This document shows, piece after piece, positions 1-64,000 of a stretch of 64,000 bases of DNA; the first letter of the stretch is position 1; each line of letters begins with the position of its first letter. The stretch covers positions 558,001 through 622,000 of the forward strand of contig NZ_SSNL01000005.1 of NCBI RefSeq assembly GCF_007004735.1, written 5' to 3'. This stretch comes from Salinigranum halophilum (GTDB taxonomy: Archaea > Halobacteriota > Halobacteria > Halobacteriales > Haloferacaceae). Position numbers and translations under genes: made by a program. A model generated the notes under the pieces. It was not told where the DNA came from and did not search any database. It was given only the letters and a program-made list of their open reading frames with translations.

Positions 1-561
1 GACCAGTCCGAACAGGCCGCTCGCGAGGACGATCCCGGCGCGGACGCCGAACCCCCGTCTGAGCACGCCCTGTGCCACGCCACGAAAGAGCAGTTCTTCG
101 ATGGGACCGACGAGCAACAGCGACACCGGAATCATGTAGAGGAAGTACACCGGTGCCTCCTTGCCCTGGGTGATGACCTGGTTCTCGCCGAACGACACGC
201 CAGCGGCCTGAAAGAGGAAACCAGCGCCGAACTGCATCGCGAGGAGGGCGACGAGCGCGGCCCCCGAGAGGAGGAGCGTCCGCACCGTCGGCCGACGAAG
301 GTGGAGCGTGTCCCACGTGTCCGTGATGGCGAGGAAGCCGACGATGGCCACGACGAACCCGACGAACTGGAGGACGGTCCGTGCGACGTTGAGTGCGAGG
401 CTCTCCTGGGCGAGGAGACCGACGTCGACGAGCCACGCCGACGTCGGCGCGACCACGGCCGCCGCGACGAGGAAGGCCGACAGCACCACCAGCACCGCCT
501 GGACGAGCCCGGCGAAGCGGTCGGCCATCGCCCCGCGGGCGTTCCCTGTCGTGGACTCCAT
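1..561 (-). CDS. CPBP-family intramembrane metalloprotease (CAAX protease), C-terminus cut by window edge
   Basis: The first 187 residues are present and the frame runs off the left edge. The protein is hydrophobic, with membrane segments around residues 20-40, 62-82, 96-120 and 138-155. The motif EELLFRG at residues 155-161 is the glutamate pair and arginine of the CPBP (Abi/Rce1) glutamic-type protease core, followed by another hydrophobic stretch. The later histidine motifs lie outside the window. Family members cleave prenylated or other membrane substrates, or act in bacteriocin immunity; the archaeal substrate is unknown. The ATG at 559-561 is the first plausible start. Confidence 0.85.
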   Translation of the reverse strand, partial: MESTTGNARGAMADRFAGLVQAVLVVLSAFLVAAAVVAPTSAWLVDVGLLAQESLALNVARTVLQFVGFVVAIVGFLAITDTWDTLHLRRPTVRTLLLSGAALVALLAMQFGAGFLFQAAGVSFGENQVITQGKEAPVYFLYMIPVSLLLVGPIEELLFRGVAQGVLRRGFGVRAGIVLASGLFGLV

Positions 562-628
562 TGCCGGTGAATTCGAACTGCGCGCGGTTCAAGGCTCCGA
601 TTGTCGACGTCGGGGCGGGAGCGACGCC

Positions 629-1915
629 CTAGTCGATCTCGATCGAGCGCTTGTTCTCGACCGCCGCCGCCTCCTCAAAGTCGCCGCCACCGAGGAGGCC
701 GCGGGCGGCCCGCTTGCCCCACTCGACCGCGGGCTGGGTGAACGTCGACACGCCGGCGAGTTCCCCGTAGAGAACGCAGGCGGCCTCCATCGAGTAGAGC
801 AGTTCGCCGAGGGCGTACTCGTCGACGTGGTCGATCTCGATGCGGACGTTCGGGACGTTGGCGGCCGCGAGCGACGCCTCGGTGGCCTCGAACTCGGCGT
901 CGAGCAGTTCGCCGAGCGACGAGCCGCCGAGGTACGACAGTCCGTCGAGGTCCGTCTCCGGGATGCCCAGGTCGTCGTACTCGCGGGGGCGCACGAGTGT
1001 GACCATCTTGTCGTGGGGGCCGGCCCGGTAGAGCTGGAGCTGTGAGTGCTGGTCCGTCGCGCCGAGGGCGCGGGCCGGCGTCTGCCCGAGGCCGTCTTTG
1101 CCGAGCGATTCGGCCCACAGCTGGGCGAACCACTCCGCGAAGTACTCGAGCGACTCGGCGTACGGCATCATCGCGTTGGTCAGCGCGCCGCGCTCGGCGA
1201 GAGCGTACGAGACCGCGCCGTAGGCGTAGGCGGGTGAGTCGAACAGCGACCCCGAGAGCGACTCTGACGCCGCGGCACCGCCGGAGAGGAGGGCTTCGAG
1301 GTCGTGTCCCTGGACGGCGGCAGCCGCGAGGCCGACCGTCGAGAGGACCGAGAAGCGACCCGGGACGCCGTCGGGGACCGGGAGCGAGGGGAGGTCGTGC
1401 GTGTCGGCGAGTCGGCGCAGGTTCCCCTCCTCGCCGGTGGTGACGAGCGTCCGCTCGGTCCAGTCCACGCCCGCGGCGTCCATCGCCTCCCGGGCGACGA
1501 GGAACGTCGAGAGCGTTTCCGCGGTGGTTCCCGACCGCGAGACGACGTTCATGACCGTGTTCTCGAGGGGGAGCGAGTCGAGAACCGCGCTCGTGTGGAC
1601 CGGGTCGACGTTGTCGAGGTAGTAGGCGTCGACGTCCGAATCGAGCGCCGCCGAGAGGGTGGCCGCCCCGAGTGCGCTCCCACCGATACCGACGTTGAGG
1701 AAGGCCTCGCAGTCCTCGAACGGTTCGACGGCCCGGTGAATCGCGTTCGTGTCAACGCGTTCGGGGAGGTTCAGCGCCGCGTAGCCGTGTTCGTTCTCGC
1801 GCCGACCCGCTTCGATGCGTTCGTGTGCCGCTGCCACGTGGTCGTCGAGCCGTTCGAGCGAGTCGCGTGAGACGCCCGGTGTCGCCTCTACGGCGTTCCC
1901 GATGTCGACGTACAT
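629..1915 (-). CDS. pgi: Glucose-6-phosphate isomerase
   Basis: This 428-residue protein matches the SIS-fold phosphoglucose isomerase family, which interconverts glucose 6-phosphate and fructose 6-phosphate in the cytoplasm. Visible signatures are NVGIGGSALG (about residue 73), the sugar-phosphate-binding SRSGTTAETL (about 126), the GATDQHSQLQLY block (about 285) and the C-terminal QPAVEWGKRAARG, which carries the catalytic lysine. It is shorter than the roughly 550-residue bacterial and eukaryotic enzymes, as is common for archaeal and Gram-positive-like forms. In haloarchaea it mainly serves gluconeogenesis and sugar interconversion. A 6-phosphogluconate dehydrogenase gene lies 31 kb away at 32697-33587. 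Confidence 0.95.
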   Translation of the reverse strand: MYVDIGNAVEATPGVSRDSLERLDDHVAAAHERIEAGRRENEHGYAALNLPERVDTNAIHRAVEPFEDCEAFLNVGIGGSALGAATLSAALDSDVDAYYLDNVDPVHTSAVLDSLPLENTVMNVVSRSGTTAETLSTFLVAREAMDAAGVDWTERTLVTTGEEGNLRRLADTHDLPSLPVPDGVPGRFSVLSTVGLAAAAVQGHDLEALLSGGAAASESLSGSLFDSPAYAYGAVSYALAERGALTNAMMPYAESLEYFAEWFAQLWAESLGKDGLGQTPARALGATDQHSQLQLYRAGPHDKMVTLVRPREYDDLGIPETDLDGLSYLGGSSLGELLDAEFEATEASLAAANVPNVRIEIDHVDEYALGELLYSMEAACVLYGELAGVSTFTQPAVEWGKRAARGLLGGGDFEEAAAVENKRSIEID

Positions 1916-1964
1916 ACACCTCGACCCGCGTAGGGGAGCGACAAGTACGTGCCGGTCACTCCGG

Positions 1965-2975
1965 TCAGGACTCTTTCGGCTCGGTGGTCGCCCCCGACAC
2001 TGTCTCGACCGCCCGCGAGACCATCCGTTCCGAGTAGCCCGCGGCGAACCCGACGACGATCATCACCGCCGGTGTCAACTGCCCGAAGTCGCCGGTGAAC
2101 GGCGTCTGGAGGAAGAAGTAGAAGACGAGCGCCGAGATGGCCCCGATGAGGCCACGTGCCCAGGTGAGCCCCAGACCCGTGATTCGCTGGGCGACCTTCG
2201 TCGACACCGTCTGCTTCTGGAGTGACCGCATCCCGAACAACGACGCACCGATCATCCCCGCGAGCGCGACGAAGACGGCGAAGCCCGGGCTCGTCACCGT
2301 CGCTGCCGCAGCAGCGTCGGTCGTCGCGACGTCGAACGGTGGCTCGAAGAACTCCACCCCGAGGAACGTCGGAGCCAGCGTGCAGACGATGAACACGACA
2401 CCCGCAACGGTTCCGAGCTGGAACAGCTGGGTGAACTGCTGCTGGAGGTAGTGCTGTTTCAGGTGAACGCTCTCGTACTGTTCGTGGAGGACCGTCATGG
2501 CGACACGGAGGTCCTCGCCGGTCACGTCCGCGTCGAGGCTGTGCTGGCCGAGCAACGCCTCGACCGCCCGTTTCCGCCACCCCCCGAGGGTGTCGAGTGC
2601 CTCCTCACGGACGGCCGTCGCCTGCGCCTCGAGCGCGTTGGTCCCCTCGGCCTCGTCGAGCGCTTCGAGCCCGTGTGTCTCGAGGCGCTGTGCGGCGTGG
2701 AAGTGCCGCCAGCCGTCCTCGACGCGTCCACGTTCGAGCGCCTCGTCGACCTCGTCGAGGAGGTCGGTGACGTCACGCTGCCAGAACGTGCCGTCGCCGT
2801 TCGTCCGTGCGACCAGTGTCTCGAACTCCTCGCGGTACGCGGCCACGTCGGCACGCAGCCGGACGTGGCCCATGTTCTTCGTGTCCCTCCACCGCTCGAG
2901 TCCCGGCAGCAGCGACGACACTCTGTCGCCGATGCCCGGGGTACTCTCGCCTGGAGCGCTCTCGACGGAACCCAT
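1965..2975 (-). CDS. Conserved haloarchaeal membrane protein with helical N-terminal domain
   Basis: I do not recognise the family. The protein is 336 residues from the ATG at 2973-2975; an in-frame GTG three codons upstream (2982-2984) is an alternative start. Residues about 30-190 are charged and predicted helical, with many Glu, Arg and Ala and coiled-coil-like stretches. The C-terminal third contains about four hydrophobic segments, beginning with QLGTVAGVVFIVCTLAPTFL and ending with TPAVMIVVGFAAGYSERM. The final GYSERMVSRAVETV segment looks like a cytoplasmic amphipathic tail. It is read toward pgi and is divergent from the membrane protein at 3081. Confidence 0.7.
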   Translation of the reverse strand: MGSVESAPGESTPGIGDRVSSLLPGLERWRDTKNMGHVRLRADVAAYREEFETLVARTNGDGTFWQRDVTDLLDEVDEALERGRVEDGWRHFHAAQRLETHGLEALDEAEGTNALEAQATAVREEALDTLGGWRKRAVEALLGQHSLDADVTGEDLRVAMTVLHEQYESVHLKQHYLQQQFTQLFQLGTVAGVVFIVCTLAPTFLGVEFFEPPFDVATTDAAAAATVTSPGFAVFVALAGMIGASLFGMRSLQKQTVSTKVAQRITGLGLTWARGLIGAISALVFYFFLQTPFTGDFGQLTPAVMIVVGFAAGYSERMVSRAVETVSGATTEPKES

Positions 2976-3080
2976 CTCACCCACACTAGTCGCACCGGAG
3001 TGACATATAGCCGCGCATCGACGGAGCCCCGTCCACCCGAGGACCGCGGCGGTTAACCTCCGTGACTCCTAACGCCCGGT

Positions 3081-3590
3081 ATGACCGACGGCTATCGCGG
3101 GGTCTTCGGCGCGTTCCCCTACGCGTTCCGACAGAGCCGTTCCCTCCTCTTCCGGAGCTACGTGCTGGTCGGCGCGCTCGCGGCGGGAGCGGTGACGCTG
3201 CTGTTCGGCGCGGGGCTCGTCGTCCTCATCGCCCAGACGGCCGCCATCGAAGGGGGGTCGCTCACGCTCTCGCGGGCGTTCTACGTCGTGGTCGGCCTCT
3301 TCGTCGTCGCACCGCTCGTCGCCCCCGTGCTCTTCGTGGCCCGCCGTCACCGCCGACGCGAGGGGGCCGACGCCCGGTACGACCTCGCGCTCTCGCTCGC
3401 GGGCTACCTGTTCATCGCCTCGCTGTACGTGGGGCTCGTCATCACGGTCCCGGCGGACCAACAGAGCGCACCCCCGTCGGCCGTCGCACCACTCGTGGAG
3501 ACGCTGTACGCGCTGCCGCAGGTGGCGGGTGTCGTCCCCCCGCTCGTCGCCTCGGGGCTCATCCTGGCCGTCCATCGGCTCCTCCGCTGA
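3081..3590 (+). CDS. Small haloarchaeal four-helix membrane protein, function unknown
   Basis: The 169-residue product has four hydrophobic segments, roughly residues 24-50, 66-86, 103-122 and 142-163, separated by short Arg/His-rich loops such as RRHRRREGADARYD. No catalytic motif is visible. The ATG at 3081 follows a divergent promoter region shared with the gene ending at 1965. The stop lies 62 bp before the next gene, so the two may be co-transcribed. Confidence 0.7.
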   Translation: MTDGYRGVFGAFPYAFRQSRSLLFRSYVLVGALAAGAVTLLFGAGLVVLIAQTAAIEGGSLTLSRAFYVVVGLFVVAPLVAPVLFVARRHRRREGADARYDLALSLAGYLFIASLYVGLVITVPADQQSAPPSAVAPLVETLYALPQVAGVVPPLVASGLILAVHRLLR

Positions 3591-3652
3591 GGGGGCCATC
3601 GACCCCGCGCCGGGACGAAAGGGTGAACAGTCGCCCGCGCCTCCGTCCGACA

Positions 3653-4144
3653 ATGAGTGCCGACGAGCGGACCGCAGCGACCGAGAAGACGGGCACCTTC
3701 CTCGTCACCGCCGCCGACGAGGAGTCGGCCGTCCTGAAGGACGTAACGAGCGGGCAGGTCCACACGCTCTCGTCGAACCCGGGAGTCGAAGCCGACGAGG
3801 CCGTCGAAGGGACCGTCGAACCCGAGCCGCCGCTGAACGTCTCGTGGCGGCTAGCCGAGATCGAACGCCAGTGGCGGCTCTCCGTCGAGACCTCCTCGGA
3901 GTCCCCGACGACGCTGGCGCGAGACATCGCCGCCGACCAGTCGGTCGGTGACCTCACGCGGAGAGAACGAGCGGGCACGGGTGAACTCCACGTCATCACC
4001 GTCCCCGAAGACGAGACCGAGCAGGCCGTCGACGACGTCCTCGCCGACAGGGAGGGAGCGCTCTCGCGTGCGGCCCGACTCGGCGTCGCCCGTGTCGAAA
4101 TCAGGTCCGAGCCGGGCGTCGTCGTCGTCCGCTACATGCCCTGA
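3653..4144 (+). CDS. DUF5812-type haloarchaeal protein
   Basis: This 163-residue acidic protein begins TGTFLVTAADEESAVLKDV and ends GVARVEIRSEPGVVVVRYMP, a pattern I associate with the haloarchaeal DUF5812 family. It appears to have an N-terminal beta domain (TGQVHTL, then EPPLNVSWRLAEIER) and a C-terminal alpha/beta part centred on LHVITVPEDETEQA. There is no membrane segment or metal motif, so it is probably cytoplasmic. No biochemical role is known to me. It is convergent with the cupin gene. Confidence 0.75.
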   Translation: MSADERTAATEKTGTFLVTAADEESAVLKDVTSGQVHTLSSNPGVEADEAVEGTVEPEPPLNVSWRLAEIERQWRLSVETSSESPTTLARDIAADQSVGDLTRRERAGTGELHVITVPEDETEQAVDDVLADREGALSRAARLGVARVEIRSEPGVVVVRYMP

Positions 4145-4158
4145 GACGCCGCCGCGCG

Positions 4159-4566
4159 TCAGTCGCGCGTCGGAATCTCGCCTGCCGGAACGATGGTGCA
4201 GTCGGGCAGGTCCGCCAGGACGTCTTCGGGGCCGGGTGGTGCGTACACCGCGAGCAGCGTGAGCGTCTCCCATCCCGTGTTCACGGTGCCGTGTTCGACG
4301 CCGGCGGGGATGTACACCATCTCGCCCGCGCCGACGTCACGGGTGTCGCCGTCGACGGTCTGTTCGCCCGTCCCGCCCACGACGTAGAGAATCTCGTCGC
4401 TGTCGGGGTGGGTGTGGAGTTCGTGTCCCTTCCCGGGTTCGAGTTGCACGACGCCGGCGCTGAACCGCTCCGACCCACACACCTCGGGTGTCGCCATCCA
4501 CTTCAGCGTCCCCCAGTCGAACTGCTGTGTGTCGACGTCGTCCGGTTGGATGTAATGCGTTGACAT
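4159..4566 (-). CDS. Cupin-domain protein
   Basis: The 135-residue single-domain cupin carries motif 1 as GKGHELHTHPDSDEILYVVGG, with histidines and a glutamate positioned as metal ligands, and motif 2 as MVYIPAGVEHGTVNTG. This predicts a small beta-barrel binding one divalent metal. Substrate cannot be inferred. It is divergent from the Tm-1-like operon with about 157 bp between the two starts, so the genes may share control. A second cupin lies at 25607-25996. Confidence 0.85.
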   Translation of the reverse strand: MSTHYIQPDDVDTQQFDWGTLKWMATPEVCGSERFSAGVVQLEPGKGHELHTHPDSDEILYVVGGTGEQTVDGDTRDVGAGEMVYIPAGVEHGTVNTGWETLTLLAVYAPPGPEDVLADLPDCTIVPAGEIPTRD

Positions 4567-4723
4567 GCGTCTCGGACCACACGTGACGCCGGATTAACTG
4601 TTTCGTGCGAGTCGAGACCTGGTCCCAGGACGGCCCCTGCGGTGTCCGTCGTCCCCCGTATCGAGCGCCGACGTGTCCTCCCCGCAACACTAATGCTCGC
4701 CCTCCGAATTGGTGTCAGTGGCC

Positions 4724-5563
4724 ATGGCAATGAAATACACACGCGAGGAGTCGCTCGACCGGCTACGAGAAACCGTCGACGCGGGCGACCCCGTCATCGG
4801 TGCCGGTGCAGGGACCGGCATCTCGGCGAAGTTCGCCGAGCGGGGCGGTGTCGACCTGCTCATCATCTACAACTCCGGGCGCTACCGGATGAACGGTCGC
4901 GGGTCGCTCGCCGGGTTGCTCCCCTACGGCGACGCGAACGAAATCGTCGTGGAGATGGGTCACGAGGTCCTTCCGGTGGTGGAGGACACGCCCGTCCTCG
5001 CGGGCGTCAACGGGACCGACCCCTTCCGCGACATGGACGTGTTCGTCGACGACCTCCAGCGCCGTGGGTTCTCCGGCGTGCAGAACTTCCCCACGGTGGG
5101 GCTCATCGACGAGGACAGCGGCTTCCGACAGAACCTCGAAGAGACCGGGATGGGGTACGACAAGGAGGTGGAGATGATTCGCACCGCCTCGGAGAAGGGG
5201 ATGCTCACGTGTCCGTACGTCTTCAGCGAACAGCAAGCCCGCGAGATGACCGAGGCCGGCGCGGACGTCGTCGTCTCCCACATGGGCCTCACGACCTCCG
5301 GTGACATCGGCGCGGAGACGGCGCTCGACCTCGACGACGCCGCCGAGCGCGTCCAGGCGCATCACGACGCCGCCAAAGCGGTGGACGACGAGGTCATGGT
5401 CATCTGCCACGGCGGCCCCATCGCGTGGCCCGACGACGCGGCGTACGTCCTCGACAACACCGAGGGCGTCGTCGGCTTCTTCGGCGCGTCCAGCATCGAA
5501 CGGCTCCCGACCGAGGAGGCCATCGAGAACCAGGCCCGCGAGTTCAAGGAGATCGACCTCTGA
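4724..5563 (+). CDS. Phosphoenolpyruvate hydrolase-like TIM-barrel protein (Tm-1 C-terminal domain family)
   Basis: The 279-residue protein fits the PEP-hydrolase-like TIM-barrel family (PF09370). Diagnostic stretches are VIGAGAGTGISAKFAERGGV near the N-terminus, LLIIYNSGRYRMNGRGSLAG, NFPTVGLIDEDSGFRQNLEE and VICHGGPIAWPDDAAYVL. In plants and fungi this domain is fused behind a UPF0261 domain (tomato Tm-1). Here the UPF0261 partner is the next gene, with an overlapping TGATG stop/start, so the two products very probably work together. The ATG at 4724 is preferred; an ATG at 4730 is also possible, and a TTG at 4709 is less likely. The enzymatic activity is unproven. Confidence 0.88.
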   Translation: MAMKYTREESLDRLRETVDAGDPVIGAGAGTGISAKFAERGGVDLLIIYNSGRYRMNGRGSLAGLLPYGDANEIVVEMGHEVLPVVEDTPVLAGVNGTDPFRDMDVFVDDLQRRGFSGVQNFPTVGLIDEDSGFRQNLEETGMGYDKEVEMIRTASEKGMLTCPYVFSEQQAREMTEAGADVVVSHMGLTTSGDIGAETALDLDDAAERVQAHHDAAKAVDDEVMVICHGGPIAWPDDAAYVLDNTEGVVGFFGASSIERLPTEEAIENQAREFKEIDL

Positions 5564-6786
5564 TGGCCGTCGTCATCGTCGGAACGCTCGACACGAAGGC
5601 CGAAGAGATCGGGTTCGCCCGCGACGTCCTCGCGGCACAGGGCGCCGGCGTCCACGTCGTCGACACGGGCGTGATGGGCGACCCCGGCTTCGAGCCGGAC
5701 ACGCCCGCGAGCGACGTCGCCGCGGCCGGCGGGGAGTCACTGGAGACACTCCGCGAGTCCGCCGACCGCGGAGCGGCGATGGAGGTCATGGGGGAGGGTG
5801 CCGCCGCGGTCTGCCAGCGTCTGCACGACAACGGCGTCCTCGACGGGGTGCTCGGCCTAGGCGGGTCGGGCAACACCTCGGTCGCCACCACGGCGATGCG
5901 GGCGCTCCCGTACGGCGTCCCCAAACTGATGGTGTCGACGATGGCCTCCGGCGACGTCCGGCCGTACGTCGAGGCGCGCGACGTGATGATGCTGTACTCG
6001 GTCGCCGACATCGAGGGGCTGAATCAACTCTCCAGAACGGTCATCTCGAACGCGGCGCTCGCGATGGTCGGCATGGTGTCGAACGAACCGGACGTCGAGG
6101 TCGACGAGCGGCCGACGGTCGGCCTCACGATGTTCGGCGTCACGACCCCCTGTGTCAAACACGCCCGGGCCTGGCTCGAAGAGCGGGGCTACGAGACCAT
6201 CGTCTTCCACGCCACCGGCACCGGGGGGATGGCGATGGAGAACCTGGTGCGAGAGGGCGTCATCGACGGCGTCCTCGACGTCACGACGACCGAGTGGGCC
6301 GACGAACTCGTCGGTGGTGTCCTCTCGGCGGGGCCGACTCGACTCGACGCGGCCGCGGAGACGGGGACGCCGCAGGTCGTCTCTACCGGCGCGCTCGACA
6401 TGGTGAACTTCGGCCCGCGCGAGGAGGTGCCCGAGGAGTTCGAAGGGCGGAACCTCCACGTCCACAACCCACAGGTGACGCTGATGCGGACCACGCCCGA
6501 CGAGTGTGCCGAACTCGGCCGCATCATCGGCGAGAAACTCAACGCCGCGACCGGCCCGACGACGCTCGCGCTTCCCCTGAGAGGCGTCTCGATGCTCGCC
6601 GTCGAGGGCGAAGACTTCTACGACCCCGAGGCCGACGCGGCGCTGTTCGACGCCCTCCGCGAGACCGTCGACGACGACGTCGACCTCCTCGAACTCGACA
6701 CCGACATCAACGACGAGGCGTTCGCCGAGGCCATCGCCGAACGTCTCCACGCGCACCTGCGTGAGGCCGGCCGCGCGCCGGAGTGA
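5563..6786 (+). CDS. UPF0261 / Tm-1-like ATP-binding protein
   Basis: The 407-residue protein begins MAVVIVGTLDTKAEEIGFAR, the signature of the UPF0261 family (N-terminal domain of Tm-1, which binds ATP in the tomato structure). Further conserved blocks are GLGGSGNTSVATTAMRALPY (about residue 105), VSTMASGDVRPYV (about 126) and FHATGTGGMAMENLVREG (about 217). Translation starts inside the stop codon of the preceding TIM-barrel gene, implying coupling and stoichiometric production. The family is widespread in bacteria, archaea, fungi and plants, but its native cellular role is not established. Confidence 0.9.
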   Translation: MAVVIVGTLDTKAEEIGFARDVLAAQGAGVHVVDTGVMGDPGFEPDTPASDVAAAGGESLETLRESADRGAAMEVMGEGAAAVCQRLHDNGVLDGVLGLGGSGNTSVATTAMRALPYGVPKLMVSTMASGDVRPYVEARDVMMLYSVADIEGLNQLSRTVISNAALAMVGMVSNEPDVEVDERPTVGLTMFGVTTPCVKHARAWLEERGYETIVFHATGTGGMAMENLVREGVIDGVLDVTTTEWADELVGGVLSAGPTRLDAAAETGTPQVVSTGALDMVNFGPREEVPEEFEGRNLHVHNPQVTLMRTTPDECAELGRIIGEKLNAATGPTTLALPLRGVSMLAVEGEDFYDPEADAALFDALRETVDDDVDLLELDTDINDEAFAEAIAERLHAHLREAGRAPE

Positions 6787-6793
6787 CGGTCAA

Positions 6794-7168
6794 CTCCAGT
6801 CGAAACAGTGGCCTTTCCACTCGGTGTGTTATTTATTTTCACTGTGAACTACTGACCGCTCGCTGGCCGTCGCAGAGCCGCGGCCACGACGCACGCTCGG
6901 TGCTCCCCTCCTGTCATCTCCAGTCGAAACAGTACCCTTTCCGTCCCTGACCGGTCCCGACGACGACCGTTCACACGGGGGCGTCGCCGCGGCGTCCGGT
7001 CCCCGCCCGCAGCCTCGGCCGGCCGTCAGCGGTTCGTCCCTGCCGGGCCGTCATCTCCAGTCGAAGCGGTGCCCTTCGGTCTCTATCGAGTACAGTCCAC
7101 TCCGGACAGTATATAGTTGCCCGCGGACGTCGGCGGTCGTCACCTCCAGTCGAAACAGTGCCCTTCAG
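6794..7168. repeat. Four-copy 25-bp direct repeat in spacer, each copy ending a minus-strand frame in the same peptide
   Basis: Copies lie at 6794-6818, 6918-6942, 7055-7079 and 7144-7168. The shared core is CTCCAGTCGAARCRGT followed by RSCCTT. On the minus strand every copy reads Gly-(His/Tyr)-(Cys/Arg)-Phe-Asp-Trp-(Arg/Ser) and then TGA, with the stop in register in all four. The two rightmost copies also have an upstream GTG, giving a 20-residue and a 31-residue frame that overlap as GTGA. The two left copies have no start codon after their upstream in-frame stop. No other convincing gene lies in 6787-7217. The role is unknown. Confidence 0.75.
7049..7144 (-). CDS. Possible 31-residue small protein ending GHRFDWR (tentative)
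   Basis: From a GTG (7142-7144) the minus strand encodes 31 residues beginning MTTADVRGQLYTV and ending ETEGHRFDWR before TGA. The start overlaps the TGA of a neighbouring 20-residue frame (start GTG near 7203) that ends DTEGHCFDWR. The overlap and the conserved C-terminus are the only support. There is no recognisable domain. It may instead be a duplicated gene end. Confidence 0.3.
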
Positions 7169-7217
7169 TGTCCGGTTCGGAACGTGTGACAACGTACGTC
7201 ACTGTACGCGGGGCCGT

Positions 7218-7547
7218 TCACGCCCCTCGTCCGCTCTCGGCGTTGGGGCCGGCGGCGCTCTGGACCTTCCATCCACCCTCGTGATCGGCGACGCGGGTCG
7301 TGAACGTGATTTCGGTCTCCGGACCCATCTCCTCGCCGCCCTCGACGTCCTCGACACGGAAGCGGATGTCGAGCGAGTCGCCGCAACACCCCACGTCGGC
7401 GAACTCCTCGAACTCGGCTCCCACCGAGAGGTCGTCGACGACTTTCCGGAGATACCCCTTGTATCGCGGCGTCTCGACCTGGTCGCGGCCCCACTGCGAG
7501 AGGGCGTCGGGGTACGAGAGGATGACGCGCGTCGCCTGTAAGCTCAT
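7218..7547 (-). CDS. Conserved haloarchaeal protein, function unknown
   Basis: The 109-residue acidic protein starts MSLQATRVILSYPDALSQWG and contains a CC pair in FADVGCCGDSLDIRFRVED, then a beta-rich half with EITFTTRVADHEGGWKV. It has no membrane segment. I think it belongs to a haloarchaea-only DUF, but I cannot give its number with certainty. It lies alone upstream of the four-copy repeat array. Confidence 0.65.
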   Translation of the reverse strand: MSLQATRVILSYPDALSQWGRDQVETPRYKGYLRKVVDDLSVGAEFEEFADVGCCGDSLDIRFRVEDVEGGEEMGPETEITFTTRVADHEGGWKVQSAAGPNAESGRGA

Positions 7548-7647
7548 ACACGTCCGTACGCGGTCGCGGGAAAAGAGCGTGTTGGCGCTGGACCGACCGA
7601 GACGAACCAGTCTCGAAGGACAGAGACGCCGGCCGGCGTGCTCGGGC

Positions 7648-9147
7648 TCAGCTGACGACGCTGGCGACGAGCTGGCGCAGGTTCGCGCGCATGCCCCAGT
7701 TCGTGCCGAGGTCGAGCGCGAGGACGGCGGCCGCGTAGACGACGCCGCCGGTGACGATCATCACACAGAGTTCGACCCACGCGGGCAGGACGAGCGCCTG
7801 GCCGACGTACCAGGTCGCCGCGGCCATCACGCCGCTCGCGACGAGCGGGTACGTGGTCTCCGAGAGGATGCGGAGGCTCGTGGTCTCGAGCACCTTCGCG
7901 GTGATGTAGAGGTTGATGGGCATGCTGACCAGGAGGTTCACCCCGAGCACCAACACGGCGGTTCCCGTGATGCCCCAGCGGACGGTCACGGGGTAGATGA
8001 ACGCCGCGATGACGAGCACCTTGAGCAGCGAGGTCTTCGTGATGTAGTCGGGGCGACCGACGGCCTTCCAGAGCGCGCCCATCGTCTTGCCGATGGCGCG
8101 GTACACACCGTAGAGCGCCAGCACCTGCATCGCGACGACCATCGGGAGCCACTCGGCACCGAAGGCGCTTTCGACGAACGCGGGGGTGACGACGGCGAAC
8201 CCGATTCCCATCGGGACGGCGACGAACGACACCAGCCGAATCGTGGTGAAGTAGCTCTCGCGGAGCCGCTTCACGTCCGTCTGGAACTTCGAGAACGCCG
8301 GGAACATCACGCCGGCGACGACCTGACTCAGCTCGGTTGCGGGCGCGTTCGACATCCGGTACGCGTACTGGTAGTACGCGAGCGCCACGGGCGAGAGCAG
8401 CCAGCCCACGAAGACGTCGTCACCCTCGTTGTAGAGGAAGTAGAGGATGGACGACCCCGTGATCCACTTGCCGAAGTGGATGAGGTCGCCCGCCGCCTCG
8501 CGGTCGAAGCCGATGCCGGGGCGGTAGTCGTGGATGACGTACGACGAGACGAGACGGACGACGTCGGCCGCGAGGAACGCCCCGACCCACGCCCACGCGG
8601 AGGGGTCCCACAGCGCGAGGGCCAGCCCGGTGAAGAAGAACGCGAGCGTCCCGCCGGTGTTGTAGACGAACAGCTTGTGGTACTCGAGGTTCTTCTGGAA
8701 GTACACCACGGCGGGGTTCTTGAGGCCGCGCAGGACCGCCGAGACAGCCATCACCTGGATGAGCGGCGTCGCCGCGGGGGCGTCGAACAGGCGGCCGATG
8801 AACGGGGCGGCGAGGAACAACACCCCGAAGATGAGGACGCCGCGGGCCACCTCCATCGCGAGGACGGTGTTGAGGTAGCGGTCGACGTTGTCCTCGACGC
8901 GCTGGATGAGCGCCTCGTTCAGTCCGACCTCCGTGAGGCTGCGGAGCGCGCTCATCGAGACGAGCGCGATGCCGACGAGGCCGAGTTCGAGCGGACCGAC
9001 GAGGCGTGCGAGGATGACCAGGAGGACCAGCGGGAGCATCCGGTCGACCATGTTCTGTCCGAAGAGCCAGACGGCACTCTTGGCGGCACGCTGGCCCGTT
9101 CCGCCGCTCGGGATGAGCCGCTGGACGAGTGTGGTGATTCGAGACAT
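7648..9147 (-). CDS. Polysaccharide/lipopolysaccharide flippase, MOP superfamily (Wzx-like)
   Basis: The 499-residue protein is a multi-pass membrane protein with about 12-14 segments. Its N-terminal VWLFGQNMVDRMLPLVLLVILARLVGPLELGLVG matches the lipopolysaccharide biosynthesis/oligosaccharide flippase family, which moves lipid-linked sugars across the membrane. In haloarchaea such proteins (for example AglR-like) serve S-layer glycosylation or exopolysaccharide export. No glycosyltransferase cluster is seen next to it. The start is set at the ATG at 9145-9147, giving MSRITTLVQRLIPSGG; upstream in-frame codons read through poorly conserved sequence. Confidence 0.88.
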   Translation of the reverse strand: MSRITTLVQRLIPSGGTGQRAAKSAVWLFGQNMVDRMLPLVLLVILARLVGPLELGLVGIALVSMSALRSLTEVGLNEALIQRVEDNVDRYLNTVLAMEVARGVLIFGVLFLAAPFIGRLFDAPAATPLIQVMAVSAVLRGLKNPAVVYFQKNLEYHKLFVYNTGGTLAFFFTGLALALWDPSAWAWVGAFLAADVVRLVSSYVIHDYRPGIGFDREAAGDLIHFGKWITGSSILYFLYNEGDDVFVGWLLSPVALAYYQYAYRMSNAPATELSQVVAGVMFPAFSKFQTDVKRLRESYFTTIRLVSFVAVPMGIGFAVVTPAFVESAFGAEWLPMVVAMQVLALYGVYRAIGKTMGALWKAVGRPDYITKTSLLKVLVIAAFIYPVTVRWGITGTAVLVLGVNLLVSMPINLYITAKVLETTSLRILSETTYPLVASGVMAAATWYVGQALVLPAWVELCVMIVTGGVVYAAAVLALDLGTNWGMRANLRQLVASVVS

Positions 9148-9453
9148 GATGAGTGTAGGTAGGTATCGATCCGCGAGGCGCAGTTCTTCTCGAGTGTGTA
9201 CCCATCGAGGCGAGACGGCCACTTCGGACGTGGTCGTACTCTCACTGGAGGCGGCATTGTTATGGCCGACGTAACGGGAATCACCGACGGCGACAGGGCG
9301 ATACTGCCGGGGGGTCTCGGGGTGGTCGACAGTTCTTAAGCCGATACTAAACCGCGACCGGCGTGGAGGTGCGGAGACGGGCGCTCGTCCCCCGACCAGC
9401 GGAGCGCGGGCGGCGCAGATACCCGCGACAGGAGTCGGGGAGTCGAGGGCGAC
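9148..9453. other. 306-bp spacer upstream of the flippase gene
   Basis: I see no gene here. The minus strand has a TATA-like TTTAGTAT near 9345-9352, which could drive the flippase gene. Nothing else stands out. Confidence 0.4.
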
Positions 9454-10632
9454 TCAGAACGCCGTCTCGTTGTACCAGACGTCGACGTGCTCGGAGGGGT
9501 GGTACGACTTGCCGACGATGTCGGGGCGGCCGTCGCCGGTCAGGTCGACCGCCTTCGCCTCGTGGGTCGGGACCCCCGTCCCGACGAGAATCGCCTCGAA
9601 GCCGTCGTCGCCGTTGCGGAAGACGAACTGCCGGGGGGTCTCTGTCTGGAGCCCCATCTCGGCGACGAACACGTCGAGGCGACCGTCGCCGTCGAAGTCT
9701 GCGACCTGGATCGAGTGTGGGTTCGACAGCTGGTCGTGGAGGACCGTCGGCTGCCAGGCGGTGCCGTCGAAGTCGAACACCGCGACGCGGCCGAGGACGT
9801 CGCCGTTGTACGGTCGGTCGCCCTCGGCGATGACGAGTTCGAGGTCGCCGTCGTCGTCGAGGTCGGCGGCCGCGAGGCGGGTCCACTCCCAGCCCTCGGC
9901 GACGACCGCTCGCGTCCACCCCTCGCCGTCGCGGTGGAAGACGTTCGGCCCGGCGACGATTTCGGTCGCGCCGTCGCCGTCGATGTCGACCACCAGAAGC
10001 CCCTCGACGTGGAGGTCCTCACAGACGATGTGGAGGTTCTCCTCGGGCCACGGTTCGACGGTAGGGTCGTCGGGGATATCGTAGTAGAACACCGTCTCCG
10101 ACCGCTGTGAACAGCCGACGAGTTCGAGGTCGCCGTCGTCGTCCACGTCCGCGAGCGCGAGGTCGTGGTACTTCTCGAAGCGCTCGGAGACGAGGTGGAG
10201 TGACCACGTCTCGCGAGGGTCGTCGGGCTGTCGTAGCCAGTAGATGCCGCGCTCGCCGAGCGCCTGGCCGACGACGAGGTCGACGCGGCCGTCTCCGTCG
10301 ATGTCACCGAGGGTGCCGCCGAGCGCGTAGAGGCCACCGCGAGGAGCGATGACGTGGCGCTTCCACTCGTCCCCGAGGTTCTCGTACCAGAAGACGTTCG
10401 GTTCACGGCGGCGGTAGAGGTGTTTGAGCCCGGGGACGTTGTCGAGTTTGATGGTCCGGCCGGGAAGCGACAGTGTCGCCGTCCGACCCGACCCGGTGAC
10501 GACGACGTCGGGGAGCCCGTTGCCCGTGAGGTCGGTGGGGAGACAGGTGAACAGGTTGCCACACGGCGGGCTGTCGTCGATGCGTTCGTGACGGAAGCGG
10601 AGTGCAGACCGTGTCTGCGTGGCCTGGGACAT
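9454..10632 (-). CDS. FG-GAP/VCBS repeat beta-propeller protein
   Basis: The 392-residue protein contains six or more Asp-rich calcium-type repeats, among them DIDGDGRVDLVV, DVDDDGDLELVG, DIDGDGATEIVA, DLDDDGDLELVI, DFDGDGRLDVFV and DLTGDGRPDIVG. This predicts an integrin-alpha-like beta-propeller. There is no clear signal peptide from the ATG at 10630-10632; an ATG at 10659 would add nine residues. Proteins of this kind often accompany sugar-metabolism genes as predicted binding or lyase-like proteins. It is divergent from the sugar-phosphate isomerase-like gene, which supports a carbohydrate link without proving it. Confidence 0.85.
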   Translation of the reverse strand: MSQATQTRSALRFRHERIDDSPPCGNLFTCLPTDLTGNGLPDVVVTGSGRTATLSLPGRTIKLDNVPGLKHLYRRREPNVFWYENLGDEWKRHVIAPRGGLYALGGTLGDIDGDGRVDLVVGQALGERGIYWLRQPDDPRETWSLHLVSERFEKYHDLALADVDDDGDLELVGCSQRSETVFYYDIPDDPTVEPWPEENLHIVCEDLHVEGLLVVDIDGDGATEIVAGPNVFHRDGEGWTRAVVAEGWEWTRLAAADLDDDGDLELVIAEGDRPYNGDVLGRVAVFDFDGTAWQPTVLHDQLSNPHSIQVADFDGDGRLDVFVAEMGLQTETPRQFVFRNGDDGFEAILVGTGVPTHEAKAVDLTGDGRPDIVGKSYHPSEHVDVWYNETAF

Positions 10633-10845
10633 TGCGTCAGCTACACCAGCGACGAGCATGGTAACGCGTCGACTAACCGTGACAGCCGGTGGCAGCGAAC
10701 GTCGGGACGGCACCGCCTCGGCTGTGGGTTGCTCCGTCTCGTCGCACTCCGGACCGTACCTCGACCGGCCCACGCTCACGACACCGTTCGTCACGCCGTT
10801 CGCCACACCATACTTACGCGAGCACCCGACGGAGAGTGCAGTCGT

Positions 10846-11847
10846 ATGACGACACCGAAACTCGGGCTCGCCACCTTCACCCTCCGGAGACTCGACGTGT
10901 CGCTGCCGGAGATGATTCGGGCCGCGGGCAACGCCGGCTTCGACGGCATCGAACTCGTCCACCGCATCCACGAGACGTTCGACGCCGAGGCGGTCGACCG
11001 GGCGTTCGAGGCGACCGGGCTCGAACGGGTCGGGGTTCACGTCTGGCTACACGAACTCGAGGCGGACCTCGACGGCCTCGTCGCACAGTACGGGGCTGTC
11101 GGCGTCGAGACGTTCGTCATCCCGTACCACCCCGAGTCGAACTTCCGCACCACGGCGCGCCTTCACACCCTCGTCGAACGGCTGAACGCCGTCGGCGAAG
11201 CGCTCGATGCACGGGGGTGTCACCTCCTGTACCACCCGAACCACTGGGACATGGTCCCGCTGTTCGACGGGAGCGTCCTCGGTCGCGTCCCCTCGCTCCG
11301 GCTCACGGACCGCCTGCCGTTCGACGGGGGGCCCGTCCGACACCTCCGCCGTGTCGAGGACGAACTGCTCCGACGCCGGAACCGACTGTTCGACACGGCG
11401 TTCATCGCGCTCGGTGCGACCGAGGACAACACCGTCGAGACGCTCCTCGAGCGGACGCCCTTCGGGGTCCTCGTGCGCGAGGTGTCACCGACGGTGGCGT
11501 TCGAGGTCGACCTGACGTTCTTCCACCAGCAGGGGTACGACCCGGCGGCCGTGCTCGACCTGCTCGGGGACCGGGTGAGACGCGTCCACGCGAAGGACCT
11601 CGTCCGCGACGGGTACACGCCAGGCGGTTGGCCGGCGTTCGTGAACGCCGGAGACGGCGAGGTGGACTTCAAACGCGCAGTCGCCGCCGCCGACCGCAAC
11701 GGCGTCGAGTGGGTGCTGTTCGAGAACGGCCACGCCGTGGACCCGCTCGAGTGCATCCGCCGGGGCCACGACTACCTCCGGCGGTATCTGCCCGCCGAAC
11801 GACCGCCCCCGTCGCCGTCGGAGGCCCCCGTCCACGCCCTCGACTGA
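10846..11847 (+). CDS. Sugar phosphate isomerase/epimerase-like TIM-barrel protein
   Basis: The 333-residue protein starts MTTPKLGLATFTLRRLDVSL and has the xylose-isomerase-like TIM-barrel layout: FDGIELVHRIHE, GVHVWLHELEADLD, HLLYHPNHWDM, FEVDLTFFHQQGYDPA and RRVHAKDLVRDGYTP. Conserved Glu, His and Asp residues would bind a divalent metal. Substrate is not predictable; family members act on hexuloses, inositols or endonuclease IV-type DNA substrates. The 186-bp spacer shared with the FG-GAP gene probably holds both promoters. Confidence 0.85.
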   Translation: MTTPKLGLATFTLRRLDVSLPEMIRAAGNAGFDGIELVHRIHETFDAEAVDRAFEATGLERVGVHVWLHELEADLDGLVAQYGAVGVETFVIPYHPESNFRTTARLHTLVERLNAVGEALDARGCHLLYHPNHWDMVPLFDGSVLGRVPSLRLTDRLPFDGGPVRHLRRVEDELLRRRNRLFDTAFIALGATEDNTVETLLERTPFGVLVREVSPTVAFEVDLTFFHQQGYDPAAVLDLLGDRVRRVHAKDLVRDGYTPGGWPAFVNAGDGEVDFKRAVAAADRNGVEWVLFENGHAVDPLECIRRGHDYLRRYLPAERPPPSPSEAPVHALD

Positions 11848-11987
11848 CCGCCCGACCGGACGGTTCACACGCTGCCGGACGACCCCGAGCCGTCCCGTGG
11901 CTGGGGCCCATGGCTGGGGCCCGCGGCACACGCGGCACGGAACTGCACATAAGAAGGCTTATTCGGCGGGCAGGAACACCGAGCAAC

Positions 11988-12863
11988 ATGGTCGAGTTCG
12001 ACGTACCGGAGGTGGACTACACCCGGTACACGAATCGTCAGCTCGCGGCGATACCGCTCGCGGTACTCGCTGTTGCCCTCCTCGTCATCGCGGGGTGGAC
12101 CGTCGTGACTGGATCGCCGGTCAACCCCGGCCTGGACTTCACCGGCGGGACGGAGCTTCGCATCTCCGTCGACGCCCCCGAGGGACAGGCCCAACAGGAA
12201 ATCCGCGCGGCGTTCGAGGCGCAGCCGGAGTCGATCCGGTCTGTCCCGTCGGACGGGACGTACATCGTCACGTTCCAGTCGGGCGCAGCGACGACGTCAC
12301 AGATCGAACAACAGGCCGAGTCGGCGGGATTCGAGATACGTTCGATCGACGCCGTCTCCGCCGCGTTCGGCTCTGAGACGCAGAACCAGGCGCTCCTCGG
12401 CATCGTCATCGCGTTCGTCGGGATGAGCGTCCTCGTCTTCTTGATGTTCCGGACGTTCGTCCCCTCGATCGCCGTCGTCATCTCGGCGTTCTCGGACATC
12501 GTCATCCCGGTCGCGCTGATGAACCTCCTCGGCATCGAGCTCTCGCTCGGGACCGTGGCGGCGCTGTTGATGATTATCGGGTACTCCGTCGACTCGGACA
12601 TCCTGCTCAACAACCACATCCTGCGACGGTCGGGCGACTTCTACGAGTCGACCTACCGCGCGATGCGGACCGGTGTGACGATGACGCTCACGTCCATCGC
12701 CGCGATGATCGTGATGACGATCGTCGCCACGCTGTTCGGCATCTCGCTGCTCGCCGCCATCGGCATCGTCCTCGTGTTCGGCCTCACCGCAGACCTCATG
12801 AACACCTACCTGCTGAACCTCTCGCTCCTCAGATGGTACAAGTTCGAGGGGGTGGCGCGCTGA
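11988..12863 (+). CDS. secF: Protein-export membrane protein SecF
   Basis: The 291-residue protein has six predicted membrane segments, a first extracellular domain after NPGLDFTGGTELRIS, and the conserved segment IIGYSVDSDILLNNHILRR in the fourth helix region that typifies SecF. With SecD it forms the accessory complex that uses ion motive force to help SecYEG export proteins. Its TGA (12861-12863) overlaps the ATG of secD, so the two are translationally coupled. This secF-first order is usual in haloarchaea. Confidence 0.95.
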   Translation: MVEFDVPEVDYTRYTNRQLAAIPLAVLAVALLVIAGWTVVTGSPVNPGLDFTGGTELRISVDAPEGQAQQEIRAAFEAQPESIRSVPSDGTYIVTFQSGAATTSQIEQQAESAGFEIRSIDAVSAAFGSETQNQALLGIVIAFVGMSVLVFLMFRTFVPSIAVVISAFSDIVIPVALMNLLGIELSLGTVAALLMIIGYSVDSDILLNNHILRRSGDFYESTYRAMRTGVTMTLTSIAAMIVMTIVATLFGISLLAAIGIVLVFGLTADLMNTYLLNLSLLRWYKFEGVAR

Positions 12864-14416
12864 TGTCCTCGATTCGCGAGAACTGGCGCATCGTCCTCCT
12901 CGTGATCGTCCTGCTGGCGTCGACGTTCGCGCTCTTCTCGCCCACGGTGGGCGGGACGGGCGACGGAAACGCAGCGACGGAGGGGCCGACGAACCTCAAG
13001 TACGGCCTCGAACTCTCCGGCGGGACCCGCATCCGCGCGCCGCTCGTCGGCGTCACCGCCGAGGGCGTCGACATCAACGACAGCGACACCCGGCAGGTCG
13101 CGCGGGACGTGGCCGGCGAGATGCAGGCCGCCTCCCCGAGCGACGTCATCGTCCGCCGCACCGCACAGTCGACGGCCACGGTCGAGGTGACGGCCGAGAA
13201 CGTCACCACCGAGGAGTTGGCGTCGACGCTCGACACCCTCGGGCTGTCGTACGAGACTGCACGTGACGGCGTGACCGAGCCGACGCGCGCGGAGGTCGTT
13301 CGCGTCCTCCAGAACAAGATCAACGAGGCCGGCCTCTCCGGCGGGACCGTCCAGCAGGTCACGACCGCCACCGGCGGGCACTTCATCCTCGTCGAGGTGC
13401 CGAACGAGGACCGCTCCGACGTCGTCGACCTCGTCGAGTCGCGTGGGGCAGTCCGCGTCGACATCTACTACCGACAGAACGGGTCGTACACCACCCGCGA
13501 GGGCGTCCTCACGGGCGACGACTTCCAGAACATCGGCACCGCCCAGGAGTCCGAGCGCGGACCGTTCGTCCCGGTGACGGTGCGCCCGGAGGCCGCGACG
13601 CAGTTCCAGCAGGCCGTCGTCGAGACGGGCGTCGCCCGGCCCGGCGGGTCGACGTGTACGTTCGAGGAGAGCCCCAACACGACGCAGCCGTGTCTCCTCG
13701 TCGTCGTCGACGACCGGGTCGTCAACTCGTTCGGCATGTCGCCGGGGCTCGCCCAGAGCATGCAGGCCGGTGGCTGGGCCGACGACCCCGGGTTCCAGCT
13801 CACCACGCGGAACTTCTCGGAGGCACAGCGCGTCTCCATCAACCTCCGCGCCGGCGAACTGCCCGCCAAACTCGACCTCGAAGGTGAGGACGGCGGCACC
13901 TCCTCGTTCATCTCGCCGAGCCAGGGTGACAACTTCAAGGTGAACTCCGTCATCACCGGCATCATCGCGGTGCTCGCCGTCGCCGCCGTCGTCTTCGTCC
14001 GCTACGGCGAGGCGAAGGTCGCACTCCCGATGATCGTCACCGCGTTCTCCGAGGTGCTCATCCTCCTCGGGTTCGCCGCGGGAATCGGCTACGCGCTCAA
14101 CCTCCCCGCCATCGCCGGCTTCATCGCCGTCATCGGCACGGGAGTAGACGACCTCATCATCATCGCCGACGAGGTGATGGCCGAGGGGGACGTCACGTCG
14201 CGGCGCATCTTCCAGTCCCGCTTCCGGAAGGCGTTCTGGGTCATCGGTGCCGCCGCGGCGACGACGGTCATCGCGATGTCGCCGCTCGCGGTCCTCTCGC
14301 TCGGTGACCTCCAGGGCTTCGCCATCTTCACCATCCTCGGTGTGCTCGTCGGCGTGCTCCTCACGCGCCCCGCCTACGGTGACATCCTGCGGGTGCTCCT
14401 GACCGAGGACCGCTGA
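12863..14416 (+). CDS. secD: Protein-export membrane protein SecD
   Basis: The 517-residue partner of SecF has one N-terminal helix, a large extracellular region containing YGLELSGGTRIRAPL (about residue 48), and five C-terminal helices with IGTGVDDLIIIADEVMAEGD, the conserved fourth-helix motif of the RND-like SecD family. It starts at the ATG at 12863 inside the secF stop. The extracellular loop is acidic and contains CTFEESPNTTQPC, a possible disulfide in the exported domain. Confidence 0.95.
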   Translation: MSSIRENWRIVLLVIVLLASTFALFSPTVGGTGDGNAATEGPTNLKYGLELSGGTRIRAPLVGVTAEGVDINDSDTRQVARDVAGEMQAASPSDVIVRRTAQSTATVEVTAENVTTEELASTLDTLGLSYETARDGVTEPTRAEVVRVLQNKINEAGLSGGTVQQVTTATGGHFILVEVPNEDRSDVVDLVESRGAVRVDIYYRQNGSYTTREGVLTGDDFQNIGTAQESERGPFVPVTVRPEAATQFQQAVVETGVARPGGSTCTFEESPNTTQPCLLVVVDDRVVNSFGMSPGLAQSMQAGGWADDPGFQLTTRNFSEAQRVSINLRAGELPAKLDLEGEDGGTSSFISPSQGDNFKVNSVITGIIAVLAVAAVVFVRYGEAKVALPMIVTAFSEVLILLGFAAGIGYALNLPAIAGFIAVIGTGVDDLIIIADEVMAEGDVTSRRIFQSRFRKAFWVIGAAAATTVIAMSPLAVLSLGDLQGFAIFTILGVLVGVLLTRPAYGDILRVLLTEDR

Positions 14417-14593
14417 CCGGGCCGCCACCCCACCGCTCGTTCTCGCCGTCGCGCACGTTGGTCTCGCCGAGTCCGGCCCGTCCGGTAGGCCCCGCCTATC
14501 GATTCCCGCCCGGTGAGAAGCCACAGCTTACTTATTGGGGATGTACACGTCGTCCGAACTGTACCGCCCGCAGACCGTTCGTCACACCCGCCA

Positions 14594-14842
14594 ATGTCAG
14601 AACTCCCACTCCGCCGTGATGCCGACGAGTCGCCGACCGACGTGTCCACCCCCGCCGAGCACGCGCCCCGCGGGGCGTCGCTCTTCGACGACGGGACCGA
14701 GTACGCGGCCATCGTCGTCCCCGCCGAAGACCGTCCGGACGAGTGTACCATCTTCCCGGTCGACGTGGGCGAGGCGGAACTCGTCACGACGTGGGCCTCC
14801 GCCGCGGAGGGTTCGTTCGTCGCGCTCGACGAGATGCGGTGA
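14594..14842 (+). CDS. Small haloarchaeal protein (DUF7511-like)
   Basis: The 82-residue acidic protein carries GTEYAAIVVPAEDRPDECTI followed by TWASAAEGSFVALDEMR, a pattern I associate with small haloarchaeal DUF7511-type proteins. It has a single cysteine and no membrane segment. Function is unknown. It is convergent with rnhB, and the ATG at 14594 is the only good start. Confidence 0.7.
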   Translation: MSELPLRRDADESPTDVSTPAEHAPRGASLFDDGTEYAAIVVPAEDRPDECTIFPVDVGEAELVTTWASAAEGSFVALDEMR

Positions 14843-14899
14843 GGCGGCGGTCGTGTCGGGAGGGTGGCCGGCAGTCGTCGCACTCGGACAGGACGACCG

Positions 14900-15550
14900 T
14901 CAGAAGTCGTCGAGCGCGGACTGTTCGGCCGCGCTGAGTACGTCGTCGCACGTCTGCCACGACGCCCGCGCACACCCCGGGAGCACGCCGTGGTCACGGA
15001 CGTACTCGCGCAGGAAGGTGCGGGTCGTCGGGTCGCTCGGGTAGCCGCTCCCGACGTCGCCGTACTCGTCTCGCAGGGCGTCGACGCGGCGGTCGCGTTC
15101 GACTTTCGCGACGATGCTCGCCGCCGCGACGACGGGGTAGCGGGCGTCCGCGCCGTGTTCGGCCCGCACGTCGACGGCGACGCCACGCTCGTCGACGCCG
15201 GCGGCGACGCGCCGGGCGAACCGCGATTCGGAGACGTCGCCCGCGTCGGCGTACACCGAGTCGCCGTCGTGGGCGACCCCGGCGAGCGCCTCGGCGTGGG
15301 CGTCGACGGTCAACGTGTTCATGTCGCTCTCCGGCGCGTCGATACGGTCGGTGGAGACGATGCCGAAGCCGACGGTGTCGGCGACGGCACGAATCTCGGC
15401 CGCGAGGGCCGCTCTCGTCTCCGCTGTGAGGCGTTTCGAGTCGTCGACGGCGGTGGAGAGGTCGTCGGGGTCCACCCGGACCGCCGCGGCGACCATCGGC
15501 CCCAGCACCGGCCCCTTCCCGGCCTCGTCGCTCCCGACGTGGACAGCCAT
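14900..15550 (-). CDS. rnhB: Ribonuclease HII
   Basis: The 216-residue protein opens MAVHVGSDEAGKGPVLGPMV, containing the DEAGKG catalytic motif of RNase HII. Other acidic active-site residues lie in VSTDRIDAPESDMNTL and VYADAGDVSESRFA, and AASIVAKVERDRRVDALR is conserved. It removes ribonucleotides and RNA primers from RNA-DNA hybrids in the cytoplasm. Length is typical of archaeal enzymes. The Pus10 gene lies just upstream on the same strand. Confidence 0.94.
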   Translation of the reverse strand: MAVHVGSDEAGKGPVLGPMVAAAVRVDPDDLSTAVDDSKRLTAETRAALAAEIRAVADTVGFGIVSTDRIDAPESDMNTLTVDAHAEALAGVAHDGDSVYADAGDVSESRFARRVAAGVDERGVAVDVRAEHGADARYPVVAAASIVAKVERDRRVDALRDEYGDVGSGYPSDPTTRTFLREYVRDHGVLPGCARASWQTCDDVLSAAEQSALDDF

Positions 15551-15612
15551 GCACGAGGATTCACGCGCCGTGAAAAACCGTTATCGGTGTCGCACGGGCG
15601 GCACGGCCCGGC

Positions 15613-16965
15613 TCACTCCTCGTGGTCGTCCGCGTCGGTCTCGACGGTCGAACCGACGTCCTCGTCGGTCGCACGCCCGTCGTCTCTGAAGTACGTCTCG
15701 TCCTCGAACGCCTCGTCCTCGCCGTAGACGCCGACCACGTCGAGTGCGGTCACCGTCGCACCCACGCCGAGGAGGCCGGCCAGACTCGGCTCGGTCCGGT
15801 CGTCGTCGCCCGAGACGAGTTCCTTGATGTAGAGGCCGCCCTGGCCGTGGAACTCGACGGTCGCGTGCGTCTCGTCTTCCCACTCGCCGCTCGCCTCGTA
15901 CACGTCTCTCGTCCGCGTGAGATTCGCCCGTCGATGGTCGACGCGCTGTGGCGTGTACTGCTCGATAGTCGCACCCGCCAGCGTCGACAGCGCCTCCGCG
16001 AGTTCGTCCGCCGTCACCACGCCGTCGAACGCCACCTTCGCACGGTAGCGCTTCGAGGCGTCGAGTTCTTTCACCCGCTCGACCATCTCGTACGTGGCCA
16101 GCCGCAGGCCCTCGACCTCGACGCGGCCCTCTGCGTGTTCGTTCACGACGCGTTCGAGGGGCTCGACGTTCACCGTTCGGCGCTTCGGCTCGCGCACCTC
16201 GACGACGAACGGCCGACCGGTGCCGAGCATCAGCGCGTCGACGTCCTCGCGCCCCGCGCCGTGGAACGTCGCCTCGGTTCCCTCCATCGCGTCGCGGATG
16301 GGCGGTGCGACCAGCCCCTCGATGCTCGCCTGGTAGAGATACCCCGTCCCGTCACACTGGGGGCACTCGCGGTCTTCGCCCAGGACGCCCCGACCGTCAC
16401 ACCGGCCGCAGGGCCACTCGGTCTGGGGGATGTCCCGTTCGAGTTTTCGGTAGCGCCCGTAGACGAACGCCGAGTGGATCGTCGTCTCGACCGTGTCCCG
16501 CTCGATATCGAGGAGGAACTGGACGTCGGGCCGACCGAACTCGACCTCGGTCTCGGTGAGCCGCCCCACCCGCTTGCCGACCTCGCGGTTGAACTCGGAC
16601 TTGAACAGTTCGCCCGCGTCGGCCGGGAGGCCGGCCTCCTCTCTGAGGAGTTCCTCGTTCTCCTCGACGAGCGGCGGGGCCCGGGTCCCGACCTGGTAGG
16701 TTTCGAACTCGACGTCCTCGACGGCGGCGGCGGCGCGTTCGGCCCACTCGTCGAAGCGGGCACACTCGCCCTCGCAGACCCAACACGCCGCCGTCGGCGT
16801 CGGTTCGAACGGCTCGTCCGCGTCGAGCGCCGCGGCGACACGGAGCGAGCGCCCCCGCTCGGCGTTCGTCAGCCCGAAGCTCCGGTCGGCGAAGACCCGA
16901 CCGAGACAGGCGTCACAGACCGGACCCGCCCCGTCGAGCGCCCGGGCGTCCTCGAGAATACTCAT
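15613..16965 (-). CDS. pus10: tRNA pseudouridine(54/55) synthase Pus10
   Basis: The 450-residue protein has an N-terminal zinc-binding region (CDACLGR at about 18, CWVCEGEC at about 61), a THUMP-like middle, and the catalytic region REDVDALMLGTGRPFVVEV, whose aspartate is expected to be the nucleophile, followed by KRRTVNVEPLERVV. A second cysteine cluster, CGRCDGRG and CPQCDGTGYLYQ, precedes SIEGLVAPPIRDAMEG. Archaeal Pus10 makes pseudouridine at tRNA positions 54 and 55. The acidic tail is typical of halophilic versions. Confidence 0.94.
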   Translation of the reverse strand: MSILEDARALDGAGPVCDACLGRVFADRSFGLTNAERGRSLRVAAALDADEPFEPTPTAACWVCEGECARFDEWAERAAAAVEDVEFETYQVGTRAPPLVEENEELLREEAGLPADAGELFKSEFNREVGKRVGRLTETEVEFGRPDVQFLLDIERDTVETTIHSAFVYGRYRKLERDIPQTEWPCGRCDGRGVLGEDRECPQCDGTGYLYQASIEGLVAPPIRDAMEGTEATFHGAGREDVDALMLGTGRPFVVEVREPKRRTVNVEPLERVVNEHAEGRVEVEGLRLATYEMVERVKELDASKRYRAKVAFDGVVTADELAEALSTLAGATIEQYTPQRVDHRRANLTRTRDVYEASGEWEDETHATVEFHGQGGLYIKELVSGDDDRTEPSLAGLLGVGATVTALDVVGVYGEDEAFEDETYFRDDGRATDEDVGSTVETDADDHEE

Positions 16966-17019
16966 ACGCGAAGGTGTGTGGGGGGAAGTAACTGTCTTGC
17001 GTTGCGCTCCGTGGCCGGG

Positions 17020-17553
17020 TCAGACGACGCCGAATCGACCGAGTGCCCACCACGTCACGAGGGCGACGCCGAGGCTCACGAACAGGAGCACCCCCGTCAA
17101 CAGCGCGGTGACGACGAGCACGTACCGGCGGTCCAGCGTCGCCCGTTCGGGCGCGTCGAGCCGCGCCTCCAGCAGCCGGACGTTTCGCGTGTTGGCCTTC
17201 CAGACCGCGTCGAACGCGTCGCCGACGAGCGGGAACGACCCGAAGACGGCGTCGACGACGAGCACCAGGAGCATCCGCGCGAGCGTCGCCCGCGGGACCC
17301 CGAGTGCGGCCGCGCGGGCGACGATGTACGCCGACGCGGCGCTGGTCGAGACGTCGCCGACGCCGGGGACGAGCCCCAGAAGGGGGTCGAGTCCGACTCG
17401 ATACGTCGTCCCCGGGACGACAAACAGTTCGTCGAGGTAGTAGCTCAGGCGTTCGAGCGCGACCAGTTCGTCGGCGTCCACGTCGGCAGCGACAACGTCC
17501 ACGTCGACGGGCTCACCGTCGGGGTGGTCGTCGACGCGTGCGTCTCGCCTCAC
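17020..17553 (-). CDS. DUF4112 membrane protein
   Basis: The 177-residue protein contains LFVVPGTTYRVGLDPLLGLV followed by PGVGDV, the DUF4112 signature, then helical segments around residues 66-95 and 140-170. Its N-terminus is acidic and cytoplasmic. It probably sits in the cytoplasmic membrane; the role is unknown. Its start overlaps the stop of the 92-residue gene upstream by 4 bp, indicating an operon. Confidence 0.8.
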   Translation of the reverse strand: MRRDARVDDHPDGEPVDVDVVAADVDADELVALERLSYYLDELFVVPGTTYRVGLDPLLGLVPGVGDVSTSAASAYIVARAAALGVPRATLARMLLVLVVDAVFGSFPLVGDAFDAVWKANTRNVRLLEARLDAPERATLDRRYVLVVTALLTGVLLFVSLGVALVTWWALGRFGVV

Positions 17554-17828
17554 CGCTCCGACTCGTCGCGGCGTTCGACCCGTTCGATGCCGACCGCCTG
17601 TGAGAGGTGCACGTCGAGACTCGTCTCCGCGCCCGGCCCGCAGACGACGGTCGCCTCCGCGCGGACCCGGAGGTCGTTGAGTCCCGGCCTGACGCCGGTG
17701 ACGTCGAACGCCTCGACGCGTTCGACGGCGTCGACCCGAGCGAGTCGCTCGCGTGCCTCCTCGCGGAGGTCCTGTTGACTCCCACGCGGAATCCGCAGCG
17801 TCAGTCGGGCGTCGATAGGGTCGGACAT
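17550..17828 (-). CDS. Conserved haloarchaeal 92-residue protein
   Basis: This small protein reads as one alpha/beta domain (DARLTLRIPRGSQQDLREEA, then RVEAFDVTGVRPGLNDLRV), without membrane segments or cysteine motifs apart from a single Cys. It is the first gene of a two-gene operon with the DUF4112 protein (stop/start overlap). I do not recognise a function. Confidence 0.65.
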   Translation of the reverse strand: MSDPIDARLTLRIPRGSQQDLREEARERLARVDAVERVEAFDVTGVRPGLNDLRVRAEATVVCGPGAETSLDVHLSQAVGIERVERRDESER

Positions 17829-17955
17829 CGCGTTGCCGTTCCTCTGACGACCCCCACGGGCAAAAAGACTCGCCGCGCGGCGGGCATGGGGAGGGTCGGC
17901 GGCGTCGACGCCGCCACTAGGAAGAGATTAGCACGGTCGTATCGAGTCGACGCGT

Positions 17956-19038
17956 ATGACCGACGACGAGTCCGGGCGGCCGCAGTCGTTCCGGTACGAC
18001 GGGGAGGTCCGCCCCGGCGAGAAGCGCCAGTTCCGCTACGAGGTCGGCGAGACGTATCTGGGTGACCCCGTCGAGATTCCGGTGACGATACTCAACGGGA
18101 CCGAACCCGGCCCGCGCGTGTGCATGACGGCCGCGATTCACGGTGACGAACTCAACGGCGTGAAGGTGCTCCAGGAGGTCGCCGCTCGCTACAGTCCCGC
18201 GGAGATTCACGGCACCCTCGTCCTGCTCCACGTCGTGAACGTGCCGGCGTACCAGGCCCAACAGCGGTACATCCCCATCTACGACCAGGACCTCAACCGC
18301 TCGTTCCCCGGGAAGGCGCAGTCGAACACCGCCGAACGAATGGCCCATCGGGTGTACGACCGGTTCGTGAGCCAGTGCGACCTCGGCCTCGACTTTCACA
18401 CCTCCACCCGGAACCGGACGACGATGTACCACGTCCGCGCGGACGTCGACAACCCCGACGTCGCCCGGTTGGCCGAGGCGTTCGGCGCGAACGTCATCCT
18501 CTCGGGGGAGGGCGAGGCGAGTTCACTCCGCGCCGTCGCGTCTCGGAACGGAACCCCGACGCTCACCGTCGAGATGGGCAAGGCCCACCGGTTCCAGCCG
18601 GGGCTGGTCGACAAGGCGCTCGAAGGCGTCGAGAGCGTCCTCGCGACGTACGACGTCTACCCCGAGGGGTCGGTGGCGGAGCCGTCGTGGCGGAAGGTGA
18701 TGAGGCCCGACGAGGAGAAGCGCTGGCTCCGCGCGGAGACGGGTGGCCTCGTCGAGATGCGGTGGGGGCCGAACCCGCTCGTCCACGAGGGCGAGACCAT
18801 CTGTACCATCACCGACCACTTCAAACACGAAGAGCACGTCGTCGACGCGCCCTTCACGGGGCTCATCGTCGGCGTCCTCGAGAACCCCGTCGCGCTCCCC
18901 GGTCACCCGCTCTGTCACCTCGTCCGCATCAGCAACGAGACGCGCGAGGAGATCGAGCGACAGATAACCGGAGGCGAGTTCGACGGGTACCGCTCCTACG
19001 GGCAGCGGTGGATGGCCGACGACGAGGAGGCCGAGTAG
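17956..19038 (+). CDS. Succinylglutamate desuccinylase/aspartoacylase family zinc hydrolase
   Basis: The 360-residue protein belongs to the M14-like AstE/AspA family. Zinc-ligand motifs are visible as TAAIHGDELNGVKVL (His and Glu, about residue 61), DQDLNRSFPGKAQS (about 113) and DLGLDFHTSTRNRTTMYHVR (about 142), with VEMGKAHRF near residue 210. The C-terminal half ends in a beta-rich part containing GPNPLVHEGETICTITDH. It is predicted to cleave an N-acyl amino acid or related amide; the substrate is not evident. It is convergent with the MFS carrier. Confidence 0.87.
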   Translation: MTDDESGRPQSFRYDGEVRPGEKRQFRYEVGETYLGDPVEIPVTILNGTEPGPRVCMTAAIHGDELNGVKVLQEVAARYSPAEIHGTLVLLHVVNVPAYQAQQRYIPIYDQDLNRSFPGKAQSNTAERMAHRVYDRFVSQCDLGLDFHTSTRNRTTMYHVRADVDNPDVARLAEAFGANVILSGEGEASSLRAVASRNGTPTLTVEMGKAHRFQPGLVDKALEGVESVLATYDVYPEGSVAEPSWRKVMRPDEEKRWLRAETGGLVEMRWGPNPLVHEGETICTITDHFKHEEHVVDAPFTGLIVGVLENPVALPGHPLCHLVRISNETREEIERQITGGEFDGYRSYGQRWMADDEEAE

Positions 19039-19043
19039 ACCCG

Positions 19044-20432
19044 TCAGTCGATGCGGAGGTCGACGGCCCCGTCCGACGAGCCCGCCGGAATCGCGTCGCC
19101 GTCGACCTCGTTCGCCGGTTCGCTGGGCGGCGCTGTGGCCGTTCGCCCGCCGGAGAGAATCCGCAGCGAGAGGACGAGTGCGGCACCGACGAGGACGAGC
19201 CCGCCCGCCACGCCGAACGCGACGAGATATCCGAGCGCGGCCAGCCAGCCACCGAGCACACCGCCGATGCCACCGGCGACAGCACCGAGTGCGGTGTGGA
19301 GGCCGAGGACTTCACCCCGGACCCCGGCCGGCGCCAGTCGGGAGACGATAGCAGTGCCGACGACGGCGATGAACGCCCACGTCACGCCGATGGCGGCGAG
19401 CCCCGCACCGGCCGTGACGAGGCCGACGGAGAGCGCGCCGAGGCCGGTCACGACGGCCACGACGGGAAACAGCACGCCGCGGGCCGCGAGCGCGCCGGAC
19501 TGCAGTAGACGGACGTCGTACGTCGAGGCGAACCGTCCGGCCCCCTGGTAACAGACGGCGGAGCCGAGACTCGACACGAGGTAGAGCGCGAACACCTGCC
19601 CGGAGGCGAAGCCCTCGTCGGTGAAAAAGAGCGGGAGCGGCGCCCAGAACGCGGCGAACCCCGTGAAGAACAGCCCGGCGGCGAGGAGATACGTCAACAG
19701 CGCGGGGTCGAGTCGGGTCTTGAGTCGGCCCAGGTGGATGCCTCGCGTCGTCCAGTAGAGCCGGTTCGGCGAGAACGCGAAGGTGGCTCCCTTGATGCCG
19801 CGCCGCGACCCCGAGAGGATTCGGGCCACGCGGCGGACGCGCCGCTCGGCCGTGACGTGGTCGGCCGGCCGGGGGTTCGGCAGCGACCCCGCGGCACCGA
19901 GCGTGCTCGCCCCCGCGCAGGCGGCGAGGACCCAGAACAGCGCCTGGGTGACCGTCTGCGCGCCGACGAGTCGCGGCGCGACGAGCGGCCAGACCGTCCC
20001 GAGGACGAGCCCGCCCGCCCAGCCGTACCCCTGATACTTGTTGAGCCGGCCGATGCGTTCGCTCCACCTCGATTCGGGTGCGTCGTCGACGACGAGCATC
20101 GTCAACACCGGCGCGATGGACGCGACGACGAGCCACAGCACCGCGTTCGCGACGATGACCGACGTGATGGTCGGCAAGAACGGGATGGCCGCGAGCGCGA
20201 CGGCGACGGCTGCCAGCGTCACCAGCACCAGCGTCCGCCGGTGCTCGACGCGGTTGGCGAGCCGGCCGAACAGGATGGCGCCGGGCGCACCGATGAGTGC
20301 GGCCGTCGCGGCCAGCAGCCCGAGTTGGACGGGCGTCGCGCCCAGTTGGACGATGTACAGCGGCACGAGCAGCGACGCCCCCCCGAACGCGACAGACCCG
20401 AGTCCCCACGCGTAGAGCCACCGTTCGGTCAT
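19044..20432 (-). CDS. Major facilitator superfamily transporter
   Basis: The 462-residue protein has 12 predicted membrane helices in two halves. The A-like loop between helices 2 and 3 reads ILFGRLANRVEHRRTLVL, and a long cytoplasmic loop in the middle (ERRVRRVARILSGSRRGIKG) separates the halves. It has a short acidic C-terminal tail. Substrate is unknown; drug or small-solute export is typical for this shape. The ATG at 20430-20432 begins directly before a hydrophobic helix. Confidence 0.88.
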   Translation of the reverse strand: MTERWLYAWGLGSVAFGGASLLVPLYIVQLGATPVQLGLLAATAALIGAPGAILFGRLANRVEHRRTLVLVTLAAVAVALAAIPFLPTITSVIVANAVLWLVVASIAPVLTMLVVDDAPESRWSERIGRLNKYQGYGWAGGLVLGTVWPLVAPRLVGAQTVTQALFWVLAACAGASTLGAAGSLPNPRPADHVTAERRVRRVARILSGSRRGIKGATFAFSPNRLYWTTRGIHLGRLKTRLDPALLTYLLAAGLFFTGFAAFWAPLPLFFTDEGFASGQVFALYLVSSLGSAVCYQGAGRFASTYDVRLLQSGALAARGVLFPVVAVVTGLGALSVGLVTAGAGLAAIGVTWAFIAVVGTAIVSRLAPAGVRGEVLGLHTALGAVAGGIGGVLGGWLAALGYLVAFGVAGGLVLVGAALVLSLRILSGGRTATAPPSEPANEVDGDAIPAGSSDGAVDLRID

Positions 20433-20532
20433 GCATCAGGTGTCGTGAACGTCTGGGAAAAGCGTTGCCAGTCGGCCATCCACCGCATCCGGTGCCCGTA
20501 CACCTATTGTCTCGCCGTCCCTCCCGTCGCCT

Positions 20533-21291
20533 ATGGACGTCGCACTCGTGACGGTCGGAGACGAACTCCTCGCGGGCGACACGGCCAACACCAACGCGAC
20601 GTGGCTCTGTCGCCGACTCACAGAGCGGGGCGTCACGGTCACCCGCGTCCTCACGATTCCCGACGACCGGCGCGTCATCGCCGACGCGGTTCGCGACTTC
20701 TCGACGGCGTTCGACGCCGTCGTCGTCACCGGTGGACTCGGCGGGACGCCGGACGACGTCACGAAGGTCGCCGTCGCCGACGCACTCGACCGCGAGATGG
20801 TCGTCGACGCCGAGGTGAAGGCGGGAATCATCGAGAAGGCCGAAGCCTACGCGGACCAGTACCCTGACCTCGCCGACGCGTACGACCTCGACGTCGACTT
20901 CGACGCGCAGGCGGCCATCCCCGCCGGGGCCCGCCCGCTCGTCACCGACGAGAGCTTCGGCCCCGGCTTCGCCGTGGACGGCGTCTACGCCTTCCCCGGC
21001 ATCCCGGACGAACTGCACGTCATGTTCGAACTCGTCGTCGAGGAGTTCGACGGCACCGTCGTCTCCGACTCGCTCTACACGCCGGCGCCCGAGGGAGCGT
21101 TGAACGACCGGCTCACCGGTGCGCGCGACCGGTTCGACGTGAGCGTCGGGAGCTACCCCGGGAAGGGGCGTATCCCCACGCGAATCAAGGTCTCGGGGAC
21201 GCCCGCGGCCGTCGAGGAGGCGATGGCGTGGCTCCGCGAGCACGTGGACGTGGCCGAGCCACCCGCGGACGTGGCCGACAACTCCGGCTAG
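20533..21291 (+). CDS. CinA-like molybdopterin-binding-fold protein (MoaB/Mog domain)
   Basis: The 252-residue protein starts MDVALVTVGDELLAGDTANT and contains VVVTGGLGGTPDDVTKVAVA, the two signatures of the MoCF-biosynthesis domain found at the N-terminus of CinA and in stand-alone archaeal homologues. The NMN amidase half of bacterial CinA is absent. Related archaeal proteins are annotated as nicotinamide-nucleotide or ADP-ribose processing; activity here is unproven. It is convergent with the sensor gene, overlapping its last codon by 4 bp. Confidence 0.85.
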   Translation: MDVALVTVGDELLAGDTANTNATWLCRRLTERGVTVTRVLTIPDDRRVIADAVRDFSTAFDAVVVTGGLGGTPDDVTKVAVADALDREMVVDAEVKAGIIEKAEAYADQYPDLADAYDLDVDFDAQAAIPAGARPLVTDESFGPGFAVDGVYAFPGIPDELHVMFELVVEEFDGTVVSDSLYTPAPEGALNDRLTGARDRFDVSVGSYPGKGRIPTRIKVSGTPAAVEEAMAWLREHVDVAEPPADVADNSG

Positions 21292-23369
21292 CGCTCACTC
21301 CCCGCTCGCTCGACGCCGCGTACCTCGAACCGCGCGCCGCCGTCGGCGCTCGCCGACACCGAGAGGTCCCAGTCGTGCGCCAGCGCGATCTGCTGTGCGC
21401 TGATCATCCCGAAGCCGGTCCCGCCCTCCTTGGTCGAGTAGCCCGGTTCGAACACGCGGTCGCGGTCCGCGGCGGGGATGCCGGGGCCGTCGTCGGCGAC
21501 GAAGAACCCCTCACCCTCGTCCAGCGGTCCGACCACGACGGTCGTCGCCGGACCGTGTTCGATGCTGTTCCGGAAGAGGTTCTGTAACAGCCGGGTCAGC
21601 GCTCGCTCGTCGGCGCGGACCTCCCCGACTTCGCCCACCGTGAGCGTGGTCTCGCCGGTGTCAAGCGCTCCCCACAGCTCCCGTGCGACGGGCCCGACGT
21701 CGACCGCGGTGAGCGTGTTGACGACGCGCCCCTCCCGCATCACCGTCGCGAGTTCGTCGACGAGGGTCGAGACCCGCTCGAAGGCGTCCTCGGCCTCGTC
21801 GAAGTGCTCGTCGTCGCCCGTCGCCCGCGCCAACTCCAGCCGCCCCCGGAGCGTCGCGAGCGGGGAGGTGAGGTCGTGTGAGAGGATGTCGCCGAACGTC
21901 TCGAACTGGCGGGCGCGCTGTTCGAGCGCCCGCTCGCTCGCCTTCCGCCCGCTGACGTCGCGGAAGTACACCGACAGCCCCGACTCGGAGGGGTACGCGC
22001 GGACCTCGAACCAGGTCGCCAGCGGCGGGAAGTACTCCTCGAACGCGACGGTCTCTTGGGTCTGCATCGCCCGGCGGTACTCGTCGGCGAACGTCGAGTC
22101 GGCGGCCTCGGGGAACTCGTCCCACACCGACCGACCGACGAGGTCGTCCCGCGGGCGGTCGAGGAGGCGTTCGGCCTGCTCGTTCAGGTAGGTGAAGCGC
22201 CACTCGTGGTCGAGGGCGAAGAAGGCGTCCGACACCCGGTCGAGCACCGCCTCACGCTCTCGCCTGGCCTCGACGAGCTCCGTGACGTCCTGCTGGAAGC
22301 CGACGAAGTTCGTGACCTGCCCGTCGGTGTCGTGAATCGGGGCGATGGAGACGCGGCTCCAGAACGACGACCCGTCCTTGCGGTAGTTACGGAGTTCGAC
22401 CGTGACGGGTTCCTCGTCGTCGACGGCGTCGCGCAGTGTCGCCACGGCCTCGGGGTCGGTGTCCGGCCCCTGGAGGATGCGGTGGTTCTCCCCGAGCACC
22501 GCCGCCTCGACGTAGCCGGTCAACCGCTCGAACTGCTCGTTGGCGTACACCATCGGGTTGTCCGGCAGCGACGGGTCCGTGATGGTGATGCCGATGGGGG
22601 CGGCGTCCATCGCACGGTTCTTGACGAACAGGTCGTGTTCGCGCCGCTCCTCGGCGGAGATGTCCCGGACCGTACAGACGAGTTCGTCACCCGCCGTCGA
22701 CGAGAGGGCCACGTCCGCGAGCAGTTCCGACCCGTCACGGCGGGCCATCAGCACCTCGCCGGTCCACTCGCCGTCGGTGTTCGCCGACCGAATCGCCGCC
22801 TCGACCTCGTCGACGAAGAGTGCGTCGACGGTCGACCCCGCGATCTCGTTCGGGTCGTAGCCGAAGGTGTCGGCGAACGCTCGATTTGCGTAGGTGACGG
22901 TCCCCCGAGCGTCGATGAGACCGATTCCCTCCCGGGCGGTCTCGATGGCGTCGACCCGCTGTTGGAGGTCGCGCTCGGTTCGATAGCCCGCGACGAGGTT
23001 CTCAACCCGGTTCGCGAGGACCGTGTAGCGGTCGGTGCCGCCGCCCTTCTGGAGGTAGTCGCTCACCCCCGCGGAGATGGCCTCGGCGGCGATCTCCTCC
23101 GACCCCCGCCCGGTGAACAGCACGAACGGCAGGTCGGGCGACGACTCGCGGACCGCACGGAGGAGGTCGAGGCCGGTCTCGTCGGGCATCTCGTAGTCGC
23201 TGATGACGCAGTCGAACGGTTCGCGGGAGAGCCGGGCGAGCCCCGTCTCGACGTCGTGAGCCGTCTCGAGTGAGAACTCCTCGCGTTCGCGCTGTAAGAA
23301 CACCGCGACCATCTCTGCGAAGTCGACGTCGTCGTCCACGTGGAGGAGACGTATCGGACGGCCGGTCAT
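21288..23369 (-). CDS. Hybrid response regulator-PAS-histidine kinase
   Basis: The 693-residue soluble protein has an N-terminal receiver domain (LLHVDDD; phospho-acceptor Asp58 in VISDYE), then three PAS domains (about residues 140-240, 250-362 and 375-475), a DHp helix with the H-box His498 in ILSHDLTSPLATLRG, and an HATPase_c domain (N-box around residue 601, VADDGPGIPAADRDRVFEPG, then GGTGFGM). The second PAS resembles a LOV domain (GENHRILQG and NYRKDGSSFW), but His296 occupies the place of the flavin-binding cysteine. It probably senses redox, ligand or chromophore state in the cytoplasm and signals by phosphotransfer. Confidence 0.9.
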   Translation of the reverse strand: MTGRPIRLLHVDDDVDFAEMVAVFLQREREEFSLETAHDVETGLARLSREPFDCVISDYEMPDETGLDLLRAVRESSPDLPFVLFTGRGSEEIAAEAISAGVSDYLQKGGGTDRYTVLANRVENLVAGYRTERDLQQRVDAIETAREGIGLIDARGTVTYANRAFADTFGYDPNEIAGSTVDALFVDEVEAAIRSANTDGEWTGEVLMARRDGSELLADVALSSTAGDELVCTVRDISAEERREHDLFVKNRAMDAAPIGITITDPSLPDNPMVYANEQFERLTGYVEAAVLGENHRILQGPDTDPEAVATLRDAVDDEEPVTVELRNYRKDGSSFWSRVSIAPIHDTDGQVTNFVGFQQDVTELVEARREREAVLDRVSDAFFALDHEWRFTYLNEQAERLLDRPRDDLVGRSVWDEFPEAADSTFADEYRRAMQTQETVAFEEYFPPLATWFEVRAYPSESGLSVYFRDVSGRKASERALEQRARQFETFGDILSHDLTSPLATLRGRLELARATGDDEHFDEAEDAFERVSTLVDELATVMREGRVVNTLTAVDVGPVARELWGALDTGETTLTVGEVGEVRADERALTRLLQNLFRNSIEHGPATTVVVGPLDEGEGFFVADDGPGIPAADRDRVFEPGYSTKEGGTGFGMISAQQIALAHDWDLSVSASADGGARFEVRGVERAGSER

Positions 23370-23444
23370 TATATTCTGCCGACGCCAGGAGTGAATATAT
23401 CTGTTGTGGCGGAGTACCGACCATACACCGGTGACGAACCGGGG

Positions 23445-25496
23445 TCAGTGCTGGTCGCGCAGTTCCATCGTGGCGACGACCTCGTAGGGGTCGAACCCCT
23501 TCCGGATGCAGTCGAGAAGGGTGAACGCCTCGCTCGGGGCGAGGAAGTGCCGACAGACCGCCGCACCCAGCGGCGTCGGTTCGAACCCGTCGATGAACTC
23601 CCACTCGAGGAGGCGGCCGACCGCGCGCGTCGTATCGATGTCGCCGAGCATCCGGTCGTTGAGGCGCTTGGCGCGTTTGCCCGCGACGATGACGTTCGCC
23701 AGCGTCTCCTCGGCGGCGGCGGCCTCGTCGTAGACGGTGGCGACGTCCTCCATCTCCCCTTTGAGGAGTTTGAACGCCACCTCGTCTTCGGTCATCTCCA
23801 TCGACCCGTGGTAGCTGCAGTCGGGTTCGACCAGCAAGTACACCCGGCCCCGGTCGTGGTAGTCGGGACGGCCCGCCCGGCCGAGCATCTGCTCGAACTC
23901 CTGGACCGAGAGCCACTCGATACCCATCGCCAACGAGTCGAAGACGACCTGCGACGCGGGGAAGTCGACGCCCGCGGCGAGCGCCGCCGTGGTGACGACC
24001 GCCGCGAGGTCCTGATTCCCGAACTGGCGTTCGACGCGCTTGCGTCTCCCGTAATCGAGCCCCGCGTGGTACGGTGCCGCGTCGTACCCGATCTTCCGCG
24101 CGAGTTCGTGACAGCGCCGCCGCGAGTTGGTGAAGACGATGGTCTGCCCGCGGTACCCCTTCGACGACTCGCTGTCGAACTCCCGTCTGACGAGTTTGTC
24201 GATTATCCGGGCTTTCTCCTGCCCGTCGGCGAACGTGACGTGTCGTTCGATGGGGACCGGCCGCTCTTCGAACTCGATGAGGGTCGCTTCGAGTCGGCGG
24301 GCGAGCCACTCGGGGTTGCCGACCGTCGCGGAGAGGTAGACCCACTGTGCGCCGTCGTAGCGCTGTCTCCGCTCGGCCCGCCGCTCGCAGTAGTACTTCA
24401 GCCGGGAGATCATCCCGTCGAGGCGGTGACCGCGTTCGTCCTCTTTGAGGGTGTGGACCTCGTCGATGACCACCGTCCCGATGTCGCCGAGGTCCTTCCC
24501 CGTCCGGAGGGCGTGGTCGATTCCCTCGTAGGTGCCGACGATGATGTCCGCCGAGGGGTCGAAGGAGGCGTTCGAGTCCGAGATACGCGATGCGCCCACC
24601 CTGATAGTCACGTTGGCGACGTCGCCGTACCGCTCTTCGAAGTCCTCGTGCTTCTGGTTGGCGAGCGCGACCAGGGGAACGAGAAAGAGGAGTTTCCCCT
24701 TCCCCTTCAACACCCGGTCGAGCCCCGCGAGTTCGCCGACGAGCGTCTTCCCCGTGGCCGTCGCGCTCACGACGAGCTGGTCGCGGCCCTCGAAGAGGCC
24801 GTTCTCGACCGAGAGCGACTGCACCGGGAGCAAGGAGTCGAACCGCCCCTCGACGCGAGACTGCAGCGTCGGGTGGAGGGCCAGCGACGAGGTGGGGACG
24901 GGGTCGACGTCCTCCACCGTGGCGGAGACCTCGTCGAACTTGGTGAGGTCGGGGTTCAGTCCGCCCTGGAGGAGGTTCGTCACCTTGTCGAGGTCCTGCG
25001 TCTGGAGCAGGAGTTCCTCCAGCCGGTCTTTCGCCGCCCCCGTGATGGACCCGGAGTACGAGAGTTCGCGCTCGAGTTCTCGGCGGGCGCAGTCGGGACA
25101 GACGTGGTCGCGGTCGGCTTTGATGGCGGTGTCCGCCGTGATTGGCGAGTACCGCCCGTTCGACGCACAGTACCGGCAGGTCCGGACCGTCAGCGCCTCC
25201 AGTTGATAGCCGTCGAGCATCTCTTTCAGCCGGTCTCGTGCGCCGGCGGACGTCTGCTGAGAGATGCGGATTCGAGACGCACGCCGGGCGAGTTCGACGA
25301 ACTGCTGGGGGTCGCGCGGTTCCTCCGACGAACCACGCTTGATGCGGAACTTCGCGGGACGCGGGCCTGCGGAGGTCTCTTTCAACTCGAGAATCGCCCG
25401 GAACACCCGCTTGCCGTCGCGCTGGACCACCACGAGGAAGTTCTCGCCTCGCTCGTGGAGGAACAGCGTGTCGACCTGCCCGACCTGCTGTGACAC
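23445..25496 (-). CDS. Archaeal superfamily II DEAD/DEAH helicase with N-terminal zinc-finger region
   Basis: The 683-residue protein has a helicase core with Walker A SATATGKTLVGELAG, motif II VIDEVHTL, motif III YLSATVGNPEWL, motif V TTAALAAGVDFPASQVVFDS and motif VI QMLGRAGRPDYHD. It resembles Ski2/Hel308-like archaeal helicases but lacks the long C-terminal ratchet. The first 220 residues are unlike those enzymes and hold CRYCASNGRYSP and CPDCARRELE, a probable zinc ribbon. A role in RNA or DNA unwinding during repair or decay is likely but not resolved. Confidence 0.88.
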   Translation of the reverse strand: MSQQVGQVDTLFLHERGENFLVVVQRDGKRVFRAILELKETSAGPRPAKFRIKRGSSEEPRDPQQFVELARRASRIRISQQTSAGARDRLKEMLDGYQLEALTVRTCRYCASNGRYSPITADTAIKADRDHVCPDCARRELERELSYSGSITGAAKDRLEELLLQTQDLDKVTNLLQGGLNPDLTKFDEVSATVEDVDPVPTSSLALHPTLQSRVEGRFDSLLPVQSLSVENGLFEGRDQLVVSATATGKTLVGELAGLDRVLKGKGKLLFLVPLVALANQKHEDFEERYGDVANVTIRVGASRISDSNASFDPSADIIVGTYEGIDHALRTGKDLGDIGTVVIDEVHTLKEDERGHRLDGMISRLKYYCERRAERRQRYDGAQWVYLSATVGNPEWLARRLEATLIEFEERPVPIERHVTFADGQEKARIIDKLVRREFDSESSKGYRGQTIVFTNSRRRCHELARKIGYDAAPYHAGLDYGRRKRVERQFGNQDLAAVVTTAALAAGVDFPASQVVFDSLAMGIEWLSVQEFEQMLGRAGRPDYHDRGRVYLLVEPDCSYHGSMEMTEDEVAFKLLKGEMEDVATVYDEAAAAEETLANVIVAGKRAKRLNDRMLGDIDTTRAVGRLLEWEFIDGFEPTPLGAAVCRHFLAPSEAFTLLDCIRKGFDPYEVVATMELRDQH

Positions 25497-25606
25497 GGTT
25501 TCGAGTAGGAGAACGGGGTATTTCAGCGGTTCGTCTCCGCGGCGTCAACGTCGGACGCGCGTCGAGTCCCGTCGGAACCGGCCGCAGCGGCCGTCGTGCG
25601 GGCCGC

Positions 25607-25996
25607 TCAGTCCTCGTCGACGACGTCGATCGCGTCGTCGCCGTTGGGCACCGCACAGAGGAACGCGCCCTCCTCGTCCCCGTCGTTGCGGTACCAGTGG
25701 ACCGTCCCGGCGGGGATGAAGAGCGAGTCGCCCGCGCGCACCGTGACCTCCTCGTCGCCGAGGCCGACGGTGTACTCGCCCGCGAGGACGTGCTGTTCGT
25801 GTTCGACCTCGTTGGTGTGTTTCGGGACCGCCGCGCCCGGTTCGAGGGTGAACCGGCGGATTGCGAAGTGCGGCGCGCCGTCGGCGTCGGAGACCAACAC
25901 GCCCTTCTTCATGCCGGCAGCGGCGTCGACGTCCTCGTAGGTGACCTCGTCCGCGCGCCGGACGAGCGGTTCGGGTCCGGTCTCGGTGTGGCTCAT
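25607..25996 (-). CDS. Cupin-domain protein
   Basis: The 129-residue protein carries the two cupin motifs GAAVPKHTNEVEHEQHVLAG, with His/Glu/His metal ligands, and DSLFIPAGTVHWYRND. It starts at the ATG at 25994-25996 and is divergent from the universal stress protein gene (161 bp between starts). Substrate is unknown. It is only distantly similar to the other cupin in the window. Confidence 0.85.
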   Translation of the reverse strand: MSHTETGPEPLVRRADEVTYEDVDAAAGMKKGVLVSDADGAPHFAIRRFTLEPGAAVPKHTNEVEHEQHVLAGEYTVGLGDEEVTVRAGDSLFIPAGTVHWYRNDGDEEGAFLCAVPNGDDAIDVVDED

Positions 25997-26157
25997 AACC
26001 GGAGTGACGTCTCGCCCCGTGTAAGGTCTGTCGCCCGCTGCGTCGCCACGACTGCCGCGGCCGCCGTCGCCTCGGGTCAGGGATGGGGAGGACACTCACG
26101 ACGTCAGTCGGGGTCACTGACACGGGATTTATGTCGTCACCAGCGGAACCCCGAGAC

Positions 26158-26595
26158 ATGTTCGAGACCATCGTCATCGCCACCGACGGCTCCGAGAGCG
26201 TCCAGCGAGCCGTCGACGTGGCGCTCGACCTCGCACGGCGCTTCGAGGCGACGGTCCACACCATCTCCATCGTCGACACCGACGAGATCGAGTCGTCGCC
26301 GGAACGCCTCCAAGACGAGATGGAACGGGCGCTGAAAGAGCAGGCCGAGGAGGCGCTGGCCGACGTCGCGGCATCGACGGATGTCGACGTGACCACGTCC
26401 GTGCGGGTCGGACGCCCGGCGACGGAGATTCGCGAGTACGCCGAGGCCCGCGACGCGGACCTCGTCGCGATGGGCACCCGAGGACGGCACGGCGAGAACC
26501 GCTTCCTCCTCGGCAGCGTCGCCGAGCGCGTGGTGCGGACGTGTCCGATGCCGGTGCTCACGGTGCGACAGCTCGCCTCGGACGAGACGCTCTAG
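26158..26595 (+). CDS. Universal stress protein (UspA family)
   Basis: The 145-residue protein starts MFETIVIATDGSESVQRAVD and ends with the ATP-binding loop MGTRGRHGENRFLLGSVAER followed by CPMPVLTVR, matching the G-2X-G-9X-G(S/T) pattern of ATP-binding Usp proteins. It is cytoplasmic and stress-related. An in-frame ATG at 26131 would add nine residues, but the chosen start aligns with the family. Confidence 0.9.
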   Translation: MFETIVIATDGSESVQRAVDVALDLARRFEATVHTISIVDTDEIESSPERLQDEMERALKEQAEEALADVAASTDVDVTTSVRVGRPATEIREYAEARDADLVAMGTRGRHGENRFLLGSVAERVVRTCPMPVLTVRQLASDETL

Positions 26596-26671
26596 ACGCA
26601 CAGAGCAGACGACAGGAGCGAGCGCGAGCGCGGAAGGCCACCCTTTTGCGCGGGCGGGCACAGAACGCGGT

Positions 26672-27913
26672 ATGGACGACAGCCTCATCGACACCGACGC
26701 GCTCTCGCTGTCACGGAAATCTCGCCTCCCCGGCAAGGGATTCTTCTACCCGGATTCGCTGGACGAGGAGTACGCCGACGAACGGACCCGCGAGGCGGTC
26801 GAAGGCGCGGACGCGGTCATCGTCGCCGACGCGGACGCCGACGGCCTCGGTTCGGTCGCCCTCATCAGGGAAGCACGAGACGCCGCACTCGACGTGGCTC
26901 CGTTCGAGACGGACCTCGCGGCCAGAGTCCGCGACGAGGACGACCCCGTACCGGACGCCGCGGAGGAAGCCGAAGAGACCGAGGCCGCGGAGGAAGCCGA
27001 GGAGTCGCCCGTCGCGCTGGTCGCGGCGGGACCACACTCGCTCGGCGAGGCACTCGACCGCGTCGCGGCGTACCTCGAACCGGGCGCTGACGTCTACGTC
27101 TGTGACCTCTGTCCCGACAGCACCGAAGCCGTCGCGGCGGCGCTCGAGTCGCTCGCGTCGCCCGCGGCGAGCGTGCGGTGGTTCGACCACCACCAGTGGG
27201 ACGACGAGGTCGCAGCAGCGGTGCGGGAGGCGGGCGTCGACCTCGTCGTCGGCGACTCCGAGGAGGAGTGTACGACGGACGTGGCGCTCCGCTCGCTCGA
27301 CTACGACTTCGACGAGCGCTTCACCGAACTCGCCCGCGTGACGCGCGACCACGACCTCTGGCTGAACGAGGACCCGCGGAGCAAGGACCTCGCGGACTAC
27401 GCGTACTGGAGTTCGCCCGAGGAGTACGTCGCCGTCGTCGGGGCGTACGGCGCGGACCTCCCCGGGGCCGTCACCGAGTACATCGACTACCGCCGGGTGG
27501 AGAAAGAACACCTCATCGAGCGCGCGGTCGACCGCGCGGAGTTCACACAGGTCGGCGAGTGGACCGTCGGCGTCACCTACGGCCGGTGTTCGCAGAACGA
27601 GGTCGCCGACGCGCTCCGCGAACAGGGCGCGGACGCGTCCGTGGTGGTGAAGCCAGCGGGGAGCGCCTCGCTCCGCGGCTCGGAGACGTTCGAGCGGTGT
27701 CACGAGGTCGCCGGACTGGTCAACGGCGGCGGGCACCCCAAAGCCGCGGGGTGTAAGCCCGACATCTACGACGACATGCTCGACTACGCCCACCACTGGA
27801 CCACCGAGGGGGCGACGACGAAGCGCGTCATCCTCGCGGCGTTCGAGCGGGTGGCCGAGCAGACCAAAGCCGAGGCGGAGGCCGACGACGAAGGAGTCGA
27901 CACCGAACGGTAA
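26672..27913 (+). CDS. DHH-family phosphoesterase
   Basis: The 413-residue protein has the RecJ-like DHH core: VIVADADADGLGSVALI (motif I, about residue 50), CDLCPDS, and WFDHHQWDDEVA (the DHH motif, about residue 169), with the DHHA1 motif VNGGGHPKAAGCKPD near residue 350. Such proteins are manganese-dependent exonucleases or oligonucleotide/cyclic-dinucleotide hydrolases. Haloarchaea carry several, some associated with GINS. A low-complexity EEAEETEAAEEAEES stretch near residue 97 is likely a flexible linker. Confidence 0.88.
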   Translation: MDDSLIDTDALSLSRKSRLPGKGFFYPDSLDEEYADERTREAVEGADAVIVADADADGLGSVALIREARDAALDVAPFETDLAARVRDEDDPVPDAAEEAEETEAAEEAEESPVALVAAGPHSLGEALDRVAAYLEPGADVYVCDLCPDSTEAVAAALESLASPAASVRWFDHHQWDDEVAAAVREAGVDLVVGDSEEECTTDVALRSLDYDFDERFTELARVTRDHDLWLNEDPRSKDLADYAYWSSPEEYVAVVGAYGADLPGAVTEYIDYRRVEKEHLIERAVDRAEFTQVGEWTVGVTYGRCSQNEVADALREQGADASVVVKPAGSASLRGSETFERCHEVAGLVNGGGHPKAAGCKPDIYDDMLDYAHHWTTEGATTKRVILAAFERVAEQTKAEAEADDEGVDTER

Positions 27914-28231
27914 GGGGTCAGACTGCGGCGGTCGCGCCGAGGCAGTCGCTCAGGGCACAAAGAGCCGGGGGGACGGGTCGCGGGGGACGACCCGGAAACC
28001 ACGGGAGCGTGTGACAGCCCGCGACCCCGAAGGCATCGGTGGCTCCCCCCGCCTCCGTAATGAGCTTTCTGCCCGTGTCTGACGGGTGGCGTTCGAACGG
28101 CTGACGGAGCGAGACCGAACGAGGGGGCAAGAGTGACAGACTGCGCGCAGGTCGGAGTGTCGTCGTAAAAACAGAGTGTACGCTGGCGCAGAGTATCGTC
28201 GCCCGCGCAGTGACCCGAACGCCGTGAGCGG
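27914..28231. ncRNA. Candidate structured RNA or complex terminator region in convergent spacer
   Basis: No gene fits here, but inverted repeats are dense. A hairpin at 27921-27947 pairs GACTGC with GCAGTC and GGCG with CGCC. A long stem pairs CGGGGGGA (27966-27973) with TCCCCCCG (28044-28051) and GGGTCGCGGG (27975-27984) with CCCGCGACCC (28018-28027), enclosing CCCG/CGGG. Alternatively, GGGTCG (27975-27980) can pair with CGACCC (27988-27993). Further hairpins are CCCGT/ACGGG (28072-28086) and palindromes at 28090-28099 and 28141-28150. The spacer lies between two convergent genes. Strand and transcription are unknown. Confidence 0.4.
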
Positions 28232-28645
28232 TTACTCGTCGCCGACGACCCACCGGTCGGAGAAGGCCGTCCCCGCCGACGAGTACGCGTAGGCGTGGAT
28301 GACGTCGCCGTCGGCGTAGAGACCGCCCACCTCCTCGTTCTGTGCCTCCGCGAAGGCGAAGACGAACTGGACGTCACCGCCGTCGGGCGCGTCTCCGCCG
28401 CCGAGGTCGCGGTCGATTCGACCGTCGGCGTCCATCGCCTCCTTGGCGAACTGCATCGCGTCCATCCCTGTTCCCGAGGCGAACAGTTTGCGGCCCTTCT
28501 CCCCGTCGACGACGAGGACGACACCGTCGTCGACCTCCTCACCGTAGTTCGCGATTTTGCCTTCGCTGTCGAGATACTCGTGGGTGAGAAAGAGGGCGAC
28601 GTCGTCGAGTCGCTCGCCCGCGAGGAACTCGTCGAGTTTGCTCAT
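28232..28645 (-). CDS. DUF5807-type haloarchaeal protein
   Basis: The 137-residue acidic protein begins MSKLDEFLAGERLDDVALFL and includes DGVVLVVDGEKGRKLFASGT, FVFAFAEAQNEEVGGLYADG and FSDRWVVGDE, which I associate with DUF5807. It is soluble, with no cofactor motif. The ATG at 28643-28645 is chosen over an upstream in-frame ATG at 28672 because it aligns with the usual start of the family. Function unknown. Confidence 0.75.
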   Translation of the reverse strand: MSKLDEFLAGERLDDVALFLTHEYLDSEGKIANYGEEVDDGVVLVVDGEKGRKLFASGTGMDAMQFAKEAMDADGRIDRDLGGGDAPDGGDVQFVFAFAEAQNEEVGGLYADGDVIHAYAYSSAGTAFSDRWVVGDE

Positions 28646-28708
28646 ACGTCTCGAGAGGAGAGACGGGTACAAAAGCCCGTCACACCGGAGACGAGCGGGC
28701 CGGCGGGG

Positions 28709-29152
28709 TCAGTCCCCGCCGGTGTCGCCGCTGCCGAGCGATTCGGCGATGTCGCTGAGCGAGTCGCGCGGGGGTTCCGTCGCGGAGTAGACCGCGCGGC
28801 CACCCGGCACCCGGACGCCGTACAGAGTTCCGGCGACGACCTCGTCGACCTCGACGGCGTCACCGGGGCTTCTCCCGACCGCCTCGGCCCACTCGACGAG
28901 GCGGTTCTCGCCGTCGCGTTCGCGGGCCATCCGTCGGTTGTCGTGCGCGCTGCGGACGACGAGCCCCGAGGAGTCGCGCGTGACGACGGCGTGGCGCTCG
29001 TCGCCGTCGAGGACGAGCCTGACGACGTCGCCCTCGTCGACGGAGACCGCCTCCGGCAGCCGAAGACACGGTCTGCGGGTGCCGCCACTCCGCTCGAGTT
29101 TCGCACGGGAGGTCGTAACCGAGGGGTGGTCGCTGGGAACGCGCTCTGGCAC
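28709..29152 (-). CDS. Conserved haloarchaeal protein downstream of S6e
   Basis: The 147-residue protein starts at a GTG (29150-29152) four bases after the S6e stop, giving MPERVPSDHPSV. It has a beta-rich core with LRLPEAVSVDEGDVVRLVLD and HAVVTRDSSGLVVRSAHDN, resembling a small nucleic-acid or translation-associated barrel, though I see no named domain. The tight spacing implies co-transcription with rps6e. Function unknown. Confidence 0.65.
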   Translation of the reverse strand: MPERVPSDHPSVTTSRAKLERSGGTRRPCLRLPEAVSVDEGDVVRLVLDGDERHAVVTRDSSGLVVRSAHDNRRMARERDGENRLVEWAEAVGRSPGDAVEVDEVVAGTLYGVRVPGGRAVYSATEPPRDSLSDIAESLGSGDTGGD

Positions 29153-29156
29153 GCGC

Positions 29157-29561
29157 TTACTCGTCGTCTTCGGCTTCGTCGTCGGCCGCACCGAACGCGG
29201 CGGCGACGTCGCCGGACCCGGAGACGACCTTCACGTTGATCTGGACCGTCTCGTCGGAGACCTGTCGGCCGCGGACGGTGATGCGCTTGCGCTCGCCGTC
29301 ACGGCCGGCCTTGTGGCCGACGCCGCCGGTCGAGAGGATCTCCTTCAGGTTGGGTCCGGAGACGTCCGCGCGCATCGGACGGCCGGCGGCGTCGGAGCCG
29401 CCGGTCAGTTCGAGCGTGAAGCCGTCGAGGCCGACGGCGCTGCCGTCGACCTCGTCGCCGAGGTCGCGCCCGAGGAAGCGGTTCGCGTCCTGTCCCGATA
29501 CCTCTGTCTGGTAGGTCGCGCCGGAGTCGGGGTCCGCGACGACCACCTGAAAGTCTGCCAT
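29157..29561 (-). CDS. rps6e: 30S ribosomal protein S6e
   Basis: The 134-residue protein begins [20 protein letters not shown] and contains [34 protein letters not shown] and [17 protein letters not shown], the hallmark basic block of archaeal/eukaryotic S6e. It is a small-subunit ribosomal protein. The C-terminus is an acidic tail typical of halophilic versions. A haloarchaeal protein follows it closely on the same strand. Confidence 0.96.
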
Positions 29562-29821
29562 GCCTGCGACTAACCCCGCCGCCGATAAAAAGCGCGTCGA
29601 AACGGCGGGCGACCGTGGGCCGCGGTGGCACGTCTCTGAGACCGACGCGTACGGTTGTTACCGAAAACACATATCAACAGATATGATTATATCGTCATCG
29701 AACGAACAGAGGGCGTGAACCGTTTCGCCCCCTCTCGACAGACCACCCCTCGTCTCACCACCGCAGCGAACCCCGAAGCAGACCGTGGATTCGAGAGCCT
29801 CGAATCGGGCGGAGGCGGACC

Positions 29822-30793
29822 GTGAACTACCGGAGTGTCGCGGACCTGAACGACGACATCAAGCGGTGGGCACCGACGCTGCCGGAGTTGGACCTCGTCG
29901 TCGGTGTCCCCCGAAGCGGGCTCTTGGCCGGGACCATCCTCGCGCTCCACCGTAACGTCCCGTTAGCCGACCTCGACGGCTTCCTGGAGTCGCGGGCGTT
30001 CGCGACGGGCGAGCGGTTCGAGGGCGACGCCGACGCACAGCCCGAACGGGTGTTGGTCCTCGACGACAGCGTCCTGACCGGCTCTGCGATGACCGCGGCG
30101 CGCGAACGCGTCACCGCAGCGTCGCTCCCCGAAGACGTCGAGGTGCTCTTCGGCGCGGTCTACGTCAGCCCCGAGGGCCGTGACCTCGTCGACACCTACG
30201 CGGACGTCGTGAGGTTCCCGCGCGTCTTCGAGTGGAACCTGATGCACCACCCGGGCGTGGTCCCCAAGAGCTGTTTCGACCTCGACGGCGTCCTCTGTCG
30301 GGACCCGACGCCGCGGGAGAACGACGACGGCGAGCGCTATCGGGAGTTCATCGCGACGGTGGACCCGCTCGTCGTCCCCTCGAAACCGATCGGCTGGATC
30401 GTCACCGCGCGGCTGGAGAAGTACCGCGCGGAGACCGAGGCCTGGCTGGCGAGACACGGTATCGAGTACGGCGAGCTCGTCATGCTCGACCTTCCGGACA
30501 AGGAGACGCGACTACGACAGGGTAACCACGGGGAGTTCAAAGCCCGGGTGTACGGCGAGGTCGACGCGACGCTGTTCGTCGAGAGCGACCACGAGCAGGC
30601 GATGGAGATCGCCCAGCTGACCGACCGACCGGTGTACAGCGTCGAGTACAACCAGGTCATCCGACAGGACCGGCTCACCGTCGCCCGCCGCGAGAGCCAA
30701 CACCACCTGCGGCGGTTCCGGACGAACCCGCTCGGCTTCGTCCGGCGGGCGAGCGCGTACCTCGTCAGCCAGGCTGGCCGGCTGGCGCCGTGA
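29822..30793 (+). CDS. Two-domain protein: type I phosphoribosyltransferase fused to HAD-like phosphatase
   Basis: The 323-residue protein has an N-terminal PRTase domain (VVGVPRSGLLAGTIL at about residue 26; PRPP loop VLVLDDSVLTGSAMTAA at about 77). The second half contains CFDLDGVLCRDPTP (about residue 153), a HAD motif I-like DxDG sequence, with later acidic residues in LFVESDHEQA. A nucleotide- or sugar-related reaction is likely. Similar PRTase-HAD fusions occur in surface-sugar gene neighbourhoods, though none is seen here. The start is the GTG at 29822. A perfect inverted repeat, CATATC-AACA-GATATG, lies at 29670-29685 in the promoter spacer. Confidence 0.82.
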   Translation: MNYRSVADLNDDIKRWAPTLPELDLVVGVPRSGLLAGTILALHRNVPLADLDGFLESRAFATGERFEGDADAQPERVLVLDDSVLTGSAMTAARERVTAASLPEDVEVLFGAVYVSPEGRDLVDTYADVVRFPRVFEWNLMHHPGVVPKSCFDLDGVLCRDPTPRENDDGERYREFIATVDPLVVPSKPIGWIVTARLEKYRAETEAWLARHGIEYGELVMLDLPDKETRLRQGNHGEFKARVYGEVDATLFVESDHEQAMEIAQLTDRPVYSVEYNQVIRQDRLTVARRESQHHLRRFRTNPLGFVRRASAYLVSQAGRLAP

Positions 30794-30963
30794 GACGCAC
30801 AGAACACGGAGTGACCCCGCGAGACTCCGACTGACAGGAGCCGTCGTCACTTCGTGATGCCCACAGGAGTGGGTCTACTCTCATCTCGACCGACACCGTC
30901 CGGGAGGTGTCGCGGTGCAGCGCGCGTCGTGTACTGACAGGGGAAGAAAACGACCGGGAGGCG

Positions 30964-32082
30964 TCACTCGGCCTCGAACTCGGGTTCCCACTGGAACCGA
31001 CCGTTCCGCTGGACGACCTCGCCGTCGACCTCGATACGCGAGCGCTCGCTCACGTCGGTGATCAGGTCGACGTGGACCGCGGAGTCGTTCGCCTCGTTCT
31101 CCGCCCCCTCGGGGAAGTTCGAGCGGTACGCCCGACCCAGCGCGAGGTGGACGGTGTCGCCCATCTTCTCGTCGAAGAGGATGTTGTCGGTGAACCGGTC
31201 GATGCCGCGGTTCATCCCGATACCGAGTTCGCCGAGACGCGTTGCCCCCTCGTCGGTGTCGAGGACCTCCGCGAGCACGTCCTCGTTCGTCTCGGCGGCG
31301 AAGTCGACGACGTCGCCCGCCTCGAAGGAGAGCCAGACGTCGCGCACGCGACGCCCCCGTACCGTCATCGGGACGTCGAAGAACACCTCCCCCTCGGTGT
31401 CGAAGGGCGCGGTGAACACCTCGCCCGAGGGGAGGTTGTGCGAGTCGTACGCGACGGAGGCGGCGCTGTTGACCGCGACTCTGCCCTCGATAGACATGGT
31501 GAGGTCGGTGCTCGGCTTCGCGTCGCGGTCGGTGACGAGGCGGACCTCGCTGCCGTCGTCGAGGCGCTCTTTCAATCGTGCCATCTCGGTCGCGAGCGAC
31601 TCCCAGTCGCGGAGGATGGCGTCGTAGGCGAAGTCGCGGTACTCCTCGAAGGCCATCCCGGCCTGCTGGGCGAGCGCCCGGGTAGGGTGGACGGTCGAGA
31701 CCCAGCGAGAGGCGAGTCGCGCCTCGCGGGCGGCCCTGGTGGCGCGGGCGGCGGCGGCCTGTCTGTCTCCGGAGACGTCGGCCATCGCCGTCGTGTTCCG
31801 CGGGCCGCCCAACCGAAGCACGACGTCGGCGCGCTCGTAGAGGACGAGTTCCGCGTCGGAGGCGTCGAAGTCGCCGTCGTGGGCGAGCAGATAGGCCCGG
31901 TCGAGTTCCTCGGAGGCGTAGGTCGTGACGACGGTCGCCCCGCGTCTTCCGAGTTCGGCGCAGACGGCGACCGCGAGGTCGTGTGCGCCCTCTCCGACAC
32001 TGACCACGACGTCGTCACCTCGTTCGACCCGGGCGCTCCAGTCGACGAGTGTCCGTGCGTGTTCGCGTATCCGTTCGTCCAT
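30964..32082 (-). CDS. Aminopeptidase, peptidase family M29
   Basis: The 372-residue protein matches thermophilic metallo-aminopeptidases (family M29). Family-type blocks are VSVGEGAHDLAVAVCAELGR near the N-terminus and the C-terminal LGIGMNRGIDRFTDNILFDE, VHLALGRAYRSNFPEGAE and SAVHVDLITDV, which supply the His, Glu and Asp ligands of the two-metal site. It is expected to release N-terminal residues from peptides in the cytoplasm. The ATG at 32080-32082 starts MDERIREHARTLV. Confidence 0.86.
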   Translation of the reverse strand: MDERIREHARTLVDWSARVERGDDVVVSVGEGAHDLAVAVCAELGRRGATVVTTYASEELDRAYLLAHDGDFDASDAELVLYERADVVLRLGGPRNTTAMADVSGDRQAAAARATRAAREARLASRWVSTVHPTRALAQQAGMAFEEYRDFAYDAILRDWESLATEMARLKERLDDGSEVRLVTDRDAKPSTDLTMSIEGRVAVNSAASVAYDSHNLPSGEVFTAPFDTEGEVFFDVPMTVRGRRVRDVWLSFEAGDVVDFAAETNEDVLAEVLDTDEGATRLGELGIGMNRGIDRFTDNILFDEKMGDTVHLALGRAYRSNFPEGAENEANDSAVHVDLITDVSERSRIEVDGEVVQRNGRFQWEPEFEAE

Positions 32083-32139
32083 GCGACCGAGACCACACCG
32101 ACAGTGAAAAACCCTCACGTGGACGCTCGCGCCTCGGCG

Positions 32140-32544
32140 TCAGTCGACCGTCGAGAACAGGGCGAAGAGCGCGCCGAACTCGTCGGCGTACGTCCGCAGG
32201 AGGTCGCGGCGGGAGACGACACCGACGAACTCGTCGCCGGCGTCGACCACGACGAGGCGTTCCGTCCCCGTCTCCCGGAAGCGCGAGAGGAGTCCCTCGC
32301 GGGAGGCGTTGTCGCGGACGGTCACGGGTGTCGAGACGAGGTCGGCGACCGGGCGGTCGGCGAGGTGGTCTGCGGTGCCGAGCGCGAGGCCGACGTCGGC
32401 CGCCGAGAGTACCCCGAGCGGGTGCTGTTCGTCGAGGACGACGACGAACGCCTCGTCGTGCGTGCGCATCGCGTCTGTCGCCTGCACGACAGTCGTGTCG
32501 GGGGCGGCCGTCAGCACGTCCGTCCGGGCGATGTCGGAGCACAT
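32140..32544 (-). CDS. CBS-domain pair protein
   Basis: The 134-residue protein consists of two CBS motifs: residues about 8-60 (DTTVVQATDAMRTHDEAFVV, ending PLGVLSAADVGLA) and 70-125 (VTVRDNASREGLLSRFRETG, ending EFVGVVSRRDLLRTY). A CBS pair usually binds adenosyl ligands and regulates a partner protein. No partner domain is fused here. It is divergent from the 6-phosphogluconate dehydrogenase gene, across a spacer containing a 23-bp tandem repeat. Confidence 0.88.
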   Translation of the reverse strand: MCSDIARTDVLTAAPDTTVVQATDAMRTHDEAFVVVLDEQHPLGVLSAADVGLALGTADHLADRPVADLVSTPVTVRDNASREGLLSRFRETGTERLVVVDAGDEFVGVVSRRDLLRTYADEFGALFALFSTVD

Positions 32545-32578
32545 ACCCGTAGAAGGGGCCGAAGGCGGGTAAACGTGT

Positions 32579-32624
32579 CCGGTGTCGTGGGGCGGTCGCA
32601 CCCGGTGTCGTGGGGCGGTCGCAC
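32579..32624. repeat. Perfect 23-bp tandem duplication in divergent promoter spacer
   Basis: Two adjacent identical 23-bp units (32579-32601 and 32602-32624), each beginning CCGGTGTCGTGGGG and ending CGGTCGCAC, lie between the divergent CBS and gnd genes. The position suggests a duplicated regulatory site or a recent slippage event. Confidence 0.85.
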
Positions 32625-32696
32625 ACTCCCGAGGAGCCCCGCGAAGGCGCGACCACAATCACAACCACTACCACCTCCCCTCGCGCAGGGGCGAGT

Positions 32697-33587
32697 ATGC
32701 AACTTGGCGTCATCGGACTCGGTCGGATGGGACAGATCGTCGTCGAACGCGTGCTGGCGAAGGGCCACGACGTCGTCGCGTTCGACCTCGACCCCGAAGC
32801 CGTCGCGACGGCGGCCGAACGGGGCGCCGAAGCCGCCGAAGACCCCGTGGACCTCCTCGAGCGACTCGGCGACGAGCGCCGGGTCTGGCTGATGGTCCCG
32901 GCGGGCGGGGCCGTCGACGCGACGCTCGACGAGCTCGCACCGCACCTGACCGCGGACGACGTCGTCGTCGACGGGGGGAACTCACACTTCGAGGCGTCCG
33001 TCCGACGGGCAGAGCGCGTCGACGCGGCGTATCTCGACTGCGGCACCAGCGGCGGGCCGGCGGGGGCAGAACTCGGCTTCTCGCTCATGGTCGGCGGCCC
33101 CGCGTGGGCCTACGAGGAACTGACGCCGGTGTTCGACGCCGTCGCGACGGGGCCCGACGGGCACGGCCACATGGGGCCGGCCGGGTCGGGTCACTACGTG
33201 AAGATGGTCCACAACGGCGTCGAGTACGCGCTGATGCAGGCCTACGGCGAGGGGTTCGAACTCCTCTTCGAGGGGCGGTACGACCTCGACCTCGAGTCGG
33301 TGGCACGGACGTGGAACAACGGTGCCGTCATCCGGTCGTGGCTGCTCGAACTCTGCGAGGAGGCGTTCCGTGAGGAGGGGACGGACCTCGACGACGTGGC
33401 CGACCACGTCGCAGGCGGGTCGACGGGGACGTGGACGGTCCAGGAGGCGCTCGAACAGGAGGTGCCCGTCCCACTCATCTACCAGGCGCTCGCCGAGCGG
33501 TTCGCCAGCAGGGAGGAACGGTTCTCCCGCCGTCTGGCGAACCGCCTGCGCTACGGCTTCGGCCGGCACGACGTCGTTCGTGAGTAA
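32697..33587 (+). CDS. gnd: 6-phosphogluconate dehydrogenase (decarboxylating), short archaeal type
   Basis: The 296-residue protein begins MQLGVIGLGRMGQIVVERVL, a Rossmann dinucleotide-binding site, and contains VDGGNSHFEASVRRAERV, DCGTSGGPAGAELGFSLMVG and GSGHYVKMVHNGVEYALMQA with the catalytic lysine and asparagine. It is about 170 residues shorter than the classic enzyme, as in the YqeC/GndA short form. It converts 6-phosphogluconate to ribulose 5-phosphate in the oxidative pentose phosphate pathway, which operates in haloarchaea. The ATG at 32697 aligns with the family. Confidence 0.92.
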   Translation: MQLGVIGLGRMGQIVVERVLAKGHDVVAFDLDPEAVATAAERGAEAAEDPVDLLERLGDERRVWLMVPAGGAVDATLDELAPHLTADDVVVDGGNSHFEASVRRAERVDAAYLDCGTSGGPAGAELGFSLMVGGPAWAYEELTPVFDAVATGPDGHGHMGPAGSGHYVKMVHNGVEYALMQAYGEGFELLFEGRYDLDLESVARTWNNGAVIRSWLLELCEEAFREEGTDLDDVADHVAGGSTGTWTVQEALEQEVPVPLIYQALAERFASREERFSRRLANRLRYGFGRHDVVRE

Positions 33588-33676
33588 CGCGTCCGTCACG
33601 GCCGTCTCGTCGAGAGTGAGCCGCGTCAACACGCCGTCAGTGACATATATGACCTGACGGGCGCGTAGGGTAACGG

Positions 33677-35986
33677 GTGACCGCGACCATACGCGTCCTC
33701 CACGTCGACGACGACACGGAGTTCGCCTCCCTGGCGGCGGCCTCGCTCGAGGCCGAAAACGAGGCGCTCGCCGTCGAGAGCGAGCCGGACGCCGAGCGGG
33801 CGCTCGAACGGCTCGACGGGGATGCGGAGGTGTTCGATTGCGTCGTCTCCGACTACGAGATGCCGCAGGTGAGCGGACTAGAGTTCCTCCGGGCCGTCCG
33901 GGACGTCGACGACACGATGCCGGTCATCTTCTTCACCGGCCACGGCTCCGAAGCGGTCGCGAGCGACGCCATCTCGGCGGGCGTGACGGACTACATCCAG
34001 AAGCGCGGCTACGAGCAGTACACGTTGCTGGCGAACCGCATCGTCAACTACGTCGAGAAGCGTCGCGCCGAGGAGGAGCGCCTCCGCGGCTACGAGGCCA
34101 TCGAGCGCGCTCGCGAGGGGATCAGCATCCTCGACGCCGGGGGACGATACGTCTACACGAACGAGGCGTTCGCCGACCTGGTCGGGTACGACCGCGACGA
34201 ACTCCTCGGGCAGCACTGGGAGCTGTTGTACCGAGCGGAGGACAGACAGCGGGTGTACGACGAGCAGTTGCCGGCGGCTGCCAACGGCGGCTGGACCGGC
34301 CAGACGGTCTACCGCCGGAAGGACGGCGACCTGGTGTTGACCAACCACTCGCTGTCGTACACCGAGGACGGCGAACTCGTCTCCGTCGCCCAGGACATCA
34401 CCGACGACGAGCGCCGGCGGCAGGAACTGCTCGAGGCGAAGCGGTTCGAGTCGCTCGTCACCGCCGTCACCGAGTACGCCGTCTTCATGCTCGACACGGA
34501 GGGGGAAATCGTGACGTGGAACGAGGGGGCCGCGGACATCGGGGGCTACAGCGAGCGAGAGGCGCTCGGTGAGCACGTCTCGCTGCTGTACACCCCCGAG
34601 GACGTCGCCGAGGGGCTCCCGGAGCACCTCCTCGCACAGGCACTCGAAGCGGGCGGGGTCGAAGACGAGGGGTGGCGCGTCCGCCGGGATGGCCAGCGCT
34701 ACTGGGCGCACGTCGTCATCACGCCGGTGTTCGACGACGACGGCACCCACCAGGGCTTCGCACTCGTGACGCGCGACATGACCGAACGGCGAGCGCGCGA
34801 GAACGAACTCGAGGCACAGCGCGCGTCGCTCGCGGCCGCGAACCGGATGAACGAGGTCCTCCGCGACATCCTGCGCCGAATCGTCCACGACTCGTCGCGA
34901 CGCGACATCGAACAGGACGTCTGTGACCGGCTCACGGGAGACGGCCCCTACCTCTTCGCGGCGAGCGTCGACTGCACCCGAGACGGCGGCTTCGACGTCC
35001 GCCTCGCGAGTGGCCTCGCCGCCGACGCCGCCGCGTACGTGTTCGAGCACGTCACGTCGCGCGGGAGTATCGAGCGAGCGTACGAGGCCGGGACCGTCGA
35101 GGTCCAGCACGTCGACAGCGAGGCGGTCGGCCTCGACCACGACATCGCCACCGCCATCCGCTCCGTCGTGTGCGTCCCGCTGACGTACCGCGACACGACG
35201 TACGGGCTCGTCCTCCTCTGTTCGACGACGGCGAACGGCCTCACCGACGACGAACGAGGCGCGCTCGCGGGGATCGGAACCGCCGCGGGGTACGGCATCC
35301 ACGCCGTCGAGACCGAACACCTCCTGCAGGCCGACGGCGTCGTCGAGTTGGTGCTGGAGACCACAGACCCCGACGACCCGCTGGTCGAACTCGGGAGCGG
35401 CGGGGGGACGGCGATGCTCGACCGCCTCGTTCCCATCGACGACCGCCAGTACCTCGTCTACGTCACGCTCGACGGTGTCGCGCCGATGGACCGGGTGGCG
35501 GCGCTCGCGCCGAACCCGGCCGTCGAGGAGGTGACCGTCGTCCACGACCGGAAAGACGAGGGCGGCGTCATCGCGCTGACGGTGACGGACGTCCTCGTGA
35601 GCTGCCTCGCGAGCATGGGGACGAAGGTCCACACGATGGAGGCGTCCGACGGACGGCTCCGGGTGATGGTCGACGTCTCCCCGAACGCCGACGTCGGCCG
35701 ACTCCTCGACGAGGTCCGGGCGGCGTTCCCCGACTGCGGGCTCGTCTCGAAGCGACAGGTCGCCCGCCCCGTGAAGCGGACGCAAGCGGTGGCCGAGACG
35801 GTCGAATCGCGGCTTACCCAGCGGCAACTCTCGGCGTTACAGGCGGCGTACCACGGCGGCTACTTCGAGCGGCCGCGCCGGCAGACTGCTGAAGACGTCG
35901 CGGCGACGATGGGTATCTCGGCGTCGACGTTCCACCAGCACCTGCGCATCGCGCTCGAGACGGTGTTGACGGAACTGTTCGACTGA
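33677..35986 (+). CDS. Receiver-PAS-PAS-GAF-HTH regulator (bacterio-opsin activator type)
   Basis: The 769-residue protein has a receiver domain (VLHVDDD, phospho-acceptor Asp59 in VVSDYEMP), two PAS domains (about residues 138-250 and 260-375), a GAF-like region (about 400-545), and an unnamed BAT-type segment followed by the C-terminal HTH_10 ([20 protein letters not shown], then [19 protein letters not shown]). This is the Bat-family layout: a sensor fused directly to a DNA-binding domain. No histidine kinase is adjacent, so its phosphodonor is unknown. The start is the GTG at 33677, preceded by a GTCAG/CTGAC inverted repeat at 33636-33658. Confidence 0.9.
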
Positions 35987-36113
35987 GCGGGACGCGGGCG
36001 CCCCGACTGGCCACCGAGTCTTGCAGAGACCAGACAGTTCAGTATCACAGACGATACCGAGGCACTCGGTACTCGGGTACTACACTGTCGAGAGGGTGCG
36101 ACGTTCAACTGGT

Positions 36114-38366
36114 ATGAACGTACAGTCGATACTTCCAGCATGGCTCGCGCAGAGCTACATGCGTCAGTTCGCGGCCACGGTGCTCGTGGTCCTCGTCGTC
36201 GTCGCCGGCGCCGGACTGTTCATCCAGGGGATGGTCAGCGAGGAACTCGAACACGACACGCAGAACGAGATGCAGACCGTCGCTGAGCTGCAATCGAACA
36301 CCTTCGACCAGTGGGTCGAGGAGAACGAAGAGATCGTCAGGCTGCTCTCAGACCTCGAAGGGGTCGAGGGGGACGAGTCGACGGCAATCGCGCAACTGGC
36401 CGAGGAGCAGGAACAGTTACCCGAGACGATTCAGACCATCTACCTCGTCGACCGGCAGTCCGGCACCGTACTCGAGAGCACTGGCGACGTCCGGGAAGGG
36501 ACGACCCTCGACGGCCTGGGCGTCAACTGGATCGACTCCTCGCTGACCGAGATGAACAGGGGAGAGACGCTCGTCTCGCAGGGGTTCCGGCGAGGTGACG
36601 ATGAACTCATCGCGTTCGCCAGCACCGGTTCGGCCGACCGGGCGGTCGTGATGACGGTTGACGCGTCCGAACGCGCCGAAAGCTTCAGCGACCCCATCGA
36701 GGGCGGCTTTACCCAGGTCGTCGACAGCCACGGGGTCGTCGAGTTCGCCGAGGACGACGCGGCGGTCCTCGCCGAGTACCGCGGCGGGACCGACAGCGAG
36801 GCACTCCAGCGCGGTCTCGCCGGCGAATCGGGCGTCGTCGAGGAGGACAGCTACCTCGTCGCGTACGCCCCTGTCGCGGGGACCGACTGGGTCGTCCTGT
36901 CACACGCGCCGAAGTCAGAGGCCTACCACCTCGTGAGCACCATCCAGCAGGACATCCTGATACTGATCGGCCTCGTCACCGCTGGCTTCGTCGCGATGGG
37001 GCTGACCATCGGCCGCGGGACGGTTCGCGCGCTGAAGGACCTCGAGGCCACCGCACAGGAACTCGAAGACGGCAACCTCGAGGTGTTGGTCGAGACCGAC
37101 CGCACCGACGAAATCGGTCAGCTGTACGAGGCGTTCGGCACGATGCGCGACGCCGTCCGCGAGCAGTTGCAGGAGGCGAACGACCTCGCCGCCCACCTCG
37201 ACAGCAAAGCCGCGGAGTACGACACCGCGATGGAACGGGCGGCTGCGGGTGACCTCACGGTCAGGGTCGACCCCGAGAGCGAGAACGAGGCGATGCGGAA
37301 GGTCGGCGAGGGGTTCAACGAGATGGCCGAGTCGGTCGAGTCGACCCTCGTGCAGGTGCGGAGTTTCGCCGACGACGTCGCGGCGGCCAGCGAGGAGGTG
37401 ACCGCCAGTGCCGACGAAGTGAGCGAGGCCAGCGGCGAAGTCGCCGTCGCCGTCCAGGAGATATCCGACGGGGCGGTCGAGCAGGAGGAGGGACTCAACG
37501 AGGCCGCCGGCGAGATGACCGACCTCTCGGCGACGGTCGAGGAGATCGCCTCCTCCTCGGCGGAGGTAGCCAAGACCGCCGAGGCGGCAGCCGACCGTGC
37601 CGAGACCGGTGCGGAGTACGCGAACGACGCGATGGCGGAGATGCAGCGTATCGAGCGTCAGAGCGAACGGTCGGCCGAGGAAGTAGCGTCGCTGGACGAC
37701 GAGATGGAACGCATCAGCGAGGTGGTGTCGCTCATCGAAGGGGTGGCCCAGCAGACCAACCTCCTCGCCCTCAACGCCTCCATCGAGGCGGCCGCCGCGG
37801 GGGACGCGGGCGACGGGTTCGCGGTCGTTGCGGAGGAGATCAAGGTGCTCGCCGAGGAGGTCTCCGAGTCGACTGCCGAGATCGCCGACCTCGTCGACGA
37901 CGTCCAGGGCTCGACGGCGAACGCCGTCGACGACATGGCGGAGATGCGCCAGCGGGTGGCGAGCGGCGCCGACACCGTCGAAGAGGCGCTCGACATCCTC
38001 GACAGCATCGCGGACGACGTCGGCGCGGCGAACGCGGGCGTCCAGTCCATCAGCGACGCCACCGACGAACAGGCGGCCACGTCCGAACAGGTGGTCGCGG
38101 TGGTCGACGAAGTCGCGAGCATCAGCCAGCAGACCGCCGCGGAGGCACAGTCGGTCTCGGCTGCCGCCGAGGAACAGACCGCCTCGCTCTCGGAGGTCTC
38201 CGAGAGCGCCGATTCGTTGGCCGCGAGCGCCTCGGAACTGTCGTCGGTGCTGGATGCGTTCGAACTCGGCGAGCGCGACGGCGCGGGCGCTGCGGCGCGG
38301 GCACGGGGTGGCGTCGGCGTGGCTGCGACCGACGGTGGCGGACACCGGGAAACCGGACGACGGTAA
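36114..38366 (+). CDS. Methyl-accepting chemotaxis transducer with extracellular Cache-like sensor
   Basis: The 750-residue protein has an N-terminal helix (about residues 20-42), an extracellular sensor of about 240 residues, a second helix (about 285-305), HAMP segments ([20 protein letters not shown] and a second around residue 375), and a cytoplasmic signalling domain whose hairpin tip is [20 protein letters not shown]. The sensor reads as a double-Cache-like fold ([40 protein letters not shown]). It would signal to CheA. Ligand unknown. The ATG at 36114 precedes the first helix by 12-15 residues. Confidence 0.9.
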
Positions 38367-38426
38367 TCGAGTCCACCCGGACGGACAATCACAATCCCCT
38401 TAACCCCCGCATCCGTACCGCCGCGC

Positions 38427-39017
38427 ATGGTCGAGATTAACGCCGTGGGACTCGGTATGGGCGTCCTGCTGACGCTCATCGCCGTCGCGCTGCACTACTC
38501 CAGAGGGACGGGGTGGCAGTCGACCCAGGACATCTCCCAGGAGGTGCTCGAACGCCGGGCGGAGACGGTCCCGGAGACGGACTTCCCCGAACCGATGAAC
38601 CGCTCTATCGGCGGTGGCGCCGCTGCTGCCGTCGCCGCGGGCGCTGGCGCCGAGGGTGCGGAACTCGAAGAGGGCGAGGGGGGCACCGTCGAGGAGAGCG
38701 GTCCGGGCGACATCCCCGAGGACGAGGTCGAATACTTCGAGGTCGAGTACATCAAAGAGGGCGAGACCATCGAGGTCGCCAACAACAAGACGATCCTCGA
38801 ATCCGGCGAGGACAACGGCTGGGACTTACCATATGCATGCCGCCAGGGGTCGTGCGTCTCCTGTGCCGGACAGATCCAGGACGGTCCCTCCGAGGATTAC
38901 GTCGTCCACGACAACCAGCAGATGCTCGACGAGGGCGAGCTCGAAGACGGCTACACCCTCACCTGCGTGGCGTACCCGCGCGGCTCGTTCTCTATCGAGA
39001 CGGGCAAAGCGCCCTAG
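38427..39017 (+). CDS. Membrane-anchored plant-type 2Fe-2S ferredoxin
   Basis: The 196-residue protein starts with a hydrophobic segment (GMGVLLTLIAVALHY, residues about 9-24), then an Ala/Glu/Gly linker of about 70 residues, then a ferredoxin domain with CRQGSCVSCAGQI (C-x4-C-x2-C) and a fourth cysteine in TLTCVAYPRG. The cluster domain should face the cytoplasm and pass electrons to or from a membrane partner. Classical haloarchaeal ferredoxins are soluble, so the anchor is notable. It is convergent with the molybdenum hydroxylase operon, whose reactions use this kind of centre. Confidence 0.9.
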   Translation: MVEINAVGLGMGVLLTLIAVALHYSRGTGWQSTQDISQEVLERRAETVPETDFPEPMNRSIGGGAAAAVAAGAGAEGAELEEGEGGTVEESGPGDIPEDEVEYFEVEYIKEGETIEVANNKTILESGEDNGWDLPYACRQGSCVSCAGQIQDGPSEDYVVHDNQQMLDEGELEDGYTLTCVAYPRGSFSIETGKAP

Positions 39018-39102
39018 CGTCGACGCGAGCGCACAGCCCTCACGACCGTTCGTTCTTCTCTCTTCCGTCGCGACCGTCCCGCGGACGGTCGCGTCCGAGC
39101 CC

Positions 39103-39975
39103 TCAGCCGCCGAGCCGCTCGATTGCCGCGTCCAGTGCCCGCTCCGTGTACGTCGGCAACACGCCGAGTCGGTACTCGCCCGAGGCCTGGACGTCGGACT
39201 GGACATCGCCGGCATCGATGCCGGCGGCCGCCTGCGCCGCCGCGTCGCTCACGGCGTCGGTGTCGAGCGGCGAGCCGTCGAGGGCTGCCTCGACGGCGTC
39301 GAGGCGGAACGGGGCGTCGAGGACGCCCGTCGCGGCCACCCGGGCCGACTGAACCCGGTCGTCGTCGACGTGCAGTGAGACGCCAACGCCCACGAGCGCG
39401 TAGCCCGAGAGGGGGTTACGGTAGCGGACGTACGCGCTCACCGCGCCGTCTCCGTGGGCCGGAATCGAGAACGACGTCACGAGTTCGCCGTCGGCGAGTG
39501 CCGTCTCGAACGCTCCCGCGAAGAAGTCGTCGACGTCGATGGTGCGCTCGCCGTCGGGCCCCTCGACGTGGACCGCACCGCCGAGTGCGAGCAGGGCGGC
39601 CGGGGGGTCCGAGCGCGGGTCGGCGTGGGCGATGTTCCCGCCGATGGTGCCGCCGTTTCGCACCTGGAGGTCGCCCAACTCGCCCGCCGCGTCAGCGAGG
39701 GCAGCGGCAGTGTCTCGGAGCGACTCGGAGGCTGCCAGGTCCGCGTGGGTCGTCAGCGCGCCGACCGAGACCGTCCCCGCCTGTACGTCGACGCCGGTGA
39801 GGCCGTCGACGCGGCCGATATCGACCAGTGCGGACGGCGTGTGCTCGCGTGTCTTCATCAGCGGGAAAAGGCCGTGACCACCGGCGAGGAGCTCAGCCCC
39901 CTCGTGGGTACTGAGCAGGTCGATAGCCTCTCGGACGGAGCCCGCGCGGTAGTATTCGAAGTCCGCGGGGTACAT
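39103..39975 (-). CDS. FAD-binding (medium) subunit of xanthine dehydrogenase/CO dehydrogenase family
   Basis: The 290-residue protein begins MYPADFEYYRAGSVREAIDL and has ELLAGGHGLFPLMK and VRNGGTIGGNIAHADPRSD, the two FAD-pyrophosphate motifs of CoxM-type flavin subunits. It passes electrons from the iron-sulfur subunit to an acceptor. It is the last gene of the minus-strand S-L-M operon and follows the large subunit with no gap. Confidence 0.92.
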   Translation of the reverse strand: MYPADFEYYRAGSVREAIDLLSTHEGAELLAGGHGLFPLMKTREHTPSALVDIGRVDGLTGVDVQAGTVSVGALTTHADLAASESLRDTAAALADAAGELGDLQVRNGGTIGGNIAHADPRSDPPAALLALGGAVHVEGPDGERTIDVDDFFAGAFETALADGELVTSFSIPAHGDGAVSAYVRYRNPLSGYALVGVGVSLHVDDDRVQSARVAATGVLDAPFRLDAVEAALDGSPLDTDAVSDAAAQAAAGIDAGDVQSDVQASGEYRLGVLPTYTERALDAAIERLGG

Positions 39976-42360
39976 CTACGACACCTCCCCCTCGCGCATT
40001 GCGGTCCAGAGCTTCTCCGGGGTGAGCGGCATGTCGAGGTGCGTGACCCCGAACGGCGCGAGGGCGTCACAGACCGCGGCGACCGTCGCGGGCGTGGCAC
40101 CGATCGTCGCGGATTCGCCGACGCCTTTCACCCCGAGCGGGTTGTGTGGACTCGGCGTGACCGTCGCGTCCGTCTCGAAGTCGGGAAGCATCGTCGCGGC
40201 GGGGACGGCGTACTCGTCCATCCGTCGGGTGCGGAGACGGCCGTCGTCGTCGTAGGCCCCCTCCTCGTAGAGGGCGACCCCGATACCCTGCGCGACGCCG
40301 CCGTGGACCTGACCCTCGACGATCATCGGGTTGATGACCTCGCCGCAGTCGTCGACGGCGACGTACCGCTCGACGGCGACCTCTCCCGTCTCCGCGTCGA
40401 CTTCGACGACGCAGACGTGCGTCCCGAACGGGAACGTGAAGTTCTCGGGGTCGTAAAACTGGGTCGCCTCGAGACCGGGGTCCATCCCCTCGGGGAGGTC
40501 GAATCCGAGGTACGCCTCGTGGGCGACCTCCTGGATGTGGATCGAGCGGTCGGGCGCGCCCGTCACGCTGAACGTCCCGTTCTCGAACTCCAGGTCGTCC
40601 TCGCTGGCTTCGAGTTTGTGCGCGGCGAGCGTTCGGGCCTTCTCGCGGACGTCGCGAGCGGCGAGGGCGATGGAGCCGCCGCCGACGGGAGCGCTTCGGC
40701 TCCCGTAGGTGCCCATTCCCTGGGGAATCTGGTCCGTGTCGCCCTCGACGACCTCGACACTGTCCAGCGGGACGCCGAGTTCGCGCGCGACGATCTGCGC
40801 GTAGGTCGTTCGGTGGCCCTGTCCCTGGTCGGCCGTCCCGGCGAGGACGGTGACCGTCCCGGACATGTCGAACCGGACGATGGAACTCTCCCAGCCACCG
40901 GCGACGGCACCGAGCTGACCGGCCGCCTTCGAGGGGGAAAGTCCCGCGCTCTCGACGAAGTTGGCGACCCCGATACCCAGGTAGCGACCCTCGTCTCGCA
41001 GTTCCGCCTGCCGCTCGCGGAGGTCGTCGTAGCCGACGAGGTCGAGCGCGTGGTCCATCGCCCGCTCGTAGTCGCCGCTGTCGTAGACGACGGCGACGCA
41101 CGTCTCGTACGGGAACGCGTCGGCGGGAACGAGGTTCCGCCTGCGGAGGTCGGCGGCGTCCACTCCCAGTTCGGCGGCGGCGACGTCCATCAGTCGTTCG
41201 ACGACGTAGTTCCCCTCGGCCCGTCCCGCACCCCGGTAGGCGTCGACCGGCGTCGTGTTGGTGAACGCACCGACGACGCGGCAGTGGATGGCGGGGATGG
41301 CGTACTGTCCCGAGAGGATGGTCGCGTAGAGGTACGACGGCGTGGCGGTGGCGAACTGCGAGAGGTGAGCCCCGAGGCCGGCGTAGGTCTCGACGCGCAT
41401 CCCGAGGACCGTTCCCTCGGCGTCGAGGGCCATCTCGGCCGTGGTGGTGTGGTCGCGCCCGTGACAGTCGGTCAGGTAGCCCTCCGACCGCGTGGCCTGC
41501 CACCGGACGGGCGAGCCGAGTTGCATCGAACACCACGCCGTGACGGCCTCGTCGGGGTAGTGGTAGATCTTCGAGCCGAACCCGCCACCCACCTCGGGCG
41601 CGATGACCTGTATCTTGTTCTCGGGGAGCCCCAGGCTCGTCCCCGCGAGGAGCATCCGGTGGAGGTGGGGGTTCTGACTCGTCATCCAGATGCGGAGGTC
41701 CTCCGTGTGAGGGTCGTAGTCCGCGAGCGCCGCGCGGGGTTCCATGGCGTTCGGGATGACCCGCTGCTGGCGGAGGTCGACGGAGACGGTGTGGGAGGCG
41801 CTCGCGAACGCCTCGTCGACGAGAGCGTCGTCCCCGAGCGTGAAGTCGAACGCGACGTTGTCTTCGGCCTCGTCGTGGACGGGCGGATAGTCACCGGAGA
41901 CGGCCGCGACCGGGTCGACGACGGCGTCGAGCGGGTCGTACTCGACCTCGACGAGTGCGGCCGCGTCGTGGGCGGCCTCGCGCGACTCGGCGACGACGGC
42001 GGCGATTCCGTCGCCCAGGTGGCGGACCTTGTCGACCGCGAGGATGCGGTACTGAGGCGTGACCAACCCCGGCAGCGACCAGGCCGTCGGGATACTGTTC
42101 GGGATGCCGGTCTCCGCGACGTCGTCACCGGTGAAGACCGCGACGACGCCCTCGTGGGCTTCGGCGGCGCTGGTGTCGACGTTCACCAGTCGGGCGTGGG
42201 CGTGGTCGCTCCGGCGGATGGCCAGGTGGAGTTCGCCCGCGAGGCGGACGTCGTCGGTGTACTCGCCAGTCCCCGTGAGCAGCGGGATGTCTTCGCGGCG
42301 GGCGACCCGAGAGCCGAACACCTCGCTGGCGGCGCGCTCTTCGGCCGTCGACTCGCTCAT
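39976..42360 (-). CDS. Molybdopterin-binding large subunit, xanthine dehydrogenase family (form II CoxL-like)
   Basis: The 794-residue subunit carries the molybdenum cofactor. Visible blocks are [60 protein letters not shown] and [14 protein letters not shown]. The AYRGAGR loop is the form II signature; true aerobic CO dehydrogenase (form I) has a cysteine-containing AYxCSFR loop. The substrate is therefore probably an aldehyde, purine or other N-heterocycle rather than CO. Its start overlaps the small-subunit stop by 4 bp. Maturation genes are not in the window. Confidence 0.9.
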
Positions 42361-42836
42361 GCGGAGTCCTCCCGGAGGGTCGCGGCGGCCGACTCCACCG
42401 CGTCGACGATGTTGTGATACCCCGTGCAGCGACAGAGGTTGCCCTCGATAGCCTCGCGGATCTCCTCGCGAGAGGGGTCGGGGTTCGAGTCGAGCAGCGC
42501 GCGGGCGGTGACGACCATCCCCGGCGTGCAGTAGCCGCACTGCAGGCCGTGTTCGGTCTGGAAAGCCTCTTGAACGGGGTGTAACTCGCCGTTGGCGACG
42601 CCCTCAATGGTCTCGACGGCTCGCCCGTCGGCCTGGACGGCGAGGACGTTACAGGACTTCAGCGCGCGGCCGTCGACGAGGACGGTACAGGCCCCACAGC
42701 GCGTGGTCTCACAGCCGACGTGGGTGCCCGTGTACCCGAGCTCTTCTCGGAGCGCGTCGACGAGGAGCGTCCGCGAGGCGACGGTGAGGTCGTGGTCGGT
42801 GCCGTTGACGGTCAGGGTGATGTCGTGTGTACTCAT
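42357..42836 (-). CDS. 2Fe-2S (small) subunit of xanthine dehydrogenase/CO dehydrogenase family
   Basis: The 159-residue protein has the N-terminal plant-type cluster ([20 protein letters not shown], then SC) and the C-terminal second cluster ([10 protein letters not shown] and [15 protein letters not shown]) of CoxS-type subunits. It is the first gene of the S-L-M operon, the order typical of form II enzymes. The ATG at 42834-42836 follows a spacer containing a large palindromic operator. Confidence 0.93.
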
Positions 42837-42883
42837 GGTGTTCGTGGGGGACGATGCCCACCGGATAGGCACCGCACCAGTCA

Positions 42884-42907
42884 TGTGAGACGGTAGTTCG
42901 TCTCACA
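42884..42907. promoter_or_regulatory. Palindromic operator upstream of the molybdenum hydroxylase operon
   Basis: Perfect 9-bp arms, TGTGAGACG and CGTCTCACA, are separated by GTAGTT. The site sits 48 bp upstream of the first operon start, where a repressor or activator could control transcription. No matching regulator gene is adjacent. Confidence 0.6.
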
Positions 42908-43033
42908 CTACTACGTGTGATGTGTGTGTCACGAGATATAGATTCGCGTCAGTGTCGGTTACTCGGGCCCTGCCGGGCGTTCGAGGTGTGGGATGACAAT
43001 CGTTATACGTGGCTGTGGGTTACAGACGCGTGA

Positions 43034-43106
43034 GGGCCCGTAGCTCAGTGGACAGAGTGCTTGGTTCCGGACCAAGATGTCGCGGGTTCAAATCCCGTCG
43101 GGTCCG
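43034..43106 (+). tRNA. tRNA-Arg (anticodon CCG)
   Basis: The 73-nt gene folds as a standard cloverleaf: acceptor GGGCCCG pairs with CGGGTCC (one G-U), anticodon stem CTTGG/CCAAG encloses TTCCGGA with anticodon CCG, T arm GCGGG-TTCAAAT-CCCGT, discriminator G. CCA is not encoded. Its 3' end is the attachment site for the adjacent integrated element. Confidence 0.96.
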
Positions 43107-43109
43107 TGG
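43093..43109 (+). repeat. Left attachment site (attL) in tRNA-Arg 3' end
   Basis: TCCCGTCGGGTCCGTGG spans the 3' end of the tRNA gene and three flanking bases. It recurs with one mismatch at 45464-45480, and TCTAATCGC follows at both sites a few bases on. The tRNA is intact, as expected when an element supplies the replaced 3' end. Confidence 0.8.
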
Positions 43110-43158
43110 CTTCTAATCGCAAGAAGGCGGTGGAATTGGCTCGAAATTTTAATTCGAA

Positions 43159-43179
43159 TTCGTCATGCTGCATGACGAA
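43159..43179. repeat. Palindrome just inside the left end of the element
   Basis: Arms TTCGTCATG and CATGACGAA flank CTG, a perfect 9-bp inverted repeat 53 bp from the tRNA end. An extra half-site ATGACGAA lies at 43244-43251. The same format (CGTCATA-CGG-TATGACG) occurs at the right end. It is a possible recombinase or regulator binding site. Confidence 0.7.
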
Positions 43180-43365
43180 CTCTCCTGCTGAGGGGCGTAA
43201 ATCCGGTTCGATTTGCCACCTAATACAGAGTTGAGTTTCTCGAATGACGAATTCACAAACAGTTCGTTATATTCCGTAGAGAGTTCAATAAGCTAGTCAT
43301 CTTCTCGAGTTCAGAACAAAATTTCATTCCCACATCCAGTGTTATGCCTTCGCAAGGGTTCGATT

Positions 43366-43572
43366 ATGTTCAATCACAAGCGGCGGTTCGCTCTCAGGGA
43401 AAACAGGAAGGAAAACAGCGTCTTTGAGAATAAATCTCCACGTCAGGCGGCTTTGAAAGTGGCTCGACGACTTGAACCGAGAGAGAACGAGGCGGATGCG
43501 GTAATAAATCCAGAGCGAATACGTCTCCGCGAACGTGGAAGCAGCAAGGACAGAACCCTTATTCCGAGTTGA
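43366..43572 (+). pseudogene. Truncated MC1-family chromatin protein
   Basis: The 68-residue frame contains RRFALRENRKENSVFENKSP, RQAALKVARRLEPRENEADA and PERIRLRERGSSKD, which follow the archaeal DNA-bending protein MC1 (FVLRD..GVF..PRQAALKAA...IRLRERG). Family members run about 90-105 residues and continue with a KVHVF-type strand and a WMPE segment; here the frame stops shortly after RERGSSKD, and the next frames do not restore the missing part. It is therefore probably a broken gene, although a short functional form is possible. A GTG at 43339 could extend the N-terminus by nine residues. Basic and AT-richer than its surroundings, it lies on the integrated element. Confidence 0.65.
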
Positions 43573-43641
43573 AAAGGTTGGCTCAACAGGTTTGAAACCG
43601 CTTCGAAGTTTCGGGAGGCTGTACAACTGAATCTATGGATG

Positions 43642-43890
43642 TCACTGATATACGGTGTCTCTGGTATCGATCTCCAGCACCCGGAGTTCGTCTCGTTCCT
43701 TGTCCCAGTCGATGATCGCGCGGCGTTTTCCGATCCGGAGCGAGTACTCGTCTCGACCTTTCAGCGGCTTCAGGTGGCGATCGGGATTCGCCCCTGCGTC
43801 CTTCAGTTTCGACCGAATCCGGTCTTCGATGTCGTTCGGGAGCGATTGGAGCTTCTTCTCGACGTCGGGATGCAACAGAACCGTCGCCAT
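43642..43890 (-). CDS. RelE/ParE-family toxin
   Basis: The 82-residue protein begins MATVLLHPDVEKKLQSLPND and contains HLKPLKGRDEYSLRIGKRRA followed by IIDWDKERDELRVLEI, the small alpha/beta RelE-ParE fold with basic residues positioned as in ribosome-dependent mRNA nucleases (K and R in the central strands). It follows the winged-helix gene by 6 bp, forming a two-gene cassette with antitoxin-like partner first. It lies on the integrated element, where such modules often stabilise inheritance. Confidence 0.82.
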   Translation of the reverse strand: MATVLLHPDVEKKLQSLPNDIEDRIRSKLKDAGANPDRHLKPLKGRDEYSLRIGKRRAIIDWDKERDELRVLEIDTRDTVYQ

Positions 43891-43896
43891 CGCGGA

Positions 43897-44217
43897 CTAC
43901 AGTTCTGCCCACTCGTCAGACTCTTTCCGGGCGTCAACTCGATCAGCGGTTTCAGCATCGAGTTCCGGTGCCACTTCTGCCCACCACCCGACCGCTCTCG
44001 CACCGAGTTTCTTCCTGCTCACTAACCCTTTGTCAGCCATCTGTTCGAGCCGACTACGAATACCCTCGGAAGTGATCTGTTTTCCGAACCTTCGCACTCC
44101 CTCGGCGACTTCGGGAGCGGTGAGAACTGGGTCGTCCTCGTAGTCGAAGACTTTGAGGATTTCTTGCTCGGTAACGGTCTGCTCAAACCGTCCCGATTCG
44201 TCTCGTCCTTGGCTCAT
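43897..44217 (-). CDS. Winged-helix protein, probable antitoxin/regulator of the RelE-like toxin
   Basis: The 106-residue protein has a short basic/acidic N-terminus (MSQGRDESGRFEQTVT) and a winged-helix domain (EILKVFDYEDDPVLTAPEVA, then RSRLEQMADKGLVSRKKLGA), with an acidic C-terminal tail that could wrap the toxin. It is upstream of and closely spaced with the toxin gene. Similar winged-helix antitoxins accompany RelE toxins in haloarchaea. The inference rests on gene order; the fold assignment is from sequence pattern. Confidence 0.72.
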   Translation of the reverse strand: MSQGRDESGRFEQTVTEQEILKVFDYEDDPVLTAPEVAEGVRRFGKQITSEGIRSRLEQMADKGLVSRKKLGARAVGWWAEVAPELDAETADRVDARKESDEWAEL

Positions 44218-44344
44218 GTATCGTATTCAAGCGGCGATCGATATAACCGTTTGGTTCGTACAAACCGGTGAGAATGAGAGCTGCTTCCGACTGAGGTACT
44301 TCGTTGAGACTGGGTAAGAGACGTATCCGGAGCGTTCGGTGCGT

Positions 44345-45358
44345 TCAGATCTGATTGAGATACCTCCGTCGTTGTTCCATCTTCTCGCGTTCTGTTCGGC
44401 GGTCGTAGTGTTCAACCAGAACCGCGGTAGAGATGTTCGCCCTCGCACTGACGACCGGTTCAGGTACGTCCGAGTTTAACCAGTGCGTGATTGCACCGCG
44501 ACGAACGGCGTGCGGTGACACCGACGACGGACACGCGACTGCTTGGCTCCGATCGATTGCAGGCTGACAGTCTGAGGTCGATCGGTTGTGCGGGCACTCG
44601 CCAGTGAACTCACAGGGCCGGGTCATCGAGTAGACGTAGCTCTGAATGGTGGTGAGATGCGCCCGGCCTTGGGCAGTGGAAACGAGGGGGTGGCGACCGA
44701 ACTCGTCAACTGAATCTGGTCGGCGGTCTGCAATCCAAGCATCTAGCACCGAACAGGTCTCCGCCGAAAGCGCGATGAACCGCTCTCCATTGAATTTGTT
44801 CTTGATTGGAGTCTCTGTCTCCGGACGGTGCCGCACATCTAGTGACATCTCCTGTGGGTCGTAATCATCCACGTCCAGCGCATGAATTGCACCTCTTCTG
44901 AGCAAGGCGTGCCAAATCAAGAGAAAAGTAACGTGCCGTTCGGACGCGTACTCGTACGTAGAGAGATAGTCAAGAATACCATCGGCGACTTCCGAGTCCA
45001 ACATCACGTCCCGAGAATTCTCCCCGTCCGCCAGACTAGGAGAGACGACCTTCGACCAGAGGTCTGTGGGAACTGCGTCGATTGTTCCGCACCACCGAAT
45101 GAACACCCGGAGGGTATCCATCTGAGACTTTTCGGATGGTGGCGCAAGATCGCCGTCTGCACGCCGCCAGAGTCGGTACCGGTGCAGTGTGCGTCTAGTG
45201 AGTTCGTTCAGATTGTCGATGTGCTGTTCGCCACACCACCGAATGAAATGCCCAAGTCGAGATGAGTGCGCGTATTGGGTTGCCCTCGCTAGCTCACTTC
45301 GACGGTCTTCGAGGTACAGTTCGACGGCTTCGTCGGGTCGGAGTGGTTTGAGTGCCAT
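44345..45358 (-). CDS. Tyrosine recombinase/integrase (XerC/D-like, haloarchaeal)
   Basis: The 337-residue protein starts MALKPLRPDEAVELYLEDRR (ATG at 45356-45358; an in-frame ATG at 45391 is possible). It has an N-terminal SAM-like DNA-binding domain and a catalytic domain with Arg154 in ALLRRGAIHALDVDD, His283 and Arg286 in SPHAVRRGAITHW, and the nucleophile Tyr318 in EHYDRR. A Cys-rich insert, CEFTGECPHNRSTSDC, is typical of haloarchaeal integrases. It lies next to the distal attachment repeat and presumably integrated the element into the tRNA. Confidence 0.9.
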   Translation of the reverse strand: MALKPLRPDEAVELYLEDRRSELARATQYAHSSRLGHFIRWCGEQHIDNLNELTRRTLHRYRLWRRADGDLAPPSEKSQMDTLRVFIRWCGTIDAVPTDLWSKVVSPSLADGENSRDVMLDSEVADGILDYLSTYEYASERHVTFLLIWHALLRRGAIHALDVDDYDPQEMSLDVRHRPETETPIKNKFNGERFIALSAETCSVLDAWIADRRPDSVDEFGRHPLVSTAQGRAHLTTIQSYVYSMTRPCEFTGECPHNRSTSDCQPAIDRSQAVACPSSVSPHAVRRGAITHWLNSDVPEPVVSARANISTAVLVEHYDRRTEREKMEQRRRYLNQI

Positions 45359-45441
45359 GGCTCTGAGTCGATGCAAATCGGAGTCAACCACGACCTAACT
45401 CTGGATTCGTAATCGCCGGACAGCGCGGCGATTAATTCAGC

Positions 45442-45461
45442 TTCGTCATACGGTATGACGG
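45442..45461. repeat. Palindrome just inside the right end of the element
   Basis: CGTCATA and TATGACG (45444-45460) flank CGG. With the preceding TT this mirrors the left-end palindrome in arm sequence, 3-bp centre and closeness to the attachment repeat (3 bp away). Confidence 0.65.
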
Positions 45462-45463
45462 AT

Positions 45464-45480
45464 TCCCGCCGGGTCCGTGG
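45464..45480 (+). repeat. Right attachment site (attR), copy of tRNA-Arg 3' end
   Basis: TCCCGCCGGGTCCGTGG differs from the tRNA copy at one base. It marks the chromosome-distal border of the integrated element and has no complete tRNA attached. Confidence 0.78.
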
Positions 45481-45688
45481 TTGGTCTAATCGCCCGACAG
45501 CGTCGGGGGTATACCCCTTAGATCACGAACTCATTGAGAGTCCGTCTCGTTTCGTACCGGACTCAATACGCCCACGCGATCCTGTCGTGAGAGACGTGGT
45601 CAAGGTAGGTAGTAATGCACTCAGATTCGAACACCGTCAGTCACCGTGATACGGCGACCATGTTCCACACCGAGGATTCGATGCAGTG
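45481..45688. other. Spacer between element border and TumA-like gene
   Basis: No gene is seen. It has a short hairpin CCCGAC-AGC-GTCGGG (45493-45507) overlapping a perfect 12-bp palindrome GGGGTATACCCC (45506-45517). Confidence 0.5.
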
Positions 45689-46093
45689 TTACGGTGCTGC
45701 CGCCGCACCGTCACCGGAGCCGCGAGCGAGCGGTATCACGATCAGTTCGTCGTACGGGAACACCGGTTTCTTCGCCCGCCCCGCTTCCTCGAAGCGAATC
45801 ACCCCGAGCGCCTCCAGCGTCGTCAGTTCTTGATGGACGTTCTTCTTGTCTCGGCCGACCAGCCGCGCAGTTTCGCGGATGCTCTCCGGAGCCTCGTCTC
45901 TGATCACACGCAGGAGCGTGTAGGTGCGCTCGTTGAACACCTCGGTCAGTTGGGATTCGTTCGGGAATCGAACGGTTGCTGGCTGGTCGATGCTCTCGTC
46001 AGCCGTGAGCTGTTGAATCGCTTCTAGACCCTCCTCGTAGGGATTCGTCTCGCTATCGACCGTGACCAGCAGTACGTTCGTGTTGTCAGTCAT
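45689..46093 (-). CDS. Winged-helix DNA-binding protein, TumA/HVO_A0114-like antitoxin
   Basis: The 134-residue protein has an N-terminal acidic region and a winged-helix domain: TYTLLRVIRDEAPESIRETA, RLVGRDKKNVHQELTTLEAL, then GVIRFEEAGRAKKPVFPYDE. This matches the HVO_A0114 family of putative DNA-binding proteins that accompany TumE-type toxins in haloarchaea. Its start lies inside the end of the upstream toxin gene (8-bp overlap), so the order is toxin first, as in TumE-TumA pairs. It probably represses the operon through the two palindromes at 46452-46498. Confidence 0.8.
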   Translation of the reverse strand: MTDNTNVLLVTVDSETNPYEEGLEAIQQLTADESIDQPATVRFPNESQLTEVFNERTYTLLRVIRDEAPESIRETARLVGRDKKNVHQELTTLEALGVIRFEEAGRAKKPVFPYDELIVIPLARGSGDGAAAAP

Positions 46094-46442
46094 GGATATC
46101 ACCAGTGTCGTCGGATGGGCCGAACCGTGGTTTCGGGATCTCGTTCCAGAACCGCTCGTAAAGTTCCTCCACTCCGAGGAACTCGATAAATTCCGGTTCC
46201 GGGTCGGGAGCGGCGTGGAGTTCGTGGCCTTTCGTGTCCTCGTGGGCGTTGTCGTAGCGGCGGATCGTCCCGTCTTCGAGCGTATCTGGACCGGGAACCA
46301 GTGCGCCGTAGTGAAACGTGTACCGCCATCCCGATGGGTACGCCTCGTCCTCGGTCCGACGAACGGACACGCGGACCACAGTGCCGTCCTCGTACACCGT
46401 GGCATTACTGTACCCATCGAGTTCGTCAGCCGTTGGTTCCAT
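46086..46442 (-). CDS. TumE-family toxin (DUF6516)
   Basis: The 118-residue acidic protein contains ATVYEDGTVVRVSVRRTEDE, WRYTFHYGALVPGPDTLEDG and TIRRYDNAHEDTKGHELHAA, the beta-strand-rich pattern and the YDNAHEDTKGHELH-like histidine block of the TumE/DUF6516 toxin family. It forms a coupled pair with the downstream winged-helix gene. The DNA is AT-richer than flanking chromosome, suggesting transfer, although the pair lies outside the attachment repeat. Confidence 0.8.
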   Translation of the reverse strand: MEPTADELDGYSNATVYEDGTVVRVSVRRTEDEAYPSGWRYTFHYGALVPGPDTLEDGTIRRYDNAHEDTKGHELHAAPDPEPEFIEFLGVEELYERFWNEIPKPRFGPSDDTGDIHD

Positions 46443-46451
46443 CCGTCACGT

Positions 46452-46498
46452 GTTGGTTTTGTAGCCAACGGTTTGGCATTGTTGGGTAAAGAACCAAC
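46452..46498. promoter_or_regulatory. Two tandem palindromic operators upstream of the TumE-TumA operon
   Basis: GTTGG-N8-CCAAC occurs twice, at 46452-46469 and 46481-46498, starting 10 bp upstream of the toxin start and spaced 29 bp apart. The position overlaps the expected minus-strand promoter, as in an autorepressed toxin-antitoxin operon. Confidence 0.7.
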
Positions 46499-46789
46499 GA
46501 AAGAGGCAGGAAGCCAGTTGTCGAAAAACAAGAGTGCGGAAGGGTGTACTCAATACTGTCTCGAGTCGTACCAAATCCCCCGTCAGGTTCGTTTTGTGAA
46601 GGGTCACGTTGAACCGATGTCGACTCGAACCGTCCCGAGTCCCCGTCCGGTCCGCTGGGCGGAGTACGCCCCGAACAGGACGTGTCTCGCGTCGGATGAG
46701 AACCCGCTAGCGAGGCGGTTCTCACGGACGGAGAAACGAACGAACGGCTTTGCCCTCAGACGGCGTACCATCTTCTAGGGGGAGCACCC
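46499..46789. other. Spacer between TA operator and next gene
   Basis: I see no supported gene. It contains the promoter of the plus-strand gene at 46790 and remains AT-richer until about 46560. Confidence 0.4.
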
Positions 46790-47137
46790 ATGTCACAGAC
46801 AGCAACAGGACGAGAGAACCGACCGAAAGCGGCCACTCTGGAGGCGATTCCGCCGATCGAGCGGACACTCGAGAACGGGACGCTTCGTCTCACCCGGCGG
46901 TTCCGCGGACTCACCATCGAGCAGGCGATGCGGTATCTGGAGCACCTGGGAGGGGCTCGACAGCGCACCCGGACGGTCAGCGGCGACGGCTGGGAGGCGC
47001 ACCTCTCACAGAGAAAAGTCCCCGTCGGGCCGTCGTACCGCCTGACCGAGGTGACGGTAACGTGGGTCGGCGACCCGGACGTCGTCGACCCGCTCGTCGC
47101 CCAGTTCCGCCGGAAGGCGTTCCGGGCACCGGGCTGA
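46790..47137 (+). CDS. Conserved small protein, function unknown
   Basis: The 115-residue protein reads as one alpha/beta unit: RTLENGTLRLTRRFRGLTIE, QAMRYLEHLGGARQR, SQRKVPVGPSYRLTEVTVTW. It is more basic than most neighbours and has no membrane segment or cysteines. I do not recognise it. It stands alone upstream of the metal-transport region. Confidence 0.6.
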   Translation: MSQTATGRENRPKAATLEAIPPIERTLENGTLRLTRRFRGLTIEQAMRYLEHLGGARQRTRTVSGDGWEAHLSQRKVPVGPSYRLTEVTVTWVGDPDVVDPLVAQFRRKAFRAPG

Positions 47138-47278
47138 GTGAGGTCGAGCCGTCGCGGGCGGAGTGAGGCCGTTCACGCGTCCGCGACGGCCCGAACGCGT
47201 CGTCTCCGAGTAGAACCAACATTGATTAGTGCAACCGGTGAAGCGGGCAGTGTGACATGAGCGGAGCCGACACGGGGT

Positions 47279-48115
47279 GTGCCAGTCGTGGTCGTTGACT
47301 CGTTCACGCAGTGGTTCGGCTCCGACCCGGTCGTACACGGACTGGTCGGCGGGTTGGTCATCGCGCTGCTCAACCTGCTGGGGGCGTCGCTCGTCTTCGT
47401 GTGGCGAAACCCCTCGGACCGAGCGATGGACGGCGCACTCGGGTTCGCCGCCGGCGTGATGCTCGCGGCGAGTTTCACCAGCCTCATCATCCCCGGAATC
47501 GAGACGTACTCGAACGGGAACCCGCTCCCTGTGCTGTTCGGCATCGCGCTCGGCGCCGCCTTCTTGGACCGCTCGGACGTCCTCGTTCCGCACGCGCACT
47601 ACCTCCTGTCCGGACGGCGTCGAACGGACGCCGCGAACCCGGGAGAGAACCTGCCGGTGGAGGACGAACGACTCGCCGGCGTCGTGTTGTTCATCCTGGC
47701 GATCACCCTCCACAACATGCCCGAGGGCCTCGCCGTCGGCGTCGGCTTCGGAAGCGGCGACCTCGCCACGGCGATCCCGTTGATGCTCGCCATCGGCATC
47801 CAGAACATCCCGGAGGGGCTCGCGGTGTCGGTGGCGGCAATCAACGCCGGGCTGGACAAGCGCTTCTACGCGGTCTTCGCCGGGATTCGGTCGGGCGTCG
47901 TCGAGATTCCCCTTGCAGTGCTGGGCGCGTACGCGGTACAGACCGTATCGGCGCTGCTGCCCTACGCGATGGGGTTCGCGGCGGGGGCGATGCTGTTCGT
48001 CATCATGGACGAGATCGTGCCGGAGACGCACCTCAAGGGCCACGAGCGCGTCGCGACCCTGGGAACGATACTGGGCGCGATCGTGATGCTCTACCTCGAC
48101 ATCTCGCTCGGATAG
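47279..48115 (+). CDS. ZIP-family divalent metal transporter (GufA-like)
   Basis: The 278-residue protein has about eight membrane segments and the two ZIP metal-site helices, ITLHNMPEGLAVGVGFGSGD and AIGIQNIPEGLAVSVAAINA, with His/Asn/Glu ligands. A cytoplasmic loop after helix 3 is rich in Arg and Asp. It likely takes up Zn, Fe or Mn. The start is the GTG at 47279; a GTG at 47288 is possible. It is convergent with the second ZIP gene and belongs to the metal-acquisition region. Confidence 0.88.
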   Translation: MPVVVVDSFTQWFGSDPVVHGLVGGLVIALLNLLGASLVFVWRNPSDRAMDGALGFAAGVMLAASFTSLIIPGIETYSNGNPLPVLFGIALGAAFLDRSDVLVPHAHYLLSGRRRTDAANPGENLPVEDERLAGVVLFILAITLHNMPEGLAVGVGFGSGDLATAIPLMLAIGIQNIPEGLAVSVAAINAGLDKRFYAVFAGIRSGVVEIPLAVLGAYAVQTVSALLPYAMGFAAGAMLFVIMDEIVPETHLKGHERVATLGTILGAIVMLYLDISLG

Positions 48116-48132
48116 CGGGGCAGCGACACGGG

Positions 48133-48906
48133 TCAGAAGACGTCGGGGCGGGAGGCGACGCTCCGGAGGAATCGAACGGCTAGCATCAGCCCGATGCCGG
48201 TCAGGAAGACGGCGAAGTAGACGACGGACCGCCGGAGGTCAGTCTCTTGTTTTATTTCGGGGATGAGGTCCGAACTGGCGATGTAGACGAAGTTTCCCGC
48301 AGCGAACGGCAACAGGACGGTCGGCACACCCGTGAGGGCCCCGCCGAGGAACGCGCCCACGACGCCGCCCAGGACGACCGTCGACTGGGTCAGATAGTTC
48401 AACACGAGCGCCTGGCGTCTGTCGAACCCGCCGTAGACGAGGACGCCGAAGTCGCCGATCTCCTGTGGAATCTCGTGGAGCGCGATGGCGGCGGCGGTCA
48501 CCAGGCCGAGCGGGACGGACGACAAGAACGCCGCAGCGACGACGAGGCCGTCGATGAAGTTGTGCAGCGTATCGGAGAGTAACACCAGGTACGACACCGG
48601 TTCGTGCTCGTGCGTCACGGCGTGGTGATGGTGCCAGTGGATGAACTGCTCAAGGGCGAAGAACAGACAGAAGCCACCGATAAACCAGAGGAACAGGGAG
48701 AACGTGTCCTGGCTCCCCGCGTCGGCGATTGCCTGGGGGAGCAGATGCAAGAACGCCCCACCGATGAGGCCGCCCGCGGCCAGCGCGACGAGCACCAGTA
48801 GCAGGCGGTCGACCAGTTCGTCCCGGAGGAAGAGCGTAAAAACGCCGATCCACGCGATGAGGCTGATTCCGACGGTCGTCGCGACGGTCCAACTGAACGG
48901 TCCCAT
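48133..48906 (-). CDS. ZIP-family divalent metal transporter
   Basis: The 257-residue protein has eight membrane segments, a His-rich loop EQFIHWHHHHAVTHEHEPVS that may bind metal, and the ZIP helices LLSDTLHNFIDGLVVAAAFL and AAAIALHEIPQEIGDFGVLV. It belongs to a different ZIP subgroup from the neighbour at 47279. Direction of transport is presumably inward. The ATG at 48904-48906 begins MGPFSWTVATTVGISLI, just before helix 1; an upstream in-frame ATG is less likely. Confidence 0.88.
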   Translation of the reverse strand: MGPFSWTVATTVGISLIAWIGVFTLFLRDELVDRLLLVLVALAAGGLIGGAFLHLLPQAIADAGSQDTFSLFLWFIGGFCLFFALEQFIHWHHHHAVTHEHEPVSYLVLLSDTLHNFIDGLVVAAAFLSSVPLGLVTAAAIALHEIPQEIGDFGVLVYGGFDRRQALVLNYLTQSTVVLGGVVGAFLGGALTGVPTVLLPFAAGNFVYIASSDLIPEIKQETDLRRSVVYFAVFLTGIGLMLAVRFLRSVASRPDVF

Positions 48907-49024
48907 GTGGCACAGCTCCGTTGAACCCATCGGATGATTTATGTTACGCGACCACGGGCCAGCCGGCGCGGTGAAACAATCAACTGAGAAACACTTGTTA
49001 CGGAGCCGGTCGTCAAGAGACGCG

Positions 49025-50032
49025 ATGGACGAACCCTCGACGGTCGAGAAGGGGGGCGCTGGGTTCGAGGGGGTCAAGCTCCTGCTCTGTGAGAATCCGC
49101 TTCCGCCGATCGACGAAGCCATCGACGCCGCACGGGAGGAACTGCCGCGGAGCAACCACTACACCGAGCCTTACTCGGAGCCACTGCGAGCGGTGTTGAG
49201 CGACCGGCTCGGGGTGCCGAGCGAGAATCTCCACATCAACGCCGGCTCGGAGTTGATCTTGCGACAGCTGTTCGAGCGGTTCGGACAGCAGGTACACCTG
49301 TTGACGCCGACGTACCCGCTGTTCCCGGAAATCGCCGAGCGGTACACGGAGACACGGCTCCGTCCCGAAGTCGACTTTCGGTTCGATCTCCGAGAGTTAA
49401 CACTCCCCGCGGGAACGACGCTGGCCGTCATCGTCAACCCGAACAACCCGAACGGGGGAACCTTCGACGTCAGCGTCGTCCCCTCGTTGCTCGAGGCCAA
49501 CCCGGAGACGACGTTCCTGGTCGACGAGGCGTTCGGTGACTTCGCCGACGAGACACTCGCTCACCGGGTGCCCGAGTACGACAACCTCATCGTGACCCGA
49601 ACGTTGTCGAAAGCCCACAGCTTGGCGGGCTTTCGCGTCGGCTACGCGGTCGCCCCGGAGGCGCTCACAGCGGACCTGAACGCGGCCAACGACGCCTATC
49701 CGCTCGCGCGACCGAGTCAAGCGGCGGCAGTCGCGACGCTCGAACACGAGTCGAAAATCCGAGACCGGATGGAACGCCTCCGCTCGTGGACGGCGGCACT
49801 GGCCGACGACCTCCGCTCGCTGGGCGTCACCACGTACCCGACCGAGACGTACTTCTTCCTCGCCGATTTTAGCCCACACGACGCGAGCGACGTCGCCGAG
49901 CAGTTGCGCGAGCGGGGGGTCTTCGTCAAACCGCTCGGCGACAAGCGACTCGGTCCCGGCTACATGCGCGTGACGACGGCCCGCCCCGAGGAGAACGAAC
50001 GAGTCGTCACGGCGCTCGCAGACCTCCTGTGA
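49025..50032 (+). CDS. HisC-like PLP-dependent aminotransferase
   Basis: The 335-residue fold-type I aminotransferase contains NAGSELILRQLFERFG, VIVNPNNPNGGTFDV, FLVDEAFGDFADE and TRTLSKAHSLAGFRVGYAVA, where the lysine carries PLP. The closest families are histidinol-phosphate aminotransferase and the related CobD/CobC decarboxylase. It is divergent from a ZIP transporter and borders a BtuCD/FecCD-type importer, which makes a role in a metal ligand or cobamide-related compound worth considering. No his or cob genes are adjacent. The ATG at 49025 gives the family-length N-terminus. Confidence 0.82.
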   Translation: MDEPSTVEKGGAGFEGVKLLLCENPLPPIDEAIDAAREELPRSNHYTEPYSEPLRAVLSDRLGVPSENLHINAGSELILRQLFERFGQQVHLLTPTYPLFPEIAERYTETRLRPEVDFRFDLRELTLPAGTTLAVIVNPNNPNGGTFDVSVVPSLLEANPETTFLVDEAFGDFADETLAHRVPEYDNLIVTRTLSKAHSLAGFRVGYAVAPEALTADLNAANDAYPLARPSQAAAVATLEHESKIRDRMERLRSWTAALADDLRSLGVTTYPTETYFFLADFSPHDASDVAEQLRERGVFVKPLGDKRLGPGYMRVTTARPEENERVVTALADLL

Positions 50033-50052
50033 CCGCCGGGGTCGCGTGGTCC

Positions 50053-50964
50053 TCACTCGTCGAGCGCGCGGCGCGGGGCGACGTGCAGCCCCGACCCTCG
50101 GTCGTGGTCCACGTCGGCGTCGACACGGAAGACGTCGGCCAGGAGTTCCTCGGTCACCACCTCTCTCGGGGGACCCCAGTCGTAGGGCTCGCCGTCTCGC
50201 ATCGCGATGAGGTTGTCCGCGAAGCGTGCCGCCTGGCCGATGTCGTGGAGGACGATACCGACGGTGACGCCCGCCTCGCGGTTGAGCGTCCGGACGACCT
50301 CCATCACGCGAAGCTGGTGGTGGAGGTCGAGGTAGGTCGTCGGCTCGTCCAGGAGGAGGACGTCGGTGTCCTGTGCGAGCACCATCGCGATCCACGCCAG
50401 TTGCTTCTGCCCGCCGCTGAGGGCCCCGACGTCGCTGTCGCGCAGGTGTTCGACGCCCGCCAGTTCGATGGCGCGGTCGACGGCCGCGCGGTCCGCCTCG
50501 CCGACCGACTCGAAGAACCCCCGGTGGGGGTACCGACCGTGGAGGACGAGGTCCTCGACGGTGAGCGACCCGGGAGACTCGTTCTCCTGGGACAGGAGGC
50601 CGAGCCGTCTGGCGAGCGCCTTCGCGTCGAGTGACTGTATCTCCTGGCCGTCGAGGAGCACCCGCCCCCGTTCGGGCGTGAGCTGTCTCGCCATCGCCTT
50701 CAGAAGCGTGCTCTTGCCGCTCCCGTTCGGGCCGACGAGTGCCGTCACCTCGCCGACGGGGAGGACGACGCGTTCGCACTCGACGACCGGTTCGTCCGTC
50801 GTCGGGTAGCCGAGTTCGAGCGATTCGCCGACGAGCGCGGCAGCCCGGTCTCGCTCTTCGGGCGGGCGACCCGTCCCGTCGGTCCCGACCGCGACGTCAC
50901 CGTTTCGACTGCCACCCCGTTCGGCGTGTCCGGCGGGGTCTTCGCCGGCAGGGCGTTCGCCCAT
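50053..50964 (-). CDS. ABC transporter ATP-binding protein, iron-siderophore/cobalamin type (FecE/BtuD-like)
   Basis: The 303-residue protein has Walker A ALVGPNGSGKSTLLKAMARQ, Q-loop GLLSQENESPGSL, signature ALSGGQKQLAWIAMVLAQDT, Walker B VLLLDEPTTYLDL and the H-loop LHDIG. An acidic N-terminal extension of about 45 residues precedes the domain. It energises import through the permease encoded immediately upstream (stop/start overlap at 50964). The TYLDLHHQ sequence is characteristic of the Fe(III)-siderophore subfamily. Confidence 0.92.
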   Translation of the reverse strand: MGERPAGEDPAGHAERGGSRNGDVAVGTDGTGRPPEERDRAAALVGESLELGYPTTDEPVVECERVVLPVGEVTALVGPNGSGKSTLLKAMARQLTPERGRVLLDGQEIQSLDAKALARRLGLLSQENESPGSLTVEDLVLHGRYPHRGFFESVGEADRAAVDRAIELAGVEHLRDSDVGALSGGQKQLAWIAMVLAQDTDVLLLDEPTTYLDLHHQLRVMEVVRTLNREAGVTVGIVLHDIGQAARFADNLIAMRDGEPYDWGPPREVVTEELLADVFRVDADVDHDRGSGLHVAPRRALDE

Positions 50965-52085
50965 CAGATATCACCCAGCGTGTCCCGCTTGCGCATCAGA
51001 TAGAGGAAGTACGGACCACCGATGATGCCGGTAACGACCCCCACCGGAATCTGGGCGGGGTTCAACGCGAGGCGCGCGCCGACGTCGGCGGCGACCATCA
51101 ACGCCGGCCCGGCGAAGAGACAGCCGACGACGAGCCGTCGGTAGTCGCTCCCGACCAAGAGCCGGACGAGGTGGGGAACGACCAGTCCGAAGAACGCGAT
51201 GATGCCGGCGACGGCGACGGCCGTGCTCGCCGCCACGATTGCGACGGCGGACAGCAGGAACCGGACGCGCTCGACGCGCATGCCGAGCGAGCGAGCGGTC
51301 TGTGAGCCGAGCAGGAGGACGTTGAGCTGTCGAGCGCCGGCCACGGTGAGGCAGACGACGACGACCGTCGGGAGGAGTGCCAGCCGGACCTGGTCCCACC
51401 CGGTCCCCGTGAGCGACCCGGTGATCCACGCCAGCGCGGACTGGACGACGCCGAGGTCGTCCGCGAAGAAGAACAGCCCCCGCTGTAGCGACTGGAACAC
51501 CATATTGACGATGACGCCCGCGAGCACCAGTCTGACCGGGCTCGTCCCGCCGTTCCACGCGATGCCGTACACCAGGAGGAACGCGACGGTCCCGCCGAGC
51601 GCGGCGAGCAGCGGGAGGACCGACGTGAGACCCGTGAAGACGACGAGCGTCAACAGAATCGTCAGTCCCGCGCCGCTGGACACGCCCAGCACGAAGGGGC
51701 TCGCGAGTTCGTTCCGGGTGACGGCCTGGAAGATTGCTCCCGACACGGCGAGGTTCGCCCCGACGAGGACGGCCACGAACACCCGCGGGAGGCGGATGTT
51801 CCAGACGACGAGGCTCCGCCGGTCCATCTCGGGGAGTTCGCTCCCGAGCAGGAACGACTCCCAGGCCCGACGGTCGAAGAGGACCTGCGGGTCGACGACG
51901 GCCTGCCACGCCTCTACGACCGTCATCGAGAACGTCCCGAAGCTCACCTGCACGAGTCCGCCGACGACGACGACGGCGAGGCTGCCGACACAGAGCGTGA
52001 GGAGCGAGCCGTCGAGCCACCCGAACCATCCGTCGCGGGCGGACCGGGTCCCCGCCCCCGTCGCCGTGGTGGGTTCGCTCGTCAT
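50964..52085 (-). CDS. ABC transporter permease, FecCD family
   Basis: The 373-residue membrane protein has about ten helices and the FecCD/BtuC blocks RLPRVFVAVLVGANLAVSGA, NELASPFVLGVSSGAGLTIL, VAVAGIIAFFGLVVPHLVRL and LNPAQIPVGVVTGIIGGPYF. It forms the channel for an iron-siderophore, heme or cobalamin complex with the ATPase at 50053 and the binding protein at 52237. The ATG at 52083-52085 starts MTSEPTTATGAG before the first helix. Confidence 0.92.
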   Translation of the reverse strand: MTSEPTTATGAGTRSARDGWFGWLDGSLLTLCVGSLAVVVVGGLVQVSFGTFSMTVVEAWQAVVDPQVLFDRRAWESFLLGSELPEMDRRSLVVWNIRLPRVFVAVLVGANLAVSGAIFQAVTRNELASPFVLGVSSGAGLTILLTLVVFTGLTSVLPLLAALGGTVAFLLVYGIAWNGGTSPVRLVLAGVIVNMVFQSLQRGLFFFADDLGVVQSALAWITGSLTGTGWDQVRLALLPTVVVVCLTVAGARQLNVLLLGSQTARSLGMRVERVRFLLSAVAIVAASTAVAVAGIIAFFGLVVPHLVRLLVGSDYRRLVVGCLFAGPALMVAADVGARLALNPAQIPVGVVTGIIGGPYFLYLMRKRDTLGDI

Positions 52086-52236
52086 GGTCAGCGGTTCGCC
52101 CCGGCCTGCTGACCCACACGTTCGTGCGTCGTGCTGTCCGACGCGCCGCCTCCGGACGCGGCTCCACCCGCTCGCCAACCGTCGGGTCCGCCGCGCGCGC
52201 CGGCCCGAGCGCCGGTGGCACCCCTGTCCAGCACGG

Positions 52237-53421
52237 TCAGACGGCCCCGTCGACGATGGCGGCGACGCGCTCGCGGTCGAACAGCTCCTCCTCGACACCG
52301 TACAGCGCGCTCGCGAGCCGCTCGGTGACGACGAGGTTCGTGATGGGACCCTGGTACAGCGGCCCGGCCCGGTAGACGTTCCCGTTCTGGACGGCGGTGA
52401 GTTCGCCCCCGACGCTGTGAGCATCCATGAACGCGACGACCGTCTCCTCGAACTCGGCCCGGGTCTTCGACTCCTGGCCGCGGACGAGCAGCGTCCCCGG
52501 GTCGACCTCGAGCAGCGTCTCGAAGTCGATGGCGCCGCGGCTGCTGTGGAAGTCCTTCACGTCGGTCGACGCGAGCGCGTCGTTCACCTTCAGGTCCCAC
52601 AGGTGTTTGAAGCTCGTCCCCTCGTCGACGACGTACGGGTAGAACTGCTCGGGTTCGTCGCCGCCGGCCCAGACGACTGCCGCCGACGGTCGCTCACCCG
52701 CCGCGGGGACGACCGAGTCGAGGCCGGTCTGGAACTCCTCGTGGAGCGTCGCGAACGCCTCGTACCGGTCCTCGCGCTGGAACACCTGTGCGAGCGTCTC
52801 GAACGCCTCGTACAGCGTGTAGTACGGGTAGTCGTGCCACGCGTAGCCGCGCGAGAAGATGCTGTTCCCGAAGAACGGCGCGATGCGGCGTTCGATTTCG
52901 TCGACGTCCGCCGCCGTCCACTTCCCACGGTTCTGCAGGAAGTTCGGGTCCATCACGTGGACGTCGGCGTCGAGTTCGTAGAACTGCTCCTTGCCGACGC
53001 CGCCGTCGCCCCACAGCTTCCGGATGTCGCTCCCGTCGACGCTCACGCCCGGAACCGCGTCGTAGTAGCGCGTGTGGTACCGACCTGGGAGCCAGACGCC
53101 CGCCGGCGGTTCGAGCCCGAGGGCGATTCCCATGTCGGCCCAACTGCCGTTGTTCGCGACCCACGTCTCGGGGACGGCGTCGAATTCGACGCGCCCCACC
53201 GGGGCCATCTCGACGGCGTACGAGGCGTCCGCCGTCGCCGGTTCGGCCGTCGCTGTCCGGGTCGAGGCCGCCGACGAGGTCGTCGTCCGCTCGGTGGTCG
53301 ACGCATCGGCCGACGACGTCTCGCCGGTGCACCCGGCGAGCAGGCCGCTCGTCAGGAGTCCCGCCCCGGCCGCGAGAAGCGACCGTCGCGTCGGGCGTGT
53401 GTCGTCCGAATCGTTCGTCAT
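52237..53421 (-). CDS. Iron-siderophore-type ABC substrate-binding lipoprotein (FepB/BtuF-like)
   Basis: The 394-residue protein starts with a twin-arginine/lipobox signal, TRRSLLAAGAGLLTSGLLAG then C, followed by a Ser/Thr linker. The mature part reads as a PBP class III fold with VEFDAVPETWVANNGSWADM near its start and a helical C-terminal lobe. It is exported folded and anchored by lipid outside the cell. Two DtxR-type iron boxes lie at 53426-53441 and 53462-53477, right at its start, so it is probably derepressed by low iron. The permease and ATPase genes follow after 151 bp. Confidence 0.9.
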   Translation of the reverse strand: MTNDSDDTRPTRRSLLAAGAGLLTSGLLAGCTGETSSADASTTERTTTSSAASTRTATAEPATADASYAVEMAPVGRVEFDAVPETWVANNGSWADMGIALGLEPPAGVWLPGRYHTRYYDAVPGVSVDGSDIRKLWGDGGVGKEQFYELDADVHVMDPNFLQNRGKWTAADVDEIERRIAPFFGNSIFSRGYAWHDYPYYTLYEAFETLAQVFQREDRYEAFATLHEEFQTGLDSVVPAAGERPSAAVVWAGGDEPEQFYPYVVDEGTSFKHLWDLKVNDALASTDVKDFHSSRGAIDFETLLEVDPGTLLVRGQESKTRAEFEETVVAFMDAHSVGGELTAVQNGNVYRAGPLYQGPITNLVVTERLASALYGVEEELFDRERVAAIVDGAV

Positions 53422-53425
53422 GTGT

Positions 53426-53441
53426 TTTTGGCCCGCCTAAA
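53426..53441. promoter_or_regulatory. DtxR/Idr-type iron box 1 at the siderophore-binding protein promoter
   Basis: TTTTGGCCCGCCTAAA, an imperfect palindrome matching TTTAGGC-NN-GCCTAAA, ends 5 bp from the ATG. A bound repressor would block a nearly leaderless transcript. Confidence 0.7.
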
Positions 53442-53461
53442 CATTCAAACCCCTTTCGGTT

Positions 53462-53477
53462 TTTTGGTGGGCCTAAA
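53462..53477. promoter_or_regulatory. DtxR/Idr-type iron box 2, between divergent metal importers
   Basis: TTTTGGTGGGCCTAAA lies 36 bp from box 1, start to start, in the spacer shared by the siderophore-type and zinc-type importer operons. Confidence 0.65.
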
Positions 53478-53571
53478 CCGTCGGTGTCGTGCCGAGCCTT
53501 CCCGACACGGTCACCGCGTCGCCCCGTCCAGCCCCTGATTAGCAAATAGAAAATTTCATATGGTAAGTTAT

Positions 53572-53591
53572 ATTAATACTAGTGTATTTAT
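53572..53591. promoter_or_regulatory. AT-rich palindrome at the zinc/manganese importer promoter
   Basis: AATAC-TAGT-GTATT is perfect at its core and extends with single mismatches to ATTAATAC/GTATTTAT. It ends 10 bp before the ATG at 53602 and differs from the iron boxes, suggesting a separate (zinc or manganese) regulator. Confidence 0.45.
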
Positions 53592-53601
53592 TAATAACAA
53601 G

Positions 53602-54714
53602 ATGCGACAGAGCAGACGGCAGTTCATCGCCGGGACGGCAGCGGTCACGACGGGCCTCGTCGCCGGCTGTCTCGGCACGACGAACGCCGAGACGCCGGGA
53701 AGCACCGAAACGGAACCAGTTCAGGCGTCGTTCTTCGTCCTCTCGGACTTCGCGTCGCACGTGGCCGGTGACGCGCTGACGGTCGAGAACCTCGTCCCCT
53801 TCGGCCAGCACGGACACGGCTGGGAGCCCGGACCGGACGTCCAGCGGCGGGTGTTCGACGCGACGGCGTTCGTCTACATGGGCCAGGGGTTCCAGCCGTG
53901 GGCCGACAACATCGTGCAGAACGTCCGCGCGGACGACGCCGGCGTCGCGGTCATCGAAGCCCGACGCGGCGTCGACCTCCTCGACGGCGACGGCGACGCA
54001 CACGACCACGACGGGGGCGAGAACGAGGACGGCCACGAGGACGAACACGACGAACACGAGAGCAAGGACGAACACGACGAACACGAGAGCAAGGACGAAC
54101 ACGACGCCGACACCCACACTGAAGACGACCACGACGAACACGAGAGCAAGGACGAACACGACGCCGACACCCACACCGGCGCGGACCCACACTTCTGGCT
54201 GGACCCGGCCCGAGCGACAGTAGCGGTCGAGAACATCGCACAGGGGCTGGCCGAAGTCGACGGCGCGAACGAGGAGACGTACACGCAAAACGCGGCGGCG
54301 TTCGGCGACCGGCTCGCCGCGCTCGACGACACCTACCGCGAGCGGCTGTCGGACCGCACGAGAGACACCGTCCTCGTCGCCGGCCACAACTCGTTCCAGT
54401 ATCTCGGCCGTCGATACGGGTTCCAGGTCGAGGCGTTGACCGGGCTCGCACCGGACGCCGAGCCGACGCCCAGGGACGTCAGACGCGCACAGCAGGTCAT
54501 CGACGACCACGACATCGAGTACATCCTCGCCCCGGTGTTCGAGTCCGACCGGGCGGCACGACAGCTCGTCACCGAGACGAGCGCCGTCGAGGCGCTCCCG
54601 CTGACGCCGGTGCCGAGCCTCACCGAGGAGTGGGCCGAGCAGGGGTGGGGGTACGTCGACGTCATGGAGCGAGTGAACCTCCCGTCGCTGGCGAAGGCGC
54701 TCGGTACGGAATGA
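53602..54714 (+). CDS. Zinc/manganese-type ABC substrate-binding lipoprotein with His-rich loop
   Basis: The 370-residue ZnuA/TroA-family protein has a twin-arginine lipobox signal, RRQFIAGTAAVTTGLVAGC, then metal-site residues in FGQHGHGWEPGPDV, DPHFWLDPARATV, AGHNSFQYLGRRYG and FESDRAARQL. A loop at about residues 133-193 is packed with His, Asp and Glu and has repeats of DEHDEHESK, as in zinc chaperoning loops. It starts at the ATG at 53602; an upstream in-frame ATG at 53560 would add a 14-residue AT-encoded extension before the signal. Its TGA overlaps the ATPase ATG. Confidence 0.92.
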   Translation: MRQSRRQFIAGTAAVTTGLVAGCLGTTNAETPGSTETEPVQASFFVLSDFASHVAGDALTVENLVPFGQHGHGWEPGPDVQRRVFDATAFVYMGQGFQPWADNIVQNVRADDAGVAVIEARRGVDLLDGDGDAHDHDGGENEDGHEDEHDEHESKDEHDEHESKDEHDADTHTEDDHDEHESKDEHDADTHTGADPHFWLDPARATVAVENIAQGLAEVDGANEETYTQNAAAFGDRLAALDDTYRERLSDRTRDTVLVAGHNSFQYLGRRYGFQVEALTGLAPDAEPTPRDVRRAQQVIDDHDIEYILAPVFESDRAARQLVTETSAVEALPLTPVPSLTEEWAEQGWGYVDVMERVNLPSLAKALGTE

Positions 54715-55445
54715 GCGTCCTCGAACTGACCGACGTCACGTACGCGTACGACGACCGCCCAGCCGTCGAAGCCGTCTCGTTGACCGTCGAGGCAGGCGAC
54801 TTCCTCGGGCTCGTCGGCCCGAACGGGTCGGGGAAAACGACGCTCCTCAAGCTCATGCTGGGACTGCTCCGCCCCGACCGTGGGTCCGTCTCGCTGTTCG
54901 GCGAGCCGACACACGAGCAGTCCGACGGGACCCGTGTGGGGTACGTCGCCCAGGCGACGGGAGACGCGGGGGGGATGCCGGTCACCGTTCGCGAGGTGGT
55001 TCGGATGGGTCGCTACCCACACGTGGGGCTCCGTCGGTTCGGGTCGTCGGACCGGAGACGCGTCGACGACGCGCTGGAGCGGGTGGGCGTCACTCACCTC
55101 GCGAGCCGGCGGCTCTCGTCGCTCTCCGGCGGGCAGAAACAGCGCGTGTACATCGCCCGCGCGCTCGCCGCGGACGCCGACCTCCTCGCGCTCGACGAGC
55201 CGACCGTCGGTGTCGACGCCGAGTCGCGCGCGGCGTTCTTCGAACTCCTCCGCGAGTTGAATCGGGACGGACTCACCGTCATCCTCGTCGAACACGACAT
55301 CGGTGTCGTCACGACGTTCGCCTCGACAGTCGCGTGTATCAACCGCAACCTGTTCTTCCACGGTGACACGCTGGCGTTCTCCGAGAGCGACGCGCTGGGC
55401 GAGGCGTACGGCGAGAATCAGGGACTGCTCGACCACCGCCACTGA
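54711..55445 (+). CDS. Metal ABC transporter ATP-binding protein (ZnuC-like)
   Basis: The 244-residue ATPase has Walker A LVGPNGSGKTTLLKLMLGLL, signature SSLSGGQKQRVYIARALAAD, Walker B LLALDEPTVGVD and the H-loop VEHDIG. Its start overlaps the binding-protein stop (ATGA), and the permease follows after 3 bp, so the three genes form one operon. It powers import of zinc or manganese. Length and motifs fit the ZnuC/MntA group. Confidence 0.93.
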   Translation: MSVLELTDVTYAYDDRPAVEAVSLTVEAGDFLGLVGPNGSGKTTLLKLMLGLLRPDRGSVSLFGEPTHEQSDGTRVGYVAQATGDAGGMPVTVREVVRMGRYPHVGLRRFGSSDRRRVDDALERVGVTHLASRRLSSLSGGQKQRVYIARALAADADLLALDEPTVGVDAESRAAFFELLRELNRDGLTVILVEHDIGVVTTFASTVACINRNLFFHGDTLAFSESDALGEAYGENQGLLDHRH

Positions 55446-55448
55446 CTC

Positions 55449-56306
55449 ATGTTCCTCACCCCTCTCGTCGTCGACTTCGTGGCGGAGATGCTCGGATACC
55501 CGTTCATGCAGCGCGCGTTCGTCGCCGGCGTCTGTGTCGCGGTCATCGCCCCGCTCGTCGGGTCGTTCCTCGTCCACCGCCAGCTGGCGATGATCGGCGA
55601 CACGCTCGCTCACACCGCGTTCGCGGGCGTCGCCGTCGGTCTCTTTTTGAGCGCCACGCTCGGGAGTCCGGTCTCCCCGGCGCTCACCGCGCTCGTCGTC
55701 GCCGTCCTAGCCGCGTTGCTCATCCAGGTCCTCTCGGAGTACACGGACGTCTACAACGACGTGTCGATGGCCATCGTCCTCGCGGGCGGATTCGCCCTGG
55801 GGACGGTGCTCATCAGCGCCACGAGCGGCGGAATCGCCGTCAGCATCAGCCAGTACCTCTTCGGGAGCCTGTCGACGCTCACCCGCGGCGACGTCGAACT
55901 GCTGGTCGGGGTCAGCGTCCTCGTCGTCGGGGCCGTCCTCTTCCTGTACCGCAAGCTCGTGTTCGTCACGTTCGACGAGGCGGCAGCACAGATCGGCGGA
56001 ATCGACGTCCGCGGGGTGAAGCGCGTCCTCGTCGTCCTCACGGCGCTCGTCGTCGTCGGCGCGATGCAGATGATGGGTGTCATCCTCGTGGCGGCGATGC
56101 TGGTCGTGCCCGTCGCGGCAGCGACGCAGCTGGCCCGGAGCTTCAAGGAGTCGGTCCTCCTCGCAGTCGTCGCTGCACAGGTCGCCGTGCTCGCGGGGAC
56201 GACGCTGTCGTACGCGTACGGACTCGCCGCCGGCGGGACCATCGTCCTCGTCGCAATCGCGGTGTACGCCGCAGCCGCGAGCGCGAAACTCGTCGGCGCG
56301 CGCTAG
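55449..56306 (+). CDS. Metal ABC transporter permease (ZnuB-like)
   Basis: The 285-residue protein has about eight membrane helices and the ZnuB-family blocks MQRAFVAGVCVAVIAPLVGS, LAMIGDTLAHTAFAGVAVGL and LVGAMQMMGVILVAAMLVVP (with V-V-G variation). It pairs with the ATPase and the His-rich binding protein to import zinc or manganese. The last gene of the operon, it ends 75 bp before the transducer gene. Confidence 0.92.
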   Translation: MFLTPLVVDFVAEMLGYPFMQRAFVAGVCVAVIAPLVGSFLVHRQLAMIGDTLAHTAFAGVAVGLFLSATLGSPVSPALTALVVAVLAALLIQVLSEYTDVYNDVSMAIVLAGGFALGTVLISATSGGIAVSISQYLFGSLSTLTRGDVELLVGVSVLVVGAVLFLYRKLVFVTFDEAAAQIGGIDVRGVKRVLVVLTALVVVGAMQMMGVILVAAMLVVPVAAATQLARSFKESVLLAVVAAQVAVLAGTTLSYAYGLAAGGTIVLVAIAVYAAAASAKLVGAR

Positions 56307-56381
56307 GGCGAACTCGTCGTCGACTGCCCCGGTTCGCCCTCCTGCCACGATATCAGCAGTGATACACGGAGCATAATCGCT

Positions 56382-58220
56382 ATGAGCGTGACAGGAGCCA
56401 GTGGCGGTATGGCAACGAGTACGCCGGATTCCTGGGTCCGAACCCTCAGGCTCCAGTACCTCCAACGAACCGTCGGGGACGTTATTCGGTACGTCCCGCG
56501 AGGGGAGTCGCTCCCCGAAGAGACCTGGGAGAAGCGCCATCGCAACATCCTCGTCCTCCTGCTCGCACACGTGCCGTTCCTCTTCGCGCTCGGGACGTTC
56601 ACCGGGACCGACCCGTATCTCACCGGCGCCGACTTCGTCGCTGTCCCGCTCGAACACGCGGTCGTCGGCGTCGGCGTTCTCACCGCAATCGCGGGGGTGG
56701 CGTGGTGGTCGGGGCTCCCCCGACGGGTGCGTGCCTCCGTCTCCGCCGTTGGGTTGATGACGAGTTCGGCGCTCTTGGTGTACTTCTCGGGGGGGTTCAT
56801 CGAGGCGCACTTTCACTTCTTCGTCGTCGCGGGCGTCATCGCCACCTACGAGGACTGGCTCCCCTTCGCCGTCAGCATCCTGTTCGTCGCCGCCGAACAC
56901 AGCCTCTTCGGCATGACGAACCCCGAAGCGGTGTACAACCACCCCGACGCCGTCGCGAACCCGATGGGGTGGGGACTCGTCCACGCGATTTTCCTCCTGG
57001 GCCTCTGTGCGGCGTTGGTCTCGAACTGGTTCTCCATCGAGCGCTCCCGCGAGGAGACGCGCCAGCAGAGACAGAACGTCAAGGACAGCGAGGAGGCGAA
57101 GGCCGAGGTCGAGCAGTTGAACGAGCGCCTCCTGGTGCAGGCCGACGAACTCGCCGCGGCCATGGACGCGGTCTCCGAGGGTGACTTCACCGCCACACCG
57201 CCCGAGAACGCCGACATCGAAGCCATCGCGGCCATCAGCGACGCGTTCACCGAGATGAAGCGAGAGCTCTCCGCGACCATCGTCGACCTCCGGGAGTTCG
57301 CGACGACTGTCGAGCGGACGACGCGGTCGGTCCACGACGACGCCGAGACGCTCGAACGGGCACAACAGCAGTTGGCGTCGGACGTCCGTGCCTTCGCGAC
57401 CGACGTCCGGACGCAGGCGAGCAACCTCGAATCCACGACGGGTGAGTTGAGCACCCTCTCGGCGACGATCGAGGAGATTGCCGCGAACGCCGACGAGGTC
57501 TCGACCGAGGCTGGAAACGCGGCAGACGCCGCCAGCGCGGGGACGGACACCGCCGCCGCGGCCGTCGAGGCCATCGAACACATCGAACGGAGCGTCGGGG
57601 AACTCGCCGCACTGGTCGACTCGCTCGACACCCGGATGGACGAGGTGGCCGAGAGCACGGACCTCATCGAATCGATCGCTCAGCAGACGAACACGCTCGC
57701 GCTCAACGCCAACATCGAGGCCGCCCGGGCGGTCAACGACAGCGAGGGGTTCGCCGTCGTCGCGGACGAGGTGAAGTCGCTCGCCGACGAGACCCAGGAC
57801 CACTCGGCGGCTATCAGCCTCACCATCGGCGAGACCATCGAGGACGTCAAACGCGTCCAGCGCGAGATGTCACAGACGAAGTCACAGATCGAGACGGGCA
57901 AGGAGACCACCGCCGACGCCGGAGAGGCCTTCACCGACCTGACCGCGACGGTCGACGGTGTCGACGCCTCGGTCACCGAGGTCGCCACCGCCACCGACGA
58001 CGGGGCGCGAACCACCGAGGAGGTCGTCGACGCCATCACCCGGGTCGCCGACCAGGCCCGGACCGTCGCCGAACAGAGCGAGTCGCTCGCGGACCGCGCC
58101 GACACCAGAGCGACGACCATCTCGGAGATTCGCTCGCAGCTCGACGACCTCACGGGGCAGACCGGAACGCTGCAGAAACAGCTCGACACGTTCACCTGCG
58201 AGCCGACCGGCCGCAACTGA
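56382..58220 (+). CDS. Chemotaxis transducer with multi-helix membrane sensor (Htr8-like)
   Basis: The 612-residue protein has about six N-terminal helices rather than the usual two. Helix blocks include LVYFSGGFIEAHFHFFVVAG and YEDWLPFAVSILFVAAEHSL, whose clustered histidines resemble the membrane sensor of Halobacterium Htr8 and of some His-rich sensor kinases. A HAMP-like segment (AAMDAVSEGDFTATPPENAD) leads to a cytoplasmic signalling rod with tip QQTNTLALNANIEAARA. It is likely an oxygen, redox or metal taxis receptor. An ATG at 56412 is an alternative start (MATSTPDSW). Confidence 0.88.
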   Translation: MSVTGASGGMATSTPDSWVRTLRLQYLQRTVGDVIRYVPRGESLPEETWEKRHRNILVLLLAHVPFLFALGTFTGTDPYLTGADFVAVPLEHAVVGVGVLTAIAGVAWWSGLPRRVRASVSAVGLMTSSALLVYFSGGFIEAHFHFFVVAGVIATYEDWLPFAVSILFVAAEHSLFGMTNPEAVYNHPDAVANPMGWGLVHAIFLLGLCAALVSNWFSIERSREETRQQRQNVKDSEEAKAEVEQLNERLLVQADELAAAMDAVSEGDFTATPPENADIEAIAAISDAFTEMKRELSATIVDLREFATTVERTTRSVHDDAETLERAQQQLASDVRAFATDVRTQASNLESTTGELSTLSATIEEIAANADEVSTEAGNAADAASAGTDTAAAAVEAIEHIERSVGELAALVDSLDTRMDEVAESTDLIESIAQQTNTLALNANIEAARAVNDSEGFAVVADEVKSLADETQDHSAAISLTIGETIEDVKRVQREMSQTKSQIETGKETTADAGEAFTDLTATVDGVDASVTEVATATDDGARTTEEVVDAITRVADQARTVAEQSESLADRADTRATTISEIRSQLDDLTGQTGTLQKQLDTFTCEPTGRN

Positions 58221-58387
58221 GCCGCCGCCGCGGCTCACTGTTCTCGTCACAGTCGGACCCGCCCGGGCCGTGTGGTCGAGCGCCCACAGCAACGCCCGAC
58301 ACACCGGCGCGGGTTCAAGCGGAACTACGGAGGACTGTATATCCCACATAGCAGCCACTAAACTCGCGAGGGACCGACCGACTCGGT

Positions 58388-58834
58388 ATGAGTGAGGAAA
58401 CGGTCAGATTCGCGTTCGTCTGTGTACAGAACGCCGGGCGGAGTCAGCTGTCGGCCGCGTTCGCCGAGCGCGAGCGCGAGCGACGCGGACTGGCGGAGTC
58501 AGTCGAAATCGTCACCGGGGGAACCCACCCGGCCGACCACGTCCACGAGGAGGTCGTCGAGACGATGCGGGAACTCGGCATCGACCTCTCGGACCGGACG
58601 CCCCGGGAAGTCTCGACGGCAGAGCTGGAGACGTGTGACGTCGTCGCGACGATGGGCTGTTCGACGCTCGAACTCGACGCCGACGTCGACGTGCGCGACT
58701 GGGCGCTCACCGACCCCGACGGGAAGGACGCCGAGGCCGTCCGCGAGATCAGAGACGACATTGAGGAGCGCGTCGTCGCCCTCTTCGACGAGTACGTCGA
58801 CGAGATGGGGCAGAAGACCCCGGAATCGGCATAG
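58388..58834 (+). CDS. Low-molecular-weight phosphatase/arsenate reductase family protein
   Basis: The 148-residue protein carries the P-loop CVQNAGRSQ (C-x5-R, Cys12) near its N-terminus, the redox-type region STAELETCDVVATMGCS with two further cysteines, and the general-acid aspartate in WALTDPDGKD. This fits thioredoxin-coupled ArsC of the LMW-PTP fold, which reduces arsenate. Haloarchaeal homologues are also annotated as phosphatases. No ars operon is adjacent. Confidence 0.86.
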   Translation: MSEETVRFAFVCVQNAGRSQLSAAFAERERERRGLAESVEIVTGGTHPADHVHEEVVETMRELGIDLSDRTPREVSTAELETCDVVATMGCSTLELDADVDVRDWALTDPDGKDAEAVREIRDDIEERVVALFDEYVDEMGQKTPESA

Positions 58835-58883
58835 ACGCACTCGCCGTCGGGGGCAGTGGGGGACGTCCCGGACCAGTCGCCGC

Positions 58884-59060
58884 TTACCGCCGTACCGTGA
58901 CTGGACTCGCCGCCGAGATGAACGGCTCGTCGCCGTCGGGCGCACACAGCGCCAGCCGCCCGGCCTCGTCGCGGTGCTGCACCCAGACGGGGAGGGGCGG
59001 AATCCCGTAGTCGGCCGGACAGCGGTACCGTGACGCGATCAGCCACTCGCGGGCACGCAT
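58884..59060 (-). CDS. Small 58-residue protein downstream of the repeat lipoprotein
   Basis: The frame reads MRAREWLIASRYRCPADYGI, PPLPVWVQHRDEAGRLALCA, then PDGDEPFISAASPVTVRR. The ATG (59058-59060) lies 7 bp after the stop of the large lipoprotein gene, so it is probably co-transcribed. Two cysteines, one in RYRCPADYG and one in ALCAPDGDE, could bind a metal. The composition fits haloarchaeal coding sequence. I do not recognise a family. Confidence 0.6.
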   Translation of the reverse strand: MRAREWLIASRYRCPADYGIPPLPVWVQHRDEAGRLALCAPDGDEPFISAASPVTVRR

Positions 59061-59067
59061 CGACTGG

Positions 59068-61542
59068 TCACTCCTCGACGACGACGGTCCCGACCATGCC
59101 GGCAGCCTCGTGGGGCACGCAGTAGTAGCCGTGCGTGCCGGGCGTCTCGAACGTGTGGACGTACGACTGCCCGGACTGGACGGCTCCCTTCCCGTCCTCC
59201 CAGCCGGCTTCGGCTGCTGCCTGTGACTCGAAGCCGCCGGAGGCCCAGTACGCGGCCCCCTCGGGAAGTTCGTCCTCGTAGGCGACCACGTTGTGTGCCT
59301 CGCCAGCGGCGTGCTCGAAGGCGACTGTGTCCCCGACCGACACCGTGAGTTCCTCCGGCTCGAACGCGACGGCCTGCATCTTCACCACGTGGTCGGCGTC
59401 CGCTGGCACCCCTTCGACGACGTTCGGGCCACCCTGGAGGTCGGCGTCGCCGCCCGACTCGCCACTGCCACCCTCGCCCGCTTCGACGGGCGCTCTGTCG
59501 AGCGCACCGGCGACGGCGAACTGCGCACGGAGGGTCGCCGCGGCGAACGCCGACAGAGTCTCCGCCGACAGCGACTCGATGAACGTTCCTAACCGCGACT
59601 CGAACGTCTCGTACGCGCCCCCATCGGCCTCCTCGAGGAGTTCGTGGACGCGTGCCGCCTCGAAGTCCGCGAAGACGTTCTGGGCGAGCGACCCCGCCAT
59701 CTCGCCGAACGACCCACCGGCCGCACCGACGGTGGCGTACATCGCCGCGACGGCCTCCGCGTTGAACGCCCGGGCGGCGGCAGTGACGTCGCCACCGTCC
59801 GACGCGGCGCTCCGAACCTCGCTCAGCTCCGTCTCGAACGTCTCGTACAGATCCTCGTCGGCCGCCTCGAGCGCCTCGTGGAACCCGCCAGCGCCCGCCT
59901 CGAAGCCGGCGAACGTCTCCTGGACGACAGTCACTGCGCGGTCGGTGCGGCCGAGTGCGGCCACGCCGCTCGCGTCGAACCCGCGTGCGGCCATGAAGCC
60001 CGCTTCCGCGCCGGAGACGTGGGCGACGGTTCCGGCCGCCGTCTCGAACTGTCGCAGGGCGTCCATCGCGCCGGCGAGGTGGGTGTCGGCCGCCTCTGCG
60101 TTGCCGGCTTCGAGCGCCTCGATAGCGCCGACGAGGTGTTCTTCCTCGAACGTCTCGTACAGCGCCGCGGAGGTGTCTTCCAGCGTCTCGTGGAAGTCGG
60201 CCTCGTTCGCCTCGAACGTCCCGAACAGTCCCTGGGCGACGGCCCTCGCGCCGGCCGTGTCGCCGGCCTCGAACAGTTCACGCGCGTCGCCGAGCCGAGA
60301 CCGGAAGTAGCCCGCTTCGAGGACGGCCGGCTCGGGTCCGGAACCCAGGGCGGTCACCCCGGTCACGAGGCTCTCGTGGACGGTCGAGATGGCCGACTCC
60401 ACCCCGTCATCGTCACCCGCGTCGATGGCCTCGACCAGGGCGCTGAGCCCCTCGTCCTCGAAGCCGGTGTACGCCTCCTCGCTGGCCTCCTCCAGCGCCT
60501 CGTGTGCTCGGGCACCCTCGAAGTGCTGGAAGACGGCCTGGACGACCGCCTTCGCGCGCGCCGTCTCGCCGGCGGCGTAGAGCCAGCCGGCGTCGTCGAC
60601 GCGTGCGCGGTAGAGTGTGAGTGCAGCCGCGTGAGCGAAGTCGGTCGAGGGACCGCCGAGTCCCGATAGCGCCGCGGCGTCGAACGCCTCGGCCTGGTAC
60701 GTCGACAGGTGGCCGGTGCCGGCGACGGCCGGCGTGCCGGCGACCGCGTACGAGCCAGTGACGGCGGCGGCGAGGGCGTCGTCCGCGGCCGACTGGGCCG
60801 CCTCGACGTCACCCGAACCGGCAGCGTCGACGACCGTCTCGACCGCTCCCTCGAAGGCACCGTACGACTCCGCGTCGGCTTCCTCGACCGCGTCGTAGGC
60901 CTCACTGGCCTCGAACGCCGACATCGCCCGCTCGGCGACGGTCACAGCCGCGTCGGCGTCGACGGGGGCGACGACTGCCGCGTTCTTCACGCGCGTCCCG
61001 AGGAGCTGGAGGTCGAACGCGGCGGCCGTCCGCGTGTCGGTCCGGCCGCGAATCGCCGACTGGAGGGCCTGGTCCGCGTCGCTGGCAGCGTCGCGGGCCT
61101 CGTCGAGAGAGCCCGCCTCGAGCGCCGACCGGAGCTCCCCGAGGTTCGACTCGAACGACTCGTAGAGCCGTTCGTTCGTCTCCTCCAGTTGCTCGTGGAC
61201 ACCCCACTCGCCCGAGGACTGCTCGAAGCGAGCGAAGACGTGCTGGGCGACGCGCGCGCCGTCGGCGAACGAGCCCGCAGTGCCGAGCGCGACCGCGTCG
61301 AAGAGCCGAGCCCGCATGGCGCTCCACTCGGCGGCGACGGCGGTCTCGACGGTCGCCTCGGCGGCCGCGGCCGACGACGTCGATTCGGCGGTACTCGTGG
61401 ACCCGGCCGAACCGCTCGCGTCGGCAGGGCCGCTTGTCTCCGTCGTCGTCGAGGCCGAGTTTGCCTCGTTGCAGCCGGCGAGTCCACCCACGAGAAGGGC
61501 AGCGCCGGTCGTCCTGAGCAGGTCGCGTCTGGTCTGTCGCAT
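59068..61542 (-). CDS. Exported repeat lipoprotein (DUF5059-like) with C-terminal cupredoxin, iron-box controlled
   Basis: The 824-residue protein has a twin-arginine signal (RRDLLRTTGA) and lipobox LAGC (Cys24), a Ser/Thr/Ala linker to about 65, then about six helical repeats of 80-130 residues. Each repeat has a core like FARFE, then HExLE, then YExFE; the HE motifs start at His116, His347, His451, His555 and His633, with Tyr216 in the second unit. Residues about 705-824 form a cupredoxin with copper ligands His750, Cys808, His811 and Met816. I associate the repeats with haloarchaeal DUF5059. The ATG at 61540-61542 lies 3 bp from an iron box, with a TATA element just beyond. A metal-binding role is inferred, not shown. 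Confidence 0.85.
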   Translation of the reverse strand: MRQTRRDLLRTTGAALLVGGLAGCNEANSASTTTETSGPADASGSAGSTSTAESTSSAAAAEATVETAVAAEWSAMRARLFDAVALGTAGSFADGARVAQHVFARFEQSSGEWGVHEQLEETNERLYESFESNLGELRSALEAGSLDEARDAASDADQALQSAIRGRTDTRTAAAFDLQLLGTRVKNAAVVAPVDADAAVTVAERAMSAFEASEAYDAVEEADAESYGAFEGAVETVVDAAGSGDVEAAQSAADDALAAAVTGSYAVAGTPAVAGTGHLSTYQAEAFDAAALSGLGGPSTDFAHAAALTLYRARVDDAGWLYAAGETARAKAVVQAVFQHFEGARAHEALEEASEEAYTGFEDEGLSALVEAIDAGDDDGVESAISTVHESLVTGVTALGSGPEPAVLEAGYFRSRLGDARELFEAGDTAGARAVAQGLFGTFEANEADFHETLEDTSAALYETFEEEHLVGAIEALEAGNAEAADTHLAGAMDALRQFETAAGTVAHVSGAEAGFMAARGFDASGVAALGRTDRAVTVVQETFAGFEAGAGGFHEALEAADEDLYETFETELSEVRSAASDGGDVTAAARAFNAEAVAAMYATVGAAGGSFGEMAGSLAQNVFADFEAARVHELLEEADGGAYETFESRLGTFIESLSAETLSAFAAATLRAQFAVAGALDRAPVEAGEGGSGESGGDADLQGGPNVVEGVPADADHVVKMQAVAFEPEELTVSVGDTVAFEHAAGEAHNVVAYEDELPEGAAYWASGGFESQAAAEAGWEDGKGAVQSGQSYVHTFETPGTHGYYCVPHEAAGMVGTVVVEE

Positions 61543-61545
61543 ATC

Positions 61546-61561
61546 TTTAGGCTCGCCTAAA
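61546..61561. promoter_or_regulatory. Iron box at the repeat lipoprotein start
   Basis: TTTAGGCTCGCCTAAA is a near-perfect DtxR/Idr palindrome. On the minus strand it directly follows a TATATT element and precedes the ATG by 3 bp, so a bound regulator would occlude the transcription start. Confidence 0.8.
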
Positions 61562-61582
61562 ATATACAAAACCCCTTCGAAG

Positions 61583-61598
61583 TTTAGGCCAGCCTAAA
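61583..61598. promoter_or_regulatory. Second iron box upstream of the repeat lipoprotein
   Basis: TTTAGGCCAGCCTAAA has perfect 7-bp arms; it starts 37 bp from the box at 61546. Confidence 0.8.
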
Positions 61599-61670
61599 CT
61601 CGGTCGGGTCGAGAGGAGTGTCGCGACTCACACCGCCGACAGTGCCGGTCGCGTCCGGTGACGCCCCATT

Positions 61671-61686
61671 TTTAGGTGTGCCTAAA
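61671..61686. promoter_or_regulatory. Third iron box, with its own TATA-like element
   Basis: TTTAGGTGTGCCTAAA is 88 bp beyond the second box. On the minus strand it is preceded by CTATATTT and followed by an ATG (13-codon frame only), copying the layout of the box at 61546. It may be a duplicated promoter. Confidence 0.75.
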
Positions 61687-61775
61687 ATATAGATGTCGGT
61701 CGCGGTGACTGAGACCGCCCCGCACACCGACTCCCCCGACCGGTTCGGCGCTCGGGAGGGGGCGAAGCCGCGGCC

Positions 61776-62372
61776 TCAGTCGAGTCCTTCGACGAGGTCG
61801 GCGTACTTCTCGCGGAAGCGCGTCTCACAGGAGGGACAGCAGAACTGGTAGAGGTCCCCGTCGATGCGGGCGGAGACGCCTTCACTGTCGACGGTGTTCC
61901 CACACTGGACACAGGAGAGGCCGAACTCCGTCGCGGAGAGGTCCGGCGACCAGTCCGTCGCCGAGAGGAGCGTCACCTCGTAGGAGGCGACCACCTCGCG
62001 GTCGACGACGTCGAACAGCCACGCGGCGACGTCGCTGTCGGGAACGCGCGCGTGGAACACGAGGTGCGACTCCGCGGTGGTGAAGACGTGCTCGATGGGA
62101 CCGACGTCGAGGAGGTCGTCGCGGACCGCCGCGAGGTCGGCGCTTCGGTCGACAGTCAGGTCGACGAGGACGGGTGTCCCGCCGTGGAACTGCGTCCGGT
62201 CGATGTCGACCGTGAAGCGTCGGATGACGCCGACTTCCTGGAGTCGGGCGATCCGGTCGGAGACCGCGGGCGGGGAGAGGTCGACGGCCTCCGCGATGTC
62301 GCTGTAGGGTCGGCGGGCGTCGGCCAGAAGGAGGCGGACGATTTCGAGGTCGGTCTCGTCGAGGTCGCGCAT
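61776..62372 (-). CDS. Lrp/AsnC-type regulator with C-terminal TRASH metal-binding domain
   Basis: The 198-residue protein has an AsnC HTH (ETDLEIVRLLLADARRPYSD, then LSPPAVSDRIARLQEVGVIR), a RAM-like middle domain, and a TRASH/YHS-like C-terminus with CVQCGNTVDSEG and FCCPSCETRFREKY. This is the layout of the Halobacterium copper-responsive Lrp-TRASH regulator (VNG1179C type). It is likely to sense copper or another soft metal. It is encoded next to the cupredoxin lipoprotein; whether it controls it is unknown. Confidence 0.9.
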   Translation of the reverse strand: MRDLDETDLEIVRLLLADARRPYSDIAEAVDLSPPAVSDRIARLQEVGVIRRFTVDIDRTQFHGGTPVLVDLTVDRSADLAAVRDDLLDVGPIEHVFTTAESHLVFHARVPDSDVAAWLFDVVDREVVASYEVTLLSATDWSPDLSATEFGLSCVQCGNTVDSEGVSARIDGDLYQFCCPSCETRFREKYADLVEGLD

Positions 62373-62520
62373 ACACCACCTCCGTGTCGACGTCTCAAAA
62401 GTAAATCGCCCGTCAGACCTGTGATTCGAAGTCGAAAGCGGCGCGTGTTTTGCCGAATCGAAGGGGCCCCGAGCCGAGTGAGATATATGTGAACTAGTCT
62501 CACGAACACGCGCTCAGAGT

Positions 62521-62538
62521 TACCCAACTAGTTGGGTA
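62521..62538. promoter_or_regulatory. Perfect 18-bp palindrome in divergent spacer
   Basis: TACCCAACTAGTTGGGTA is fully self-complementary. It lies 62 bp upstream of the zinc-ribbon gene start at 62601, with a TATA-like ATATATTT between (62561-62568), and 148 bp from the Lrp-TRASH start. Confidence 0.7.
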
Positions 62539-62600
62539 GTGTAGATATATCCGTGGCACATATATTTGGAAATAGGGCAGACACCCCTGCCAGACCGACC

Positions 62601-62756
62601 ATGAGTCACTGTACATACTGCGATACGTTCGTCTCGACCGACTTCGTCCGCGTGTTCGGCGACGAGGAGGGCCGCGTATACGCGTGTCCGAACTGCACGG
62701 CAAACGCTGGCATCCAACAGGTGAGCACCGAACGCAAGGCAACGATGATGGGGTAA
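62601..62756 (+). CDS. Small zinc-ribbon protein (DUF7563-like)
   Basis: The 51-residue protein has two CxxC knuckles, CTYCDTFV and CPNCTANAG, with a short strand region FVRVFGDEEGRVYA between them, predicting one zinc ribbon. Haloarchaea have many such small zinc proteins (DUF7563-like). The ATG at 62601 follows a palindromic operator and a TATA-like element at a spacing that suggests a leaderless or short-leader transcript. Confidence 0.75.
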   Translation: MSHCTYCDTFVSTDFVRVFGDEEGRVYACPNCTANAGIQQVSTERKATMMG

Positions 62757-62879
62757 CGTCCCGGCCACCCAACGACTGCTCCTGGTTTTTCCTTCCCCTC
62801 GACCGACACCGAGCGACGGTGCCGGCAGTCCCGAACGCGCGGCGGAAGACGCCGTCGCTCCGTGGAGTGTCGGTGCGTC

Positions 62880-62919
62880 AAAAATTCTTGCGAGAATCGT
62901 TACGCCGCCGAAGGCGGCG
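62880..62919 (-). terminator. Terminator-like double hairpin after cspA
   Basis: On the minus strand, 12 bp after the cspA stop, CGCCGCC-TTC-GGCGGCG (62903-62919) is followed by ATTCT-CGCA-AGAAT (62884-62897) and a T5 tract. Confidence 0.6.
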
Positions 62920-62931
62920 GGGTAAACCGAG

Positions 62932-63126
62932 TTACAGCCGCGTCAGGTTCGCCGCGCGGGGACCCTTGGGGGAGTCCTGAATCTCGAACTCGACTTCCTG
63001 TCCTTCCTCGAGGTCCGGGCCGCCGACGTCTTCCATGTGGAAGAACACGTCCTCGTCCGAGTCCTCAGTTTCGATAAAACCGTAGCCGCCAGTGTCGTTG
63101 AAGAAATCAACCGTACCTTTCGCCAT
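62932..63126 (-). CDS. cspA: Cold-shock-domain protein CspA
   Basis: The 64-residue protein has the RNA-binding motifs RNP1 GGYGFIETED and RNP2 VFFHMEDV, and ends PKGPRAANLTRL. It is an acidic haloarchaeal CspA that binds single-stranded nucleic acid in the cytoplasm. The ATG at 63124-63126 is preceded on the minus strand by a TATA-like TTATGAAT at 63151-63158, and a terminator-like double hairpin follows the gene. Confidence 0.94.
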   Translation of the reverse strand: MAKGTVDFFNDTGGYGFIETEDSDEDVFFHMEDVGGPDLEEGQEVEFEIQDSPKGPRAANLTRL

Positions 63127-63330
63127 TGCATCTGAACGAAGACGCAGTCGATTCATAAGGCTTCCGAAAGAGTTCAGCCACAGGAGCGAGTTTAGTAGAC
63201 AGTCGACCAATCGACGGCGGATATCCGTCGAAGCCTAGCGGAACGCTCGATTCGCCGGGTCGAACCGGGGACATCGGTGGAAAGCGGCGCAGTGACTGGC
63301 GTATCGTCAGGTCCCGACGGAGCCGTGGAC

Positions 63331-63603
63331 TCAGTCGTCTCGTTCCGGCGAGCCGCTGAGCCACAGTTTCAGCCAGTCCGCGAGCGGGCCGCGCATCCCG
63401 TCGACGGTGACGGTGACGCTGCCGTTGAACCGCCACCGCGCCTGCTCGAAGTCGTCACCGTACGAGAGCGGGACGTCGACGGTGAGGTCGTCGGCGACCA
63501 GCCGTATCGCCTCGTCCCGGTCGATCTCCTCGTCGAGAACCTGCTCGACGACGTCCAGCCACGTTCGTCCCGGTGGGTCCAACTCGTGGAGCTGTCCGGT
63601 CAT
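63331..63603 (-). CDS. Conserved haloarchaeal 90-residue protein
   Basis: The acidic protein reads TWLDVVEQVLDEEIDRDEAI, then LTVDVPLSYGDDFEQARWRF, then NGSVTVTVDGMRGPLADWLK. It has a helical N-terminal half and beta C-terminal half, with no cysteines or membrane segments. I do not recognise a function. Confidence 0.65.
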   Translation of the reverse strand: MTGQLHELDPPGRTWLDVVEQVLDEEIDRDEAIRLVADDLTVDVPLSYGDDFEQARWRFNGSVTVTVDGMRGPLADWLKLWLSGSPERDD

Positions 63604-63680
63604 ACGCGTGCTTCGACGCCGAGGCTCTTGTGTCTGTGCCTCCCCGGAGTGGGTACCGGTGGACGAGTCGACACGAACGC

Positions 63681-64000
63681 CTACCGGAGGGCGCGTTCGA
63701 GCGTCGCGAAGCCGCTCGCGAGTTCACGGCCGACGGCGCCGAGGCCGCCGCCGAGGCGGACCTCGGCCGGCGCAGCGCCGACCTGACGCGAGACGAAGCC
63801 CGGGTGAGCCCCGGCCCCGACGACGGCGACGGTCCGCCCGCGGACGCGGACCTCGACGGTGAGGTCCGCGGTGTGCAACAGCGCGTCCAGTCGGGTGGTG
63901 CGGCCGGTCGAGGCGCCGCTCGCGCGGAACGCCCGGACCGCGTCGGGAACGGACGTGAACTCGACGAAGAGCCGCTCGCCCGTCGAGGTGACCCGCGCCT
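63681..64000 (-). CDS. Partial hypothetical protein, N-terminus beyond window edge
   Basis: The last 106 residues are present. They include LFVEFTSVPDAVRAFRA, LTVEVRVRGRTVAVVGAGAH and PGFVSRQVGAAPAEVRLGGG, a beta-rich pattern ending in a helix (LASGFATLERALR). No catalytic motif is visible. Probably a haloarchaeal conserved protein. Confidence 0.55.
   Translation of the reverse strand, partial: ARVTSTGERLFVEFTSVPDAVRAFRASGASTGRTTRLDALLHTADLTVEVRVRGRTVAVVGAGAHPGFVSRQVGAAPAEVRLGGGLGAVGRELASGFATLERALR

Follow-up and report, generated by a model that had tools for sequence, protein, structure and literature searches.

The DUF5059 protein of Salinigranum halophilum, an 824-residue lipoprotein encoded in the 64,000-nucleotide stretch of DNA that we analysed as a whole (the window), joins six tandem helical bundles to a cupredoxin domain, and we give about an even chance to the reading that it is an iron-repressed, lipid-anchored, multi-site iron-capture protein equipped with a type 1 copper domain. 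This role is suggested by three properties taken together: iron-box control in every relative examined, a near-invariant set of acidic and histidine residues, and the copper domain itself. The six-bundle make-up, the ligand signature, and the universal iron boxes are not described in the literature that we found, where the haloarchaeal "halocyanin hcpG, hcpE" proteins (HVO_1228, HFX_RS06015), which belong to the DUF5059 family, are catalogued without function. The features of the locus are collected in Table 1.

Table 1. Features of the DUF5059 locus and of the neighbouring iron-transport operon (window positions)
Feature	Position	Strand	Basis
DUF5059-cupredoxin lipoprotein gene, 824 aa, stop included	59068..61542	-	Translation; PF16502 E 1.5e-222; PF00127 E 1.2e-18
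Putative twin-arginine signal (RR5-6) and lipobox LAGC (Cys24), residues 1-24	61471..61542	-	Translation; alignment
Bundle 1, residues 65-168; E72, D82, FE107, H116-E117-E120, Y127, FE131	61039..61350	-	AlphaFold2 helices; conservation
Bundle 2, residues 170-269; FE211 retained, Tyr216 for His	60736..61035	-	AlphaFold2; alignment; repeat profile
Helix A of last bundle, residues 271-297; H278, D288, G297	60652..60732	-	AlphaFold2 helix 271-293; short forms; repeat profile
Bundle 3, residues 300-400; H304, R312, D317, FE342, H347, E351, Y358, FE362	60343..60645	-	AlphaFold2; conservation
Bundle 4, residues 403-504; E409, D419, FE444, H451, E455, Y462, FE466, H469, H488	60031..60336	-	AlphaFold2; conservation
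Bundle 5, residues 506-608; E513, D523, FE548, H555, E559, Y566, FE570	59719..60027	-	AlphaFold2; conservation
Bundle 6, helices B-E, residues 613-680; FE628, H633, E637, Y644, E648	59503..59706	-	AlphaFold2; conservation; repeat profile
Cupredoxin domain, residues 704-824; type 1 Cu ligands H750, C808, H811, M816	59071..59433	-	PF00127; sequence and fold searches; alignment
Iron box 1, TTTAGGCTCGCCTAAA, 0 mismatches, ends 3 nt before ATG	61546..61561	.	Box scan
BRE/TATA-like element CTTCGAAGGGGTTTTGTATAT, between boxes 1 and 2; putative promoter	61562..61582	-	Sequence; homologues listed share order
Iron box 2, TTTAGGCCAGCCTAAA, 0 mismatches, 37 bp from box 1	61583..61598	.	Box scan
Iron box 3, TTTAGGTGTGCCTAAA, 1 mismatch	61671..61686	.	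Box scan
Paired boxes 36 bp apart, before FecCD-type ABC operon	53426..53477	.	Box scan; same layout on iron-transport operon

Gene product and bundle architecture

Translation of the minus strand gives 824 codons from an ATG at 61542 to a stop codon at 59068-59070, which agrees with the length and the lipoprotein character reported in a preliminary description of this DNA. DUF5059 (PF16502) spans residues 68-685 with 741 bits against a gathering cut-off of 25 and covers model positions 1-619 of 619, making the protein a full-length member of the family, and Copper-bind (PF00127) matches residues 719-823 with 67.8 bits (cut-off 21.2). R5, R6, and C24 of the N-terminal signals are conserved at 0.99 among 67 full-length homologues. 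Judging from the twin-arginine signal and the lipobox, the protein is probably exported in the folded state and anchored to lipid.

AlphaFold2 modelled the full protein (with 48 homologues) at a mean pLDDT of 89.8 and residues 400-610 alone at 97.3. The helical region is confidently modelled as six four-helix bundles without other secondary structure. Each modelled repeat consists of four long helices, A, B, D, and E; a short helix C, placed between B and D, bears the H[ED]xxE motif; helix B ends with FE, and helix D starts with YxxFE. The sixth bundle is interrupted by bundles 3-5: helix A (residues 271-293) lies before them, and helices B-E (residues 613-677) come after. A repeat profile likewise matched the protein six times, the last match being without helix A, and the earlier count of about six helical repeats therefore stands. 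Six matches are also typical of the long form in 393 genomes of the phylum, whereas a short form of about 500 residues, sampled in nine genomes (loci L032-L040), has three. In the short form of Halorutilus salinus (L177), helices A and B of the last bundle are contiguous. Since these two helices adjoin in the short forms, the long form looks, from sequence and model, like a short form whose A-B loop has received three extra bundles.

A putative ligand signature longer than HExLE

Conservation was scored on an alignment of the 67 full-length homologues, whose pairwise identity averages 54% and is never below 41%, and a column was called invariant when it was identical in 66 of 67 sequences or better. 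The preliminary description had drawn attention to a recurrent HExLE motif with His116, 347, 451, 555, and 633, and all five residues are found at these positions in the translation. The His of every one of these repeats is present in 67/67 homologues, and the Glu at +4 in 66-67 of 67, so that the outcome named in the preliminary description as fatal to its reading, a lack of conservation of these residues among homologues, did not occur. The second residue and the Leu are not invariant, and the name HExLE understates the motif: the conserved unit is FE-x(4-8)-H[ED]xxE-x6-YxxFE, in which the His is followed by Y, F, and E at +11, +14, and +15. Seven columns (F, E, H, E, Y, F, and E) are unchanged across 23 repeats taken from differing positions and species. 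Of the 35 signature columns, 34 are invariant, compared with 43 among the 581 remaining helical columns (Fisher p 2.8e-33, 67 homologues). Haloarchaeal proteins are Glu-rich, however, and conserved Glu alone would be weak evidence.

Helix A of each bundle carries a conserved Asp, and the residue ten positions before it is in most cases acidic or His (Glu, Asp, or His: E72, D177, H278, E409, and E513); bundle 3 has an invariant H304 in its stead. At the His position of bundle 2, the S. halophilum protein has Tyr216; because His is present there in 38/67 homologues, its absence is, on the evidence of the alignment, a local loss. A search with the repeat profile gave no match outside DUF5059 proteins in the 393 phylum genomes. 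With this set of residues, the bundles are likely to bind metal.

Iron-box control and expression

Upstream of the gene lie two perfect TTTAGGCNNGCCTAAA palindromes and one copy with a single mismatch, just as had been said of three near-identical iron boxes, the nearest of them almost touching the start codon. Over the whole window, 0.29 boxes with three mismatches or fewer would be expected by chance. In the entire 4.2-Mb genome, there are 12 sites with at most one mismatch (none for the reversed control), and 3 of the 12 are those upstream of the DUF5059 gene.

To measure box conservation, the 250 bp upstream of 78 homologues, drawn from the 391 class genomes, were scanned together with 1,560 background windows. 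A box with at most two mismatches precedes 77 of the 78 homologues and one with at most three precedes them all (background, 0.8%), which substantiates the earlier claim of iron-box control. The start was reliably called in 75 homologues; in the other three it was called too far downstream, and the boxes still lie upstream. A box ends 2-7 nt before the ATG in 75/75 of the reliably called genes, and a second box follows 33-37 bp farther upstream in 63 of them, whereas the third box recurs in few relatives. Among the homologues listed, TCGAA/TTTATA-like BRE and TATA elements sit between the paired boxes. The arrangement, a palindrome conserved at the putative promoter and laid out in pairs, agrees with an operator of the haloarchaeal DtxR-family iron regulon. 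A haloarchaeal iron-box regulator of the DtxR family is described in work cited in PMC11349517 and PMC6978704. The S. halophilum genome has ten loci that match the Fe_dep_repress profile at E <0.001, five of them above the cut-off, and a protein of this family would be the repressor at the DUF5059 boxes.

The same paired layout is found 6 kb from the DUF5059 gene, where boxes at 53426-53441 and 53462-53477 precede 52237-53421 (minus strand) of a FecCD-type operon. Next to this Peripla_BP_2 and FecCD ABC operon, and divergent from it, is a ZnuABC-type operon (53560-56306). At other places in the genome, boxes occur before a gene for an iron-type ABC solute-binding protein followed by a permease, and near a NifU-domain gene, a DUF7260 gene, and DUF7551/7552 genes. 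The loci with boxes near the uncharacterised DUF7551/DUF7552 and DUF7260 genes are L199:3001-4263 and L202:2711-4750, and the DUF7260 gene has as neighbours a DtxR-family gene and a NifU gene whose box has two mismatches.

Published transcriptomes of Haloferax volcanii bear on the regulation indirectly. Its orthologue HVO_1228 (DUF5059 or hcpE) was up by log2 4.2 in an endA knock-down, where it was among the ten most induced genes alongside seven siderophore or iron genes (PMC7714728), and it was down by 2.92 in a cas1/fen1 mutant together with iucA and other siderophore genes (PMC9051519). HVO_1228 therefore co-varies with siderophore genes in two data sets. In the H. volcanii iron-starvation proteome, it does not appear in the table of proteins changed at least 10-fold (PMC11349517). 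The identification of the DUF5059-cupredoxin protein as a probable iron-repressed surface protein is strongly supported by sequence and indirectly by expression.

Copper domain and alternative roles

The C-terminal copper site, previously assigned to His750, Cys808, His811, and Met816, has its ligands at these positions within the PF00127 match, and plastocyanins rank top for the domain in both sequence and fold searches. All long forms contain the cupredoxin, with the His, Cys, His, and Met ligands complete in 67/67, and His, His, and Cys are complete in every aligned homologue. Six of the nine short forms have His or Gln in place of the axial Met, a replacement that should shift the redox potential. 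The domain resembles the plastocyanin and halocyanin blue copper proteins in its type 1 ligands (H, C-x2-H-x4-M) and cupredoxin fold; unlike them, the DUF5059 protein adds a helical array and iron-box control, scores below the halocyanin-domain cut-off, and has the axial Met swapped in some short forms. Searches with the plastocyanin and halocyanin NCBIfam models gave matches below the cut-offs only.

Complete ligands of the plastocyanin/halocyanin type would also suit a halocyanin-like one-electron carrier that backs up iron redox proteins at low iron, the helical part then being a docking or spacing arm. The orthologue is annotated as halocyanin (hcpE or hcpG), and respiratory cytochrome subunits fall in iron-starved H. 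volcanii (PMC11349517). However, a passive arm would have no need for an almost wholly invariant signature with a His-Glu set in every bundle, and the score for the halocyanin domain TIGR03102 (40.2) is well short of its cut-off (93.8); we therefore consider this explanation unlikely. More doubtful still is that the bundles and the cupredoxin collect copper, with induction at low iron because copper enzymes then replace iron enzymes. His/Glu sites can bind Cu(II), the EfeO-like Algp7 was crystallised with Cu2+ (PMC9174327), and the bundles do have a type 1 copper domain attached to them, but the same box precedes iron transport genes, expression tracks siderophore genes, and no linkage to copper-transport genes was found in the neighbourhoods. 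Because of this regulation, it is moderately likely that iron rather than copper is the metal of the bundles, and by analogy with EfeO the copper centre may act as their redox partner.

Comparison with EfeO and imelysin proteins

The preliminary description compared the protein with EfeO-type iron-uptake proteins without claiming homology, a caution that proved well placed. Since the fold search with the full model was swamped by cupredoxins, a two-repeat fragment was modelled instead and searched against 350,542 PDB chains. E. coli EfeO (two chains), Algp7, and P. syringae EfeM occupied ranks 1-4, but their E values of 0.17-0.51, with query TM-scores of 0.30-0.35, are not significant, and no hit in the PDB set reached E 0.001. 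These ranks are a hint of similar architecture, not proof. Profile-profile comparison led us to reject sequence homology to EfeO/M75, as the HHalign probability was 0.7% and the score of 15.8 lay within that of block-shuffled controls (up to 18.6). Peptidase_M75 had no match to the 824-residue protein in Pfam at E up to 5, was not among the families shown for 48 two-repeat members scanned at E up to 0.5, had no match in the S. halophilum genome, and was never above the cut-off in the 391 class genomes. Sequence relatives of the repeat in the PDB were chance helical matches only, and the FTR1/EfeU permease had no match at all in the 391 class genomes, that of S. halophilum included.

The likenesses between the two groups are nonetheless several. 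In imelysin structures, two up-down four-helix bundles bear GxHxxE on a short helix located where the domains meet (PMC3143127), and in EfeM an acidic site is adjacent to this motif (PMC9174327). Like the M75 proteins EfeO, EfeM, and Algp7, the DUF5059 protein is predicted to be exported, is associated with iron, and is modelled with four-helix bundles that have a conserved His-Glu motif on a short helix; like EfeO, it combines helical bundles with a cupredoxin. In contrast, (i) its motif is H-x3-E rather than HxxE, the His and the invariant Glu being four residues apart in all five repeats and not three as in (G)xHxxE; (ii) it has six bundles with a motif each, while two M75 bundles share one interface site; (iii) the cupredoxin is C-terminal, and the domain order is thus reversed relative to EfeO; and (iv) it has no FTR1 partner in the class sample, unlike EfeUOB. 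The EfeO analogy is partly supported: the protein may work like EfeO, but the fold match is not significant, the profiles show no relation, the His-Glu spacing is different, and M75 (above its cut-off) and FTR1 are absent from the 391 class genomes.

Distribution and genomic context

Of the 391 class genomes, 99 have DUF5059, as do 31 of the 86 genera, and the named loci retrieved from the genome collection were all haloarchaeal. The gene has no conserved operon partner, shared neighbours being confined to close relatives; therefore, it looks like a stand-alone member of its regulon. In S. halophilum, the gene just upstream on the same strand (61776-62372, minus) encodes an AsnC-type regulator of the HVO_1752 type, whose C-terminus is a TRASH metal-binding domain, and relatives of the DUF7552-type gene are found beside DUF5059 in about ten other genomes. 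One genome (G207) has two full-length copies (L044 and L045). Decayed or frameshifted copies also occur (L184, L041, and L089, e.g., in Natrinema gelatinilyticum and Haloferax massiliensis), so some lineages may be able to do without the gene. A smaller relative in L184 was rejected because it looks decayed.

We also rejected a tie to the organism's own siderophore synthesis, as co-occurrence is weak (37/98 vs 74/293 genomes, p 0.02, a value uncorrected for phylogeny) and no IucA/IucC was found in the S. halophilum genome. The same observations bear on a receptor for haem or ferric siderophores, in which the bundle His would be a haem ligand or the bundles would bind iron as a complex and not as the ion. 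An iron-regulated surface lipoprotein would fit such a receptor, and one study (PMC3577903) ties an EfeO-containing system to haem iron use; yet with a single His per bundle, Glu-rich surroundings, and so weak a link to siderophores, we see only a slim chance for it. Equally improbable is a structural surface protein (a spacer or adhesin) whose conserved FE, HExxE, and YxxFE residues would do no more than hold the bundles together by packing and salt bridges, which would suit the tandem bundles, the variants with three or six repeats, and the hydrophobic F and Y of the signature, but not the iron box of all 78 homologues or the cupredoxin with intact His, His, and Cys ligands.

Proposed mechanism and implications

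Under the iron-capture reading, the protein would be made when iron is scarce and placed on the cell surface as a Tat-exported, lipid-anchored protein; when iron is plentiful, a DtxR-family repressor would sit on the paired boxes over the promoter. Each of the six tandem bundles would present an E...H-x3-E...E set near one bundle end, and each set could bind one iron ion. The type 1 copper domain might exchange electrons, for example oxidising Fe2+ to Fe3+ or reducing Fe3+ to Fe2+, which would keep iron in the right redox state before it is passed to iron ABC transporters. The analysis establishes the domains, the anchoring signals, the near-invariant signature, the bundle model, and the promoter boxes with their conservation, whereas the metal identity, stoichiometry, redox role, regulator, and hand-over in this scheme are what we infer. 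The scheme would follow EfeO logic, with more copies of the metal-binding bundle and the opposite domain order, in hosts that lack EfeO and the FTR1 permease. More tentatively, and at rather less than an even chance, haloarchaea may have evolved their own EfeO counterpart, a multi-site redox iron collector that has three or six tandem iron sites (one per bundle) coupled to a type 1 copper centre and does without the FTR1 permease.

To our knowledge, archaeal iron uptake beyond siderophore ABC transporters is poorly understood. DUF5059, present in a quarter of the sampled haloarchaeal genomes, becomes a candidate iron-capture protein with named ligand residues, and the genetically tractable H. 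volcanii carries an orthologue, HVO_1228. If the reading is true, a copper domain and helical iron-binding bundles would be paired outside bacteria, in a combination that has either arisen there or been retained beyond sequence recognition.
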